Shown in pieces: positions 1 through 64,000 of a stretch of 64,000 nt of DNA (positions are counted from its first letter, which is position 1; every line of letters begins with the position of its first letter). The notes under the pieces are model-generated. The model made no database searches. It was given only the letters and a program-made list of their open reading frames with translations, and had not been told where the DNA came from. Source of the DNA: Rubrivivax sp. (GTDB lineage Bacteria > Pseudomonadota > Gammaproteobacteria > Burkholderiales > Burkholderiaceae_C); the NCBI GenBank assembly GCA_027489455.1, contig JAIXZR010000124.1:1-64000 (forward strand), in the 5' to 3' direction. The position numbers and the translations under genes are program-made.

Positions 1-2640
1 CTGCCCAACAACGCGCACCTGGCCTTCCGCAAGATCGAACGCATGGGCAAGCCCTGCATCGCGGCCATCCAGGGCGTGGCGCTGGGGGGCGGGATGGAAT
101 TCGCCCTGGCCTGCCACTGGCGCATCGCCGAGCCCACGGCGCGCTTTGGCCAGCCTGAGATCCGGCTGCGCCTGCTGCCGGGCTACGGGGGCACGCAGCG
201 CCTGCCGCGCCTGCTGGCCAGCCGCCGCGGTGAGGCCGGCCTGCGCGATGCGCTGGACCTGATCCTGGGCGGCCGCAACATCGGCGGCGCCGAGGCGCTG
301 GCGATGGGCGTGGTCGACGAGCTGCCCGACGCCGCTTCCGACGTGGTGAGCGCTGCGCATGCGCGCATCCGCGAGTACCTGGCCGCCGGTGGCGACACCG
401 GCAGCGCGCTGGGCGCCGCGCTGCGCGACCGCCACGACAGCCTGGTGGCCTGGAACCAGCCATCGCCAGTGTCGCTGGACGCAGCGCTGGCCGACGCGCA
501 CCTGCAGCAGGTGCACGCGCAGCTGGCCTGGGCCGGCCGCAGCGGCGCGCGCGACCGTGCGCTGCAGGCCATCCGCACCGGCTGGACGCAGGGTCTGGAC
601 GCCGGGCTGGCGGTGGAAGCCGAGCTCTTTGCGCAGGCCATCGTGGACCCGGAAGGCGGCAAGACCGGCATCCGGCAGTTCATGGACAAGCAGAGCCCGG
701 CGCTGCCCATCCGCCGCGGTGGCGTCAAGCCCGTGGCCGACCTGGCCGGCTGGATCGCGGACCAGACCGCGCAAGGCCAGCTGCTGGACCGCGGCGCGCC
801 GTTCTACCCCGGCATCACGCCGCTGCCGGCCTGGCAATACGCCTTCGGCGTGCCCAAGGATCCGGCCACCGGCGAGCCGCGCTTCGGCGCGCCGAAGAAG
901 AGCGAGATCGAGCTCATCGTGCCGGTGGAGACGCCCGAGCCGAACGAGGCCCTGGTCTACATGCTGTGCTCGGAAGTCAACTTCAACGACATCTGGGCGC
1001 TCACGGGCATCCCGGTCTCGCCCTTCGACAACCACGAGGAAGACGTGCAGGTCACCGGCAGCGGCGGCGTGGCCCTGGTGGCCGCGCTGGGCAGCGAAGC
1101 CAAGCGCGAGGGCCGGCTGAAGGTGGGCGATCTGGTGGCGGTGTACTCGGGCCAGACCGAACTGCTCAGCCCGCTGGCCGCACGCGACCCGATGTACGTG
1201 GGCTTCTCGATCCAGGGCTACGAGACGCGCACCGGCAGCCATGCGCAGTTCCTGGTGACGCAGGCGCCGCAGCTGCACCCGATCCCGGGCACGGGCGATC
1301 TCACCCTGGAGCAGGCAGGCAGCTACATCCTCAACCTGGGCACGATCGTGCGGGCGCTGTTCACGACGCTGAAGATCGCACCAGGCAAATCGATGTTCGT
1401 CGAAGGCGCGGCCACCGGCACCGGGCTCGAGGCACTGAAGAGCGCCACCCGCGCCGGGCTGGCCGTGACGGGCGGGGTCTCCAGCCCCGCGCGGGCCGCC
1501 TACATCGGCACGCAGGGCGCCGTGGGCGCGCTGGACCGCACCGACGCGCGCTTCGTGGGCCTCTACACGCCCGTGCCCGAGGACGACCCCGCCGCCTGGG
1601 AAGCCGCCGGCGCCCCGCTGCTGGAAGAGTTCAAGCGCCAGAACGGCGGCCGGCTGGCGGATTACGCCGTCTCGCACGCTGGCGAGACGGCCTTCCCGCG
1701 CAGCTTCCAGCTGCTGGCCGAGGGTGGGGCGCTGGCCTTCTACGGCGCTTCTTCGGGCTACCACCTCACCTTCGTCGGCAAGCCCGGCGTGGCCGCGCCC
1801 GAGGCCATGCTGCAGCGCGCCGGCGCGCGTGCCGGCGAAGCCGTGCTGCTGTACTACGGCCCGGGCAGCACCGCGCTGCTGGACGCCACGGGGCTGGAGA
1901 TGATCGAGGCCGTGCGCGCGATCGGCGCGCGCACCGTGGTCGCCACCAGCACCGACGCGCAGCGCGAGTTCGTGCAGTCGCTGGGCTTCGAGGACGCCGT
2001 GGCCGGCGTGGTGTCGCTGGAAGACATCGCGCGGCGCCAGGGCGACAACTTCCACTGGCCCCAGACCATGCCGCGGCTGGCCGATGCGAAGAAGGACATC
2101 GAGACCTTCCGCGCCGGCGTGCGCGATTTCCAGGACCGCACGCTCAAGCCCTTTGGCGCGGCCGTGGGCGCGCTGCTGCGCAGCCCGGACAACCCGCGCG
2201 GCGCGCCCGATCTGATCATCGAACGCGCCGGCCACGACGCACTGGGCGTGAGCACCTCGCTCGTCAAGCCCTTCACCGGCCGCGTGGTCTATTGCGAAGA
2301 AATGACGGGCCGCCGCTATGCCTTCTACGCCCCGCAGGTGTGGACGCGGCAGCGCCGCATCCTGATGCCGAGTGCCAGCATCCTGGGCACGCACCTGTGC
2401 AACGCCTATGAGGTGACGCGCATGAACGACATGGTCGCCTCGGGCCTGCTGGAAGTCACCGACCCGACCGTCGTGCCCTGGGAAGGCCTGCCCGCTGCGC
2501 ACCAGGCGATGTGGGACAACCAGCACCAGGGGGCCAACTACGTCGTCAACCACGCGCTGCCTGCACCGGGCTTGCGCAGCCGCGACGCCCTGTTCGAAGC
2601 CTGGGCCGCCGGCCTGCGCTCATCCGATTCGAACCACTGA
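1..2640 (+). CDS. pcs: Propionyl-CoA synthase, 3' part (hydratase and reductase domains)
   Basis: The frame is open from base 1, so the gene starts upstream; 879 residues are visible. The first ~200 residues are a crotonase fold with both enoyl-CoA hydratase glutamates (GGGMEFAL, visible residue 33, and QPEI, residue 53). From about residue 275 a zinc-free medium-chain reductase follows, with a nucleotide-binding stretch EGAATGTGLEAL near residue 466. Hydratase plus acrylyl-CoA-type reductase in one chain matches the C-terminal half of trifunctional propionyl-CoA synthase, whose missing N-terminal part would be the acyl-CoA synthetase that activates 3-hydroxypropionate. The next gene, 10 nt away, is malonyl-CoA reductase, the preceding step of the same pathway, which strongly supports this over a generic hydratase/crotonyl-CoA reductase. 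The N-terminal ligase is inferred, not seen. Confidence 0.87.
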   Translation: MPNNAHLAFRKIERMGKPCIAAIQGVALGGGMEFALACHWRIAEPTARFGQPEIRLRLLPGYGGTQRLPRLLASRRGEAGLRDALDLILGGRNIGGAEALAMGVVDELPDAASDVVSAAHARIREYLAAGGDTGSALGAALRDRHDSLVAWNQPSPVSLDAALADAHLQQVHAQLAWAGRSGARDRALQAIRTGWTQGLDAGLAVEAELFAQAIVDPEGGKTGIRQFMDKQSPALPIRRGGVKPVADLAGWIADQTAQGQLLDRGAPFYPGITPLPAWQYAFGVPKDPATGEPRFGAPKKSEIELIVPVETPEPNEALVYMLCSEVNFNDIWALTGIPVSPFDNHEEDVQVTGSGGVALVAALGSEAKREGRLKVGDLVAVYSGQTELLSPLAARDPMYVGFSIQGYETRTGSHAQFLVTQAPQLHPIPGTGDLTLEQAGSYILNLGTIVRALFTTLKIAPGKSMFVEGAATGTGLEALKSATRAGLAVTGGVSSPARAAYIGTQGAVGALDRTDARFVGLYTPVPEDDPAAWEAAGAPLLEEFKRQNGGRLADYAVSHAGETAFPRSFQLLAEGGALAFYGASSGYHLTFVGKPGVAAPEAMLQRAGARAGEAVLLYYGPGSTALLDATGLEMIEAVRAIGARTVVATSTDAQREFVQSLGFEDAVAGVVSLEDIARRQGDNFHWPQTMPRLADAKKDIETFRAGVRDFQDRTLKPFGAAVGALLRSPDNPRGAPDLIIERAGHDALGVSTSLVKPFTGRVVYCEEMTGRRYAFYAPQVWTRQRRILMPSASILGTHLCNAYEVTRMNDMVASGLLEVTDPTVVPWEGLPAAHQAMWDNQHQGANYVVNHALPAPGLRSRDALFEAWAAGLRSSDSNH

Positions 2641-2650
2641 GAGAACCGCC

Positions 2651-5600
2651 ATGGCCAAAACCAAGACCGCCCTGCCAGACACGGCAGGCTCCGCCGGCAC
2701 CCCCACCGCAGGCCGCCTGGCCGGCAAGGTGGCGCTGGTCACCGGCGCTGCCGGCAACCTGGGCGGGGAGATCGTCCGCCACTACCTGCGGCAGGGGGCC
2801 GTGGTGGTGCTGTCGGGCCGTACCCAGGCCCGCCTGAGCGCGGCGCTGGACGCGGCGCTCAACGACACCGGCGCCGCGCCCTCGCAGGCCGACACCGTGG
2901 TCATGGACGGGGCTGATCCCGACAGCGTGCGCCAGGGCATCGCCGAGCTCATCGCGCGCCACGGCCGGCTGGACATCCTGGTCAACAACGCCGGCTCGGC
3001 CGGCCCGCGCCAGCCGCTGGAAAAGGTGCCGCTGACGGAAGAAGAACTGCAGGCCCTGCGCGATGCCGGCAGCACCGATTCCGAGACCCTGGCCCAGGCC
3101 ACGCGCAACATCCTGGGCGTGTCGTGGAACATGCTGCGCGCGGCGGCGCCGGTGTTGAAGCCCGGGGCTTCGGTGATCAACGTCTCCACCATCTTCTCGC
3201 GCACCCAGTACTACGGCCGCACGGCCTACGTCGTGCCCAAGGCGGCGCTGAACGCGCTGTCGCGCGAGCTGTCGGAAGAGCTGGGCGAGCGCGGCGTGCG
3301 CGTGAACACGGTGTTCCCCGGGCCGATCCGCAGCGAACGCATCCGCAGCGTGTTTGCCAGCATGGACCAGCTCAAGGGCGCCGAAGCCGGCACCACGGCC
3401 GGCGAGTTCTTCGACCTGATGACGCTGCAACGCCGGTTCCCCGAAGGCCCGGACGACGCCGCGCCGCAGAAGGATTTCCCGATTCCGCGCGACGTGGCCA
3501 ACACCTGCGTCTTCCTGGGCAGCGATGAATCCGCGGCCTTCAACGGCCATGACTTCGAAGTCACGCACGGCATGCGCGTGCGCAAGGAAAGCCGCAGCAC
3601 CTGGGTCAGCCGGCCCACCATGCGCACCGTCGATGCCCATGGCCAGACGGTGCTGATCGCCGCCGGCGACCAGGTGGACGACGCCGTGGGCATCGCCCGG
3701 CTGTTTGCCGATGTCGGCGCCCATGTGGTGCTGGGCCTGGCGCGCGAGGGCGACTGCGCACGGGCGCGCGACCGGCTGGCCGGCCACCGATCCGACCACC
3801 GCATCGACGTGCGCGTCTTCGACCGCGCCAACCCCGCCAGCATGGACACGGCCCTGGCCGAAGACCATGGCGGCCCGATCAGCGGCGCGGTGATCCTGCC
3901 GGCGCATGGCCCGGGCCGCTTCACGGGTGGGCTGGCCGCCGTCAGCGACCTGGACATGGAAGCCTTCGTCGACGACGAACTGGGCGGCGCCATCGCCCTG
4001 GCGCGCAAGCTCAGCCGCTACTGGAAGGAGCGCAAGGACCTGGTGCAGGAGCCGCGCTTCGTCTTCATCACCAACGGCGGCGAAGCGCCCGAAGGTACCG
4101 CCGACGTGGCCCGCGCTGCCAGCGGCCTGCCCTGGGCCAGCCTGCTGCGGTCGGCGACGGAAGAGCTGATCCGCGTCTGGCGCGACGAGAGCGAGATCGA
4201 TGTGCGACTGGGCCGGCGCCAGTTCCGCGAATGGGGCAACCAGATCATCCGCTACGACAACCACGAAGCCGAGAGCCTGCCCTTCACCGCCGGCCATGCC
4301 GCGCGGCTGCTGTTCAAGGAGCAGCGCATCCGCCAGGTCAACCTGTACCTGCCCACCAGCATCGTCGAGGCCAGCGGCGCACGCCGCGCCACCGTGGGCT
4401 TCACCGAGAACCTGGCGGGCCTGCACATCGGCAAGGTGGCGCTGATCACCGGCGGCTCGGCCGGCATCGGCGGCGCGGTGGGCCGGCTGCTGGCCCTGGG
4501 CGGGGCCAAGGTGATGCTCGCCGCGCGGCGCGAAAGCGAGCTGGTGGCGGTGCGCGAGCGCATCGTGGGCGAGCTCGAAGACATCGGCTATTCCGGCGCC
4601 GGGCGCCGCGTCGGCATCCTGCCGGGCGTGGACGTGGGCCAGCTGCACACGCTGGCGCCGGCCGTGAAGGCCACCATCGCCGCGTTCGGGCGCATCGATT
4701 ACCTGATCAACAACGCCGGTGTCTCGGGTGCGGAAGAGATGGCAGTGGACATGAACGTCCAGGCCTGGAACGCCACGCTGGACGCCAACCTGGTGTCGAA
4801 CTACGTGCTGATGCACGAAGTGCTGCCGCTGATGAAGGCGCAGGGCAGCGGCTATGTGCTCAACGTGTCCAGCTTCTTCGGCGGCGAAAAGTACCTGGCC
4901 GTGGCCTACCCCAACCGCAGCGACTACGCCGTCAGCAAGGCCGGCCAGCGCGCGCTGGTGGAAAGCCTGGCCCGCTTCCTGGGGCCGGAGGTGCAGATCA
5001 ACGCCATCGCCCCCGGGCCGGTGGAAGGCGAGCGCCTGAAGGGCGTGGGCACGCGCCCGGGCCTGTTCGAACGCCGCGGCCGGCTGATCCTGGAAAACAA
5101 GCGCCTGAACGCCGTGCACAGCGCCGTCATCAAGGCGCAGCGCCGCGGCCAGCGCGTGGTGGCGATGCTGGAGCGCCTGGCCGCCAACGACGTGGCCGGG
5201 CTGGCGATGGATTCCGAAGCGCCGCATGAACTGCGCGAGCTGGCTGCCGCCTGCCACAAGGAACGCGACGACCGCTGCACCTGGGGCAGCTACCTGCTGA
5301 GCGAAGGCATCGCCAAGCGGCTGCTGGCGCGGCTGCGGCTGGGCGGCTTCCTGCTGGACAGCGCCGAATGGCAGCAGATCACCGACGCCAGCTGGCTCAA
5401 GCGGCTGCCGCCCGACGACACGCCCTACCTGCCGGGCGCCAGCATCCAGACCGAAGCCGCCAAGGTGCGCAACGGCGTGCTGTCGCTGCTGCACCTGGGC
5501 AAGATGCCCACCGAGACCGAGGTCGCGCTGGCCACGGTGTACTTCCTGGCCGACCGCGCCGTCAGCGGCGAGACCTTCATGCCTTCGGGCGGGCTGAGCC

Positions 5601-6391
5601 TGGAGCGCTCGATCACCGAGCGCGAGCTCTTCGGCAGCGCCAAGCGCGAACGGCTGGAGATGCTGCGCGGGCGCACCGTGTGGCTGATCGGCGAGCACCT
5701 GGTGGAATACCTGGCCGAGGCTGCCCGCCAGCTGGTGACGGAATGCCACGTGGGCCGCGTGGTGGTGCTCACGCGCAGCGACGAAGGCGCTGCCGCGATG
5801 CGCGCCGCGCTGCGCGACGTGCCCAGTGACCTGCTGCACACCGCCGCCGTGGGCGAAGACCTGGAAGGCGGCATCGACGCCGCACTGCGCCAGCATGGCT
5901 ACCCGGCCACGATCGTCAGCTCGCCCTTCGAGCCGCTGCCGGCCCAGCTGCTGGGCGGCGACGGCGCCACGGCGCTGGACGGGCAGGGCTTCCGCCAGAT
6001 GGTGCAGGACCAGCTGACCTTCCACTTCCGCGTCGCGCGCAAGGCCAGCCTGATCGACGGCACGCAGCTGGTGCTGGTCTCGCCCGACGTGCCCGCGGGG
6101 GCCGACCCGACGGGTGCCGGCTTTGCGATGGCCAACTTCATCAAGACCACGCTGCACGCCTTCACCGCCACGCTGGCGGTGGAGAACGAGCGCCTGGTGC
6201 ACGACGTGCCGGTGAACCAGATCAACCTGACGCGCCGTGCCCGCAGCGAAGAGCCGCGCAACCAGCACGAGCACCAGGAAGAGGTGCGCCGCTTCGGCCG
6301 CGCCGTGCTGCTGTCGGGCGCGCCGCTGGCCGGGGCCGAGGATTCGCGCTACCGCTCGCGCATCTACCGCGGCATGGCGATCACCGTCTGA
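2651..6391 (+). CDS. mcr: Bifunctional malonyl-CoA reductase (tandem SDR protein)
   Basis: This 1246-aa protein reduces malonyl-CoA to malonate semialdehyde and then to 3-hydroxypropionate with NADPH. It has two short-chain dehydrogenase units. The N-terminal one has TGAAGNLG and a YxxxK pair (Y193/K197); the second has TGGSAGIGG near residue 599 and YAVSK (Y759/K763). Length, domain order and the ending RIYRGMAITV agree with my recollection of Chloroflexus aurantiacus Mcr (about 1220 aa); no alignment was run. In that enzyme the C-terminal half makes the semialdehyde and the N-terminal half reduces it. The ATG follows a GAGAACCGCC leader 10 nt after the pcs stop, so the two genes look co-transcribed. 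Very long antisense frames here are GC artefacts. Confidence 0.93.
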   Translation: MAKTKTALPDTAGSAGTPTAGRLAGKVALVTGAAGNLGGEIVRHYLRQGAVVVLSGRTQARLSAALDAALNDTGAAPSQADTVVMDGADPDSVRQGIAELIARHGRLDILVNNAGSAGPRQPLEKVPLTEEELQALRDAGSTDSETLAQATRNILGVSWNMLRAAAPVLKPGASVINVSTIFSRTQYYGRTAYVVPKAALNALSRELSEELGERGVRVNTVFPGPIRSERIRSVFASMDQLKGAEAGTTAGEFFDLMTLQRRFPEGPDDAAPQKDFPIPRDVANTCVFLGSDESAAFNGHDFEVTHGMRVRKESRSTWVSRPTMRTVDAHGQTVLIAAGDQVDDAVGIARLFADVGAHVVLGLAREGDCARARDRLAGHRSDHRIDVRVFDRANPASMDTALAEDHGGPISGAVILPAHGPGRFTGGLAAVSDLDMEAFVDDELGGAIALARKLSRYWKERKDLVQEPRFVFITNGGEAPEGTADVARAASGLPWASLLRSATEELIRVWRDESEIDVRLGRRQFREWGNQIIRYDNHEAESLPFTAGHAARLLFKEQRIRQVNLYLPTSIVEASGARRATVGFTENLAGLHIGKVALITGGSAGIGGAVGRLLALGGAKVMLAARRESELVAVRERIVGELEDIGYSGAGRRVGILPGVDVGQLHTLAPAVKATIAAFGRIDYLINNAGVSGAEEMAVDMNVQAWNATLDANLVSNYVLMHEVLPLMKAQGSGYVLNVSSFFGGEKYLAVAYPNRSDYAVSKAGQRALVESLARFLGPEVQINAIAPGPVEGERLKGVGTRPGLFERRGRLILENKRLNAVHSAVIKAQRRGQRVVAMLERLAANDVAGLAMDSEAPHELRELAAACHKERDDRCTWGSYLLSEGIAKRLLARLRLGGFLLDSAEWQQITDASWLKRLPPDDTPYLPGASIQTEAAKVRNGVLSLLHLGKMPTETEVALATVYFLADRAVSGETFMPSGGLSLERSITERELFGSAKRERLEMLRGRTVWLIGEHLVEYLAEAARQLVTECHVGRVVVLTRSDEGAAAMRAALRDVPSDLLHTAAVGEDLEGGIDAALRQHGYPATIVSSPFEPLPAQLLGGDGATALDGQGFRQMVQDQLTFHFRVARKASLIDGTQLVLVSPDVPAGADPTGAGFAMANFIKTTLHAFTATLAVENERLVHDVPVNQINLTRRARSEEPRNQHEHQEEVRRFGRAVLLSGAPLAGAEDSRYRSRIYRGMAITV

Positions 6392-6465
6392 GCCTCCGGT
6401 GCCCGGGCGGGTGAGGCCCGGGCCGCGCTGCACAATGGCCCGCAGCCAGCAGCAGGAGGCCAGCG

Positions 6466-7353
6466 ATGAAGTGGGAAGACCAGGAGCGCAGCAGCAACGT
6501 CGAGGACCGGCGCGGCGGTGGCAGCGGCGGGGGCGGCGGTCTGCCGCGCATCGGCGGGCGCGGCGTGGGCCTGGGCACGATCGTCATCGCGCTGGTGGCG
6601 GGCTGGATCTTCGGCATCAACCCGCTCACCGTGCTGGGCCTGCTGTCGGGCGGCGGCGCGCCGGTCGAGGCGCAGGCGCCCGCCAGCCCCGCGGCGGCCC
6701 CGCCGGCCCAGGACACGATGGCGCAGTTCGTCAGCGCCGTGCTGCGCGACACCGAGATCGCCTGGCAGCAGGTGTTTGCTGCCAATGGCCAGCAGTACCA
6801 GCCGCCCAAGCTGGTGCTGTTCCGCGGCCGCACGCCCACCGCTTGCGGCACTGGCGATGCGGCCATGGGCCCGTTCTACTGCCCGGGCGATTCGAAGGTC
6901 TACCTGGACCTGGACTTCTTCGACACCCTGGCCCGCCGCCTGGGCGCGCCGGGGGATTTCGCCCAGGCCTACGTCATCGCGCACGAGGTGGGCCACCACG
7001 TGCAGAACCTGCTGGGCATCACCGGCAAGGTGGACGCGATGCGCGGCCGCATCTCCGAGCGCGAGATGAACGCGCTGTCGGTGCGCGTTGAGCTGCAGGC
7101 CGATTGCTTTGCCGGCGTCTGGGCCCGGCTGTCGCAGGGCGGCAAGATTCGCTACGAGCCCGGGGACATCCAGGAAGGCCTGAACGCCGCCGCGCAGATC
7201 GGCGACGACACGCTGCAGCGCAAGAGCCAGGGCACCGTGGTGCCCGAGAGCTTCACCCACGGCAGCAGCCAGCAGCGCATGGCCTGGTTCAAGCGCGGGC
7301 TGGACAGCGGCAGCGTGCAGCAGTGCAACACGTTTGACGCACAGCGGCTGTAG
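6466..7353 (+). CDS. ypfJ: YpfJ-family neutral zinc metallopeptidase
   Basis: A 295-aa membrane-anchored putative metalloprotease of the YpfJ/KPN_00809 family. The N-terminus (MKWEDQERSSNVEDRR, then a glycine-rich stretch) is typical of the family and precedes one membrane segment at about residues 36-55. The zinc motif HEVGHH begins at H173 (H173, E174, H177), and a downstream ELQADCFAG supplies the likely third ligand. The family's substrate is not established. It starts 75 nt after mcr; the gap holds a GC-rich inverted repeat without a T-run (6401-6423), so whether it is transcribed with mcr is unclear. An AGCAGGAGGCC leader just upstream supports the ATG. Confidence 0.9.
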   Translation: MKWEDQERSSNVEDRRGGGSGGGGGLPRIGGRGVGLGTIVIALVAGWIFGINPLTVLGLLSGGGAPVEAQAPASPAAAPPAQDTMAQFVSAVLRDTEIAWQQVFAANGQQYQPPKLVLFRGRTPTACGTGDAAMGPFYCPGDSKVYLDLDFFDTLARRLGAPGDFAQAYVIAHEVGHHVQNLLGITGKVDAMRGRISEREMNALSVRVELQADCFAGVWARLSQGGKIRYEPGDIQEGLNAAAQIGDDTLQRKSQGTVVPESFTHGSSQQRMAWFKRGLDSGSVQQCNTFDAQRL

Positions 7354-7404
7354 GCCGCAGTGCTCTCGATCGTGCTGCAGCGACTGTAGGCCGCTGCCGG
7401 GCGC

Positions 7405-9356
7405 TCATGCCTGCGCGTCCCGTGCCGCCACCTCGCGCAGCCTGGACAGCAGGCCCGAGTGGCGCCGCGTGGGTGTGCCCACCGCATCGGCCACACGCTG
7501 CGCGCTGGCGGCAAGCCACACCTGGCTGCGGGCGCGCGTCACGGCCGTGTAGAGCAGCTCGCGTGTGAGCACGCGGCTGGGCGTGGCGGGCAGCCACAGC
7601 ATCGCGATGTCGAACTCCGAGCCCTGGGACTTGTGCACGCTCATCGCGAAGGCCGTCTCGTGCGCAGGCAGTCGCGCTGCGGCGATGGCGCGGTAGCCCC
7701 CGGGCGCGGCCGCGTCGGCAAACCAGACCTGGGCCGCGCCGCCTTCAGCCGCGGGCAGGGTGATGCCGATGTCGCCGTTGAACAGCCCCAGGCTGTCGTC
7801 GTTGCGCAGCACCATCACCGGCCGGCCGGCAAAGCTGGCGGCTGCCGGGTCGCTGCCCGCGGGCTGCAGCGCGGCCAATTGCTGGCGCGCGCGGCTGGCC
7901 AGGCGCGCATTGGCGGCCTGCACGCCACTGGGGCTGTCGCGCAGCGCGCACAGCAGCCGGAAGCGGCCGAACGCGGCATGCGCCGCGGCGGCGTCGCCAG
8001 GCTGCTGCAGCAGCGTCGCGATGTAATCGGCGTAGCCGCTTTCGGCCAGCGCCAGGGCCTGGGATGGGGCTGGGTCGCACCAGCGCAAGGCGGGCTCCCC
8101 GTTGTCTTGCTCGCCCGCGCTGCTGCCGCTGCGGCTGTCATGCCCGCGGTCGCCGCGCTGCAGCAGCGCCAGCACCGCAGCCGCCTGGCCGCCCTGCACC
8201 GCGCGCGCCAGCTGGCCGATGGCCGAATCGGCCGCGAAGCGGTGGTTCTGCTGCAGCCAGACGACGCTGTCGGGCAGGGCGGCGGCGCTGGCCGCGTCCG
8301 CCGGCCCGGCGGCCGGGGGCACGATGGCGGCGGCCGGCAGACCACAAAGCTGGGCCAGGTCGCTGCGCGCGGCGGGCGACAGCGCCGGGTGGGCGCTGAG
8401 ATCGGAAAACACGGCGCCGGATTCGACCGCCGAGAGCTGGTCCTTGTCGCCCAGCAGCACGATGCGGGCCTGCGCAGGTACGGCGTCCAGCAGGCGGCGG
8501 GCCAGGGCCAGGTCCAGCATCGAGGCTTCGTCCACCACCAGCGCGTCGATGGCCAGCGGCTGGCCGGCGTGGTGGCGGAAGACCCCGGGCGTGCCGGTGG
8601 GCCCCAGCAGCCGGTGCACGGTGCTGGCCTGGGTGGGCAGGCCGTGGCGCAGCGCTTCGGGCAGGCCGGCAGCGCGGGCCTGCAGCGCTTCGGCCATGCG
8701 CGCCGCGGCCTTGCCCGTGGGCGCTGCCAGCGCGATGCGGCAGCCCGGCTGGCCGGCCAGCAGCAGGGCCAGCAGCTGCACCACGGTGGTCGTCTTGCCC
8801 GTGCCCGGCCCGCCGCTGATGACCAGCAGCCGCTGGCGCAGCGCCAGCGCCGCGGCCAGCTGCTGCCAGTTCGGGCCGCCGCCCGGCGCGGCCGGGAACA
8901 GGCCCTGCAGCAGCGCCGGCAGCTCGGGCCCCCAGCGCGCCGGGCCGCTGCGCTGCGCGGCCTGCAGCAGGCGGCGGGCCAGCGCACATTCGTGCTCGAA
9001 ATCGCGTTGCAGGTAGAGCCGGCTTTCGTCGTCCAGCACCAGCGGGGCCTGGCCTGGCGCTGCGGCGGTGCCCACCACCTGCGATGCGCGCAAGGCCTGC
9101 GCCCAGGCGGCGGCGCTGTCGGGCAGGCCCGCCGTGCCGGCACTGGCCTGGGCCAGATCGGCCAGGGGCCAGCACACGTGCCCCTGGCTGGTGGCCAGGC
9201 TCAGGGCGCGCGCGGCCTGCTGCGCCGCCCGTGCGGCGGCCTGGGGCGCACCCCTCTGCAGCGCCCAGGCCTGCACCTGCGCGGCAAAACCATCGGCCAG
9301 CGCCTGGGCCGGGTCGAAGCCCGCCTCGGCGCGGCCGGGCACCGGGCTGCCGGGGG

Positions 9357-9360
<4 letters not shown>
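7405..9360 (-). CDS. recD: Exodeoxyribonuclease V alpha subunit RecD
   Basis: RecD is the 5'-3' helicase motor of the RecBCD enzyme that processes double-strand breaks. The 651-aa product has a superfamily 1 Walker A motif GGPGTGKTTT (Lys189), a DExx-like VVDEASML stretch, and a C-terminal MSVHKSQGSEFD motif typical of RecD. The reading frame continues far upstream, but the start chosen is the ATG at 9358-9360, because it forms an ATGA overlap with the recB stop and removes a low-complexity extension that overlaps recB. It is the last gene of recC-recB-recD. No convincing terminator was seen in the 50 nt before the convergent ypfJ end. Confidence 0.94.
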
Positions 9361-13140
<3,780 letters not shown>

Positions 13141-13148
<8 letters not shown>

Positions 13149-16100
13149 CGGCATCGTCGCTGGCGGTGCCGGCGCCAGCGCCCAGATGCTGGCGCAGGGG
13201 GCCGAAGACGGCGTCGGCCAGCGCCTCGAAGCGGGCGTCCAGCGGATCGGCGACGCCGCGCAGCGCCAGCTGGTGGTGCGGGTCGGCGCCTTCGGCCCAG
13301 GGCCGGTGGCGGCTGGGCTGCCAGGCCTGGCGCGCCGCCAGGGTGCCCGGCTTGTCCACCCAGGCCCAGGCGGCGCGGGGGTACAGGTGCAGCGGCTGCT
13401 GCTGGCCTTGGGCGTACAGCTGCAGCAGGGCCTGCAGCAGCGCATCGGGCCGGGCCACGGGCTCGAACACCCAGTCGCGGTCAGCGGCCAGCCAGGTGGT
13501 GCGGGCTGCGACGTCGCTGCGCCCGGTCTGCTGCAGGCCCAGGCACAGCAGCAGGTGGTGCAGCCAGGCGTCCAGCAGGTCGGCGCCGCTGGCCACGGCC
13601 GGGCGCCAGCGCACCAGGCCGCTGGCGCGCAGGTCGGCCAGCGCGCCGGCCAGGGCCCAGTCCTGGCCATCGATGTGCAGCGCCAGCGTCGCGGCCAGCG
13701 GCGGGCACAGGGGCGGCGACTGCGCGGCGCGCACGCGGTCGGCATAGGCCTGCAGGGCCTGCAGCTCGGCGGCCAGCGCGGCGGCGCCCAGCTCGCCCGC
13801 CGGCCAGATCCGGCTGGCCTGGGCGATGGCCGTGGCTTCGGCCGTGCTGGCCCCGCGCAGCAGCGCTGGCAGCAGCTGCCCGGCCAGCGTGCGGCGGGTG
13901 TCGGTGTCGGGCACGAAGGGCTCGTCGTCGGCCAGCGCGTCGTCGGCGCGGGCCAGGCGGATGCCCAGCCGCTGGCGCAGCAGCTGCCGGCTGGGGTGGC
14001 GGAAGAAGGCCACCAGCTGCGGCCAGTCCAGCTGGCGCTCGGCCGCGCCCGGCGGGGCCAGCGGCCGGGTGAAGAAGGGCGGCTGCGGATCGGGCGGCGG
14101 CGCGTCGTCGTCGCCCGGTTCGTCGGCGGCGTCATCGCTGGGATCGGTGATGGCATCGGCGATCGCCCCGGCCGCCGTGCCGCCCGTGGCGGCCGCCGCC
14201 AGGCTGGCCTGCAGCGCCTGCGCCAGTACGGCGTCGTGGCTGCGCAGGCGCACTTCGCTGCCAGGGCGGGCGTCGAAGGCGGCCAGGGCGAAGGGCTGCA
14301 GCGGGTGCTCCACCACCAGCCGCGCCCGGGCCCGGGCGCGGGCGGCGGGGTCGGTGGCGTCGGCGGGCGTGGGCACGGTGGCCGTGCACAGCAGGTCGAT
14401 GAGCTCGGTCACCAGCACCGATGGCGTCAGCGCCGCGTTGTCGCGCTGGCTGCGGCCGGTGCAGGCCAGGAACAGCTGCTTGCGCGCGGCCAGCAGCAGG
14501 TCCAGGAAGACGTTGCGGTCTTCGCTGCGGCGCTGGCGGTCGCCGCGCCGCGGGTGCGCGGCCATGAGGTCGAATTCCAGCGGCCGCGCGGCGCTGGGCC
14601 AGACGCCGTCGTCCAGGCCCAGGACGCACACCACGTCGTAAGGCAGCCCGCGCAGCGAGGCCATGGCCGCGAAGGTGATGGCGCCACCGGGCACGCCGCC
14701 CGGGGCGCTGGCCTGCAGCTGCTCGGCCAGCGCAGCGCGCACCACGGCCAGCGACAGCGGCGTGGCCAGGCCGCTGGCCTGCCAGCGGGCCGACAGGTCG
14801 GCGATGGCGGCCTGCAGCGCCAGCAGGGCCTCGGTGCCGGCAGCGGCGGCATCGGGCTGCAGGAAACGCGGCAGCTGCTGCTGCAACAGCGGCCCCCAGG
14901 CCGCCGGCGGCAGCGGCTGGGCGGTCTGCGCCCGCAGCTCGCCCAGCGCCTGCACGAAGGCCCACAGCCCGCCCAGGGCCTGCGCCTGCAGGCCTTCGGG
15001 CTGGCCGGCGGGCAGCAGCCCGGCCCAGGGGGCGGGCACGCTGCCCCCGGCCGCGGTTTCGCCCGGCAGCGCATAGCCCAGGAACAGCCGGGCCAGGCCG
15101 TCGGCCCAGGTGTTGGCTTCGGCTTCCGGCAGGCCCAGGGCACCGCGGTGCGCGGCGTCCTGGCCCCAGCGGATGCCGGCTTCGGCCAGCCAGCCGCGCA
15201 GCTGCTGCAGGGCACTGTCGTCACTGCCGTCCAGCAGGCCGAAGCGGCGCGCCACCAGCGGCTGCTGCAGCAGCGCGAAGACCTCGCTGGCGGCCCAGCG
15301 CGACCCGGCCAGCGCCAGCAGGTCGAGCAGCGCGGTGGCCGGGGCTTCGTCCTGGCTGCGCGCGCGGCCGGTCACCAGGGTGGGCAGCTGCTGGTCGCGC
15401 GGCGCGGTGCCGAAGACGGCGTCGATCAGCGGCGCAGCGGCGTCCAGATCGGGCACCACCACCAGCACGCGCCCGGGCGCCAGCGGCGGCACCGCCTGGC
15501 CCCGCGCGGCGGCTGTGTCGGCATCGGCCTCGGCCTGCGCAAACAGGCCCAGCAGATAGCCGTGCAGCACCTCCAGCTGGCGTGTGAGCGAGTGGCAGAC
15601 GTGCACCTCCAGGCTGCGGTCGCCCGGCGCCAGCATGATGCTGGCTGGCGCGGGTTCGTGCAGCGTCAGCAGGCTGTTCTGCAGCCGGGCCAGCAGCTGG
15701 CTGCCGGGGGCGGGCACGTAGCTGGCGCTGTCGGTGGTGTCGCTGCCCTTGGCTTCGACGAGCGCGTCCAGGTGTTCCTGCGTCTGCCGGCCCCAGGTGG
15801 CCAGCAGCCGGTGGCCGGTCTCGAAGCCTTGCGCCTGGCCGCTGGCCTGCAGGCGGGCCAGCCGGCGCGGGCCGACGAGGTCGAACCAGTGCTCCTGGCA
15901 GGGGTTGAGCACGTACAGGTGGATTTCGGCATGGCGCGCCAGCGCCTGCAGCCACTGCAGGTGCAGCGGGGCGATGGTGGGCAGGCCGTAGAGGTGCGCC
16001 GGCCGTGCCAGCGCCGCGGCCGTGGGCCCCCGGGCCGCGCGCTGCGGCAGCGTGCGCAGCAGGGCCTGGGCCAGGGGGTCGGCCGGCAGGCCGGTGGCCT

Positions 16101-16635
16101 GTTCGACGGCTGGCGCCACACGGCGCCACAGGGCGGCCTGCCAGTCGGCGTCGGGGTGGCCTGTTGCATCGCGCCAGGGCCGGCCGGCCGTCCAGGCCTG
16201 CAGGCCGTCGGCGCGGTAGGTGGTGTACTGCTCCAGCAGGGCCGCGCAGCGGCTGGCCAGCTCGTAGTGCATCAGCGCGTCCGCGTTGGCCAGGTAGCTG
16301 GCCAGCCGGGGGTGGGCGGCGATGAAGTGGGGATCGGCGAGCGCCTCGTAGACCCGCCAGGCCAGCCCGGCAGCCGCAAAGGGCGACTGCCGCGGCCCCG
16401 GCCCGGCCAGACGCGACCAAAGCCAGGGCGCAAGGAAATCAAATCGCACGTGGGCGCAGACGCCTTCCTGGCGCGCGATCTCCAGCGTCAGCGCGCGGCG
16501 CAGGGCCAGGCTGGGGATGACGATCTCGCGCGCATCGAAGACGCCGGCCAGCCCGCCCGGCGCCGGGCCCTGCAGCTGCAGCAGCAGTTGCGCGACCAGC
16601 ACTTCATGGCGGTTGGACAGGTGGAGATGCAGCAT
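13141..16635 (-). CDS. recC: Exodeoxyribonuclease V gamma subunit RecC
   Basis: RecC scaffolds the RecBCD enzyme and reads Chi sites. The 1164-aa product starts MLHLHLSNRHEVLVAQLL, typical of RecC, and contains inactive-helicase-like blocks such as LARPAHLYGLPTIAPLHLQWL and, near the C-terminus, a stretch ending WQPSRHRPWAEG. The longer open frame upstream (to 17097) overlaps the next gene and is not needed. Gene order recC-recB-recD is usual in Burkholderiales. The giant plus-strand frames across 9.1-16.8 kb are antisense artefacts of high GC. Confidence 0.94.
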
Positions 16636-16702
16636 GGCAGGCCGGCAGGCGCGGCAACTGTAGCCGGCGCCCGGCAGCCCGCCGGCGCGCTGCGGCGCGG
16701 GC

Positions 16703-17818
16703 TCAGCGCGGGGCTGGGGCGTCCGGGGCCAGGCCCTGGAAACGGGCGATGAAGCCGCGGTCGATGCGGTCCTTCCAGCGCCAGGCCCAGCGCCCCAGCC
16801 ACGGCCCGTGCAGTGCCGCGCCGCCGCGCGTGGCGATGGCGCGGCCGTCGGCCGTGGCCAGCAGCACCAGGGCGCGGCGCTGCGGTGCATACGTGCGCAG
16901 CGCCTGGCCCGTGAGCGTGGCGCGCAGGTTGGCCGCCAGCACCGGCCCCATGCGCACGGCGTAGACCCCGGCCTTGGGCAGCGGCGGCGACCAGGCCGCG
17001 CAATCGCCCACGGCAAACACCTGCGGCTGGCCCAGGCAGCGCAGCGTGGCGTCGATGCGCAGGAAGCCGCCGTCGCTGGTGGCCAGCCCGGTGTCACGCT
17101 GCCAGGGGTGGGCCAGTGCGCCGGTGGCCCACAGCAGCAGGCCGTCGGGTCGGATGCTGGCGGGGTCGAAATCCTGGCCGGTGTGCACGGCCACGCCGGC
17201 TTGCTGCAGGGCTGCGCGGGTGCCCCGTACGGCCGCGGGCGGCAGCCCGGGCAGCAGGCTGCCCCGCGTGACCAGCTGCGCGCTGATGGGCTGGGCTGGC
17301 TGCAGCGCCCGCAGCCGGGCCAGCACGGCCAGGATGGATTCCACCCCCGCGGCGCCGCCGCCCACGCAGCCGACGTGGCTGATCGGCGCCGCGCCCGCGG
17401 CCTGCTGCGCCAGAAGTTCGTCCCACGCCGCGCGCAACCGGCCCAGCGGCCGCAGCGACAGCACGCGCCCGGGCAGCCCGGCCGGCGGCACCAGGGTGGA
17501 GCCGACGTTGAGCGACAGCAGGTCCCAGCCCCGCTGGCCGCCGCCGGCCAGCTGCACCTGGCGCGCTGCGATGTCGATGGCCTGGACTTCGTCGATCAGC
17601 AGTTCAGCCCCCGCAGCGGCGGCCAGGGCGGCAAAGTCGATGCAGATCTCGTCGAAGCGGTAGGTGCCCGCCAGCCAGCCCGGCACCATGCCCGAATAGG
17701 GCGCCAGCGCCCCGGGCGACACCACGCACAGCTGTACGCCCGGCAGTGGCGCGCGGGCCCAGGCTGCCAGCACCTGCGCATGGGCATGGCCGGCGCCCAG
17801 CAGCAGCAGGCGCTTCAT
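16703..17818 (-). CDS. FAD-dependent NAD(P) oxidoreductase of the SelD-fusion type
   Basis: A 371-aa flavoprotein with an N-terminal dinucleotide-binding motif LLLLGAGHAHAQV, a second Rossmann motif GCVGGGAAGVES near residue 150, and the late FAD contact VFAVGDCAAW. It resembles the NDH-2-like family that in many bacteria is fused to the N-terminus of selenophosphate synthetase SelD (the family I recall as TIGR03169). Here it stands alone. Its start overlaps the stop of the next upstream gene by ATGA, giving a transferase-oxidoreductase pair. The substrate is not known; a role in selenium or thiol redox chemistry is inference from context. A general NADH dehydrogenase-like activity is the alternative. 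Confidence 0.75.
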   Translation of the reverse strand: MKRLLLLGAGHAHAQVLAAWARAPLPGVQLCVVSPGALAPYSGMVPGWLAGTYRFDEICIDFAALAAAAGAELLIDEVQAIDIAARQVQLAGGGQRGWDLLSLNVGSTLVPPAGLPGRVLSLRPLGRLRAAWDELLAQQAAGAAPISHVGCVGGGAAGVESILAVLARLRALQPAQPISAQLVTRGSLLPGLPPAAVRGTRAALQQAGVAVHTGQDFDPASIRPDGLLLWATGALAHPWQRDTGLATSDGGFLRIDATLRCLGQPQVFAVGDCAAWSPPLPKAGVYAVRMGPVLAANLRATLTGQALRTYAPQRRALVLLATADGRAIATRGGAALHGPWLGRWAWRWKDRIDRGFIARFQGLAPDAPAPR

Positions 17819-18480
17819 GGCCGCCATCCGGCGGGCAGGTGCACCAGGTCGGCGGGTTCGTCGATGTCGTGCAGGGCGGGCAGCTCGGCCAGCTGCAGGC
17901 CGGCCTGGGCGGCGCGCGTGCGCGTGGCGGCCATCAGGCCGGGCGTGCTCCAGGGCATGGCGTCGAACAGCGGCGCAAAGCGCGCCGGTGCGCTGCCGCG
18001 CAGGCCGATCAGCGCATAGCCGCCGTCGTGCGCGGGCACGAAGACGGCGTCGGCCTTCTGCAGCACGTGCATGGCCTGGCGCAGCACATCGCGGGTCAGC
18101 GCCGGGCAGTCGGTGCCGGTGATCAGTGCCTGGCCGTGGCGCGGCAGCCAGCGCGCCAGCGGGCGCTGCATGCGCGCGCCGAGATCGCCGGTGCCCTGGC
18201 TGGCCAGGGCCAGGCCCGGGCGGGCCAGCGGGGCCAGCAGCGGATCTTCGGCGTCGGGGGCGCAGCACAGTTCCACCGCGCCCAGGCCGGCGCCCAGGGC
18301 TTCGTCCAGCGCGTGCAGCAAGAGCCTGTGCGCCAGCGCGGCGGCGCCATCGGCGCCCAGCGCCGGGGCCAGGCGCGTCTTGGCGTAGCCCGGCCGCGGG
18401 GCCTTGGCCATCACGATCACGGGGCAGGGGGGCCGGGCGGGTGCGCCGGGCGGGGCCGGCAGGGCAGGGGCGGCGGGCAT
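17815..18480 (-). CDS. DUF2064 / TIGR04282-type nucleotidyl- or glycosyltransferase
   Basis: A 221-aa protein with the family opening VIVMAKAPRPGYAKTRLAP (about residues 21-39), then GTDCPALT and HDGGYALIGLR, which together define the rSAM/selenodomain-associated transferase 1 family (DUF2064). The fold is that of nucleotide-sugar transferases. Its stop overlaps the start of the flavoprotein gene (ATGA), and a transferase of the partner family lies 6 nt upstream, the pairing seen in the radical-SAM/selenium-associated loci from which the families take their names. The modified product is unknown. The first ~18 residues are Ala/Pro-rich and may not be translated; no alternative ATG gives a better fit. 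Confidence 0.8.
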   Translation of the reverse strand: MPAAPALPAPPGAPARPPCPVIVMAKAPRPGYAKTRLAPALGADGAAALAHRLLLHALDEALGAGLGAVELCCAPDAEDPLLAPLARPGLALASQGTGDLGARMQRPLARWLPRHGQALITGTDCPALTRDVLRQAMHVLQKADAVFVPAHDGGYALIGLRGSAPARFAPLFDAMPWSTPGLMAATRTRAAQAGLQLAELPALHDIDEPADLVHLPAGWRP

Positions 18481-18486
18481 GGGCGG

Positions 18487-19185
18487 CTAACGATAGAGCC
18501 TGGCCAGGTCTTCGGCCCGGGCCCCGCGCCAGTAGGCCCAGCGCAGCCGCCACATCAGCACGATGGTGCGCCAGGCGCCGCGCTCGTCCCAGCGCCGGCC
18601 CGAGGTGACGGCGCGCGCGCGCAGGCAGGCCGGGCGGCTGAGGGCGCGCAGCCGGCGCGAGATCTCGATGTCTTCCATCAGCGGCTGGGCCGGGAAGCCG
18701 CCCGCGCGGTCGAAGCTGTCGCGGCGCATGAAGAGGGCCTGGTCGCCGGTGGCGATGCCGGTGAGCCGCGAGCGCCAGTTCATCAGGGCGGCCACTACCG
18801 GCAGCCAGCGCGAGCGGCCTTCGATGCGCACGTCGAAGCGCCCCCAGGCCGCGCCCGTGGCCAGCGCGGCCGCCACCTGCGTGTCGGCGTCTGCGGGCAG
18901 CCGCGTGTCGGCATGCAGGAACAGCAGCACGGCGGCCCGCGCCGCGGCGGCGCCGTGGTTCATCTGCAGCGCGCGGCCGCGTGGGCCGGCCAGCACCTGA
19001 TCGGCCAGGCCCTGGCAGCGTGCGGGTGTACCGTCGCTGCTGCCGCCATCGACGACGATCACTTCCGCGCCGCGCGCGCGCAGCGGGGCCAGGGCGGTGA
19101 GCGTGGCACCGATGCCCGCGGCTTCGTTCAACACCGGCATGACGATGCTCAGCGTGGGGCTGCGGGCAGGGTGGGGCAGAGGCAT
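18487..19185 (-). CDS. Family 2 glycosyltransferase, TIGR04283-type
   Basis: A 232-aa GT-A glycosyltransferase. It has LSIVMPVLNE at the start, the nucleotide-binding VVDGGSSDGT, a DxD-type LHADTRLP, and the acceptor-side MEDIEISRRLRA. This pattern fits the rSAM/selenodomain-associated transferase 2 family. The start is placed at the ATG at 19183-19185 (MPLPHPARSP); the open frame runs 46 codons further but would cross into greB on the opposite strand and lacks homology-like sequence. It is divergent from greB and leads a three-gene minus-strand set with the DUF2064 transferase and the flavoprotein. Confidence 0.8.
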   Translation of the reverse strand: MPLPHPARSPTLSIVMPVLNEAAGIGATLTALAPLRARGAEVIVVDGGSSDGTPARCQGLADQVLAGPRGRALQMNHGAAAARAAVLLFLHADTRLPADADTQVAAALATGAAWGRFDVRIEGRSRWLPVVAALMNWRSRLTGIATGDQALFMRRDSFDRAGGFPAQPLMEDIEISRRLRALSRPACLRARAVTSGRRWDERGAWRTIVLMWRLRWAYWRGARAEDLARLYR

Positions 19186-19225
19186 AGTGCGGGGCAAGGT
19201 GGGCGCTACAGTCTGACCGAAGACC

Positions 19226-19795
19226 ATGAGCAAAGCCTTCACCAAGGAAAGCACGGGCAGCGAGCCGGGCGACGACGACGACGGCAGCGCCGGCCTGCCG
19301 CCGCTGCCCCCCGGCACGCGCAACTACATCACCCCTGCCGGCTACTGGCGGCTGCGGCGCGAGCTGATGCAGCTGCTGGACGAGGAGCGGCCGAAGATCG
19401 TCGAAGTGGTCTCCTGGGCGGCAAAGAACGGCGATCGCAGCGAGAACGGCGACTACCTCTACGGCAAGAAGCGACTGCGCGAGATCGACCGGCGCATCCG
19501 CTTTCTCACCAAGCGGCTGGACATCGCCGAAGTCGCCGACCCCAGCGCCCACCACGGGCGGACCCAGGTCTTCTTCGGCGCCACCGTCACCTACGCCACG
19601 GCCGATGGCAGCGAGCGCACGATCACCATCAAGGGCATCGACGAAGCCGACAGCCTGCAGGGCGAAGTGAGCTGGATCGCCCCGATCGCGCGCGCGCTGC
19701 TGAAGGCGCGCGAAGGCGACGAGGTAACGTTGCTCACGCCCGCCGGCCCCGAGCGCATCGAGGTGCTGGCGGTGCAGTACCCGAAGCCGGGTTGA
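19226..19795 (+). CDS. greB: Transcription elongation factor GreB
   Basis: GreB rescues backtracked RNA polymerase by stimulating transcript cleavage. The 189-aa protein has the N-terminal coiled-coil domain with NGDRSENGDYLYGKKRLREI, carrying the acidic tip (D..E) needed for catalysis, and a C-terminal FKBP-like domain ending in VLAVQYP, a GreB-type ending. It has a longer acidic N-terminal extension (GDDDDGS) than Escherichia coli GreB (158 aa). It is convergent with spoT, an arrangement common in Burkholderiales. Confidence 0.95.
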   Translation: MSKAFTKESTGSEPGDDDDGSAGLPPLPPGTRNYITPAGYWRLRRELMQLLDEERPKIVEVVSWAAKNGDRSENGDYLYGKKRLREIDRRIRFLTKRLDIAEVADPSAHHGRTQVFFGATVTYATADGSERTITIKGIDEADSLQGEVSWIAPIARALLKAREGDEVTLLTPAGPERIEVLAVQYPKPG

Positions 19796-19846
19796 TGCCG
19801 CGGCGGCCGGGCGGCCGCTGCCCCCGCGGCCCGACGGCCGCTGCTG

Positions 19847-22147
19847 CTAGGCCGGCCCCGGCTTGTGCCGCGCCACGCGCTGCACGCCGGCCGATCGCCG
19901 CACCGCGCGCAGCACCTCGGCCAGGTGCACGCGGTCGCGCACGCTCACCAGCAGGCGCAGCTCGACGGTTTCTTCCGGTGCGTCGGCATCCATGTCGAGG
20001 TGGATGATGTCGGCTTCGGCCTTGCTGATGCGGCTGGCCACTTCCGCCAGCACGCCCTTGCCGTTGCGCACCAGCACGTCCAGCTGGGTCTCGAAGGCGC
20101 GGTCGAGCTCGTCGGCCCATTCCACGGGCATCCAGCGCTCGCTGTCGCGTTCGAACAGGCGCTTGCCCACGGGGCATTCGGCGGTGTGCACCAGCAGGCC
20201 TTCGCCGCGGCCCAGATAGCCGACGATCTGATCGCCGGGGATGGGCCGGCAACAGGAAGCGAGCTGGATGGACGCGCCTTCGCTGCCGTCGACGAACACC
20301 ATGCCTTGTGTGGGTACGCTGTCGTCCTGGCCGTAGCGGCCCAGCGTCAGCATCACGGCGTCGGGGCGGATGCCACGCTCGCCCATGAAGTGCGCCATGC
20401 GCTTGGCGACGATGACGGCAATCTTGCGCCCCAGGCCGATGTCGACCAGCAGGTCGGCGCGCGTGCGGTTGCCGCTCCAGCGCGTGAGCTGCTGCCACAG
20501 GCTGGCGGCGGCTTCGTCGGAAGGGTCGGCCGCGGGCATGGGCAGGCCTTCGGCACGCAGCGCCTGGGCCAGCATCTTCTCGCCCAGGGCCTGCGATTCC
20601 TCGGCCTCCATGTTCTTCAGGTAGTGCCGGATCTTGCTGCGCGCGCGGCCGGTCTTCACCAGGCTCAGCCAGCCCGGGTTGGGGCGTGCGCCGGGGGCGG
20701 TGATGATCTCGACCACGTCGCCGCTGCGCAGCTCGGTGCGCAGGGCCACGGGCTCGTCGTTGACCTTGGCGGCGACCATGTGGTCGCCGACATCGCTGTG
20801 GATGGCGTACGCGAAATCCACCGGCGTGGCGCCACGCGGCAAGGCCAGGATGCGGCTCTTGGGCGTAAAGACGTAGACCGCGTCGGGGTACAGGTCGATC
20901 TTCACGTGCTCGAGGAACTCGACAGCGTCGCGCGTCTCGTCCTGGATGTCCACCAGGCTCTGCAGCCACATCGCGGAAAGCCGCTGCACGTCGGGCGTGG
21001 CGCTTTCCTTGTCGCTGCCCTTGCCGCTGGATTTGTACAGCCAGTGCGCGGCAATGCCCTTCTCGGCCACGGCATGCATGGCTTCGGTGCGGACCTGGAA
21101 TTCCACCGCCGTGCCCAGCGGGCTGACGAGCGTGGTGTGCAGGCTCTGGTAGCCGTTGGCCTTGGGGATCGCGATGTAATCCTTGAAGCGGCCGGGCACC
21201 GGCTTGTAGAGCTGGTGCAGCACGCCCAGGGCCTGGTAGCAATCCAGCAGCCCGGGCACGACGATGCGAAAGCCGAAGATGTCGTTCACCTGCGTGAAGC
21301 CGGCGTGCTTCTCGCGCATCTTGCGGTAGATGCTGTAGACCGTCTTCTCGCGCCCGCTGAGATGCACCTTCAGCTTGTGCTGAGCGAAGGCCTTCTCGAC
21401 GTCGGCCTGCACGCGTTCGACGATGTCGCGGCGCGAACCCCGCGCGCGCTTGACGGCCTTGGACAGCGCGGCATGGCGCCAGGGCGCCATGAACTCGAAG
21501 CTCAGCTCCTGCAGTTCGCGGTAGGTCTGGTTCAGGCCCAGGCGGTGGGCGATGGGGGCGTAGATGTCCAGCGTCTCGCGTGCGATGCGGGTGCGCTTGT
21601 TCGGCGCCATGGCCTGCATCGTGCGCATGTTGTGCAGGCGGTCGGCCAGCTTGACCAGGATCACGCGCACGTCGCGCGCCATCGCCAGCAGCATCTTGCG
21701 GAAGCTTTCGGCCTGGTTCTCTTCACGCGTGGTGAAGCTCAGCTTGTCGAGCTTGGTCAGGCCGTCGACGAGATCGGCGGTGGCGGCGCCGAACTTCTCG
21801 ATCAGCTCGACCTTGCTCACGCCGCAGTCTTCGACCGTGTCGTGCATGAGCGCGGCCATGATGGCCTGGGCATCGAGCTTCCAGTCGGCGCACAGCCCGG
21901 CCACGGCGATGGGATGCGTGATGTAGGGCTGGCCGCTGTGGCGGAATTGCCCCAGGTGCGCGGCATCGGCGAACTTGTAGGCCTCGCGCACCTGGCGCAG
22001 CTCGCCCTTGCTCAGGTAGCCCAGCTTGTCGGCCAGCGCAGCGAACGACGATGCCTCGGCGCCAGGCTCGGTGGTGACGACCGGCGCGCGCGACAGCCCC
22101 TGCAGTGCGGCGGGGAGCAGTTCGGCGGCCAGCGAGCGGAGACTCAT
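19847..22147 (-). CDS. spoT: Bifunctional (p)ppGpp synthetase/hydrolase SpoT
   Basis: This 766-aa RelA/SpoT enzyme makes and degrades the alarmone (p)ppGpp. The HD hydrolase domain is intact (HSGQPYITHP at H70; HDTVEDCG at H102/D103), so it should hydrolyse. The synthetase domain follows (FKDYIAIPKANGYQSLHT), then TGS (VFTPKSRILALPRGATPVDFAY) and a C-terminal ACT domain with DIIHLDMDAD. It is the last gene of gmk-rpoZ-spoT; a strong hairpin sits in the 110-nt gap after rpoZ and could affect its expression. Start ATG at 22145-22147, MSLRSLAAEL. Confidence 0.95.
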   Translation of the reverse strand: MSLRSLAAELLPAALQGLSRAPVVTTEPGAEASSFAALADKLGYLSKGELRQVREAYKFADAAHLGQFRHSGQPYITHPIAVAGLCADWKLDAQAIMAALMHDTVEDCGVSKVELIEKFGAATADLVDGLTKLDKLSFTTREENQAESFRKMLLAMARDVRVILVKLADRLHNMRTMQAMAPNKRTRIARETLDIYAPIAHRLGLNQTYRELQELSFEFMAPWRHAALSKAVKRARGSRRDIVERVQADVEKAFAQHKLKVHLSGREKTVYSIYRKMREKHAGFTQVNDIFGFRIVVPGLLDCYQALGVLHQLYKPVPGRFKDYIAIPKANGYQSLHTTLVSPLGTAVEFQVRTEAMHAVAEKGIAAHWLYKSSGKGSDKESATPDVQRLSAMWLQSLVDIQDETRDAVEFLEHVKIDLYPDAVYVFTPKSRILALPRGATPVDFAYAIHSDVGDHMVAAKVNDEPVALRTELRSGDVVEIITAPGARPNPGWLSLVKTGRARSKIRHYLKNMEAEESQALGEKMLAQALRAEGLPMPAADPSDEAAASLWQQLTRWSGNRTRADLLVDIGLGRKIAVIVAKRMAHFMGERGIRPDAVMLTLGRYGQDDSVPTQGMVFVDGSEGASIQLASCCRPIPGDQIVGYLGRGEGLLVHTAECPVGKRLFERDSERWMPVEWADELDRAFETQLDVLVRNGKGVLAEVASRISKAEADIIHLDMDADAPEETVELRLLVSVRDRVHLAEVLRAVRRSAGVQRVARHKPGPA

Positions 22148-22190
22148 GGCCGGAATTTAGCCTGCTTTGTGAAGAACCCGCGCGCCAAAG

Positions 22191-22235
22191 GCCGCGGGCG
22201 CCGGGCTTCCGCAAGGAAGCACCGGCGCCCGCGGC
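22191..22235. other. Very stable 45-nt inverted repeat between rpoZ and spoT
   Basis: Bases 22191-22204 (GCCGCGGGCGCCGG) pair perfectly with 22222-22235 (CCGGCGCCCGCGGC). The enclosed bases form a second 6-bp stem (GCTTCC/GGAAGC) capped by a GCAA tetraloop, with one unpaired A. No T-run follows on either strand, so it is not a standard intrinsic terminator. It could be an mRNA-stability or processing element, an attenuator before spoT, or a REP-like repeat. Confidence 0.85.
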
Positions 22236-22257
22236 GCTGGCAGGCGGGGAGGCCCTG

Positions 22258-22461
22258 TCAGACCGGCACTTTGCGCAGCATCTCGATGCCGATCTCGCCC
22301 GCCGCGATCTCGCGCAGGGCCGTCACGCCGGGCTTGTTCTTGGTCTCGACCTTGGGCGTGTGGCCCTGGCTGAGCATGCGTGCGCGGTAGGTGGCGGCCA
22401 GCACCAGCTGGAAGCGGTTGGGAATCTTCTCGAGGCAGTCTTCGACGGTGATGCGGGCCAT
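22258..22461 (-). CDS. rpoZ: RNA polymerase omega subunit
   Basis: Omega (67 aa) helps assemble RNA polymerase and forms part of a ppGpp-binding site. [20 protein letters not shown] followed by ATYRARML is the characteristic N-terminal half. The start at MARITV (22459-22461) is preceded by GAGGAACCCCACC, a good ribosome-binding site; the longer open frame is not used. It lies between gmk and spoT, so the alarmone enzyme and an alarmone-target subunit share an operon. Confidence 0.96.
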
Positions 22462-22547
22462 GGTGGGGTTCCTCGGGGTTGCCTGCGACGTGCCGGCCGT
22501 GGGCGCAAGCGCCTGCCCGGTCAACGCAAAACCGCGGATTGTAGACC

Positions 22548-23168
22548 TCAGCCCAGACCGAGCGAGGCAAAGACCTGCGACTTCGCGCGCCGTTGTGCCG
22601 CGTACTTCAGGCGCTGGGAATGCACCACCGTCTTCAGGTCGAACAGCGCGGTTTCGAACAGCGCGTTGACGATCACGTAGTCGAAGTGCCGCGCCTGGGC
22701 CACTTCGGTGCGCGCGTTGGTCATGCGCTGGGCGATCACGTCGGCGCTGTCTTCGCCGCGGCGATTCAGGCGCTGCATCAGCTCTTCCCAGCTGGGCGGC
22801 AGGATGAAGATCAGCACCGCGTGCGAGAACAGTTTCTTGATCTGCAGTGCGCCCTGCCAGTCGATTTCCAGCACCACGTCTTCGCCGCCGTCCAGCCGGG
22901 TCTGGATCGCCCGGCGGCTGGTGCCGTAGAAGTTGCCGTGGACCTGCGCGTGTTCGAAGAACTCGCCGGCATCGACCATGGCGCGGAATCGCGCCTCGTC
23001 CACGAAGTGGTATTCGCGGCCGTCGACTTCCTGACCGCGCGGCTGGCGCGTGGTGTGGCTGACGGACACCGCCAGCCGTGAGTCGAGCTCGAGCAGGGCC
23101 TTCACCAGGCTGGACTTGCCGGCACCGCTGGGGGCCGCCACGCAGAAAAGGTTGCCGGGGGTTTCCAT
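22548..23168 (-). CDS. gmk: Guanylate kinase
   Basis: Gmk (206 aa) phosphorylates GMP to GDP. It has the P-loop APSGAGKSS near residue 12, the GMP-binding [19 protein letters not shown] region and [10 protein letters not shown], all standard. It begins the gmk-rpoZ-spoT series and is divergent from the BigR-like repressor gene, with about 100 nt between them holding the repressor promoter. Confidence 0.96.
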
Positions 23169-23233
23169 CGTCTGATTCTCGCCCAGGGGCGGGCCGGCCT
23201 CGGGCCGCTGGCCGCCACCCGACGAAATGTCAA

Positions 23234-23267
23234 TTTACATTATGTGCAAATGTAGTATGATGCTGCC
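23234..23267 (+). promoter_or_regulatory. Promoter with overlapping operator for the BigR-like repressor
   Basis: A -35-like TTTACA (23234-23239) and -10-like TATGAT (23256-23261) are 16 nt apart. The spacer contains the inverted repeat ACATTATGTGCAAATGT (23237-23253, arms ACATT/AATGT), a likely binding site for the downstream ArsR-family repressor and so a site of autoregulation. A transcript starting about 7 nt after the -10 would begin at or next to the ATG at 23268, so the message may be leaderless. No Shine-Dalgarno is present before that ATG. Confidence 0.6.
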
Positions 23268-23759
23268 ATGACAACGCTCGATCTTGCGCCACGCACGACA
23301 GCCGCCGTCCCGGCCGCCGTTGCGGGCCCTGCATCGCACGCGCCGGTGCCTGATTTGCAGGCCAGCGCTGCCGATGCCGCCGCCCTGCTCAAGGCACTGG
23401 CCCATCCCGATCGGCTGCTGCTGCTGTGCCAGTTGCTCGACACCGAGCTCAGTGTCACCGAGCTCGGTGCGCGGGTCGGGCTGGGGCAGCCTTCGCTGTC
23501 GCAGCAGCTGGCGGTACTGCGCGCCGAGCAGTTGGTGGCCACCCGGCGCGAAGGCAAGCAGATCTACTACCGCGTGGCATCACCCGCCGCGCAGGCCCTG
23601 CTGCAGACGCTGCAGGCGCTTTTCTGCGCCCCGGACATCGCCGACACCCCTGACAGGCCCCACTCAGCCACCGCAGCGCGGCCTGCGCCGCCCGCATCCC
23701 GCCACCTGCGGCAGCGGCTGGTGGCGGCCACACCTCGCCCGAAGGACAGCAGCGCATGA
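23268..23759 (+). CDS. bigR: BigR/SqrR-like ArsR-family reactive-sulfur repressor
   Basis: A 163-aa winged-helix repressor. The HTH covers about residues 62-103 (ELGARVGLGQPSLSQQLAVL, then the wing REGKQIYYRV). Two cysteines, C54 and C120, lie 66 residues apart, exactly the spacing of the sulfide-responsive dithiol switch in BigR (C42/C108) and SqrR (C41/C107); no arsenic- or metal-type cysteine cluster is seen. The target is inferred to be the downstream operon of YeeE/YedE transporters and persulfide dioxygenase, the classical BigR regulon. Its stop overlaps the next start (ATGA). It has an Ala/Pro-rich N-terminal extension of about 28 residues and a 30-residue disordered tail. Confidence 0.85.
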   Translation: MTTLDLAPRTTAAVPAAVAGPASHAPVPDLQASAADAAALLKALAHPDRLLLLCQLLDTELSVTELGARVGLGQPSLSQQLAVLRAEQLVATRREGKQIYYRVASPAAQALLQTLQALFCAPDIADTPDRPHSATAARPAPPASRHLRQRLVAATPRPKDSSA

Positions 23760-24202
23760 TCACCATCGACACCGTGGCCTTCACACCCTGGGCTGCCATC
23801 GCAGGCGGCCTGGCGATCGGCCTGGCCACCGCGCTGTACCTGCTGGGCACCGGCCGGGTGGCCGGGATCGCCGGCATCGTGGCCAGCCCGCTGCGCGCGC
23901 TGATGCGCGGCGCGCCCTGGCGGCCTGAAGTGGGGCGGCTGCTCTTCCTGCTGGGCCTGCTGGCTTCCCCCTGGGCCTGGCAATGGGTGGCCCCGTGGCC
24001 TGCCGCCAGGGTGGATGTCGGTACCGGCGCCCTGGTGCTGGCCGGCCTGCTGGTGGGCGTGGGCGTGCGCATGGGCAATGGCTGCACCAGCGGGCATGGC
24101 GTGTGCGGGCTCAGCCGGTTCTCGCTGCGTTCGCTGGTGAACGTGCTGGCCTTCATGGGGTCAGGCTTCGCCACCGTCTTCGTTCTTCGGCACCTTCTGT
24201 AG
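23756..24202 (+). CDS. YeeE/YedE sulfur-transport half protein, first gene
   Basis: A 148-aa membrane protein with about four transmembrane segments and the family signature GNGCTSGHGVCG (two cysteines). Full-length YeeE/YedE thiosulfate transporters are about twice this size, so this is one half of a split pair; the other half follows 7 nt downstream. It overlaps the repressor stop by ATGA. Transport of thiosulfate or a related sulfur species is inferred from the family and from the downstream persulfide dioxygenase. Confidence 0.85.
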   Translation: MITIDTVAFTPWAAIAGGLAIGLATALYLLGTGRVAGIAGIVASPLRALMRGAPWRPEVGRLLFLLGLLASPWAWQWVAPWPAARVDVGTGALVLAGLLVGVGVRMGNGCTSGHGVCGLSRFSLRSLVNVLAFMGSGFATVFVLRHLL

Positions 24203-24209
24203 GCGCACC

Positions 24210-24635
24210 ATGATCAGATTCTTTGGCGGCTTGGCGTCCCTGCTCAGCGGGCTGGTGTTCGGCTGGGGCCTGACGCTGGCCGGCATGACCGATCCGGGCA
24301 AGGTCAAGGCCTTCCTCGATCTGGCCGGCGCCTGGGACCCGAGCCTGGCCCTGGTGATGGGCGCTGCGATCGCCGTGGGCGTGCCGGCCTTCGCGCTGGC
24401 GGCACGACGCCAGCGGGCCTGGTCGGGCGACGCGATGGAAATCCCCCGCAACCGCGTGATCGACACCCGTCTGGTGCTGGGCGGCGTGCTGTTCGGCTTC
24501 GGCTGGGGCATCGGCGGGCTGTGCCCCGGGCCAGCGATCGTGGCGCTGGGCGCAGGCATGGGCGAGGCCGGCATCTTCGTGCTGGCGATGCTGGCCGGCA
24601 TGCTCGTCCACGACCGCTTTCTGGCACCGCGCTGA
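24210..24635 (+). CDS. YeeE/YedE-like (DUF6691) half protein, second gene
   Basis: A 141-aa membrane protein with about four transmembrane segments, complementing the preceding half. It carries the second family signature GIGGLCPGPAIVALG with its cysteine. In BigR-type operons these two small genes are commonly adjacent and probably form one transport unit. Start MIRFFGGLASL, 7 nt after the first half. Confidence 0.85.
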   Translation: MIRFFGGLASLLSGLVFGWGLTLAGMTDPGKVKAFLDLAGAWDPSLALVMGAAIAVGVPAFALAARRQRAWSGDAMEIPRNRVIDTRLVLGGVLFGFGWGIGGLCPGPAIVALGAGMGEAGIFVLAMLAGMLVHDRFLAPR

Positions 24636-24666
24636 CGGCGCCGCACCCACCACACGAGGCCTGCCC

Positions 24667-25758
24667 ATGCTGATCTTCCGCCAACTCTTCGACGCCACCT
24701 CGTCCACCTACACCTACCTGCTGGGCGACAGCGATGCCGGTGTGGCGCTGCTCATCGACCCGGTCTACGAGCACGAGCGGCGCGACCGGGCGCTGCTGCG
24801 CGAACTGGGCCTGCGCCTGCTGGCCACGCTGGACACCCATGTCCACGCCGACCATGTCACGGCCGCTTGGCTGCACCAGCAGCGCTGCGGAAGCCGCATC
24901 CTGCTGTCGGAGCATGCGCGCGCCGCGCATGTCGACCAGCCGCTGCGCCACGGCGACCGCGTCGACTTCGGCAGCCGCAGCCTGGAAGTGCGGGCCACCC
25001 CCGGCCATACCGATGGCTGCCTGAGCTTCGTGCTGGACGACCACAGCATGGCCTTCACGGGCGACAGCCTGCTGATCCGCGGCTGCGGGCGGACGGACTT
25101 CCAGCAAGGGTCCCCGCAGACGCTGTACCGGTCGGTGCGCGAGCAGATCTTTTCGCTTCCGGGCAGCTGCCTGCTTTACCCGGGGCACGACTACCGCGGG
25201 CTCACGGCCACCAGCGTGGCCGAGGAACTGCGCTACAACCCGCGCCTGGGCGGCGACGTGGGTGTGGACGACTTTGCGGGCTACATGAACAACCTGGGCC
25301 TGCCGCACCCGCGGCTGATGGACGTCGCCGTGCCAGCCAACCTGCGATGCGGGCAGCCCCAGCCCGGCGCCGGCTTGCCGCCCGAGCCGGCCTGGGCCCC
25401 GCTGACCTACACCTTTGGTGGCATCTGGGAGATCGAACCCGTGGTGCTGCAGGAGACGATCTCCGGCCCGCAGACCGCGGGCATCCAGATCATCGACGTA
25501 CGCGAAGCCTCGGAGTTCGACGCCAAGCCCGACGGGCCGGCGGGCGATGAATGGCTGCGCCCCATCCCCGGCGCCCGGCTGATCCCGTTGTCGGACCTGC
25601 CTTCGCGCCTGGCCGAGATCGACCTGCAGCGCCCCGTGGTGGCGGTCTGCCGCTCGGGCGCACGGTCTGCGCAGGCGGTGGTGCTGCTGCAGAAGGCCGG
25701 GTGCAGCCAGGCCGCCAACCTGGCCGGCGGCCTGCTGCGCTGGCGGGCGGAGGCCTAG
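24667..25758 (+). CDS. Persulfide dioxygenase-rhodanese fusion protein
   Basis: This 363-aa enzyme joins an ETHE1-like metallo-beta-lactamase-fold dioxygenase (residues 1 to about 235) to a C-terminal rhodanese (about 265-360). The first part has the iron-site motif H58-x-H60-x-D62-H63 (THVHADH), GHTDG, GRTDFQQG and YPGHDYRG, as in persulfide dioxygenases that oxidise glutathione persulfide to sulfite. The rhodanese has active-site C328 in VCRSGARS, which would move sulfur between glutathione and thiosulfate. It is the last gene of the sulfur operon and its likely main detoxifying enzyme (the Blh role in BigR systems). The start follows CACGAGGCCTGCCC. Confidence 0.9.
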   Translation: MLIFRQLFDATSSTYTYLLGDSDAGVALLIDPVYEHERRDRALLRELGLRLLATLDTHVHADHVTAAWLHQQRCGSRILLSEHARAAHVDQPLRHGDRVDFGSRSLEVRATPGHTDGCLSFVLDDHSMAFTGDSLLIRGCGRTDFQQGSPQTLYRSVREQIFSLPGSCLLYPGHDYRGLTATSVAEELRYNPRLGGDVGVDDFAGYMNNLGLPHPRLMDVAVPANLRCGQPQPGAGLPPEPAWAPLTYTFGGIWEIEPVVLQETISGPQTAGIQIIDVREASEFDAKPDGPAGDEWLRPIPGARLIPLSDLPSRLAEIDLQRPVVAVCRSGARSAQAVVLLQKAGCSQAANLAGGLLRWRAEA

Positions 25759-25947
25759 CGCTGGCTATTCGATCGGGGGGGCAGCGCGCCAGGTGGCGAT
25801 CTCGACATGGCGGTTCGAGTGGGCGAGGCGATGCACGGTCTCAGGAGGCTTGGCCTCTGTGCCGCCCGTCCCAGCCGCTCGCCGACTGGAGGCGAGACCC
25901 GTTCGCTTACCAGCGGGTGGATCGGCAGTTCCACGCCTTGCCACCGT
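25759..25947. other. Short gap, possible OmpA-like remnant on the minus strand
   Basis: No gene is assigned. A minus-strand frame over about 25768-25870 ends in HSNRHVEIATW, like the NRRVEI ending of OmpA-type peptidoglycan-binding domains, but no start, domain body or continuous frame exists. It may be a degraded gene end or chance. Confidence 0.25.
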
Positions 25948-26448
25948 CTAATCGATCCGCGTGGACGGCGGATTCAATGAGCTGCGCCGTACCGATGCCA
26001 CGACCGCCTGGTTGAAGTTGTCCACCAGTGCCTTCGTGGTCTGTTCCAGGCGGGTGGCGGCGATTTCGTGCTTCTTCCGATGCACCTCTGTACGTTCCTT
26101 CAGCGCGGCGCTGTTTTCCGATTCCAGGTCGCTGATGCCAAAACTGGCGTCACCTGCCTTCCCTGAGCGCGCATTCATCCGCGCCAGTGCGGCCGACCCG
26201 TCGGGAGAGGATAGGAACGCCGCGCCGCGCCGGGCGGATTCCGACAACCGTGTGTCCTTCGCCAGCGCTTCCATCGCAGCCATGTCATAACTGCGCTTAT
26301 TCCAGCGGGCGCCCAGGACCCGGGGCAGCTCGGCGCGGAGGGCCCGCCGGTCCAGCACGCGCGTTTGCCTGTCGAACTGTTGAGCGACTGCGTCGCCACG
26401 GTAGAAAGGAACGAGTTCGCTGATCAGTCTTTGGATGCTCTGGGTCAT
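25948..26448 (-). CDS. Possible T3SS-secreted protein, HrpF/NopX-like motif
   Basis: A 166-aa hydrophilic protein without signal peptide or membrane segment. Residues about 60-115 (ESARRGAAFLSSPDGSAAL, then GKAGDASFGISDLE) resemble the short repeats of HrpF/NolX-type type III translocators. A charged, probably coiled-coil stretch follows to about residue 150. It is the last gene in the direction of the type III cluster, 146 nt after the EF-hand-like gene. The assignment as a secreted substrate or translocator-like protein is inference from a short motif and position; no function is claimed. The start MTQSIQRLIS has an AGAAGACTC leader. Confidence 0.6.
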   Translation of the reverse strand: MTQSIQRLISELVPFYRGDAVAQQFDRQTRVLDRRALRAELPRVLGARWNKRSYDMAAMEALAKDTRLSESARRGAAFLSSPDGSAALARMNARSGKAGDASFGISDLESENSAALKERTEVHRKKHEIAATRLEQTTKALVDNFNQAVVASVRRSSLNPPSTRID

Positions 26449-26594
26449 GAGTCTTCTCGCAAAAGGTTTTGCCGTGAATGACGCGTCATGGGGTCTGAGG
26501 GAGCTCGCCTTCAGGCACCGAAGGGACCGTGACTGTTGCCAGGCGAGGCGGCCAAGGCGTTGGTAGCTTCAGTGGCTTCGCTGGCGCTTGACGC

Positions 26595-27356
26595 TCAATG
26601 GGCTGTACCGGGGCCCGCCAGCGGGCCGGTTGCCCCCGAAATGCCGGGTACAGGCACAGGCGTGGGCCCGGGGCCAGTCTCTACGCCCGGTGCGACGGTC
26701 TGCACCGAAGCCGGCACGATCGGCTTGGTTTGCAGGGCCGCCATGAGCTGCTGGCGCCCTTCTGGTGTTTGCAGAACTCGCGCGAGGTCTGACTTGTCGA
26801 AACCATCACTCTTCTTGCCAACGAGCAGCGCCAGCACGGCCTTCCCGCTGCCGGACTCTCGCGAAAGAAACTGTGCCAGGCGCCGCAGCACGCCAGGCGC
26901 CTTCATGTCGGCGGCCGCCAGCTTCAGTTCCTGCAACGAGATCCTGCTGTCTCCGTTGATGTCCACCCGATCGAAGCCACCCCCTCGGTGAAAGTGGCTC
27001 ATCAGCTTCAGCAGCTTGGCTGCTCTGAGTCTGCTGATGCCTTCCAGGGTCAGTGGCGGCTTCGGAACTTCGGTACCCCAGCACGGCAGGGCCGGGCGCC
27101 AGCCCGTGCCGCAACGCCATTCTTGCGGCGGCCGCTTGAAGTTCGGCCAGTGGCTGGCCAGATGCTTCACATTCAGGAACGAGTCGCTTCGAATCGGCTG
27201 AGTCTGCACTGGCCCGTTGGCCATACGTGTCTGGTCCTGGCCGACGCCCGGTGCAGTCGGCCACGAGCTGGAGGCACCGACCAGGCTGGCCAGGGGCGTG
27301 ACTTGCTGCAGACCCGCAGTCTGCGCGTGTGTAGACGCAAAGTGATGAACTCGCAT
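26595..27356 (-). CDS. EF-hand-like protein next to the T3SS, possible substrate
   Basis: A 253-aa protein. The start chosen is MRVHHFASTH (27354-27356), which has a GGAG ribosome-binding site 6 nt upstream; an in-frame ATG 24 codons earlier lacks one. Near residue 130 is an EF-hand loop, DINGDSRISLQEL, with acidic residues at calcium-binding positions; a weaker relative, KKSDGFDKSDL, follows about 55 residues later. The N-terminal 60 residues are Ser/Thr/Gln-rich as in many type III signals, and the last 35 are Pro/Gly-rich. It lies 164 nt after sctT in the same direction. Calcium binding and secretion are inferred. Confidence 0.65.
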   Translation of the reverse strand: MRVHHFASTHAQTAGLQQVTPLASLVGASSSWPTAPGVGQDQTRMANGPVQTQPIRSDSFLNVKHLASHWPNFKRPPQEWRCGTGWRPALPCWGTEVPKPPLTLEGISRLRAAKLLKLMSHFHRGGGFDRVDINGDSRISLQELKLAAADMKAPGVLRRLAQFLSRESGSGKAVLALLVGKKSDGFDKSDLARVLQTPEGRQQLMAALQTKPIVPASVQTVAPGVETGPGPTPVPVPGISGATGPLAGPGTAH

Positions 27357-27520
27357 GGCGGTCTCCGGTAGGTTCTGCTGAAGGACGGAAAGTGCTGGGC
27401 GGTGGAACACCACAGCGCCCAGCCTCATCCCAGTGTCGAAAGGTACGCGCGGCTGGGGCCGGCCACCAGCGAAAAATCTTCGCGATGGCTTGCCTTTCGG
27501 GCAGCGTCAGCGCGGGGCGC

Positions 27521-28336
27521 TCAACGCCCAGTCAACTCCGGCAGCCACTGGCCCAGCCGCACCAGGCTCCACTCCGCCGGCAGCCCCAGCAGGCGCGGGT
27601 CGAACAGCATCAAGAGCAGCAGGGCCGGGAAGAGCAGGCTCTTGATGGGCGCGGTGATGTTGCTCACCTGCAGCTGCTGGGCCAGCTTGCCGATGAGGCC
27701 AATGCCGAATTCGACGAGCAGGAACACCACCAGGAAGGGCCCGAACAGGTGCAGGGTGGCCACCATGACGCGGTCGACCAGCCCGACCATCATGCCAGGC
27801 AGGCGCGCGATGTCGATGTCACCATAGCGGCCGATTGGAATCACCTCGTACGACCGCCACAGTGCCGCGGCGATGGCGTGCAGCCCTTCGTGCGCCACCA
27901 GCAGCAGCACGGCCAGCTGGGTGAACAGAATCTGGGCGGGGCCCACGGGTGAATCGGCCCCCGTGCCGAACAGGGCGTTGTTGTTGGCGCCGGTCTTGAT
28001 GTCGATCAGCTCGCCAGCGGACTGTGCCGCCCAGAAGAGCGCGGCCACGGGCAGGGTCAGCACCAGGCCGATGGCCAGCTCGGCCAGCAGCCAGCCCAGG
28101 AGCACCAGCGTGTTTCCGGGCGCGGGCAGCACTTCGGCCGCGGCGGGCAGCTGCACCGCCAGCAAGGCCGGGAGCAGGGCGATGGGCAGGGCCAGCCGCA
28201 CCTGGCGGGGAAACTGCGCGGCTGCAAACAGTGGCAGCACGAGGAAGGCGCCCCAGCCGCGCGCAAAGCCCAGGGCCAGCAGCGCCAGCAGGTCTTGCAG
28301 CAGCGCGGCGCCCAGCACCATCTCTTCGCCGCCCAT
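27521..28336 (-). CDS. sctT: Type III secretion export apparatus protein SctT
   Basis: A 271-aa inner-membrane component of the export gate (YscT/HrcT/FliR family), with about six hydrophobic segments and the family blocks GELIDIKTGANN and LLVEFGIGLIGKLAQQLQ. With SctR and SctS it forms the helical export channel. It follows sctS by 35 nt, one of the few junctions in the operon that is not an overlap. An internal ATG (MVLGAALL) five codons in is an alternative start. Confidence 0.92.
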   Translation of the reverse strand: MGGEEMVLGAALLQDLLALLALGFARGWGAFLVLPLFAAAQFPRQVRLALPIALLPALLAVQLPAAAEVLPAPGNTLVLLGWLLAELAIGLVLTLPVAALFWAAQSAGELIDIKTGANNNALFGTGADSPVGPAQILFTQLAVLLLVAHEGLHAIAAALWRSYEVIPIGRYGDIDIARLPGMMVGLVDRVMVATLHLFGPFLVVFLLVEFGIGLIGKLAQQLQVSNITAPIKSLLFPALLLLMLFDPRLLGLPAEWSLVRLGQWLPELTGR

Positions 28337-28371
28337 GGGCTAGCGGCTGACCACGGGGTTGTCTGGTGTCA

Positions 28372-28641
28372 TCAGCGCACCGAGACAGCCGCCCTGAACA
28401 CTTCGGTCATGAAGCTTTCCAGGGCCTTGGCCATCCAGGGTATGGAAATCGCCAGCACTCCGGCGACGGCAAGGAACTTCACAGCGAAGGCCAGGGACTG
28501 TTCCTGCAGTTGCGTAACGGCCTGCAGCAGGCCCACCACCAGCCCGACCAGTGCCGCTACCAGCACGGTGGGCAGGCTCACCAGCACCACCATGCGCAGC
28601 ATGGCCACGCACAGGTCCAGCATCAGTTGGGTGTCGTTCAT
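28372..28641 (-). CDS. sctS: Type III secretion export apparatus protein SctS
   Basis: An 89-aa two-helix membrane protein (YscS/HrcS/FliQ family): SLPTVLVAALVGLVVGLLQ, then QEQSLAFAVKFLAV, the family core. The start MNDTQLMLDL overlaps the sctV stop by ATGA. It is part of the R-S-T export gate. In most T3SS operons sctS directly follows sctR; here sctV is inserted between them. Confidence 0.93.
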   Translation of the reverse strand: MNDTQLMLDLCVAMLRMVVLVSLPTVLVAALVGLVVGLLQAVTQLQEQSLAFAVKFLAVAGVLAISIPWMAKALESFMTEVFRAAVSVR

Positions 28642-30878
28642 CGCGCGGCCTGATGCCGTCTGGCGGCGGCTGGTGGGGTCAGGGGGGCGTCGCCGAAGGC
28701 ATCGTCGTTCATGGGGTCGTCGAAGCGCGCGGGGTCGATGTCGCCCGGGGTGTCCCATTGCTCGGGATCGAGCAGGCGGTTCTGCGCGCCCATGCGCTGC
28801 AGGGCCGCTTCGCTCAGCTCGATCCGGGAGACGATTTCCACGTCGTACCGCGGGTTCACTCCCCTAAAGGAAAACACGCGGAAGCGGCTGCCCACCATGC
28901 CTGCGATTTCCGACACCAGCAGCCGTGCCGGCCCCCGGCACACCAGGTTGATGCGGCCGCGCGGTACGCGGGCCTGCAGTTCGGCAAAGCACTGCCGCAC
29001 TTCGCGGAAGGCGTCGGGGTCAGGGGCCTGGCTGGCGCCGGCTTCACTGGCTGAAGCGGCGTAGGCCTGCAGCACCTGTTCGATGAGCGGGTCCACCAGA
29101 TGCAGCTGCAGCCGCCCATCGATGGCCGCTTCGGCGCAGCGGCGGCGCGACCAGCCCGTGACGATCATGTCGGCGATGGCGTTGGCATCCTGTGGCAGCG
29201 GCGCGAACGACAGCATCATGTCGCACACCTGGGGCAGTGAACGCAGGCCAATGCCTTCGCGCAGCAGCGTGCGCACGACGTCGGTCAAGACAGGCAGTGG
29301 CACCACCGCGGCCAGGCCTTCGGCCAGATGGGGGTGGCTGGCCTTGAACTCGAGCAGCACGGCGTGAAACTGCTCGTGGCTGAGCAGGCGCGACTGTTCA
29401 CGCACGCACAGGTGCTCGGTGACGGCACAGATGAGCTGCTCAAGCGTGGCCACGTCCGCCGTGCCGGGGGGCTCCCAGCGGGCGTCAGGGAAGCCGGGTA
29501 TCTGCAGCGGTCCGTCGTCATGCGGACTGGGCGGGCCCAGCACCAGGGCGGCATCGTCGCGCCAGGCGAACTGCATCAGGTGCGAGCCATTGATGATCCA
29601 GCGCAGGCGCGGTTGTTCGGCATCGCCGCGCAGCCACCCTGTCATGGCGGGGTGAGTGTCCAGGCAACAGCGCAGGCCGGGGTAAGGCGCACCCCAGATC
29701 TGCGACAGGCGTTGGCGCATATCCAGCATCTGCTGGTCCAGCCTGGCCAGGTCGGCCTGTTCGGCCAGGTGGCGGGGCAGGGCCAGCACGACGGCGGCGT
29801 CGAAGAGCCGGCCTTGTTCTTCGATGAAGACTGGGGCGTCTTCGCCTGCGGCGCTGCAGAAGCCCTTCATGGGTTGCTGAAACCTGGCGACAGGCTTTTC
29901 CGGCTGGTGGTCCAAGCGCATGACCCACACCCCCGTGCCGAGCAGCATCAGGCCCAGGGCCACAAACACCGGTGCAGGAAAGCCCGGTACCAAACCCAGC
30001 AACACGCAGAACAGGCCCACGTGCACCATCGCGCTGGGATGGCGCCGCACTTCCAGCAGGATCTGCCGGCCCAGATCACTTTGTGCGCCCTGATTGGACG
30101 TGACACGTGTCGTCACCAGGCCTGCGGCAATGGCGATCATGAAGGACGGTATCTGCGCCACCATCGCATCGCCCACCGACAGCGTGGCATAGCGGTGCAG
30201 CGCAACCGACGCCGACATGTCCTGGTAGAGCATGCCACTGGCCAGCCCACCGAAGATATTGATGAAGGTGATGACCAGGCCGGCGATGGCGTCGCCCTTG
30301 ACGAACTTCATCGCCCCGTCCATGCCGCCGAAGAAGCGGGATTCGATGTCGAGCTTGTCGCGCCGCTGGCTGGCCTGTTCTGCGCTCAGGGTGCCGGCGC
30401 GCATCTCACCGTCGATGCTCATCTGCTTGCCGGGCATGGCGTCCAGCGAGAACCGCGCGGCCACTTCCGCCACGCGGTCTGCGCCTTTGGCGACCACCAG
30501 GAACTGCACGACGGAAACGATGGCGAAAACGCACAGGCCGACCAGCAGGTTGTCCCCCATCACCACGCGGCCGAAGGCCTCCACCACATGGGCCGCCTCG
30601 CCGTCCAGCAGGATCATCTTGGTCGAGGCCACGTTCAGGGACAAACGCAGCATCGTGGTGATGAGCAGCAGGGCAGGGAAGGTGAGCAGTTGAACTGGAG
30701 ACTGCACTCGCACCGCGACCAGCAGCACAAACAGGCAACTGGCCATGCTCAGGACGGTCAATATGTCCAGCACGGTGCGGCTGAGCGGCATCACCAAGGC
30801 GGCGACGATGCCGATCAGCACCACGGCCATGGCCGCCTCGGGGCGGCCGAGCAGGGTGGACCAGGTCAGCTTCTTCAT
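28638..30878 (-). CDS. sctV: Type III secretion export gate protein SctV
   Basis: A 746-aa large export-gate protein (LcrD/HrcV/InvA/FlhA family). The N-terminal ~340 residues hold about eight membrane segments and the FHIPEP-type region (RFSLDAMPGKQMSIDGEMRA). The rest is the cytoplasmic ring domain that receives substrate-chaperone complexes, including VPLPVLTDVVRTLLREGI. The last ~45 residues form an acidic tail (PGDIDPARFDDPMNDD) beyond the usual end. It overlaps sctR upstream and sctS downstream, both by ATGA. Confidence 0.95.
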   Translation of the reverse strand: MKKLTWSTLLGRPEAAMAVVLIGIVAALVMPLSRTVLDILTVLSMASCLFVLLVAVRVQSPVQLLTFPALLLITTMLRLSLNVASTKMILLDGEAAHVVEAFGRVVMGDNLLVGLCVFAIVSVVQFLVVAKGADRVAEVAARFSLDAMPGKQMSIDGEMRAGTLSAEQASQRRDKLDIESRFFGGMDGAMKFVKGDAIAGLVITFINIFGGLASGMLYQDMSASVALHRYATLSVGDAMVAQIPSFMIAIAAGLVTTRVTSNQGAQSDLGRQILLEVRRHPSAMVHVGLFCVLLGLVPGFPAPVFVALGLMLLGTGVWVMRLDHQPEKPVARFQQPMKGFCSAAGEDAPVFIEEQGRLFDAAVVLALPRHLAEQADLARLDQQMLDMRQRLSQIWGAPYPGLRCCLDTHPAMTGWLRGDAEQPRLRWIINGSHLMQFAWRDDAALVLGPPSPHDDGPLQIPGFPDARWEPPGTADVATLEQLICAVTEHLCVREQSRLLSHEQFHAVLLEFKASHPHLAEGLAAVVPLPVLTDVVRTLLREGIGLRSLPQVCDMMLSFAPLPQDANAIADMIVTGWSRRRCAEAAIDGRLQLHLVDPLIEQVLQAYAASASEAGASQAPDPDAFREVRQCFAELQARVPRGRINLVCRGPARLLVSEIAGMVGSRFRVFSFRGVNPRYDVEIVSRIELSEAALQRMGAQNRLLDPEQWDTPGDIDPARFDDPMNDDAFGDAPLTPPAAARRHQAAR

Positions 30879-31534
30879 TGGTAGCTCAGCACCAGGGCGT
30901 AGATGAGCTTCTGCCAGCCATCGAAGGCCACGAACAGCAGCAGCTTGAACGGCACCGCGATCGGGGTGGGCGACACCATCGACAGGCCGAACGCCTGGAT
31001 GACGTTGGCCACGATCAGGTCGACCGCGATGAAGGCCAGGTACAGCACGAAGCCAATCTGGAAGGCGCGTGTCAGTTCGCGGGTGGTGAATGCCGGCACC
31101 AGCGTCAGCAGGGAATCCTCTGCCGGGGCGGCTTCCGGCATGCCGCGCCACAGGTCTTTGGATGCAGCCACGAAGAACTCGCGGTCTTCCGGCAAGGTGT
31201 GCCGTGTCAGGAAGCCGGCCAGGGGCTCGCGCACCTTGTTGGCCAGCCCCACCAGCACCTGGGGGGTGAGCCGGCCTTCACTGAGCTGGCGGTCGTTCTC
31301 GATGGCGGTCACCATCTGCGACACCATGGGCGCCATGATGAATGCGCTCAAGGCCAGTGCGATGGCACTGAGCACCAGGTTGGGTGGAACCTGCTGCACC
31401 CCCAGGGCATTGCGCACGATGCCCAGGACGATGACGATCTTCAGATAAGACGTTGCCACCAGGGCCACCAGCGGAATGAAGCCCACCGCCAGCAGCAGCA
31501 GCAGCATCAGGACAAGGTCTGGCGTCTGGGTCAT
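30875..31534 (-). CDS. sctR: Type III secretion export apparatus protein SctR
   Basis: A 219-aa membrane protein (YscR/HrcR/FliP family) with the diagnostic FIPLVALVATSYLKIVIVL and LRNALGVQQVPPN-like VRNALGVQQVPPN motifs and a C-terminal AFQIGFVLYLAFIAVDLIVA stretch. It forms the core of the export gate. The start overlaps the sctQ stop and its own stop overlaps sctV (ATGA in both). Confidence 0.95.
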   Translation of the reverse strand: MTQTPDLVLMLLLLLAVGFIPLVALVATSYLKIVIVLGIVRNALGVQQVPPNLVLSAIALALSAFIMAPMVSQMVTAIENDRQLSEGRLTPQVLVGLANKVREPLAGFLTRHTLPEDREFFVAASKDLWRGMPEAAPAEDSLLTLVPAFTTRELTRAFQIGFVLYLAFIAVDLIVANVIQAFGLSMVSPTPIAVPFKLLLFVAFDGWQKLIYALVLSYQ

Positions 31535-32589
31535 TTGTGCCAGCCGTTGATGCGCCAGATCCGGCCGTCCGCGCCGGCAGGTGTGGCCGTGCCCGCCAGC
31601 TGGCCGTCCAGAATCACCAGGCCGTAGTTGCTCGCTGGGGGCAGCAGGTGGCCTGCCCGCAAGCCCAACAGTTCGCCCAGGCTGATGCGCCAGGCCAGGC
31701 CCAGCAAGAACAGCCCTTCGTCGGCTTTTGCCCAGCGGCGCAGCCCAAAGGGCGGTGGCTTGAGCGGATCGAGATCGACGTCCACCACCTGCCAGCCATC
31801 GCCTGTCACCGCGACGGTGCCAGCCAGGCACCAATCCTGGCCAACGCGCAAGCACATCGTCCAGCGGTTCCCACCGATATCTCCTGCAAGCAGACCGGCG
31901 CCGATGCCCAAGTACTGGCGATCGACAGCCGTCAAGGCTGGGGTGGGGATCCACGGTCGCAGCTCGAGCAGGGGGCCGCGCCTGTCCAGCGTTGCCGGGC
32001 CGGGTGGCTCAGACTCTGCCTGGGGTGCCGGCTCATCGGCCGTGGGCGCATTGGCTCGGGCGAATGCGGTGAGCGCCAGGGCGGCGAGCGCGGGGTCGGA
32101 GAAAGCCAGATCGATGTCACAGACCTGCTGGCCTGCGTGCCAGCGCAAGGGCAGGGCAAAGCATGGGCGGGCTGGCCAGCTCGCGGGCCCTGCTGACCAG
32201 TTGACGGCTGGCAGTGCCACAGCGGTGCCTGACCAGACGGCCAGCTGGCGGAGCAGGGGCTGCAGGCGATCGAACAGGATGACATCGCGCCACGCCGAGT
32301 TTTCCCACTGCGCGCCGTCAGCAGCCCAGGCGGATGGCATGGGCAGCCCCAGGTGAATGGTCTTCGGGCCAGAGCCCACTTGCAGGACGACAGCGGTACC
32401 CATCTGGGTGCCGGGCCGAATCAGCAGTTCGCCTTCGCTGCCCCAGCTCAGGCGGGCCGCTTGCCAGTGTTGCAGCTGCGTTTGCCACCAGGCACTGTGC
32501 AGTTCATCCGGGCTGCCCCAGCGCTCGGCCAGAGCCTTGTTCAACGCGTCTTGTGCCGAATGGCTGGCGCGTGCTGATGGATCGTTCAC
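31531..32589 (-). CDS. sctQ: Type III secretion C-ring protein SctQ
   Basis: A 352-aa cytoplasmic sorting-platform protein (YscQ/HrcQ/FliN-like). Only the C-terminal ~75 residues are recognisable as a SPOA domain (LAWRISLGELLGLRAGHLLP, then LVILDGQLAGTA). The rest is divergent, as is usual. The start is placed at GTG (32587-32589) because it forms a GTGA overlap with the sctO stop, matching the other junctions; no ATG is nearby in frame. Confidence 0.82.
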   Translation of the reverse strand: MNDPSARASHSAQDALNKALAERWGSPDELHSAWWQTQLQHWQAARLSWGSEGELLIRPGTQMGTAVVLQVGSGPKTIHLGLPMPSAWAADGAQWENSAWRDVILFDRLQPLLRQLAVWSGTAVALPAVNWSAGPASWPARPCFALPLRWHAGQQVCDIDLAFSDPALAALALTAFARANAPTADEPAPQAESEPPGPATLDRRGPLLELRPWIPTPALTAVDRQYLGIGAGLLAGDIGGNRWTMCLRVGQDWCLAGTVAVTGDGWQVVDVDLDPLKPPPFGLRRWAKADEGLFLLGLAWRISLGELLGLRAGHLLPPASNYGLVILDGQLAGTATPAGADGRIWRINGWHK

Positions 32590-33095
32590 GATGTTCTGGG
32601 TCCTGGCCTGCTGCGCTGGCGTGCGGCACGCACTTCCCCCAGCTCTTCTTCCTGGCGGTTTTCGCACTGCAGCTGCTGCTGTCGCGCTTCTTCGCGCAGC
32701 CGTTCTTCAGCGATGCGCAGGCTTTCGCGTGCGGCAAGCCAGTCAGCCACGCATCGAGCGTGTTGCTCCTGCGCTTCCTGCACCGCGCGTGCGAAGTCGA
32801 CACAGCGCTGGCGTGCCGGCGGCACGGCCAAAGCAGTGCGCTGGGCCTGGGCATCGATGGCAGTCATGTGCCAGGCGTCACGCTGGCTGGCGGACTGCTG
32901 CGTGCTTGCACCGGCCGGCGCGGAAAGCGCGGCGCGCAGGGCCGCAGCCTGCTGGCTTATCGCCACCGCGCGCCCCAGCGCCTGCCGATGCTGCTGGCGT
33001 ACGGATCGCAGCCGTCGACGGCTTTCGTGCATGGCCTGTTCGCAGCGCTTCTGGCGCATGCCCTTCACCACGAGAATCGGGTGGCGCGTCTTCAT
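32586..33095 (-). CDS. sctO: Type III secretion stalk protein, SctO-like
   Basis: A 169-aa, highly charged Arg/Gln/Glu-rich protein, predicted almost entirely coiled coil, as in YscO/FliJ stalks that connect the SctN ATPase to the export gate. Sequence conservation in this family is poor; the call rests on size, composition and position between sctN and sctQ. It overlaps both neighbours (ATGA with sctN, GTGA with sctQ). Confidence 0.75.
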   Translation of the reverse strand: MKTRHPILVVKGMRQKRCEQAMHESRRRLRSVRQQHRQALGRAVAISQQAAALRAALSAPAGASTQQSASQRDAWHMTAIDAQAQRTALAVPPARQRCVDFARAVQEAQEQHARCVADWLAARESLRIAEERLREEARQQQLQCENRQEEELGEVRAARQRSRPGPRTS

Positions 33096-34381
33096 TGCAG
33101 GATATCGGCCAACGCGGCTTGTGTCTGGCGCGGATCGCTGCGTTCGCGAAGGCCCTGCGCCAGCCAGCTGCGGATGGGCGCGTACAGGGCCAGGGCGCGG
33201 TCGGCATCGGGATCCTGGCCGGCGCGGTATTCGCCCATCTGAACCAGCGGCTGAACCTCCTGGTGCTTCTCGATGATTTGCCGCACTTGCAGGGCCTGCT
33301 GGCGGGCGGTGTCGGAAACCACGGTGTCCATCAGCCGGCTGATGCTGTTGCGCACGTCGATGGCGGGGTACTGCCCGCCGGCGGCGATCGCACGCGACAA
33401 AGCGATGTGGCCGTCCAGCAATGACTTGACTTCCTCCACCACGGGGTCGGCTGACTCTGCGTCTTCCATCAGCACGGTGTAGATGGCCGTGATGTCGCCG
33501 CTGCCGTCACCTGCCCCTGGGCCTGCACGTTCCAGCAACTGCGGCAGGGCCGCAAACAGGGAACTCGGGTAGCCACGTCGCGTGGGCAATTCGCCCTGGG
33601 CCAAGCCCAGTTCCCGTTGCGCGCGCGCAAACCGGGTCAGGCTGTCGACCATCAGCAGCACTTGCCGGCCTTCATCCCGGAAGTACTCGGCCAGGCGCGT
33701 GGCCGCCAGCGCGGCGCGGCGCCTTTCCAGGGGTGACCGATCCGATGTGGCGCAGACCACGACAGAACGCCTCAGGCCTTCCGGCCCCAGCGATTCCTCG
33801 ACGAACTCGCGCACTTCGCGGCCGCGTTCTCCCACCAGGGCGATGACGTTGACGCCGCTCGCGCAACAGCGCGCCAGCATGCCCAGCAAAGTGGTCTTGC
33901 CCACGCCGGCGGGCGCCATGATGCCCACGCGCTGGCCGACTGCAAGGGCCAACATGCCATCAATGGCGCGCACGCCCGTGGCGAAAGGCTTGCACACGCG
34001 GTGGCGCAGCATTGGCGGTGGACAAGGGTGCTCCACCCGCAGGCGCTGGCTGAACTGCAGCGGCCCGCGTCCGTCCAGCGGCCGACCGAAGGGGTCGATC
34101 ACTCGCCCCAGCAGGCCTTCACCCGCGGGCAGCAGTGCGTCTTCTGCCGCGATGCTGACGGTCGTGGTCATGCCCAGACCTTCGACACCGTCTTCCACCC
34201 AGACGAGCGCCTGGCTGCCAGCCAGGGCGATGACTTCCCCGCGCCGCGTTTCCTGGCCTGCAAGGCGGAAGCGGCAGATGTCGCCCACACGCGCGCTGAC
34301 GCCGGCGACAGTCGCCACGCAGCCTGCTGTGGAGACGATGGCCCCAACGGGTTGCAGGCGTGGGGGCTGCAGGCTGGTCAT
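33092..34381 (-). CDS. sctN: Type III secretion ATPase SctN
   Basis: A 429-aa hexameric ATPase (YscN/HrcN/FliI family) that releases substrates from chaperones. It shows GRVIDPFGRPLDG, Walker A APAGVGKTTLL (Lys162), VNVIALVGERGREVREF and LLMVDSLTRFARAQRE, all characteristic. The ATG at 34379-34381 (MTSLQPPRL) overlaps the sctL stop; a six-codon longer reading (MARNRV) would overlap sctL further and is less likely. Confidence 0.96.
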   Translation of the reverse strand: MTSLQPPRLQPVGAIVSTAGCVATVAGVSARVGDICRFRLAGQETRRGEVIALAGSQALVWVEDGVEGLGMTTTVSIAAEDALLPAGEGLLGRVIDPFGRPLDGRGPLQFSQRLRVEHPCPPPMLRHRVCKPFATGVRAIDGMLALAVGQRVGIMAPAGVGKTTLLGMLARCCASGVNVIALVGERGREVREFVEESLGPEGLRRSVVVCATSDRSPLERRRAALAATRLAEYFRDEGRQVLLMVDSLTRFARAQRELGLAQGELPTRRGYPSSLFAALPQLLERAGPGAGDGSGDITAIYTVLMEDAESADPVVEEVKSLLDGHIALSRAIAAGGQYPAIDVRNSISRLMDTVVSDTARQQALQVRQIIEKHQEVQPLVQMGEYRAGQDPDADRALALYAPIRSWLAQGLRERSDPRQTQAALADILQ

Positions 34382-35412
34382 GACCCGGTTCCGCGCCATG
34401 GCGCAGGCATCGATGGCATGACCCCGCCATCCAGGACTTGTCTTTCATCCTGGGTCAGGTCTGTTTCAGGATCCAGGTCTTCGTCGTCGAGCCAGGCGAG
34501 ATCGTCGCTCTCGGCCTCTTGCACCGCATCGCTCTCGGCCCCTTCACTGTTTGGGTCGTCGGTCATGGCATCGGCCATGGCATGGGCCTGTAAGTCGGGG
34601 TCCGCATCCCTACCGTGGTCGCTGCCAAAGTGCATGGGGTCTTCTTCGGCGACTGTGGTGCTGGCGTCGTCCGCTGCAGACTCATCGCTTGCGCCATACG
34701 CCGCGGCAGGCAGGCCAAGGGCCTGGACCAGGGTCGCGCAATCGGTACCGATCTGGTCCTGCCAGGTTTGCAGCCACTGCGGCAGATCGATCTCGTAGGC
34801 CTCCTGTCCCAGCCGCAGCAGGCATCGACCCGGCGTGAGCTCGGGCTCGACGGCCACCCGGGCGCGCAGCCGAACGGCTGGCAGGCCGTGCGCCAAGGCT
34901 TCGTCGATGGCGGCTTGGTCGACGGCAGCACAGTGGATGCTGACCGGTACGACATCGCCCAGGCCGGCCAGCAGTTCGGACAAGCCCGCGGCGAACAGTC
35001 GGGCCAGGGCATGCTCGTCTTGCAGCAGGGTGTCGGCCAGGCGTCGTGCAGCTTGCTGGGCAAAGCTGTCGCACCACTGCGCCAGGCTCTGCCCCAGCTC
35101 TGCCAAGGCCTGCAGATGAATGCGGGACAAGGCCAGGTGTCGGTCGGCTTGCAGGCATGCCAACTCGTGGTCGATGTCGGCCAGTCTTTGTTCGCGCTGG
35201 CTGGCTGCTTCAAGCTCTACCTGCGCCAACGCCTGCTGGCGCTGCTCGTCCACCCACACCCCGAACGACTGCCAGTCCAGCCACGCCGGCATTTGCGAAG
35301 CTGGAACGACGGCGCCCTGGGCCAGCAAGGCCGGCCAGGCTGCGGCGTCTGCTTCGATCAGTTCAGCCCCAGCGTGATGAGCGGCCGGCTCCAGGCACAG
35401 CAGCGTCTTCAC
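34378..35412 (-). CDS. sctL: Type III secretion ATPase regulator SctL with long acidic tail
   Basis: A 344-aa stator/regulator of SctN (YscL/HrpE/FliH-like). An Ala/Gln/Glu-rich coiled-coil region at about residues 60-125 precedes the family's C-terminal fold, which ends about residue 240. The remaining ~100 residues are an added Asp/Glu-rich tail (DDEDLDPETDLTQDE and similar); usual SctL proteins are about 200-230 aa. The start is a GTG (35410-35412) in a GTGA overlap with the sctK stop, and its own stop overlaps sctN. Confidence 0.82.
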   Translation of the reverse strand: MKTLLCLEPAAHHAGAELIEADAAAWPALLAQGAVVPASQMPAWLDWQSFGVWVDEQRQQALAQVELEAASQREQRLADIDHELACLQADRHLALSRIHLQALAELGQSLAQWCDSFAQQAARRLADTLLQDEHALARLFAAGLSELLAGLGDVVPVSIHCAAVDQAAIDEALAHGLPAVRLRARVAVEPELTPGRCLLRLGQEAYEIDLPQWLQTWQDQIGTDCATLVQALGLPAAAYGASDESAADDASTTVAEEDPMHFGSDHGRDADPDLQAHAMADAMTDDPNSEGAESDAVQEAESDDLAWLDDEDLDPETDLTQDERQVLDGGVMPSMPAPWRGTGS

Positions 35413-36023
35413 GGCAGCGCTCCGGCGCTGGCTTTGTCTTCTAAGCCTGCCCGTGGCTGAAAATCGGCAGTTGGGCCTGTCGCGGCTTCAAGGCGGTGGG
35501 CGATCTGCAGAAGACTGCGCAGTCTTCTGGCGGCCAGCCTGCTCTCAAAGGGCAGGCGATGCTGCTCCGCACGCTCTACCCAACTGGCATCAAATCGCAG
35601 CCGCCAGCGTTGCACTAGCGCGGTTGGCCATGCACTCACTGCCAGTTGAAGGAGCAGCAGGGAGGCCCGTTCGCGACGCAAGACCTCGCGTTGCCCAGCG
35701 TCCCCGCCCAGCACATCGCCAGGCCAGACGGAGGCGTGCCACGCGGACAGGACCGGTGCCGCGGCTGGTTGCATCAGGCGATCGAACTGAGGTGCAGGCA
35801 ACAGGCACAAGCCTGCGCCTGGCGCGTTCTCAATGTCCGCCGGGGACACAGCCTTCAACTTGAGCTGGGCGGCGAGCAGCTGGTGCATTACCTGCTGCGC
35901 GTTGACGGTCGTCACGCGGCTCTTCAACGCCACCAGCGCTTCTGGCAGCCAGCTGGAGTGAATGAAGTCCGCGGGGCAAGAGCACCAATGCGCCCACGCT
36001 TGCGCTGACCCCTCCATGGGCAT
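35409..36023 (-). CDS. sctK: Type III secretion sorting-platform protein SctK
   Basis: A 204-aa cytoplasmic protein whose position between sctJ and sctL, size and Trp-rich N-terminus (HWCSCPADFIHSSWLPEAL) fit SctK (YscK/HrpD family), the adaptor joining the sorting platform to the basal body. The ATG at 36021-36023 begins one base after the sctJ stop. Direct sequence similarity is weak, as is normal for SctK. Confidence 0.72.
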   Translation of the reverse strand: MPMEGSAQAWAHWCSCPADFIHSSWLPEALVALKSRVTTVNAQQVMHQLLAAQLKLKAVSPADIENAPGAGLCLLPAPQFDRLMQPAAAPVLSAWHASVWPGDVLGGDAGQREVLRRERASLLLLQLAVSAWPTALVQRWRLRFDASWVERAEQHRLPFESRLAARRLRSLLQIAHRLEAATGPTADFQPRAGLEDKASAGALP

Positions 36024-36024
36024 C

Positions 36025-36825
36025 TCATCCAGCCTTGACCGGAGAAAGGCGGTTGCGCATCCGCAGCCAGAGGCGCGCGACGGCGGTACTGTCCCAGTGT
36101 CGTGCCCACCATCCGGCCACCGCCCCGCCCAGCACACACACCAGGGCCAACAGCCCCACTAGCGCGGGTGGCCAGCCTGGGGCAACCGCTGCCGCGGTGG
36201 GCTGGGGTGTGGGTTCGGCCGTCAGCATGACCACGCTGACCCGGTCAGGGGACAGGCCGTCCACGCTGCGGGCAACCAGCTGCTGCACCGACAAGCTGAC
36301 TTGTGCCATGTGGAACCCCGGGCGGTGCTTGACGAACACCGATGCGGAAGAAGGCGATGTCTTGCCCGGGCCCAGGACGGCGCGCTCGGGCATCACCAGA
36401 TGCACGCGGGCAGAGATGACGCCGTCGATGGAAGCGATGGTCGCTGCCAGTTCCTGCGACAAGGCGTAGCCCAGCCGGGCACGGTCTTCCGCCGGGCTGG
36501 CAACCAGCGCATCGGTCTTGAGCACGTCCATCGTGGACGCAAAGCGCTGGCGGGGCAGGCCCGCCGCTTCGAGGGTGCGCAAAGCCGCACCCACATCGTC
36601 ACGGTCGACCCGCAGGACATGGCGGCCGTCTTCGCCCAGGGTCCGGTCAGCGCTGATTCCTTTTTGCAAGAGCGCCTGTCGCATCTGATTGGCTTCGCTC
36701 TCGGACAGCCCTGAATACAGGCTTTCCTGGCATCCCGACAGACCGATGGCCGCAACAAGCAAGGCCAGACGCAGGCCGGCGGTGTGGCGGCGGGCCTGAA
36801 GCGCCAGGGGCGGGATACCGATCAT
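36025..36825 (-). CDS. sctJ: Type III secretion inner-ring lipoprotein SctJ
   Basis: A 266-aa lipoprotein of the inner membrane ring (YscJ/HrcJ/PrgK). The lipobox is LSGC with Cys32. QESLYSGLSESEANQMRQAL starts the first ring-building domain, and ASIDGVISARVHLVMPE is the family hallmark. A C-terminal membrane helix (ALVGLLALVCVLGGAVAGW) and a short basic cytoplasmic tail complete it. ATGA overlap with sctI. Confidence 0.96.
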   Translation of the reverse strand: MIGIPPLALQARRHTAGLRLALLVAAIGLSGCQESLYSGLSESEANQMRQALLQKGISADRTLGEDGRHVLRVDRDDVGAALRTLEAAGLPRQRFASTMDVLKTDALVASPAEDRARLGYALSQELAATIASIDGVISARVHLVMPERAVLGPGKTSPSSASVFVKHRPGFHMAQVSLSVQQLVARSVDGLSPDRVSVVMLTAEPTPQPTAAAVAPGWPPALVGLLALVCVLGGAVAGWWARHWDSTAVARLWLRMRNRLSPVKAG

Positions 36826-37235
36826 TGCTGCGTCAGCAGTTTGTTCACACCCGTCGCCGCGTTGGTCACCAGGCCACTGGCCAGCTGGAACTGAATCGAC
36901 ACCTCGCTGAGATGGCGTGAAGCCTTGAGCATCTGGTTCAAGTTGGCGGTGATGTCTGCCGGTGATGTGGCTTCCACGGACAGGTTGCGCCCCAGCGCGT
37001 CGAGCTCCACCCCCACACTGCGCATGCGGGACGACAGGTCAGCCCAGCTCCGTGCCCAAGCGTTGCCGGCCGGCAGGCCATTGACGCCCGCGGCGGCACC
37101 CCCACCTGCCTGCGCCTGACCCAAGCCCAGGGCTCCCCACCCACCCGCGGCAGGCATCGGGCCTGTCGGGGCTGCACTCGCGCCCGGTAATGCGATGGTC
37201 GCCCAGGACGCTGCGCCGTTGAGTCCCTCGATCAT
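36822..37235 (-). CDS. sctI: Type III secretion inner rod protein, SctI-like
   Basis: A 137-aa protein with a Gly/Ala-rich N-terminal half and a C-terminal helix (LKASRHLSEVSIQFQLASGL, then NAATGVNKLLTQQ) matching the conserved end of inner-rod proteins (YscI/PrgJ/HrpB types). Position immediately before sctJ supports this. It links the export gate to the needle. The start follows AAGGAGACAGATC, a good ribosome-binding site. Confidence 0.82.
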   Translation of the reverse strand: MIEGLNGAASWATIALPGASAAPTGPMPAAGGWGALGLGQAQAGGGAAAGVNGLPAGNAWARSWADLSSRMRSVGVELDALGRNLSVEATSPADITANLNQMLKASRHLSEVSIQFQLASGLVTNAATGVNKLLTQQ

Positions 37236-37269
37236 GATCTGTCTCCTTGTCAGCGGGCCGATGACGAAT

Positions 37270-38490
37270 TCAACGGCTCGGGTCCTTCACCAGTGCCAGG
37301 CGGAGCGTGCTGCCGCCCTTGGACACCACCATGGTTTCGTTCTCGATGGCAACCAATCCGACACCGGGTGCCAGTGCCCCGCCCGGATAAACGGTCTCAC
37401 CCGTGCGCAGCACCACCCAGCCACCGTCATCTGAGGAGAACGAACGCACCCGAGGCAGCAGTTCAGCAGAAAGAGCTGCAGCGCCCGTGGCCTGGGCTGC
37501 TGCGTCGACAGCACTGTCGTCCACGGGTACCAGGGGTGCCAACTGCGAACGGGCCAGCGCAACACGTGCTGCAGCGGCAGCGTCGTGCGCCGCGCCGTGG
37601 AGCCGTAGCCCCTGACCCTGGATATCGACACCCACGCCCGTGCCTTCGAGGAAGTTGCGGGCCACCCCCAGGAGCTCTGGCAAGCAAACGGCCTGCGAAA
37701 CAAACGTGTCCGGACCGAGGGCCTGGCGCACGTCGCGCAGTGCCTTGCACTGGGGCTCGTCCAACAGGATCCCTGTCACCTTGACGAATGGCTGTGATGC
37801 TGTCGGTGCGTGAACCCGCGCCGCCGGGCCAAGATCGGCATTCAGCAACCGTTGAGCGAGGAGATTCCCCGGTGCCGCCACCGTGACTGCGGGCGCGGAC
37901 CCATTGCGCGTTGAAGGGGCAGGGGGCGGTACAGCGGCCCAGGTCGCGGCCGCCAGGAGCGCCACCCCAGCGCATAAGCCCAAGGCCAAAGCGCTGGTGC
38001 CCTGGCGCGGTGAAGGCTCTTTGCCCGCAGGTGCCTGTTGTGCGGCACTCTTGGTTGCGCGATCGCCCATCACCGCTGTGCTCTTCGTGCCTGTCGTCCT
38101 GGGCCCCTGTAGAAGGCAAACCTGCCAGGCGCCCAGTGTCAGCGTGGCCACATCTTCAGCAGGCCAGGTGACATGGGCCTGCCGGGGCAAGGCCATGGTC
38201 GTCCCAGAGGATCTGAAGCCCAGCAGCACGGGCTCCACGGCAGTGATCTGCAACTCCTCACCGTCCAGTGCGAGACAAAGGTGATCCGCTGCTATGCCCG
38301 TGCCCAGAAGCACACAGTCGTTGTTCGCGGCCGACCCCAGGCGCCAGCGTCGGCCGCGAGGCAACACGAACTCGTTGGTCGATTCATCCGCAGCAGTGCC
38401 GCAGTCTGGGTTGCTGGCAGCTACCAACCGCACGCGCCAGGAAGAGGCGGCCGTGGCGCGGGGTTCTGGCCGATCATGGCCGCTCGTCAT
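37270..38490 (-). CDS. sctD: Type III secretion inner-membrane ring protein SctD
   Basis: A 406-aa protein (YscD/HrpQ family). The N-terminal ~130 residues resemble a degenerate FHA domain, one membrane helix lies near residues 165-190 (ALALGLCAGVALLAAATWA), and the periplasmic part carries BON-like ring-building repeats (FVKVTGILLDEPQCKALRDV and others). The ATG at 38488-38490 is used; GTG at 38520 or ATG at 38511 are also possible and would overlap the damaged end of sctU more. Confidence 0.82.
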   Translation of the reverse strand: MTSGHDRPEPRATAASSWRVRLVAASNPDCGTAADESTNEFVLPRGRRWRLGSAANNDCVLLGTGIAADHLCLALDGEELQITAVEPVLLGFRSSGTTMALPRQAHVTWPAEDVATLTLGAWQVCLLQGPRTTGTKSTAVMGDRATKSAAQQAPAGKEPSPRQGTSALALGLCAGVALLAAATWAAVPPPAPSTRNGSAPAVTVAAPGNLLAQRLLNADLGPAARVHAPTASQPFVKVTGILLDEPQCKALRDVRQALGPDTFVSQAVCLPELLGVARNFLEGTGVGVDIQGQGLRLHGAAHDAAAAARVALARSQLAPLVPVDDSAVDAAAQATGAAALSAELLPRVRSFSSDDGGWVVLRTGETVYPGGALAPGVGLVAIENETMVVSKGGSTLRLALVKDPSR

Positions 38491-39384
38491 GGCTCCGTGG
38501 GTCGCGTACATGCTCTGCACTATGCAATCGCGCCAGGGTGATGACGTGAAGAATCGGAAAGGCTTGATGCCGCAAAGGCGGGGCGCCGGAAGGAAGCGCG
38601 CCGCGGCGTCCTGTTGCCCGTGCCATTACTGGTCGTTCACGAGCCTTCGATGTTCCTGCTTGCGCTCGCCCTTGATCTCTGGGCTGCCTTCCTGCTGCTT
38701 GAACTCGTCGTGCAGGTCCTTGTGGTCCATGCGCATCTTGCGCATGAAGCTCCAGCGCTGGAACATGTAGTCCATGCCAGCGAAGACCGCCAGCACGAGG
38801 CAGCCCAAGCCAAGCTGCCGCAGCAGAAGATGGCTGGAAACTGCCAACAGATCCTGCGGCGACAGCGAGACCATGACTTCCCTGAGCGTTGCCTTCAACC
38901 AGGCGGCGAGGGTCAGGCCAATGACGACTGCACACAGCAGGCTCTTCAACAGGGCAAACCAGGTTTCGCCAGAGAAAATGCGCTGCAGGCCGCTCACGGG
39001 GTTGATACGCTTCAGATCGGGGGTGATGGGCTTGGAGGACAACACCGTGCCGGTCAACAGCCACTTCACGAGGGTGGCAGCCACCCCCGCTGTGAAAAGC
39101 AAAGCCAGGCTGGCCAACAGCGTTTCCTGCGCGGCCAGGCGGGCTGCAGCGGCCAGGTGCGCAGGCCCGAGCCGTGGCGAGAAGGCCAGTTCGATCAAGC
39201 TTTCGAGCAGATGACGACCTGCCGAAATCATCCATCCTGACAGCGCCAAGAGGGCAGCACACACGCAAAGCAGCGATGCCACCAGCGGGGCATCGTTGGC
39301 ATGAGGGACCTCGCCGCGTTTGCGCGCCTCGTTCAGCTTGTGCTGGGTGGGCGCAAACGGCTTGTCCTTGCCGTCCGATGACAT
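38474..39384 (-). pseudogene. sctU: sctU export switch protein, C-terminus broken
   Basis: The first 252 codons (39384 down to the TAA at 38626-38628) encode a normal SctU start: PTQHKLNEARKRGEVPHAND, four hydrophobic segments, PVSGLQRIFS and EGSPEIKGERKQEHRRLV. Intact family members then continue about 90-100 residues through the NPTH autocleavage site. Here a stop follows at once and none of the three frames between 38640 and 38474 contains NPTH. A shifted frame does hold sequence like the family's end (HQAFPILHVITLARLHSAEH), so the gene seems to have lost roughly 35-40 codons and its frame. SctU normally switches export from needle to translocators; without the site the apparatus should not switch or should fail. 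Sequencing error is the alternative. Confidence 0.8.
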
Positions 39385-39408
39385 GCTGTCAATTCGGCTG
39401 GGAGTGCC

Positions 39409-40203
39409 CTACGCGATGCTGATGCGCTGGCTACCCGGTAGAACGCTGACCTGCAAGATACCGCCTGGCCTGCTGATGCTGGCGCGATAGGTGTCAGCGA
39501 CGTACTGCACATCCACGCCGCGGGTGGTGGGAAACAGGTGACGAATGCGTAATGCGAGCTGGGGTACACCAGCAGCGTCCTTCGCTTCCAGCGTTCCGCG
39601 GAAGCTTGCCGGAAGCGTGAAGCTGGCACCGCGCGGTGTGCACGGGACCTGCGTTACGTTGCCTGCGACCGGGCGCATGACGATGCTTCGTACACCCAGA
39701 CGCGGTGGCAGCTGGACGTAGCACTGGGCTTGCTGGCTGATGCGATCGACGAGCAGTTCGGTGGGGCCGAGCCAGCGCACATCGAGTTCGTGGCTTTGCG
39801 CGCCCATCGGGTTTGGAGTCGCAGCACCCTGCGGATGGCTACCAGGGCGCACTGGGTCACCCGCCGGCCCCGGTGCCAGTGGCTCTGCCCGTGAAGCCAG
39901 GTCGAGCCGGATGCGCCCCAAGGGCAGACGGTCGACACCCTGCAGTTGCAGAATGCCTTGAAAACCCTGCGGCAGGTTCAACTCGAAGCTGGCAGCGGTC
40001 GTTGTCTGCCCGCCTGGGTGGCGCCCGCGGTGGATGCCGGATTGGCGAACGGGCCGGCCCCGCGCATCCACGCCATGCGCTGTCCAGCCAGTGACTTCAG
40101 ACCACGGGACCGTTAACTGGATCTTGGCCGTCTGGACGGGAAGCGCTACCGCGGAACTGGGCGCAATCCAGGCCATCGGCTTGGACGTGGACGAGAGGCT
40201 CAT
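39409..40203 (-). CDS. Unknown protein in the T3SS operon
   Basis: A 264-aa protein that I do not recognise. It has no signal peptide, membrane helix or coiled coil; it alternates polar and aliphatic residues as in beta-rich proteins and has a Pro/Gly-rich middle (about residues 105-140). It lies 24 nt before sctU and after the small gene, inside the operon, so a role in secretion (ruler, chaperone or substrate) is possible but unproven. MSLSSTSKPM (40201-40203) is the start used; MAVAFPTKN 12 codons upstream is an alternative. Neither has a clear ribosome-binding site. Confidence 0.6.
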   Translation of the reverse strand: MSLSSTSKPMAWIAPSSAVALPVQTAKIQLTVPWSEVTGWTAHGVDARGRPVRQSGIHRGRHPGGQTTTAASFELNLPQGFQGILQLQGVDRLPLGRIRLDLASRAEPLAPGPAGDPVRPGSHPQGAATPNPMGAQSHELDVRWLGPTELLVDRISQQAQCYVQLPPRLGVRSIVMRPVAGNVTQVPCTPRGASFTLPASFRGTLEAKDAAGVPQLALRIRHLFPTTRGVDVQYVADTYRASISRPGGILQVSVLPGSQRISIA

Positions 40204-40260
40204 GACAGCGCGGTTTTTCGTTGGGAAAGCCACCGCCATGAAGGGCGGTGGGCATTCACG

Positions 40261-40494
40261 TCAGCTGATTCGGGTGGCGTTCTTGACGGAAGTGGCTGCT
40301 TGCGACTGGGCCTCGTCGGCCTTGATCATGAACTGGAACCCGGTCGTCGCGTTGGAGAGCTTGGCGCTCATTTCAGCGAACTTCGCCAGGTTGGCGATGG
40401 TCTTGTCCGTCTGCGTTTGCGCCTGGGTCAGGCCGTCGGCAGAACCGGCTGCAGGGGTAGGGGCTGCGGGTGCGGTGGGGCTGATCGGGTCCAT
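40261..40494 (-). CDS. 77-aa small T3SS protein, needle or rod candidate
   Basis: A 77-aa protein beginning MDPISPTAPAAP, with an AAGGA ribosome-binding site 6 nt upstream. The first third is Pro/Ala-rich. The rest is a predicted amphipathic helix (TDKTIANLAKFAEMSAKL, then a C-terminal Ala/Gln-rich part ending ATRIS). Size and helical content suit a SctF needle subunit or a rod-like protein, and no other needle gene is recognised in the cluster, but the sequence lacks features I can tie firmly to PrgI/YscF families. It is transcribed after the LysR gene. Confidence 0.6.
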   Translation of the reverse strand: MDPISPTAPAAPTPAAGSADGLTQAQTQTDKTIANLAKFAEMSAKLSNATTGFQFMIKADEAQSQAATSVKNATRIS

Positions 40495-40562
40495 GGGATT
40501 CCTTCTGTGAAGTGACACTCAACGTCCAGCGACGCCCCAGGCCTGACCTGTGGTGCCGCTGG

Positions 40563-41714
40563 TTACCGCAATAGCGCGGTATCTGATTTAAGCGCGGCTG
40601 CACCCAGCCCATGAGGAAAAGCCGGCAGCTTGGCGTTCCTGTCGGGAAGGCCTGGGTCCAGGCGACCCGCCATTTCGCCATCGAAGGCTGGCCGGTCCAT
40701 CGCCACCAACTGGGCACCTGTCAGCCTTTCGACCAGGTGCGTGCGCTCTGAGAGCCAGGCGTCTTCGCGCAGGACGCATCTGAACTCCATGCAGCCCTGG
40801 TCTTCGGTGAGGCTGAGACTACGCAGGCCGGGATAGCGGTGCATCACGTAGCGTGCTGATGTCGGCAACAGGGCGACGGTACCGGTGGGTACGCTTTCCA
40901 GGAACTCCAGTGTTGACGCGATCTGGTGTGACCATGATGGCCGCAGCAGCTTGACGCGGGGAAGGCCCGGCACCAAATCAGGCTCGCCCGCGATGTTCAT
41001 TCGTGACCGCACATGGTCCAGCAGGCTGGAAGTGCACACCAATTCATAATCTTCCAGATCCATACCCGACAGCAGACCCAGAGGCGCCAAGGGGTGGTCG
41101 TTGCGTACCGCGGCAATGCACACTTCTGCTGTGAAGCGGTAGTGCCGGGCTTCATCGAAGCGTTCGAACAGCATGTCGTGGATGCTGTGCATGGGGGCCC
41201 GGCCAGCGACGTCACCGACACGCCAGATCGCGGCATGGGCTTGCTGCTTGTTGAACTCCACGGGCAGCCAGCCGGTAGACGAACGCGTTACGGATACCTG
41301 ACTGTCGTCTTCCAGTGCATCGAGGTGAGACAGGCAGTCGTACACCAGGAACCGGGCGCTTTCGGGGTCTGCCACCACGGCCATCTTGACCTTCGCAGGC
41401 TGCGTGACGTTGTCAGCAACGGACAGCAGGGTTCCCAGCGTGGCAGCAAGCTCGGCCCAGTGAGCCAGCACCAGTTCACCAGCCATCGTGGGCCGAACGC
41501 CATGAACGCTGCGTTCCAGCAGCAGATAGCCCATGGCCCGTTCGAGCTCAGCGATCCGCTTGCTGATGGCCGAGGCGGTCAAGGGCTCGGTTCGCGCCGC
41601 CTTGGCATACGAGCCTTCCCGGGCGACCACGGCCAGCAGGCGAAGGCTGTCGAGTTCGAGCCGGCGCGTCAGCGCGCCCAGTTCCAAGGGCTCAGCGGCG
41701 TCGAGGATCGCCAT
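40563..41714 (-). CDS. LysR-type regulator inside the T3SS operon
   Basis: A 383-aa transcription regulator with an N-terminal winged HTH (about residues 20-80: LRLLAVVAREGSYAKAARTE, then SAISKRIAELERAMGYLLLE) and a C-terminal effector-binding region with LysR-like blocks. The start MAILDAAEP has AGGAG 8 nt upstream. It lies 20 nt after sctC and before the 77-aa gene, so it is probably co-transcribed and may control the cluster. AraC or two-component regulators are more usual for T3SS; the ligand is unknown. Confidence 0.88.
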   Translation of the reverse strand: MAILDAAEPLELGALTRRLELDSLRLLAVVAREGSYAKAARTEPLTASAISKRIAELERAMGYLLLERSVHGVRPTMAGELVLAHWAELAATLGTLLSVADNVTQPAKVKMAVVADPESARFLVYDCLSHLDALEDDSQVSVTRSSTGWLPVEFNKQQAHAAIWRVGDVAGRAPMHSIHDMLFERFDEARHYRFTAEVCIAAVRNDHPLAPLGLLSGMDLEDYELVCTSSLLDHVRSRMNIAGEPDLVPGLPRVKLLRPSWSHQIASTLEFLESVPTGTVALLPTSARYVMHRYPGLRSLSLTEDQGCMEFRCVLREDAWLSERTHLVERLTGAQLVAMDRPAFDGEMAGRLDPGLPDRNAKLPAFPHGLGAAALKSDTALLR

Positions 41715-41734
41715 GCTTGTCTCCTGAATTAGTG

Positions 41735-43642
41735 TCAAGGGCCCGGAACCACGGGCTGCTCCGGGCTCTGATGGCTTGCTCTCCCCACGGCGCTGGATTC
41801 CGCCGGCGCAGAGGGCCCAGCGTTGGGGGGCGCCGCAGCGGGGGCAGGGCGTTGCGCTCGGTCCCGTTGCGGGTTGGCGCTGCGCACGACCCGGGGCGTG
41901 ACGAGAAAAAGCTTCTCCCGGGTGGTGCGCGTTTCCGACTTACTGCTGAACAAGCCGCCAAACACCGGTACCTTTCCCAGGCCGGGGACACCCTGGTTAC
42001 CACTGCTGTCGCGCTGATCTGTGATGCCCCCGATTAGCAGGGTGGCGCCTTCCTCCAGCTCGGACAGTGCGAAAACACGGCTGCGTTGGACGACGGGCAC
42101 CCCGCCTACGGCGGCAGAGGAGAAGCCGCCAGACTCCAGGGAAATCATCAGCCGCACCCGAACCTGGGGGCCGCTGTCCAGAACCGATGGCCGGATCCGC
42201 AGCACCACGCCCGTGGACACTGAGAACAGGTTGGCTTCAAGATTCCCGGCGACCTTGATGTACGCGGTATCGGTGTTCTCAAGCAAGGCTTCCGTGTTGT
42301 CAACCGTGAGCACACGAGGTGACATGACGATGCGGGCGCGTCCATTCGATTCCAGTGCCCGGATGCGCGTGAGCAGGAGATTCGCTGCCGTGTCCGCCAG
42401 TGATGCCGTGATCTGTGGCGCGCGAGCATCTGCCGGCGTCTGGCCGACGCCGTTGCTCACGGAGAACGACCCGCGTTGGCTTGAGGCTGACCAGTCGACA
42501 CCCAGATCGCGGAGATCGCTTTGCTCGATCTCCACCATGCGAGCCTCGATCTCGATCAACAGGCGGGGCTGGTCGAGATCAGCGATCACCGACGCCAGTT
42601 GTGCCAGTCGTTGCGGGGAGTCCCTGATCACGAGGCTGTTCGTGGCCGAATCGGCTTCAATGCGGGTGCGTGTGCCTGCCTGCGCTGGTGCCGAGCCGGG
42701 CCGGCGCGGCTGCGCAAGTTCAGGCTGTGTCGGCAGGTAGGTACTGCGGCCGCCCCCCAATGCGCGGCCAGTCAGCGAACGTTCAACCACAGCCGGGGCT
42801 GCGTCTTCTGTACCCCGGCGGCTTTCGCCCCCCGTAGCACCCGGCGATAGCCAGGTCCGCCGGTCCATCGTCTCGGCGCCAGACCAGGCACTGCCTGTCG
42901 ATCCGGCGGTGGCTTCCACTGATGTGAACAGGCGGCGAAGAACCGTGGCTAGACCTTCGATGACGACATCCTGGCCCCCAATCCGGGCCACGGTATCGGC
43001 GGCCTGTGCGTGCTTGAGCGGGAAGATGCGCGTGGCGATCTCCCAATCGCGGCTGTCTCCCATTTGGCCCGTCACGGCGCGTACGAGTTCGACACAGCGC
43101 GGGGGGCCGCTCAGCACCAGCAACTGCGCGTTCTCGTCGTAGCGCGGTCGACAACGGGCGTCCACGACCCCCAGCCGGCGCAATGAGGTGAGCGCGCGGT
43201 TGTACTGGCCCGGGGCCAGGGGGATGAACTCGCTGCGTTCATCGGACATCGGCCCCACGTGCATGGTGCTGCCGTCGAAGTACCACAACAGCTGGTGTGT
43301 GCTCGTCAGGATGCGCCAGACTTCCGGGCCGGGCGTCGAGAAGCGTGCGCTGATGGGTTGTTCGAAGTCACCATTGAGGCGCAGGTTCCAACCCTGGCTT
43401 GCTGAGAAGGCTGTGAGGACCTCGCGCAAGCTCTGCTTTTCGGCGACGTACTGGAAGCGACGCGCACTGAACGTGGGTTCGGCTGCGATGCATTGCCAGG
43501 AAAGCGACAGCCCAAGCAACACCAGCGTCCATCGCGAGACAGCATGACGCCAGTGCCGCACACAGGCTGGAGGCCTCACTATCCAACGACAGATGACACC
43601 CACCAATGTGTTCCAACGACCGCCCTGGGTGCTCTTGCGCAT
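41735..43642 (-). CDS. sctC: Type III secretion outer-membrane secretin SctC
   Basis: A 635-aa secretin (YscC/HrcC). A hydrophobic signal stretch (WTLVLLGLSLSWQCIAAEP) is followed by periplasmic N domains (QSLREVLTAFSASQGWNLRL; ADSATNSLVIRDSPQRLAQL) and a C-terminal secretin barrel (NLFSVSTGVVLRIRPSVLD; EGATLLIGGITDQ; KVPVFGGLFSSKSETRTTREK). A Pro-rich tail of about 45 residues ends it. The signal peptide begins about 35 residues after the first ATG, so a later start is possible. It is the first gene of the minus-strand cluster; no promoter motif is convincing upstream. Confidence 0.92.
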   Translation of the reverse strand: MRKSTQGGRWNTLVGVICRWIVRPPACVRHWRHAVSRWTLVLLGLSLSWQCIAAEPTFSARRFQYVAEKQSLREVLTAFSASQGWNLRLNGDFEQPISARFSTPGPEVWRILTSTHQLLWYFDGSTMHVGPMSDERSEFIPLAPGQYNRALTSLRRLGVVDARCRPRYDENAQLLVLSGPPRCVELVRAVTGQMGDSRDWEIATRIFPLKHAQAADTVARIGGQDVVIEGLATVLRRLFTSVEATAGSTGSAWSGAETMDRRTWLSPGATGGESRRGTEDAAPAVVERSLTGRALGGGRSTYLPTQPELAQPRRPGSAPAQAGTRTRIEADSATNSLVIRDSPQRLAQLASVIADLDQPRLLIEIEARMVEIEQSDLRDLGVDWSASSQRGSFSVSNGVGQTPADARAPQITASLADTAANLLLTRIRALESNGRARIVMSPRVLTVDNTEALLENTDTAYIKVAGNLEANLFSVSTGVVLRIRPSVLDSGPQVRVRLMISLESGGFSSAAVGGVPVVQRSRVFALSELEEGATLLIGGITDQRDSSGNQGVPGLGKVPVFGGLFSSKSETRTTREKLFLVTPRVVRSANPQRDRAQRPAPAAAPPNAGPSAPAESSAVGRASHQSPEQPVVPGP

Positions 43643-44575
43643 GGGTACTTCGATTCTTGCCCGACCTGCGGTGCAGGTTGCTGCTGTGCGTACGTAGAAG
43701 CGGGCGAGCCGCTTGCTGTTCGTACCAGGTCATTGTTCGGTGTGGGCAGTCAGCCCTCAAGTACGATTCCGGCAGCTTTGGACAGATTGGGTGTCGTTGC
43801 CCCCTCGGAATCGGGGGCTGACTAACCCGCGACGGGCCGTTGTGACTGACAGCCAAAGACCTGCCCGGCGGCATGCTCGCAGAGAACCCCGCACCCCTGA
43901 TATGAAGTCGATCGGACGCGATTGGCTTCCCCAGGCGCTGGATGCACTGAGCCAGGCCTGATCAGAAAGCGATGTGGACATGGGGCTTCAGGCAAGTGGC
44001 CTGCCGCGCCGCCACGTGCAGTCGCTGCCCCGTGCTTATGGAACCTTGTGTCAGGCTTGGCGGCCGAGCCGAGGCCATCTTCCTGACCGCGGCATGAAGG
44101 TGTTGCAGACACTTCTGTGGTTGAGCGCCCGGCGGGCCCACGATGCGCGCACCGACCTCACGCTGGGTCCGTTCCGGGCGCATTGCCGCCTATGTGGATT
44201 TGCGTTCGACATGCGCCACCAGCCCGTCGCGTTCTCTACATGGGCCCGCCCGAGCGCGGCGGGGGCCTCTCGGCTGGAGAGGCACCCCAGCTACCGCCTT
44301 CAGCCCTGGGAATGGAACGAGGGCGGGCCGCTGTGGCTCCTTCACGTAGTGCACTTCCGATATCGCTTGCGCGGTGTCATGCTGTACATCCGGCCCCATG
44401 TGGCCGAGACGGGCGAGCCTGTCTTCCGTCAGAGACGAGGCGGCCCCCGTGGCGCCAAGGCATCCATGATGGGACTGCCCCCTTTGGCTTACGCGCGCAG
44501 GACCGCGACCAGCTACACGCAGACGCTACCGAGATCACACTTCCTTGTGGGCGCTTGAATCGGGCCCACCTGAGA
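43643..44575. other. 933-nt region without a supported gene
   Basis: This lies upstream of sctC and downstream of the fibro-slime gene, and looks lower in GC than the flanks. Several overlapping open frames exist on both strands, the longest at 43974-44558 on the plus strand (194 codons), but none has a ribosome-binding site, recognisable domain or clear codon bias. It should contain the promoter of the type III cluster; I could not identify it. Confidence 0.6.
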
Positions 44576-45349
44576 TCAGCGGTGGCGGCGGAAGAAGGCC
44601 AGTCCCGCGAGTGCCAACCCTGCCAGAGCCAAGGTGCCCGGTTCGGGCACGCGGTTGGCTTCGAAGGGAATCGACGTCAGGATGTTGAGGTTCGATGCCG
44701 TGCGGTGGCGCTCTGCGAAGAACAGATGAAAGGGGTAGCGCTCACCAGGTGTCAGACCCAGGGCGTCAAGATGGACGCTCTGATCGAGCGAGGGGTGAAT
44801 GCCGCCTAGGTCAATGACTCGCTGATGGTTGATGAACACCCACAGGTCATCGTCACCGGTCACGCTCAGGATCTGTCCGAGCTGGTACGTGAAGCTTGTC
44901 CGCAATTCCATCGTGAAGTGATAGTTGTGGGCATTGCCTTGATTACCCCAGCCCAAACCATTGATCGGGAAATAGCCGCTGTTCAGCGACTGGTAGACAC
45001 CAGAGCCTGGGGTGGTCTCGTGGAATGTCAGGCTGCTGGCGATGGTCTGATTGATGCCTGGCGCATCGCGGTACCAAAGGTCGAAGTTGGAAGCCGTGCT
45101 GAACACGGACGAGGCTGCAGCTTGCAGCACCGGCTTCCCATCCGGGCCCAGCGTGGCAGCAACGGCATTACTGACAGACGCGATCCCGTCGTTGTCGAAA
45201 TCGGTGTGGCTGCTGCAACCGGGCGCGCTGGTGAATGCGGACGAGCAGAAATCACGCACGGTCACGTCCAGCGTGATGGGGACGGAGATTGCGGGCGTGG
45301 CAGTTACCAAAAGAGCCAGGCCGAGATGGGCGAGAAGAGCCGTTTTCAT
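44576..45349 (-). CDS. Fibro-slime domain protein with PEP-CTERM anchor
   Basis: A 257-aa exported protein. MKTALLAHLGLALLVTATPA is a signal peptide. The region around residues 150-235 has the fibro-slime pattern (GDDDLWVFINHQRVIDLGG, then HLFFAERHRTASNLNI). The C-terminus VPEPGTLALAGLALAGLAFF followed by RRHR is a PEP-CTERM sorting signal, read by exosortase EpsH/XrtA and linked to extracellular polysaccharide production. Function in matrix or surface attachment is inferred. The start lacks a strong ribosome-binding site; an upstream in-frame extension of 43 codons is not signal-like and is excluded. Confidence 0.85.
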   Translation of the reverse strand: MKTALLAHLGLALLVTATPAISVPITLDVTVRDFCSSAFTSAPGCSSHTDFDNDGIASVSNAVAATLGPDGKPVLQAAASSVFSTASNFDLWYRDAPGINQTIASSLTFHETTPGSGVYQSLNSGYFPINGLGWGNQGNAHNYHFTMELRTSFTYQLGQILSVTGDDDLWVFINHQRVIDLGGIHPSLDQSVHLDALGLTPGERYPFHLFFAERHRTASNLNILTSIPFEANRVPEPGTLALAGLALAGLAFFRRHR

Positions 45350-46285
45350 GGTGCGATGCAAATCTTGTTGACCCGCCAGGATTGTTAGGCAATCGGACTC
45401 GGCCCAGACACCCCCGGTCCCCGGTGGAGGCCGCCAAGGGATGTGCACTTTGCAACGACTGTTCCGGAATTGCCTCACCGTCTTGCCAACCCAGCAACCG
45501 GGGGCCCCACCTGACGCGCGAATGCCGGGGGTGTCACTTCAAGCAAACGCGCGATCACCGGCTTGTATCGGGCTCGGTATCACAGGCACTCCAGCAGGGG
45601 CCGACAAATGGCGTGCATCGGGTCGAGTCGCTGTAACGTGCTTGGAGCGGCCGGTTACCCGACGCGACTGGATCCGGCAGGCTCTGCTAAATCTCTTTCT
45701 TGGTTTCAGGAGGGGACGATCCCACCGCTAGCAATACCGAGCGCTTCCGGTACTGGATCTTTGCGGAAGTATTGGGCAGTGGGTGAATACGCGAACGGAA
45801 AAAATACTGGGTTGCGCATTTTCTGCCAGGGCGTGCGCCATGACGATCCCGGCCAGGCCGGTGGTTCGACAGTCGGCTTGCTGTCTGCAGTGATGGTTGC
45901 CAACGCACCACACAGACGATCTGCTTGCCTCGTCCATCTGTCGCTTTGGGGTCATTTCCGAAGATGTCCGTCGAAGCCGACTTTGTACTTTCGATCTTGC
46001 AAAGCTTGCCCCGTCTTTGCCGGCGACCCCGGCTTGCCATGATTTCCGAAACTGTCGCCTCCAGCCGAATATGTACTTTGCCTTGCTGCCGCGCTGGCAT
46101 GCCTTTTCCCCGGCGGATACCGGCAAAGACCCATGCACATCGCAATCCCGTAAATCCTTCACGGCGCGGCGGCTACCGGGGAAATGCACGCGATTCAGCT
46201 CACTTCTTGCCGGACCGATAAGCTTGGATTCAAAACTATCATGCATCGACAGCTCGTGACGCCAGGCAAGAAAGGATATTGCTCC
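45350..46285. other. 936-nt region without a supported gene; degenerate direct repeat
   Basis: No gene with convincing features was found between the divergent fibro-slime and chemoreceptor genes. AT-richer patches occur around 45690-45820. A degenerate tandem duplication of about 88 bp lies at 45954-46126. Promoters for both flanking genes should be here but are not obvious. Confidence 0.55.
45954..46126. repeat. Degenerate tandem repeat, two units of about 88 bp
   Basis: Both units begin ATTTCCGAA, have AGCCGA 12 bases later, and TGTACTTT 3 bases after that, in the same gapless register (unit 1 from 45954, unit 2 from 46042). They end in similar CCGGCG..CCGGC stretches. The units have diverged strongly, so this is an old duplication, possibly from a lost gene. 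Confidence 0.55.
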
Positions 46286-47827
46286 ATGACCATCGGAAAA
46301 AAGCTCGCTCTACTGATCGGTGCCCTTTGCGCAGGGTTACTGGTTTCCCTGGCTGTGACCTGGGATCGGTTCGCCAAAACCGAAGTGGTGCTCTGGGCAG
46401 CAAAGGATCGGTTTCTCAAGCAGTCGGACCGAATTTCTACTGTCGAGTTAGCCGTGATCCGCACCTCCCTGGAAGGCCGTCACGCCATCCTTGCAGAGAC
46501 GGAGGCTGAAAGGCAGGAAACCCTGGAGCGCATCGGTCGTTTGCGAGATCAGACTCGCAGCCAATTGCAGGCTTTCGAGCAAGGCATCAGTACCGAGAAC
46601 GGGCGTGCCCTGTACGCTGACATCAGCCAGGCCGCCAAGGCCTTTGATCGATCGATCGAGTTGCTGGCCCCCTTGCTTGTGGACGGCAAACAGCGCGAGG
46701 CATTCGCCGCCATGAAGGCCAGTGCTGTCCCGGCACGGAATGCGCTGCTGGCTGCAGTTGAAAAGCAGAAGGCCTACCAGGAAAAGCTGCTACGCAGCAG
46801 CGTTGAAGCATCGTTGCAGACCATTGCTAACGCGAAGCTGGTGCTGGCGGGGCTGACGTTTGCTCTGCTGAGCGCTGCATGCGCAGCAGGCATCAAGATC
46901 GTCCGTGGCCTTCTGCGGGATCTTGGGGGTGAGCCCAGTGCCGTCATCGCTGCAGCAAGCCGAATCCAAAGCGGCGACCTCGCCACGCCCGTCAGTTTGA
47001 GGGCCGGAGACAAGGCCAGTGCCCTGGCCAGATTCGAGCAGATGCGGCAGACGCTGGTGCAGACGATTGCAACAGTGCGCGCTGGTGTCGACTCTGTCAC
47101 GACAGCGAGCCAAGAGATCGCTTCCGGCAATCAGGATCTGTCCAGTCGCACCGAGCATCAGGCCAGCAATCTGCAGCAGACGAGCGCCAGCATGGAGCAG
47201 TTGACGAGCAGCGTTCGTCAGAGCGCCGATGCGGCAGGGCAGGCCAACCGGCTGGCAGAGCAGGCCAGCCAGGTGGCGATCAAGGGTGGTGCCATCGTTG
47301 GTGACGTCGTGGCCACGATGGGTGAGATCTCCAGCAGTAGCCACAAGATCGGCGAGATCACGAATGTGATCGACGGCATTGCGTTCCAGACCAACATCCT
47401 GGCGCTGAACGCGGCCGTCGAGGCAGCGCGAGCCGGAGACCAAGGCCGTGGCTTTGCCGTGGTGGCAGGTGAGGTGCGCAGTCTGGCGCAACGGAGCGCG
47501 CGGGCCGCGCAGGAAATCAAGGAGTTGATCGGTGCCAGTGCTCAGAAGGTGGATGCAGGAAGCAAGCTTGTCTTGGATGCCGGTGAGACGATGAACGACA
47601 TCGTGCTGCAGGTGCGCCGCGTGACCGAACTGATCTCTGACATTTCCAACGTCACGAGCGCCCAAAGCACCGATATCGGGGTCGTCAACGAGGCGGTGTT
47701 GCGTTTGGACCAGACGACGCAGCAAAACGCTGCCTTGGTCGAGCAGAGTGCCGCCGCAGCCGAAAGCCTGCGCGGCCAGGCCCAGCAGCTGGCGCAAGCG
47801 GTGGGTACGTTCCGCCTGAGCGCCTGA
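46286..47827 (+). CDS. Methyl-accepting chemotaxis protein
   Basis: A 513-aa chemoreceptor. It has one N-terminal membrane helix (LALLIGALCAGLLVSLAVTW), a helical periplasmic sensor domain of about 160 residues (four-helix-bundle type), a second helix near residue 190 (LVLAGLTFALLSAACAAGIK), a HAMP segment and the signalling domain with the conserved hairpin GDQGRGFAVVAGEVRSLAQR. The C-terminus LAQAVGTFRLSA has no CheR/CheB docking pentapeptide. The ATG at 46286 has AAAGGA 9 nt upstream. Flanking genes give no clue to the ligand. Confidence 0.93.
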   Translation: MTIGKKLALLIGALCAGLLVSLAVTWDRFAKTEVVLWAAKDRFLKQSDRISTVELAVIRTSLEGRHAILAETEAERQETLERIGRLRDQTRSQLQAFEQGISTENGRALYADISQAAKAFDRSIELLAPLLVDGKQREAFAAMKASAVPARNALLAAVEKQKAYQEKLLRSSVEASLQTIANAKLVLAGLTFALLSAACAAGIKIVRGLLRDLGGEPSAVIAAASRIQSGDLATPVSLRAGDKASALARFEQMRQTLVQTIATVRAGVDSVTTASQEIASGNQDLSSRTEHQASNLQQTSASMEQLTSSVRQSADAAGQANRLAEQASQVAIKGGAIVGDVVATMGEISSSSHKIGEITNVIDGIAFQTNILALNAAVEAARAGDQGRGFAVVAGEVRSLAQRSARAAQEIKELIGASAQKVDAGSKLVLDAGETMNDIVLQVRRVTELISDISNVTSAQSTDIGVVNEAVLRLDQTTQQNAALVEQSAAAAESLRGQAQQLAQAVGTFRLSA

Positions 47828-48123
47828 TGCGCTGGCCTCCCGGTCACCCATCTTGTCTCCGTCCCTGGGCGATCCGCGGCGCGACCTGAGGCCAAACCCG
47901 TCACCACCGCAGCATGGTGTTGGGCAGCTGCGCTGGCGGGCCGCTGTGCGCAGAGAGGGGCGCCGCCGGGTCACCGTGAAGACCCGGCCCTCGTTTGGGG
48001 GCGGCCCAGCCGGCCCTGGCGGTGCGTGCCTGTACGCCGCTGCCGCCGGTGTACGCGGGCCGCTCGACAAGTCCCAAATACGCTCACGCAGCAGGGCCAG
48101 GGTGCCCTGCGAAGGAGCTTTCG

Positions 48124-51100
48124 ATGGGTGTTGCACAGTTGCGCCCCAGCCGCTGCCGGCTGGCGCTGGGTGGTTTGATGGCGGCGATGCTGGCCGCCTG
48201 TGGTGGTGGTGGCGGCGATGGGGCTACCAGAACGGCCGCATCGGCAGCGTCATCGCCCGCCGTGGCGACCGCAGCCCAGCGCACTTCGCCCGGTATCCTG
48301 GCGGCGCAATGGCGCCGGGACGGGGTGCAGACCGTGCCGGGCCGGTACAACGTGCGCCTGGCCGCACCCTCTGTCAGCGAGCAGTTCGCCGACGAGGAAG
48401 CCCGTGTCCGCATCATGGCCAGCAACAGCGGAGAAGCTGCAGCCAGCGCCGCGCGGACGACGCTGCAGGCGCGCCGGCAGGCCTACCACCAGCAGTTGGA
48501 AGGTGAGCAGCAGGCGCTGGGCGCCCGCGTGCGGGGCCTGGGCGGCAAGGTGCTGACAGAGAACCGAATTGCCGTCAACCTGGTCACGGTGGAGGCCACG
48601 GCCGAGCAGGCCGAGGCCATCGCGGCCTTGCCGGGCGTGCTGGACGTGCAGCCGGTGCGGCTGCTGCCGCGGCCTGGGCTCAAGACATCGGCTCAGAACG
48701 CCACCGTGAATCCCAACACCATCACGTCAGCGTGTTATCAAGATCCACTTGCCGGCACCGGCATCAGCAAGACCGATCTGCTGACCTACCACGACATCGC
48801 CGGCGCCCACATCAACGGCCGTCGGGGCCAGGGCGTGCTGGTGGGCGTGGTCGATGACGGCGTGGACTACACCCACGTTGCCATGGGCGGGCCGGGCACA
48901 GCAGCCATGCTCAACCGCGCCATGGTGTATGCGTTTGCCAACGACCCCTCTCGCCTGGCTAGCGCCATGTTTCCCTACCCCGGCTCCAAGGTGATCGGCG
49001 GCCACGACTACATTGGGAACGACCAGTCGCCCTTCCCGGACTTTTAGCGCAGGGGCCCTGGTGGGATCTGCACCACAGTGGACGGCCACGGCACCCACGT
49101 CATCGACATCATCCAGACGGTGGCACCGGAAGCGCAGTTCATGGCTTTCAAAGCCTGCTACACGTTTGGTTGCCCGGACGACGCCATCATCGCGTCTGTC
49201 AACCGGGCCATGGACCTGGACCGCAATCTGACCATGCGCAAGGTGGACATCCTCAACCTGTCGCTGGGCGCCACCGGGGGCTCATTGAGCGACGCGGCGG
49301 CTGAAGCCGTGGAAAGCGCCGCCCGGCAGGGTATCGCCGTGGTTGCCTCGGCCGGCAACAGCGGGCCTGTAGTGCATGCACTGGGTTCGCCCGCGGTCGC
49401 GCCCCGCGCCACGGCCGTGGCCGAAATGGAAACGCCAGCCCGCAAACGTGAGGGCGGGCACCCTGCGAACTTGGCCATCGTCGAGTTCTCGTCGTCCAGC
49501 GGCCCAGGCCTCGAAGGCTTCACCATCAAGCCAGAAGTGGGTGCCGTCGGGCGCGTCATCACGGCCCATGCCGGCACGGGTGACCTCAACAGCACGTTCT
49601 CCGGCACTTCCGGGGCCGCGCCGGTCATTGCGGGCATGTACGCCCTGCTCAAACAGCGGTTTCCGGCGCTGACACCCCACCAGCTGCGGGCCCGCTTGGT
49701 CAACACTGCCCGCACTGGCGCGGTGTGGGGTGGTGATGCACAGTCGGATACGGTGCAATTCATCGGCCGCAGGCCCGGCGAATTGGAGCAGTTGGTGCCC
49801 CCGGCCATCGACTGGGCCCTTCCGGCTTTCTCGGTGCTGCCCACGACCGCCAGCAACCTTTGGGTCTATCCGCCGTTTTCGCCTGACTTCAGCTCCTGGG
49901 ATTGGGCCATGCTCACCCGTCCGCCCTTCAAGATCAGTGCCCGCACCCCCGTGCCGGTGATGCGCCTGGGCAGTGGGGAAGCGCAGGCCGTGAAGGCCAT
50001 GATGTTGCCCACGTTCTTCTACGCGCAGGACGACAGCCGCGACCCCAAGGTGCCACGGTTCAGTTCGGACACCACGGGCACTTTCCCTGCCGGCGCGAAC
50101 TTCGGCCGGGTTGGGGTCGGCCGGCTCACGGTGCTGGCTCCCAAGACGCTGTGAATCGAGAACCACGCGGTGGCAGCGCGCACCTTCACGGTGTCTGCCA
50201 GCTTCCTGCAGCCGGCCAAAGCCGCCAGCGGCGCGGTCAGCATCGCCTTTTCGGCCACCAGTGTGACAGTGCCAGGCGGCGGCGGCCGTGTGCCCGTCAC
50301 GATGACGCTGACCGTCGACCCCGCCAAGCTGCCGGCCAGCAACCAGCACCGCAGCACGCAAAGCGGCAGCTACGTCGAGGAAGGGCTCTACAGCGTCTGG
50401 CGCAACTTGGCTGACGAGTGCATGCCTACCTACGCGGTGTGCATGTTCAACCTGGTCTACGACGGGCGCATCGAACTGAAAGACGGCCTGGAGACGCTGA
50501 GCCTGCCTTGGCATGTGCTGCCGCTGCGGGGCAGCGACATCGCGGCCACGGCCCAGACCGGTGCCACGGGCACCACGGTCAGAGTCGCCAACGCCTCGCC
50601 CGCGACGGCAGGCCAGGCGGAGTTCTTCGACTGGCTGGGCGCCCACGCTGTGGACGACGCGCGTGCCAACCAGGGCAAGCCGCATATCCTGGCCTGGGGC
50701 GCCCGGGAGGTGCAGTACAACGCCGAGACCCGTGAAGTGCAGGCGGGCCTGGCCCAGCCGAGCCCCGCCACCCGCCGAGGCCTGCAAGTGGTCTACGTTC
50801 TCGACTCGCGGGTGCCGTTCATGGGCACAGGCGAAACCTACACCCGCACCACCGGCGGGGACGAGGGCTTTGGCCAGTACCAGTTCTCTCTGGGCATCGA
50901 CGTCGACGGTGATGGGCGCTGCGGCAACCGCATGAATGCACCCTTTAAGTTCCGCCCGCAAAACCCAGGGGAAAGCGAGATTGCCTACGCGCAAGCCGAA
51001 GCGGCCGCCCGGGCGGCTGTGCTGCTGGACACTTCGCGCATGAACGTTGCCGCCGAGGCTTCCGATGCGGTGGCGATGATCAGAGGAGCCCCTGTCTTCA

Positions 51101-51837
51101 CCGCAGGCTTCGACGCGCAGCCTGAACTCATTCCGCGCCCCTACGGCTTGGTCAACCTGCAGAAGCTCACGCCGCAACTGGTCAGAGGCCGCTTTCTGGC
51201 CACCGCAGACATGGCGTTGTCATCCATGAGCGATGCCGAAGCCGCGAGGTTCGCGCCGAGACTTTGGGACACGGGCTGGCCCATCGTGAAGGGCGCGCAC
51301 AAGCCATACATTGGCGGCATCTCGATCGATTTCCGGTCTGGCGGCCGCGTGATCAGCTTCATCGTGCCGTTCGACGAGTCCACCCGGTGGTTCACCAATC
51401 GCACCGGGCGGCTTCAGACCGGCGCGCCGGATGAATTGGCCACCTTCATCTCCAAGCCGGGCTCGCCCAGCAAGGCGGATTCCCTTAACCCGGAATACAG
51501 CGTCTTCGCGGACCTGCTTAACCTGTCGAAGCCTTACGCTGTGACCACGGTGGAGGGACTCCGACTCAATGTGGGGCAGGCGCGCCTGACCCTGTGCCCG
51601 CAGATTCTGGACACAGTCCGACAGGAGGAGATCGTCTACCCATCCAAGGCCTTCATGCTTGGCGGCCCGCGCCACCAGGTGGCCGGCACCTCGGCCGCGG
51701 CCGGCACGGTGGCCGTGCCGGCGGCCGGCACGGTGTCGCGTGCCGTCACCACCAACACCACCCGTCACCCGGCGCTGGGCTTGCTGGTGCGATCGGTCAA
51801 CGACAACCGCGAGGTGAACCTCGTGAGCCTGCCCTGA
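48124..51837 (+). pseudogene. Subtilisin-like lipoprotein with two in-frame stops
   Basis: One continuous frame of 1238 codons is broken only by TAG at codon 308 (49045-49047) and TGA at codon 677 (50152-50154). It starts MGVAQLRPSR with GAAGGAG 6 nt upstream and has a lipobox LAAC followed by a run of glycines. The full triad is present: D244 (VVDDGVD), H322 (GHGTH) and S496 (GTSGAAP). The C-terminal half carries the same domains as the paralogue at 53434-57218. The first stop falls between Asp and His, so an unsuppressed product (307 aa) is inactive. Codons after the stops stay in frame and look conserved, so decay is recent, or there is readthrough or sequence error. Both stops are one C-to-T change from CAG or CGA. 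Confidence 0.85.
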
Positions 51838-51864
51838 GCACGGCCTGAGCGCCTGACCTGACCT

Positions 51865-51897
51865 ACGGCCCGGCTTGTCCGGGCCGTTTCTTTTGGG
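51865..51897 (+). terminator. Intrinsic terminator after the first subtilase gene
   Basis: A perfect 9-bp stem, ACGGCCCGG/CCGGGCCGT (51865-51873 and 51879-51887), with a 5-nt loop and TTCTTTT following on the plus strand. It lies between the convergent subtilase and regulator genes. Confidence 0.85.
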
Positions 51898-51917
51898 GGC
51901 GCGGCACGGGTGGCCTT

Positions 51918-53369
51918 TCAGGCTGCAGGCTGCGCCGCCTGCAACGCGGTACGCAAGGTCTGCTGAGGCGTCTCGCCGAACGCTTGAAGGTAGGCTGCCC
52001 GGAAGCGCGAGACATTGCTGAAGCCCCAGGACGCCGCCAGCTTCGTGATGCCAGCGCTCATGCCCAGCGACTGCAGCTGCCGCCGCACGCCCAGCAGGCG
52101 CTGCTGAAGCAGCCAGTCCGTGGGGCTGGCCTGAAATTGCTGCGCAAACTCGTCCCGCAGCCAGCGCTTGGAGCGCCCGCACCATCCGGCCAGGTCGTCC
52201 ACCGTCACGCCCACGTGTTGGCGCGCGGCCGAGCGCAGCAGGGCCTGGCGCAGCAAGTCGGACTGCGGGCGCGTTCCTTCGGGCGCGGCCGCCTCGGCCG
52301 CCAGGTGCTGGTAAGCGAGCAGCTCGCCTTCGTAGCGCAGGGCGTACTGGCGGCAGGCCAGCACATGCCGCTGGTAGCTGGCCAGTGCATGGGCCAGATG
52401 GCCCAGCTGGGCGTGGGCACGCGACTCGATGAAGAGTTCGTCGCAGAAAGACGGCGCCTGTTTCGGGTCGGTCAGCATGCGCGCCCGCGCCAATGTCGCC
52501 AAGGCCAGCTGCGGCTGACCGGCCAGCAGCTGCGCTGCCGCGCGCCAGAACAGGCTGGTCGTGGCCAGGCCAGGGCGGTCGCCGACCAGCGCTCCGGTGT
52601 AGTCCTCCAGCGCCAGCGCCTGGCCCCCCGGTACCGCAAAGGGCAATTCGAGGCTGCGGCCAGCCTGACGCATCCAGTGCCACGCGTCCACCATGAGCGG
52701 GCCGCCGGCTTCCTGCAGCGCCCCTTGCTGGGTTTGCTAGTGCTCGTCGAGTTCAGCTGCCAGCTGTCGCAGGCTCACCAGCCACAGGCCCGGGTCTTGC
52801 GGCCAGGGCATCGCGCGCGCCTCGAATTCGGCGCTGGAGAACAGCAAGGCACCCATGGCGAAGGTCTGGGCGCTCCAGGTGCTTTCCGCACGATAGGGCG
52901 CGGGCAGTGCCGCCACAGCGCGCAGGGCGGCGCGTGCATAGGGCGCTATGGCCGCCGGCTGCCCGGCATGGAAGGCCAGCGAGATCATCGCCTTCCATGC
53001 GCCGAAGCGCAGGCGCGGCGGCAGCTCGTTGAAGCCGCTGTCGGTGAGCAGCGCCTGTGCCACGCGCTCGGCCTCGCTGGTGCGGCGCTGGGCGGCATAC
53101 CGCTGCAAGCTGGCCGCCCGCAGCAGCGCCTGCAATACTGGGTCGGGCGCTGCCAGCTGCGCCCAGGCCTGGGCGCGCTGCAGCAGGCGGCCGGAATCGA
53201 CGAGGTCTTCTTCCGCGGTGCGCAACATGGCCAGCCGTGCGCAAGCCACCGCCGACCGCCAGGCCACCTGTGAAGACTCGGCCGAGGCCAGGCAATCGCG
53301 CCAGAACGCAATGGCGTCGCTGCCCAAGGGCTGTTGATTTAAAAGCTCGACGACGTCCGATGGATCGAT
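51918..53369 (-). pseudogene. AraC-type regulator interrupted by an in-frame TAG
   Basis: The same frame encodes an upstream part (to the stop at 52737-52739) and a downstream part beginning 4 codons later. The C-terminal ~90 residues are an AraC HTH pair (VTVDDLAGWCGRSKRWLRDE; ITKLAASWGFSNVSRFRAAY); the long N-terminal part is Ala/Leu-rich and TPR-like. AGGAGG (53375-53380) lies 5 nt before ATC (53367-53369), followed by codons fitting a protein start (DPSDVVELLNQQPLG). No ATG exists in frame there; the start may be ATC, a mutated ATG, or TTG at 53327. The stop is CAC-TAG-CAA, one change from CAC-CAG-CAA. It lies 64 nt after the second subtilase. Confidence 0.75.
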
Positions 53370-53433
53370 GACAACCTCCTGCGCAGCACCACAAGATGCT
53401 GCGCAGGAAATGGTAGCAAGGCCCCGACCAAGC

Positions 53434-56400
53434 TCAGTAGGTCTGCATCGCGTTGCTGCAGATGGTGGCCGCCTGCTCGGCTGTGGGCCCTTCGGCGCAG
53501 ACGTCCTGCAGCATCACCGCGGGGTTGACGTCGCTGTCGCGGTTGATGACCAGCGTGCCGCGCAGCGAGCGGGCGTCGTTGACCAGGCCCTGGCCGACCA
53601 CCTGCGCATCGGTGGGCACCAGAGGCACGCTGCGGTCGTGAATGACTGCGCGCTGGCCCGTCAGGCCGGTGGGCACGCCCACGGCGGTGGCGGCGGTCAC
53701 ACCATCGGGCGAAGCCAGCGTGAGGCGGGCCTTGCCGTCCAGCCGCACGTGCAGCCGGCCCAGTTCGAAGGCGTTACCCGCGTCGTCCACCAGCCTGGGG
53801 CACAGGCCCAGGGTGGTTTGGCCGGCGTTCAGGCGCAGACCCTCGGCCACCAACCCGCCCAGCGGGGCCGAAGGCACGCCCTTGCCGCCGCGGGGGTTGC
53901 TCTGCCAGGTGGCGTCGTCGATCGGGATCACCACGCGCAGCACCTGCTGCTGGGCGAAGGCCCGCAGGGCAGTGTCCACTTCCACGCCGCCGCGCAGCAT
54001 GGCGCCGGTGTAGCGCACGCCGCCGGTGTAGCCATTGCGCTTGCCGTCGATCCACTGGTCGAAGACCTTGTGGAAGCGCCTGGACCGCATCAGGTAGCGC
54101 GCGCATCGCGGTCGCCCGTGGCCAGCGCAGTCTGCGTGGTCTTCACGGGTGCCTGCACCAGCGTCACCTCGGCATCACCCGGGCCGGTGGCCGGCTGGCC
54201 TGTGGCACCGGCTGGCGGCGCGGCCAGCACCAGGCGGCCGCCGGCGGTGAGCGCGGGTTGTACGCCCGTCAGGCCGCAGGTCTTGTCGCCGTTGACGTCG
54301 ATGCCCAGTTTCAGGCCCCATCCGAAAGCGAACACGTCGCCCAACTCGGGGTTGCTCAGGCCGTCGGGGCTGAAGTAGGTCAGCAGGTCGTTCAGGCTAC
54401 GGTTGTTGTCGAAGACCAGCGCCACCTCGATCGCGCGGCGCGGCCTCGCGGGTTCAGAGGGCGTCAGCCCGCCGCTGACCTCTGCGCTCGTCACGTTGTA
54501 GGTGATCACACGCGCGCCGATCATCTCCAGCCAGGGCAGGCCGCGCGGGCGGATGGTGCTGATGGCGTCGATGCGGTTGTTCTCCAGGGCATTGGTGAAG
54601 CGGGCGTCGGGGTAGACGCGCCAGACGGTGGCGTCGGGTGAGGTGGGGCGCACCGGAAACAGCCAGGTGGCGCCGGTGCCCGTGCCATTGGCCGGCAGCT
54701 GGCCGCTGCGCAGCAGCCGCACGCCAGCGTCGGCGCTGCGGTACGGGAACACTTGCCAGGGCAGCCGCACGCGCTGTGCGCCTTCGCTGGCGACCACGTA
54801 GCCGTCGAACACCACTTCGCGCAGGCCCACCGGATCCCAGGGGCTGCAGTCGTCGCGGTAGGGCTTCGGCACGTCTTCATCGGCCGCCGTGAGCTGGGCG
54901 CCGCCGAGGGCAGCGCGGTAGCGCCACAGCGTTCGGCGTGCCGGCAGCTTGTCCGCGGCAATGTTGACGCGCACCTGCACGATCTGCTGGCCGCCGGCTG
55001 GCACCGTGACGCTGGCCGGGCTGAAGCTGAGCGTGACGGCCCCGCTGGCCTGCTTGGCGGGTTCGGTGTATTCGGTGCCCAGCGTGAAGGTACGGGCGGT
55101 GGTGCCGGTGTTGCGGATGACCAGCTGCCGCGGCAGCGCCGTGAAGCTGAAGCCGGCCTGGCTGCGCAGGAAAGCGTCTTCGGCGCGGCCCACGGCGTGC
55201 ACGATGCCGAAGTTCAGGCCTGCCGGCAGGTTGGGGGTGGGGTCCAGCTGCGCGTCTCTGTAGTCGCGCGGGTCGTCCAATGCGTACAGGCTCACGTCGC
55301 CCTGGGCCAGCGCGGCATCGGCGCGCAGCACGCCGCCACCCACGCGGTACACCGACACTGGGGTGGCCGGCGCCACCTGCAGCCCGTAGGCCGAGTCACC
55401 GGTCACGGTGCCCGCGGCACGCGTGAAGTCTGGGGTTCCCAGCAAGAAGCGGTACAGGTCGCGCGTGCCCGCAGTGGCTATCGTGTCCACGCCGCGGCCC
55501 CAGGCCACCCCTGGCTTGGCCGCGTTGACGATGCGTGCGCGCACCTCCTGGGGCCGCAGCGCGGGCCTGTGCTGCTTGATGAGCGCGGCCACACCGGCGA
55601 CCACGGGCGCGGCGCCGGAGGTGCCGCCAAAGCCTTCGTCGGTGGTCAGGCCGCCAGCGCGCGCAGACACGACGTTACCCACCGCGCCCACATGCGGGCG
55701 GATGCCCAGATCGCGCAGGGCCGGGCCGCTGCTGGATGTCCAGGCCATCACGTCTAGCGCCGGCCAGCCGCGCGCCGTGCGCTCTGCCGGGCCCACCAGT
55801 TCGGCCACCGCAATCAGCTTGGGCGCCACCGCCGGGCTGCCGACGATGCCCGGCGTCGAGCCCGAATTGCCAGCCGAAGCCACCACCGTCACGCCTTGCG
55901 CCGACAGGCCTTGCAGCGCGCGCGCCATGAGGTTGTCGGGGTCGCCGAACTCCGAGCCCAGCGACAGGTTCACGACCTGCGGCATGTCGTCGGTGAGGCC
56001 GTCGCGGTTGGGGTCCACCAAGCGCTCCACGGCGGCGAGCACGGCGTCCGTGGGGCAACCGAGCTCGGCCATGCACACGCGGTAGGCCAGGAACTTCGCC
56101 TGCGGGGCTACGGTGCGGATGATGTCGGTGACGTGGGTGCCGTGGAGGTCGATGTAGCTGTCGCAGGCCTGGCCGGTGTAGGGGTTGACCGTGGTCTCGG
56201 TGGGGAAGGGGTTGGGCAAGCCCGGCGTGAGGCGGTCGGTGTCGTTGGCCGACAGCATGTCGGCCCCGCCAATGACCACTGCGTTCGGGAATCCAGCCAC
56301 CGACCTGATGCGGGCAGGGTTGGTTTCGTTGATGGCAGCGCGAGCGGCATTCAGCTGGGCGAGCGTGCCCGTGCCGCCCAGGCGGGCGTGGGTGTAGTCC

Positions 56401-57218
56401 ACGCCGTCGTCCAGCACGGCCACCACCACGCCCTGGCCGTTGATACCCCGCGCATGAAGTGGCGCAATGCCGTGGTAGTTCAGCAGGTCGGCACGGGTGG
56501 TGGACTGGGCAGACGACAAGGGCGTGCAGGCTGCCTGCAGGCGCAGCCCGTCCAGCTGTCGGCCCGGATGCGGGTACACCGTGTTGGGCGCCAGGCGCGC
56601 CACCTCGGGTTGCGCGGCAATGGCCGCATACTGATCGGGCCGTGCTTCCACCACCAGCACGTTGACCGCGGACACAAAGCGGTGCACCACGCTCACGCCC
56701 TGCACCTGCAGTCGCCCGGCCACAGCGGCCTGGGTGCGTTGCAGTTGCGCGGTAAGCGCCTGCCGCCGGGCGGTGGCTGCGTCGAGCGCCGCCGCACCGC
56801 CCATTTCGCCGCCGGCTGCCAGCGCGCGGGCGCGGCCGATCTCTTCGCCCATCTGCTCGGCCACGCTGGGTTCCTTCAGCACCACCAGGATGCGATGGGT
56901 ACCTTCACCGCGCGGCAGGCCGTCGCCACGGGCGCGGTTCGGCGGTACGCTGCCAGCGCCAGGTTCGGGGGCGGGCCCGGCCACCGTGCGCATGGCGGCA
57001 GCGTTGCCGCTGGCGTCAGGCGGTATGGCCAGGCCCTGCCGTTCGTCGGCAGCGGCCATCAGCGCTTGCTCCGGGCCGGCAGCTGCCGCTGATGCGGCGT
57101 TGCTGGATGCGGCAGACGACGGATCGTCACCGCCCGAGCAGGCAGCCAGCCACGTGCAGAGCAGCAGATTCAGGGGCCACAGGCGGCTGGAGCGGGGGTG
57201 ATGCGGGGTGCGGTTCAT
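53434..57218 (-). pseudogene. Second subtilisin-like lipoprotein, frameshifted near its end
   Basis: The main frame (57218-54090, 1042 codons) starts MNRTPHHPRS with a lipobox LAAC (residues 25-28). It has an intact triad D270 (VLDDGVD), H359 (LHGTHV) and S534 (GTSGAAP) and long C-terminal domains like those of the first subtilase. It ends in TGATG, where a 218-codon frame (54090-53434) continues with sequence matching the end of the first paralogue (EGLRLNAGQTTLGLCPRLVD). Removing two bases from the GCGCGCGC run at about 54096-54103 would fuse both frames (DARYLMRSRRFHKV). So it is a GC-slippage frameshift, or stop-start coupling. The protease part alone could still fold and act. Confidence 0.85.
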
Positions 57219-57521
57219 GGCGCTTTTCCACCGGCCAAGGTGGAGTTGACAACAACGCCCCGCAAGGTAGGGCCAGGCCGCAGGCCACCACGTTCACGCC
57301 TGGCACTTGGGATACGCGAGCGGCATGGCGGGACCGCCTCTCAAGGGGAAGGGCTTTCCCGGGGCCTCTGCATGTCAGGCCGGGCCGCATGCACATCGGG
57401 ATGCCTTCTGTCCGGCAGGGCCGGCAGGCAAGGCGCTGGCCCCCGGCCGACAGTGAGGTGGGCGATTGGCGCGCCGCCTCTTGAGACTGAACGACCCCCG
57501 AACGGTCTTTGCTTGAACGCG
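57219..57521. other. Gap between second subtilase and its upstream regulator
   Basis: 303 nt without a supported gene. It should hold the subtilase promoter; short GC-rich inverted repeats are present (for example near 57335-57350) but I see no clear promoter or terminator. Confidence 0.5.
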
Positions 57522-59102
57522 CTATGGGCGTCGACGTAGAAACGACACGGGAGCTTCACCATGACGTCGCTTGAACTGGGTCGCGAATCGCGAGGTGTTC
57601 GTAAAGCCGAACCGACGCGCGATCTCGGCCAAGGGCTCATTCTTCCCCGCGTGTGTCTTCAGGTACGCCAGAGCGGCGTCCAGACGCTTCATGGTCGACA
57701 CCTCTTTGGGGCTGGAGCCGAGATGCTTGGCAAACGCAGCGCGAAGGGTGCGGCTCGTGACGCCACTCAGCTCCGCCAGCTGATCGATCGGTAGCAACTG
57801 ATAGCGTGGCTGCTCGAGCAGGTCGAGGGCTTTCCTCAGGAAATGCGGTACCTGTGGCGTCACTGAAGAGCTGGTCTTCTGGGCCAGACCCGTGACTTGG
57901 GCGATGAGCTGCTTCAGATGAAGATTCATGCGTCCAGCATGGGCGAACGCAGCCTGCGAGTACTCGGTGTAGAGCGCCAAAGACTGTGAGGCTTGTCCAC
58001 TGGCAGCAGCGACGACGGAGCGCAAATGCATCCAGAACAAGCGGCGTTCGGTACATCCGCCCTGGTCGGTGAGACGCTGCTGGTAATGATCGACCACCTT
58101 GGCCGCCATGGCGGGCTGTCCCAGCAGCAGCATCGCGCTGGCCACCTGATGCCCGGCGCGCAACTGGAAGTGCGGATTGGAGATTTCCGCTTCGCGGATC
58201 GACTGCCAGAGATCCATCGCCAGCCGGATGTCTTGCGCCAGGTGAGCCCGCGCGAGCTGAGTAATGAACTCAGACACCTGAAGAACCAAGGGCGTGGGTT
58301 TCGGCAGGACTGTACTCGTCGGGACCCTAGCGCAATCGTTCAATGCGAGGTGCAGCGCCTCGGTGCGCTCATCCTGCGTTTGCTTGACTGGTGTCAACAG
58401 GGTCTGGAATTCCGGTGCCGTGAGGTGATAGCGATCCAAAAAATGCCCGGCCCTGTTGACCAGAAAGAACCCTGGCAAGTCAGGGGGCGGCCCTTTGGAG
58501 GCATCTGACCAATGCCCGTTCGACAAGCTGAGGCAGGCATCAACGCTGTCGATCGGGTCCACCGGCAGGCTGGCTTCTGCTAGCAGATCCAGGACGGCGA
58601 GGCGCAGGGTGGCGGGCATCTCCGCCATCGCGTCGTCGTTCAGCAGGGACAGCAGCGAACGCACGCTGGCGTCGTGCAATCCGGAATCGCGTTGGATGGT
58701 GGCCTTGACAAAGGTGGCGCGGTGCTGATCTGCGCGGTGCCGGTCACGCTTGGCGGATACGAGGCAGCGTCTGAGCTCGTTTTCAGCCCGGGGATAGTCG
58801 CCAATGGCGGCAAAACCGTGGGCTGCAGAGCAATGGGCTCGGCGCGCCAGCTCGCCCACGCCAGCCGCGTCGATGCGCCTCGCCAGCTGGGCGAGCGCCA
58901 GACAGGTGGTGTTCGGCTCGAACTCCGCCCTTGCCCGCAGGCTCTCGTAGGCTTCCTTGAACTTCAGCTCGTCTTCATGCCTGCTGCTGGATGCGTCGCG
59001 CTTGCTCAACACCGGGTTGTGGGATTGCCTGGGCTTGCTGGTTTGCTCGTCTTCGCGCGTTGAGGCTGCTGGGTGTTGCGCATCATCGATGGTTGCTGTC
59101 AT
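57522..59102 (-). CDS. Long AraC-type regulator (TPR-like N-terminus)
   Basis: A 526-aa regulator with an intact frame. The C-terminal ~95 residues hold the AraC HTH pair (LPIDQLAELSGVTSRTLRAA; LAEIARRFGFTNTSRFATQF). The N-terminal ~400 residues are helical, with repeats like those of TPR sensors. It is a relative of the broken regulator at 51918-53369, which keeps a similar C-terminus. It lies upstream of and co-oriented with the second subtilase, so control of that gene is likely. The start MTATIDDAQH (59100-59102) is chosen; the frame runs 53 codons further into basic, low-quality sequence. Confidence 0.85.
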   Translation of the reverse strand: MTATIDDAQHPAASTREDEQTSKPRQSHNPVLSKRDASSSRHEDELKFKEAYESLRARAEFEPNTTCLALAQLARRIDAAGVGELARRAHCSAAHGFAAIGDYPRAENELRRCLVSAKRDRHRADQHRATFVKATIQRDSGLHDASVRSLLSLLNDDAMAEMPATLRLAVLDLLAEASLPVDPIDSVDACLSLSNGHWSDASKGPPPDLPGFFLVNRAGHFLDRYHLTAPEFQTLLTPVKQTQDERTEALHLALNDCARVPTSTVLPKPTPLVLQVSEFITQLARAHLAQDIRLAMDLWQSIREAEISNPHFQLRAGHQVASAMLLLGQPAMAAKVVDHYQQRLTDQGGCTERRLFWMHLRSVVAAASGQASQSLALYTEYSQAAFAHAGRMNLHLKQLIAQVTGLAQKTSSSVTPQVPHFLRKALDLLEQPRYQLLPIDQLAELSGVTSRTLRAAFAKHLGSSPKEVSTMKRLDAALAYLKTHAGKNEPLAEIARRFGFTNTSRFATQFKRRHGEAPVSFLRRRP

Positions 59103-59163
59103 GTGAGGGTGATGCCTTCGGCGCAGGTCTTTTCCGCAAGGCCTCCGGGCGGTCTGCGACCAT

Positions 59164-59946
59164 CTAGTCCTGCTGCCAGTCCGCTGAAGCTGCGTCGTAG
59201 ATTTGCAGCACCTGTTCCACGTAGGAACGTGTTTCTGTGTACGGTGGAATTCTCCAACCATGCCGCATCACGGCGCCTTCTCCTGCGTTGTAGGCGGCCA
59301 GCGCGAGATCGAGTTGGCCATCGAACATCCGCAGCAGGTCACGAAGGTAGCGCGAGCCAGCGTTGAGGTTCGTGATCGGATCGAGCAGGTTCTCCTCCGA
59401 TTCAACCCCGTATCGCCGGCCGGTGGCCGGAATGATCTGCATCAGCCCCAAGGCGCCCTTGGGCGATCGTGCCTGAGGACGTCCCCGAGATTCCACATGC
59501 ACGACCGCTGCTATCAGGGCAGGGTCCAGACCGTGTCTCTGAGCAGCCTGGTGGATCAGACCTGCCAGCTGGGGTTGTGCCAGTACCAGCGGCCGCAGCT
59601 GGTGACGCTCCCTCTGGCCGACGGCCCGAAGCTGCGGATCGGGGCGGGCCAGGACCTGCGTGAATTCGGGATGGATCAGGCGGCGCGTCGCGGGATGCGC
59701 TGGCTTCAGCGACAGCCTTTCGCAGCTGCTGAAGGCCAGAGGAAAGCCCGTGTGCAGCGGGCTGCTTGCCTGCACTCGACTGCCGTCCTGCAAGAGGCAC
59801 TCGTACCCGATGTTGGCATTTGCCTCGCCAGCCATGGAAAGGCTGGCACACAGCCCGATGAGCAGCCGGCATCCCCAGTCGCGCCACATGCTTGCAGCTG
59901 CGATCGGCCGGTCAGGCCTTGTCTGCACCTTCTTCTTCTCAGACAT
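59164..59946 (-). CDS. Lytic transglycosylase (SLT domain)
   Basis: A 260-aa periplasmic enzyme that cleaves peptidoglycan. An N-terminal basic stretch precedes a signal-like helix (LLIGLCASLSMAGEANA, residues about 30-46). The SLT domain shows VESRG with catalytic E152, GALGLMQIIPATGRRYGV, NLNAGSRYLRDLL and LALAAYNAGEGAV. Such small enzymes often open the wall for secretion systems, but this one is 16 kb from the T3SS. The start MSEKKKVQ lies 2 nt after the aminotransferase stop, so the two are co-translated. Confidence 0.9.
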   Translation of the reverse strand: MSEKKKVQTRPDRPIAAASMWRDWGCRLLIGLCASLSMAGEANANIGYECLLQDGSRVQASSPLHTGFPLAFSSCERLSLKPAHPATRRLIHPEFTQVLARPDPQLRAVGQRERHQLRPLVLAQPQLAGLIHQAAQRHGLDPALIAAVVHVESRGRPQARSPKGALGLMQIIPATGRRYGVESEENLLDPITNLNAGSRYLRDLLRMFDGQLDLALAAYNAGEGAVMRHGWRIPPYTETRSYVEQVLQIYDAASADWQQD

Positions 59947-59948
59947 CG

Positions 59949-61340
59949 TCAGTGCACCCAGGCCGCCGTCTGGTCCAGAGCTTGGTGCAGGATGTCGGCC
60001 ATCTCGTCGATCAGCTCCTGCGTGATCACCAGCGGTGGCGCAACCATGAGTCGATCGCCGCAGGACCGCACGATCAGACCTAGCCTTGCGCAGTGCTGCT
60101 GGCACCGGGTGGCTGCTTGCATTGCGTGCAGGGCCGGCTCGTCCCGCATCGGGTCGTGCTCAAACTGCAACGCGGCCATCAAGCCGTAGCTCTGTACCTC
60201 TGCGACCAGTGGATGAGTCGCCAGCGATGCACAGGCTTGCGCGAAGTAAGGTCCGATTTCGCTATGCACTCGTGCAACGAGCGCGTGGGTGTGCATGTGC
60301 TGCAGGGTGGCTACCCCGACCGCACAGGCAACGGGGTGGGCGCCACAGGGTTGCGGCTGGAAGGGGCGGTGACTCGCCGCCAGCACCTTCGCGACGCGCT
60401 CGCCAATGAGGACCCCGCCCAGTGGTACATAGCCGCTGGTCAGACCTTTGGCGAACGTCAGCAGGTCGGGTCGCACCCCCATGCGTTCACTGCAGAACCA
60501 GGCACCCGAGCGGCCGAAGCCGCTGACAGCTTCTTCGCTGATGAGAAGAACGCCATAGGCATCGCAGATCCGTTGAATTTCGGGCCAATAGGTGTCTGGC
60601 GGGACGATGACGCCCCCTGCGCTCTGTATCGGCTCGCCCATGAACGCTGCCACGCGGTGGGGCCCGGCCCGCAGGATGGCATCCTCGAAAACGCTGGCTG
60701 CTGACAAGCCGAAGCTGGCACGGTCCAGTCCCAAGGGTCGGCCCAAGGCCCACCAATGCGGCTGCTGAATATGCAGCGTGTCCGCCGCGCCGACGTTTAC
60801 CGTCTCGTGAGATCGCCCCATGATGCCGCCAAAGGCTTGGCCGAGCGGGGTTCCACACCCAGCGTCCTGAAGGCGGATGAGGATTCGGCGTTCTGGATGT
60901 CCGAGCAGTTCCCAGTAGCGCCGCGCCATGTCGACAGCCGAGCCAAGGCTTTCGTGACCTGAGCTCGTGAAACAGATCTTTGTCATGCCCGGTGGGGCGA
61001 CATCAGCCACTGCAGCAGCCAGCTCGATGGCGGGTAAGGTGGCACTGTCGTCACTGCTGATCTGGAAGGCCAGTGCTTCCAATTGGCGCCTGGCCGCGGC
61101 AATCAGATCGCGCTGACCGTAACCCAGGTGAAGACACCATTGACCGCTCATGGCATCGATCGACCGTTGGCCTTGGCTATCCCAAAGGTGAACACCGTGG
61201 CCATGCGTGAAGATCCGTGCACCTCGTTCACCCAGGGCCTGCTGATCGGCACCGGGGTGGATGAGGTGGGTCCGGTCCAGGTGTTGCCAAGCCAGAGTGG
61301 AGAGTTCGCGGGGCTTCATGGCGTCTGGCGTCATGATCAT
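59949..61340 (-). CDS. Divergent class III aminotransferase-like protein
   Basis: A 463-aa PLP-fold type I protein of the omega-aminotransferase group: the Lys site TFAKGLTSGYVPLGGV (K298) is present. Key cofactor contacts are altered. The usual Asp of ADEV is Glu269 (LISEEAVSGFGR), SGSEA is SGHES, and the Tyr-His-Gly segment is not seen (RLQDAGCG). It may have changed chemistry or be inactive. The start is uncertain: ATGs at 61340, 61334 and 61319 are all possible, and a coding-like frame continues about 70 codons upstream without a clear start. It is followed at 2 nt by the transglycosylase and preceded by the ABC permease (245 nt). Confidence 0.78.
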   Translation of the reverse strand: MIMTPDAMKPRELSTLAWQHLDRTHLIHPGADQQALGERGARIFTHGHGVHLWDSQGQRSIDAMSGQWCLHLGYGQRDLIAAARRQLEALAFQISSDDSATLPAIELAAAVADVAPPGMTKICFTSSGHESLGSAVDMARRYWELLGHPERRILIRLQDAGCGTPLGQAFGGIMGRSHETVNVGAADTLHIQQPHWWALGRPLGLDRASFGLSAASVFEDAILRAGPHRVAAFMGEPIQSAGGVIVPPDTYWPEIQRICDAYGVLLISEEAVSGFGRSGAWFCSERMGVRPDLLTFAKGLTSGYVPLGGVLIGERVAKVLAASHRPFQPQPCGAHPVACAVGVATLQHMHTHALVARVHSEIGPYFAQACASLATHPLVAEVQSYGLMAALQFEHDPMRDEPALHAMQAATRCQQHCARLGLIVRSCGDRLMVAPPLVITQELIDEMADILHQALDQTAAWVH

Positions 61341-61585
61341 GCCAACCGCCGGGTCAGGACATGCGCGTTTTGCTTCGAGACGTTCCAGTTGGGCAAGTCT
61401 CTGCTGCCAATCGACATCCAGAACTGCCCCCAAGGGCGCGACCAACCTGCTCCAGGTCCGGTCGGCCAGCAGCCAGGCGTTCGGCAAGGCCGGTGGCCTG
61501 GACGATGAGGCGGCACGGAATCCGCTCCCACCCTTCCGCCACGTCCCCCCAGCCCGGCAATGGTGGCGGGGCTGTGTGCCTCTGA

Positions 61586-62536
61586 TCAGCGCTGTGTGCT
61601 CCAGCGGCGCACTGTGGCGCGCTCCAGCGGCTGGAACACCAGCGATTCCACGGCCAGGCCGATTAGAATAACCATCAACAGCCCGGCGAAGACTTTGTCG
61701 GTGTAAAGCTCGTTGCGGTTCTGGAAGATGTACCAGCCCAGGCCGCCCTGGCCCGAAGAGACGCCGAACACCAGTTCGGCTGCAATCAGCGTGCGCCAGG
61801 CGAAGGCCCAGCCGATCTTCAGGCCCGAGACGATGGCCGGCAGTGCTGCCGGCACGAGGATGTGCACCACCAGGCGCAGCCCGCTCAGCCCGTAGTTGCG
61901 GCCGGCCATGCGCAGGGTCTCGGGCACGGCCTGAAAGCCGGCAAAGGTGGCCAGCGCCAGCGGCCACAAGACCGAGTGCACGATCACGAAGACCAAGCTG
62001 CCCTGGCCCAGGCCAAACCACAGCAGGGCCAGCGGCAGCAGGGCGATGGCCGGCAGCGGGTTGAACATCGACGTCAGCAAGCCCAGCAGGTCGCGCCCGA
62101 TCTGCGTGGACACCGCCAGCGACGTCAGCACGAAAGCCGCGGCGATGCCCAGCCCATAGCCCTGCAGCAGCAGCAACACAGAAGCCTGCGCCCGGCGCAG
62201 CAGTTCGCCTTCTGCGATGCCGCTGGCAAAGGCCTGTGCGGTCTGCCAGGCGGTGGGCAGCAGCAGGTCGTTGGCCTGCCAGCGGGCCAGCCCTTCCCAG
62301 CCCAGCAGCAGCAAGGCCAACAGCAGGGCCTTGCGCAGGGCGGTGATGCGCCACAGGCGCTCCCGCCAGGGGCGGGGGCGTTCCGCGGGGTTGCCGGCCT
62401 GTGCGCCAGGCTCTGTGACGTCGTACTCGCGCTCGGGCCGCACGGGCGGCGTTGCAGCCCGGGCGGGCGGTGTAGGCGTTGCAGGGTGCAGGCTGGCGTG
62501 GCCGGGCTGGCCAGGGGCCAGGCTGAGGTGCTTCAT
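61586..62536 (-). CDS. ABC transporter permease (nitrate/sulfonate/taurine family)
   Basis: A 316-aa inner-membrane permease (SsuC/TauC/NrtB type) with about six membrane helices and the coupling motif with the conserved Gly, AGRNYGLSGLRLVVHILVPA. A ~60-residue Pro-rich cytoplasmic N-terminus precedes the first helix, longer than usual. It overlaps the ATPase gene by ATGA. The substrate cannot be told from this subunit. Confidence 0.9.
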   Translation of the reverse strand: MKHLSLAPGQPGHASLHPATPTPPARAATPPVRPEREYDVTEPGAQAGNPAERPRPWRERLWRITALRKALLLALLLLGWEGLARWQANDLLLPTAWQTAQAFASGIAEGELLRRAQASVLLLLQGYGLGIAAAFVLTSLAVSTQIGRDLLGLLTSMFNPLPAIALLPLALLWFGLGQGSLVFVIVHSVLWPLALATFAGFQAVPETLRMAGRNYGLSGLRLVVHILVPAALPAIVSGLKIGWAFAWRTLIAAELVFGVSSGQGGLGWYIFQNRNELYTDKVFAGLLMVILIGLAVESLVFQPLERATVRRWSTQR

Positions 62537-63444
62537 GCGGCGTCCTGCAAGCTGGCCGTCTGGGCTGCCTTGTCCGCCGTGGCGGCGGGGCGCCGCTGCG
62601 CTGCCGCGGCCGCGGCGGGCGGGAACAGGCCGTCATGCAAGCGCTGGGTGGCCGACTGAAAGGCCGCGCTGCCGGCATTGTCGAAGCTGAATTCGTGCGC
62701 ATTCACTTCGGCGCGCAGGCGGCCCGGGCGGGGCGCGAGCACGCCGATGCGTGAGCCCACGATCAGCGCTTCCTCGATCGAGTGCGTGACGAACAGCATC
62801 GTGAAGCGGATTTCTTCCCACAGCGCCAGCAGTTCGGCCTGCATGTGGCGGCGCGTCAGGGCGTCCAGCGCAGCGAAGGGGCTGTCCATCAGCAGCACCC
62901 GCGGCTGCATCGCCAGCGCGCGGGCAATGGCCACCCGCTGCTTCATGCCGCCAGACAGCTGGTGCGGGTAGGCCCCGGCGAAGTCGCCCAGGCCCACGCG
63001 CGCCAGCACGTCGCGCGCCCGCGCCTGCGCCACATCCGCCGGCAGCTTCAAGGCCACACGCAGCGGGAACACGACGTTCGCCAACACCGTCTTCCAGGGC
63101 GGCAGCTGGTCGAATTCCTGGAACACCACCATGCGGTCGGGCCCGGGGCCGGTGACGGGCTGGCCGTCCAGCAGCACCTGGCCCGCCACGGGGGCGATGA
63201 AGCCCGCCGCGGCCTTCAGCAGCGTGCTCTTGCCACAGCCCGAAGGGCCCAGCAGCACGTAGCGTTCGGCGGCGTGCACGTCCAAGCTGACGGCTTGCGT
63301 GGCGCGCACCACGCGATGGTCGGTGCGGTATTCCAGCGTCACCTGGTCGAAGCGCAGGCGTACCCCGTCGGCCGGGCCGTCGCTGCCGGGGCTGGGCTGC
63401 GTACGTTCGGGGGCCAAGGCCGCGTCAGCTTCCGTTGGCGACAT
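62533..63444 (-). CDS. ABC transporter ATPase (nitrate/taurine family), Walker B Glu replaced
   Basis: A 303-aa ATPase (SsuB/TauB/NrtD type). Walker A GPSGCGKSTLL, the Q-loop FQEFDQLPPW, signature LSGGMKQRVAIARAL and switch His in FVTHSIEEA are all present. Walker B reads VLLMDSPFAALD: the catalytic Glu normally after the Asp is Ser, confirmed in the codon AGC. A ~40-residue low-complexity tail follows. The start MSPTEADAAL (63442-63444) overlaps the binding-protein stop by 20 nt; the permease start overlaps its stop. Confidence 0.88.
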   Translation of the reverse strand: MSPTEADAALAPERTQPSPGSDGPADGVRLRFDQVTLEYRTDHRVVRATQAVSLDVHAAERYVLLGPSGCGKSTLLKAAAGFIAPVAGQVLLDGQPVTGPGPDRMVVFQEFDQLPPWKTVLANVVFPLRVALKLPADVAQARARDVLARVGLGDFAGAYPHQLSGGMKQRVAIARALAMQPRVLLMDSPFAALDALTRRHMQAELLALWEEIRFTMLFVTHSIEEALIVGSRIGVLAPRPGRLRAEVNAHEFSFDNAGSAAFQSATQRLHDGLFPPAAAAAAQRRPAATADKAAQTASLQDAA

Positions 63445-64000
63445 GCGGGTCGTCGAAGAAGTAGTCACGCGCGGAAGTGGGCTTGGTCTTGATAGCGCCG
63501 ATGCGGTGCATGAATTCACCCAGTGCCAAGGTGTTCTGCGGCGTCAGCTTGAACTGCACCTCGGGGCTCTTGAAGATCTGCAGCACCAGGTTGCGGTCCA
63601 GGTTGCCCTGGCCGGTCTTCAGGAAGATGTCGACGGCGGCCTCGGGGTTGCTGCGGATGAACTGCGCGGCCTCGTCGAGCGCGGCGATGAAGGCGCGGTA
63701 GGTCTTGGGGTTCTCGGCGCGGAACTTCTCGGTGGCGTAGAGCACCGTGGCCGAAGACGGCCCGCCCAGCACGTCGTAGCTGTTCAGAACGATGCGCGCT
63801 TGGGGGTTGGCGGCCAGGCTCTGGTTCTGGAACGGCGGGTTGCCGAAGTGCGCGCTGATCTCGGTGCCGCCCTTGATGATGGCGGCCGTGGCTTCGGGGT
63901 GGGGCAGGGCCACCTGGATCTTGTCCAGCCGGTTGAACTGCGCTTCGCCCCAGAGCTTGGCACTGGCCAGCTGCAGGATGCGCGACTGCACGCTCACGCC
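63425..64000 (-). CDS. ABC transporter substrate-binding protein, partial
   Basis: The C-terminal ~190 residues of a periplasmic binding protein of the NMT1/THI5/SsuA-like family; the gene continues past the window end, so signal peptide and N-terminal lobe are missing. Seen are VALPHPEATAAIIKGGTEIS, AHFGNPPFQNQSL and FMHRIGAIKTKPTSARDYFF. It is first in the order binding protein, ATPase, permease. The ligand (nitrate, sulfonate, taurine or similar) is not determinable here. Confidence 0.88.
   Translation of the reverse strand, partial: GVSVQSRILQLASAKLWGEAQFNRLDKIQVALPHPEATAAIIKGGTEISAHFGNPPFQNQSLAANPQARIVLNSYDVLGGPSSATVLYATEKFRAENPKTYRAFIAALDEAAQFIRSNPEAAVDIFLKTGQGNLDRNLVLQIFKSPEVQFKLTPQNTLALGEFMHRIGAIKTKPTSARDYFFDDPHVANGS

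Follow-up and report, generated by a model that had tools for sequence, protein, structure and literature searches.

Genes of the locus

The window, a stretch of 64,000 nucleotides from a Rubrivivax sp. draft genome (contig C262, 1-64000), opens with the 3' part of pcs, for propionyl-CoA synthase (1..2640, + strand), followed after 10 bp, from stop to start, by mcr, for a bifunctional malonyl-CoA reductase of 1246 aa (2651..6391, +). The pcs frame is already open at the first base of the contig, where the gene is cut. Its product matches the 6eqo chain (6eqo_A, 1285.6 bits, query 1-871), covering residues 975-1842 of 1850; the database title of this chain is 'Acetyl-coenzyme A synthetase', and we take it to be the Pcs of Erythrobacter. 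This part holds the C-terminal portion of a crotonase-type dehydratase domain (1..654, +; Pfam ECH_1 at residues 9-141, with a FadJ-like match up to residue 218) and an MDR-type enoyl-CoA (acryloyl-CoA) reductase (880..2613, +; TIGR01751 at 294-591, ADH_zinc_N at 473-586 and 6eqo to residue 871). The N-terminal ligase part was located on another contig of the same genome, C133 (G000:C133:90-2987, - strand; L102:3-3020), with 86% to the Pcs of a relative and an AMP-binding domain (PF00501, 3.1e-49). The end of C133 and the start of the window share an exact 119-bp overlap, and the joined contigs carry a single open pcs frame of 1846 aa counted from ATG, which places ligase, dehydratase and reductase on one chain of ~1850 aa and rules out a Pcs lacking the ligase domain.

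Mcr aligns end to end with the solved chains 8hi4 (1168.6 bits) and 8hjw (1122.5 bits), presumably the Mcr of Roseiflexus and Chloroflexus, respectively, while the top ordinary short-chain dehydrogenase/reductase (SDR) protein in the same structure-chain search reached 80 bits; unrelated SDR or polyketide reductases are excluded by this full-length agreement. The N-terminal SDR half (2651..4375, +) matches 6k8v_A (query 1-580, 661.9 bits) and retains S179, Y193 and K197, and the C-terminal half (4376..6388, +) matches 6k8s_A (query 571-1246, 951.3 bits) and retains S740-S741, Y759 and K763. These residues occupy the Ser-Tyr-Lys catalytic positions of SDR enzymes, and the two halves would be the malonate-semialdehyde reductase and the malonyl-CoA reductase, in that order. 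With tandem SDR halves, a length in the expected range of 1220-1250 aa and end-to-end alignment to both chains, the product of 2651-6391 is identified by its sequence as a full bifunctional malonyl-CoA reductase. The original prediction of an Mcr adjoining a Pcs is thus borne out, including the ligase domain expected upstream.

Upstream of pcs and in the same direction, C133 contains mch, mcl, mct and two genes for class III CoA-transferases; a LysR regulator gene and a candidate meh are divergent from these, and the whole cluster, including pcs-mcr, spans ~15 kb. Read in the direction of transcription, the run is the two smtA/smtB candidates, mct, mcl, mch, pcs and mcr. The Mcl scored 648 bits to the solved chain 4l7z, which we take to be the Chloroflexus lyase, versus 195 to the malyl-CoA lyase 4l9y, and by homology alone it is a putative malyl-/beta-methylmalyl-/citramalyl-CoA lyase of the Chloroflexus type. 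The mct product, a homologue of mesaconyl-CoA C1:C4 transferase, scored 664 bits to 7xkg and 650 to 2-methylfumaryl-CoA isomerase 8apq, with 684.8 bits to TIGR04253, below its curated cut-off of 725. The mch product is a mesaconyl-C1-CoA hydratase homologue (576 bits to 4e3e and 456 to beta-methylmalyl-CoA dehydratase 8hgn). The meh candidate, for mesaconyl-C4-CoA hydratase, has 220 bits to 8huc/8khg, a weak Pfam match and no match among the NCBIfam profiles searched; its closest titled relative, 8khg, is an itaconyl-CoA hydratase. No equivalog model exceeded its cut-off for the two adjacent CoA-transferases, whose candidate names smtA and smtB come from gene context. The contigs of relatives were scanned for the best 80 of 218 Mcr relatives, and mcl and mch lie within the pcs or mcr locus in nine of the 10 testable distinct betaproteobacterial loci. 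The mesaconyl-CoA and malyl-CoA enzymes that the original prediction proposed to look for therefore have homologues directly upstream, and since they were invisible from the window itself, they strengthen the case for a bi-cycle.

Phototrophy and central carbon genes of the host

The host genome (G000) is a metagenome-assembled draft of 90.7% completeness and 7.4% contamination in 315 contigs. Its contig C94 contains puhA, acsF, puhE and pufC over the profile cut-offs and, at its edge, a 76-residue match to the end of pufM; no pufL was seen in this 90.7% complete draft. These reaction-centre and bacteriochlorophyll-synthesis genes mark the host as an anoxygenic type II phototroph. Contig C154 has fragments of mcm and pccB with meaB, the pccB fragment being 94% identical to the pccB of the related genome G005. 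This contig stops within pccB, and neither pccA nor an epimerase gene was seen in the draft. Of the genome-wide complement that had been suggested for checking, the draft has phototrophy genes, a methylmalonyl-CoA mutase in fragmentary form and part of a propionyl-CoA carboxylase. The RuBisCO large subunit had no match in the draft, an absence that is weak for this genome alone because of its incompleteness, contamination and fragmentation. A fragment of isocitrate lyase was also found, so acetate assimilation would be possible without the bi-cycle.

Occurrence among relatives

Mcr is rare among related genomes, being found in two of 149 and three of 398 others, and the sole same-genus genome listed (G094) had no Mcr match. 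All six carriers have reaction-centre genes, as do 9 of the 74 non-carriers (Fisher p 1.7e-5), and a form-I-scoring RuBisCO is present in none of the six carriers versus seven of the nine phototrophic non-carriers (p 0.007); these tests count related genomes as independent, and all nine phototrophic non-carriers come from one family while three of the six carriers come from another. Restricted to the family of the window, the figures are 3/3 versus 9/74 for the reaction centre (p 0.003) and 0/3 versus 7/9 for the RuBisCO (p 0.045). The phototrophic non-carriers G001 and G045 also have no RuBisCO, and the carrier G178 has a single RuBisCO-family match of 207 bits. In the other family of carriers the pathway may be incomplete, since G178 and G223 have a mutase of the IcmF type only and G508 (79% complete) has two partial mutase matches and no others.

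Isocitrate lyase matched PF00463 over its cut-off in 16 of 16 genomes and was counted as present only above our own threshold of 90 bits, which four of the six carriers exceed (G000, by its fragment, G005, G178 and G223); G037 and the 79% complete G508 scored 52 and 50 bits, respectively. With isocitrate lyase in four of six carriers at that threshold, the idea that pcs-mcr generally substitutes for an absent glyoxylate bypass was rejected. A plasmid-borne trait was likewise rejected within one collection, whose 72,556 plasmid records gave no Mcr match at E 1e-100.

Phylogeny and horizontal transfer

Both proteins fall among genuine Mcr and Pcs in the trees that had been proposed to settle their identity, and in both they stand beside alphaproteobacterial sequences, with the alphaproteobacterial Mcr as the sister clade. 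These are quick trees with SH-aLRT support; the Pcs tree is unrooted, and the Mcr tree represents Chloroflexota by two partial outgroup sequences, further groups being absent from it. A sister relationship between the Mcr of G178 and G223, which belong to one genus, was rejected (AU p 6.8e-7), as was a single betaproteobacterial clade including G223 (L010) (AU p 1.1e-4). In the Mcr tree G223 has a long branch joining the outgroup, so its deep position is unsure, and it lies on the betaproteobacterial side of the Pcs tree.

Horizontal movement, which had also been suggested, is supported in general by the patchy occurrence, by the lack of a match in the same-genus G094 and by the non-sister Mcr within one genus. 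A recent transfer into the lineage of the window is unsupported, as the GC3 of pcs and mcr resembles that of their near neighbours, which excludes a recent import of foreign base composition, and as the nearest relative (L012) has the same downstream flank. Elsewhere in the window, a stretch of lower GC3 extends over ~26-62 kb, away from pcs-mcr.

Proposed pathway and alternatives

Here it is proposed that the pair is probably the 3' end of a one-locus 3-hydroxypropionate bi-cycle cluster, which in a Rubrivivax-like phototroph without detected RuBisCO would support a light-powered mixotrophy in place of the Calvin cycle. From the gene content, order, homology and phylogeny observed here, we infer the following steps. 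Acetyl-CoA would be carboxylated to malonyl-CoA, which Mcr would reduce with NADPH to 3-hydroxypropionate, and Pcs would convert this to propionyl-CoA. Propionyl-CoA could continue to succinyl-CoA through propionyl-CoA carboxylase and methylmalonyl-CoA mutase, after which SmtAB and Mcl would set free glyoxylate and acetyl-CoA. In the second cycle, glyoxylate and propionyl-CoA would form citramalyl-CoA via Mcl, Mch, Mct and Meh, to be split into pyruvate and acetyl-CoA. Bicarbonate would then be taken up alongside acetate, 3-hydroxypropionate, propionate or glycolate, and the host may co-assimilate CO2 or organic acids, as originally suggested.

A purely heterotrophic role is considered unlikely. 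In it, the cluster would serve to remove or assimilate 3-hydroxypropionate, propionate, glyoxylate, mesaconate or itaconate and to keep NADPH in balance, with only incidental bicarbonate uptake. Such a role would agree with the isocitrate lyase of four carriers, with the itaconyl-CoA hydratase that is the closest titled relative of the meh candidate, with the 68 alphaproteobacterial loci that have no second-cycle genes in the fetched flanks, and with the incomplete sets of Actinobacteriota, proposed to serve organic-substrate assimilation (PMC9802188). Against it, Mct, the meh candidate and the 4l7z-type Mcl suit glyoxylate reassimilation coupled to Pcs-Mcr, and the cluster is associated with phototrophy and the lack of a form-I-scoring RuBisCO. 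At the other extreme, full photoautotrophy, in which the bi-cycle by itself would sustain growth in the light on CO2 and an inorganic electron donor, seems even less likely. The bi-cycle-specific genes at a single locus and the photosynthesis genes in the genome point in its direction, as do Burkholderiaceae metagenome-assembled genomes (MAGs) predicted to combine bi-cycle carbon fixation, photosynthesis and inorganic donors (PMC9802188); however, the oxidative cyclase acsF suggests an aerobic-type phototroph. Such phototrophs are usually photoheterotrophic.

It is very improbable that the association is a binning or assembly artefact joining C133, C262, C94 and C154 from different organisms. 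The contamination and the 315 contigs would allow it, and binning is the sole tie of C94 and C154 to C262, but one gene is continuous over the exact overlap of C133 and C262, separately assembled relatives (e.g., L012, G005 and G037) have the identical gene order, and all five other carriers have reaction-centre genes.

A wider, tentative and rather doubtful reading is that the bi-cycle and the RuBisCO-based Calvin cycle are interchangeable carbon modules in phototrophic Burkholderiales, where a complete one-locus cassette would move horizontally, replace RuBisCO and give a little-recognised guild the capacity for net CO2 fixation driven by light, with the alphaproteobacterial relatives of the genes carrying only the front half and a carboxylase gene next to it. 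If the swap were true, some of the CO2 uptake by these phototrophs would escape surveys based on RuBisCO, and for the engineering of 3-hydroxypropionate and CO2 fixation the cluster would offer a natural cassette. With a compact one-locus version in betaproteobacterial phototrophs in which RuBisCO was not detected, use of the bi-cycle outside Chloroflexota becomes testable, and a cultured strain may exist, since the carrier record of Piscinibacter sp. MQ-18 (L019) has no MAG label.

Comparison with known systems

Like the bi-cycle of Chloroflexus aurantiacus, the cluster includes a bifunctional Mcr, a trifunctional Pcs, Mcl, Mct, Mch, a Meh candidate and paired CoA-transferases. It differs in that pcs and mcr share one run with the second-cycle genes, whereas in Chloroflexus the two are at separate places, and in that its host is a betaproteobacterium carrying acsF and genes of a type II reaction centre.

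In the alphaproteobacteria (Erythrobacter, Porphyrobacter, Sphingomonas, Blastomonas and others), too, mcr comes after pcs, in 65 of 68 loci, with matches 12-226 bp apart. Unlike the present cluster, none of the 68 has second-cycle genes within the fetched flanks (E 1e-10, >30% of the query; 2.5 kb or more of sequence before pcs in 53 loci), and mcr is followed in 43 of them by a family whose tested representative is accA. Among seven recurrent neighbours of the alphaproteobacterial pcs-mcr, compared in the search for photosynthesis genes, four matched housekeeping-type families and three had no match. In other loci with a fused carboxylase, the structure model of its ~650-residue middle region has a mean pLDDT of 44.7.

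Kentron and 'Candidatus Accumulibacter' have a partial bi-cycle (PMC6593406) and resemble the present host in carrying second-cycle genes in proteobacteria, one of them a betaproteobacterium. Kentron is reported there to have neither mcr nor pcs, opposite to the half-set of the alphaproteobacteria.

The bi-cycle was long ascribed to Chloroflexota alone (PMC9802188). The same paper predicts it, with photosynthesis, in MAGs of Burkholderiaceae and Ga0077523 (Garritano et al. 2022), and inorganic donor use in those of Burkholderiaceae; these share with the present host the taxonomic order, the pathway, photosynthesis and grouped glyoxylate-salvage genes. Section 7 of that paper makes no statement of pcs-mcr within a second-cycle cluster or of a contrast in RuBisCO. 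The bi-cycle in phototrophic Burkholderiaceae is thus already predicted, and, relative to that section, the cluster described here adds new detail.

Genes of the 3-hydroxypropionate bi-cycle

The window opens inside pcs, and the C-terminal 879 residues of propionyl-CoA synthase are encoded at 1-2640 (+), the frame being open from the first base of the source contig (C262, 78,632 bp, of which the window is bases 1-64,000, from a 4.47 Mb draft genome in 315 contigs, with 90.7% completeness and 7.4% contamination). After a gap of 10 bp follows mcr at 2651-6391 (+), encoding a 1246-aa malonyl-CoA reductase. The best solved match of the Pcs part is 6eqo (1285.6 bits, residues 975-1842 of the 1850 of the chain), which we take to be the Erythrobacter NAP1 enzyme, and Mcr matches 8hi4 (1168.6 bits) and 8hjw (1122.5 bits) end to end, presumably the Roseiflexus and Chloroflexus proteins, respectively. 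These matches bear out the adjacent pair named in the original prediction, and the case is stronger than could be seen from the sequence at the time. The acyl-CoA synthetase domain expected upstream was found on another contig of the genome, C133, by a search with the N-terminal 968 residues of Pcs (P0003) from the same-family genome G005. The ligase part is encoded at C133:90-2987 (-), with 86% identity to the G005 protein. An exact overlap of 119 bp links the end of C133 to the start of C262, as expected at a cut in the assembly graph. Once joined, the contigs give a single Pcs frame of 1846 aa from ATG; Pfam places its AMP-binding domain on C133 and its MDR reductase domain in the window, with crotonase domain matches on both.

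Upstream of pcs and in the same direction, C133 carries mch (360 aa; 4e3e, 576 bits, and 8hgn, 456 bits), mcl (351 aa; 4l7z, 648 bits vs 195 for 4l9y) and mct (411 aa; 7xkg, 664 bits, and 8apq, 650 bits), the last scoring 684.8 bits with the NCBIfam mct model, below its cut-off of 725. Homologues of the malyl-CoA and mesaconyl-CoA enzymes to be sought in the genome are present, as identified by solved relatives. Two class III CoA-transferases in the same run (408 and up to 467 aa) are SmtAB candidates, named from position, and the intergenic gaps are short, about -4 to 70 bp with stop codons counted and mechanical starts. Divergent from this run are a LysR regulator and a MaoC-type hydratase, the meh candidate (8huc/8khg, 220 bits; 8khg is titled itaconyl-CoA hydratase). 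A LysR gene also lies beside the meh candidate in G005 (L005) and in another genome of the family, G037 (L007), just ~30% identical to that of C133, so the regulator may differ among these lineages. Judged by sequence family, the C133 genes and pcs-mcr are the bi-cycle-specific set within ~15 kb, with meh and smtA/smtB as candidates.

The carboxylase and mutase genes to be looked for were found in part. A contig of 3 kb, C154, carries the genes for methylmalonyl-CoA mutase and MeaB and the first part of pccB, ordered as in G005, and biotin carboxylase genes are also present; neither pccA nor an epimerase was seen in this 90.7% complete genome, both pccA and an epimerase-like gene being additionally contained in the G005 cluster. 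A fragment of isocitrate lyase is encoded as well. Among mcr carriers of another family, G178 and G223 have only an IcmF-type mutase (NF045497, above cut-off) without the ordinary methylmalonyl-CoA mutase, and G508 has two partial mutase matches, with no type assigned.

The biochemistry of the bi-cycle is established. Following it, two carboxylations, of acetyl-CoA and propionyl-CoA, together with the Mcr and Pcs reductions, would lead to succinyl-CoA and on to malyl-CoA, which Mcl would cleave to acetyl-CoA and glyoxylate; glyoxylate and propionyl-CoA would then be joined by Mcl, Mch, Mct and Meh to yield pyruvate and acetyl-CoA. Genes and their families are what is observed here, from which any flux, regulation or autotrophy would be inferred. 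Because this type of host is usually photoheterotrophic and isocitrate lyase is present too, mixotrophic co-assimilation is the role that fits best.

Distribution and phylogeny

With the own genome counted both times, 3 of 150 genomes from the family and 4 of 399 from the order have Mcr. In a scan of GTDB contigs, the best 80 of 218 Mcr relatives comprised 12 labelled betaproteobacterial (L012-L023) and 68 labelled alphaproteobacterial (L024-L091). The window proteins group with other betaproteobacterial Mcr and Pcs, which is the result of the two trees called for by the original prediction. The Mcr tree has 43 rows, made up of L012-L023, L003, L010 and the window, 26 of the alphaproteobacterial loci (68 in all) and 2 partial outgroups. 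It contains a clade of 14 betaproteobacterial rows (SH-aLRT 99) whose sister group is the alphaproteobacterial rows (99), with G223 outside the clade on a long branch. In the Pcs tree (33 rows, without outgroup), 11 betaproteobacterial rows, including G223, are on one side of a branch (99). Inside the betaproteobacterial group, the two trees disagree with strong support on L013 and L023: the Mcr of L013 belongs with the group of the window (100) and its Pcs with that of L023 (100). This points to recombination or exchange inside the locus, pcs and mcr having possibly moved separately. Mcr of G178 and G223, from one genus, are not sisters (AU p 6.8e-7). The nearest relative of the window is Rubrivivax sp. 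C4_MAG_00063 (L012; 92% Mcr, 93% Pcs), with which it also shares downstream zinc-peptidase and recB-like genes.

Phototrophy and RuBisCO

The phototrophy genes sought were found on C94 of the same genome (puhA, acsF, puhE, pufC and the end of pufM). Reaction-centre proteins are present in 6/6 mcr carriers vs 9/74 non-carriers (80 genomes searched; Fisher p 1.7e-5), the 74 being a subset of the 149 other family genomes and the carriers coming from two draws and two families taken together; restricted to the family of the window, the comparison is 3/3 vs 9/74 (p 0.003). Form-I-like RuBisCO, with our own threshold of >400 bits, was found in 0/6 carriers vs 7/9 phototrophic non-carriers (16 genomes searched; Fisher p 0.007), and in 0/3 vs 7/9 within the window's family (p 0.045); all these tests compare related genomes that are not independent of one another, and two of the carriers are only 90.7% and 79% complete. 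A form-I-like score is present in the same-genus non-carrier G094, and the single 207-bit match of the carrier G178 is probably RuBisCO-like. The phototrophic non-carriers G001 and G045 had no RuBisCO either in the 16-genome search, so mcr is not the sole alternative to it.

The PufC reaction-centre cytochrome on C94 (L117:12119-13489 (-)) has an extra OmpA-like C-terminal domain, also found in G005 (L118) and G059 (L115); in seven other pufC-bearing genomes (L109-L114, L120), the frame ends at most 43 residues past the matched part. In a Porphyrobacter MAG, mcr is followed ~5 kb downstream by a pufC-like match (L068:18438-19355 (-)), the sole one among the alphaproteobacterial loci.

Locus organization and comparison with known systems

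Ten distinct betaproteobacterial loci have sequence upstream of pcs (window/C133, L012, L013, L015, L016, L017, L019, L023, G037 and G223). Nine of them contain mcl and mch, the exception being L016, and the remaining second-cycle genes are present as far as the contigs extend; in G223, pcs and mcr are separated and the gene order is altered. No second-cycle genes were found in the 68 alphaproteobacterial loci within the fetched flanks. In 43 of these 68, a gene of one family follows mcr, the one representative tested (L050:13725-14648) being accA (PF03255). Downstream sequence of 5 kb or more is available for nine betaproteobacterial loci, and four of these have a single-chain carboxylase directly after mcr (L016:13681-19152, L017/G178:13925-19354, L021:8084-13510 and, for G223, L106:3226-8643), which is absent in the window, L012, L014, L023 and G037. 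This chain of ~1820 aa has biotin carboxylase, carrier and carboxyltransferase domains (a BC-BCCP-CT acyl-CoA carboxylase); the middle region in L016 (~630 residues) had no Pfam match, and its structure model is of low confidence. No full-length single-chain carboxylase was found in the own genome. Several lineages thus put a likely malonyl-CoA-making enzyme beside pcs-mcr, and that of the window does not. A multidomain acetyl-CoA carboxylase in a bacterium was presented as new in the covered part of PMC6491548.

In the part of Garritano et al. 2022 (PMC9802188) covered here, MAGs of Burkholderiaceae (four) and Ga0077523 (three) are predicted to combine the bi-cycle with photosynthesis, and their genes for glyoxylate salvage are grouped together. 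The covered part of PMC6593406 describes Kentron with a partial set and also names 'Candidatus Accumulibacter'. No further paper on pcs-mcr in Burkholderiales was recognised among the matches listed, PMC8307300 and PMC6094481 being covered in part. Set against these sources, as far as covered, the cluster reported here is ordinary in kind since 2022, and its one-locus order is not claimed as unpublished; most worth following are the RuBisCO contrast among phototrophic Burkholderiales and the split between the classes into half-set and full-set loci.
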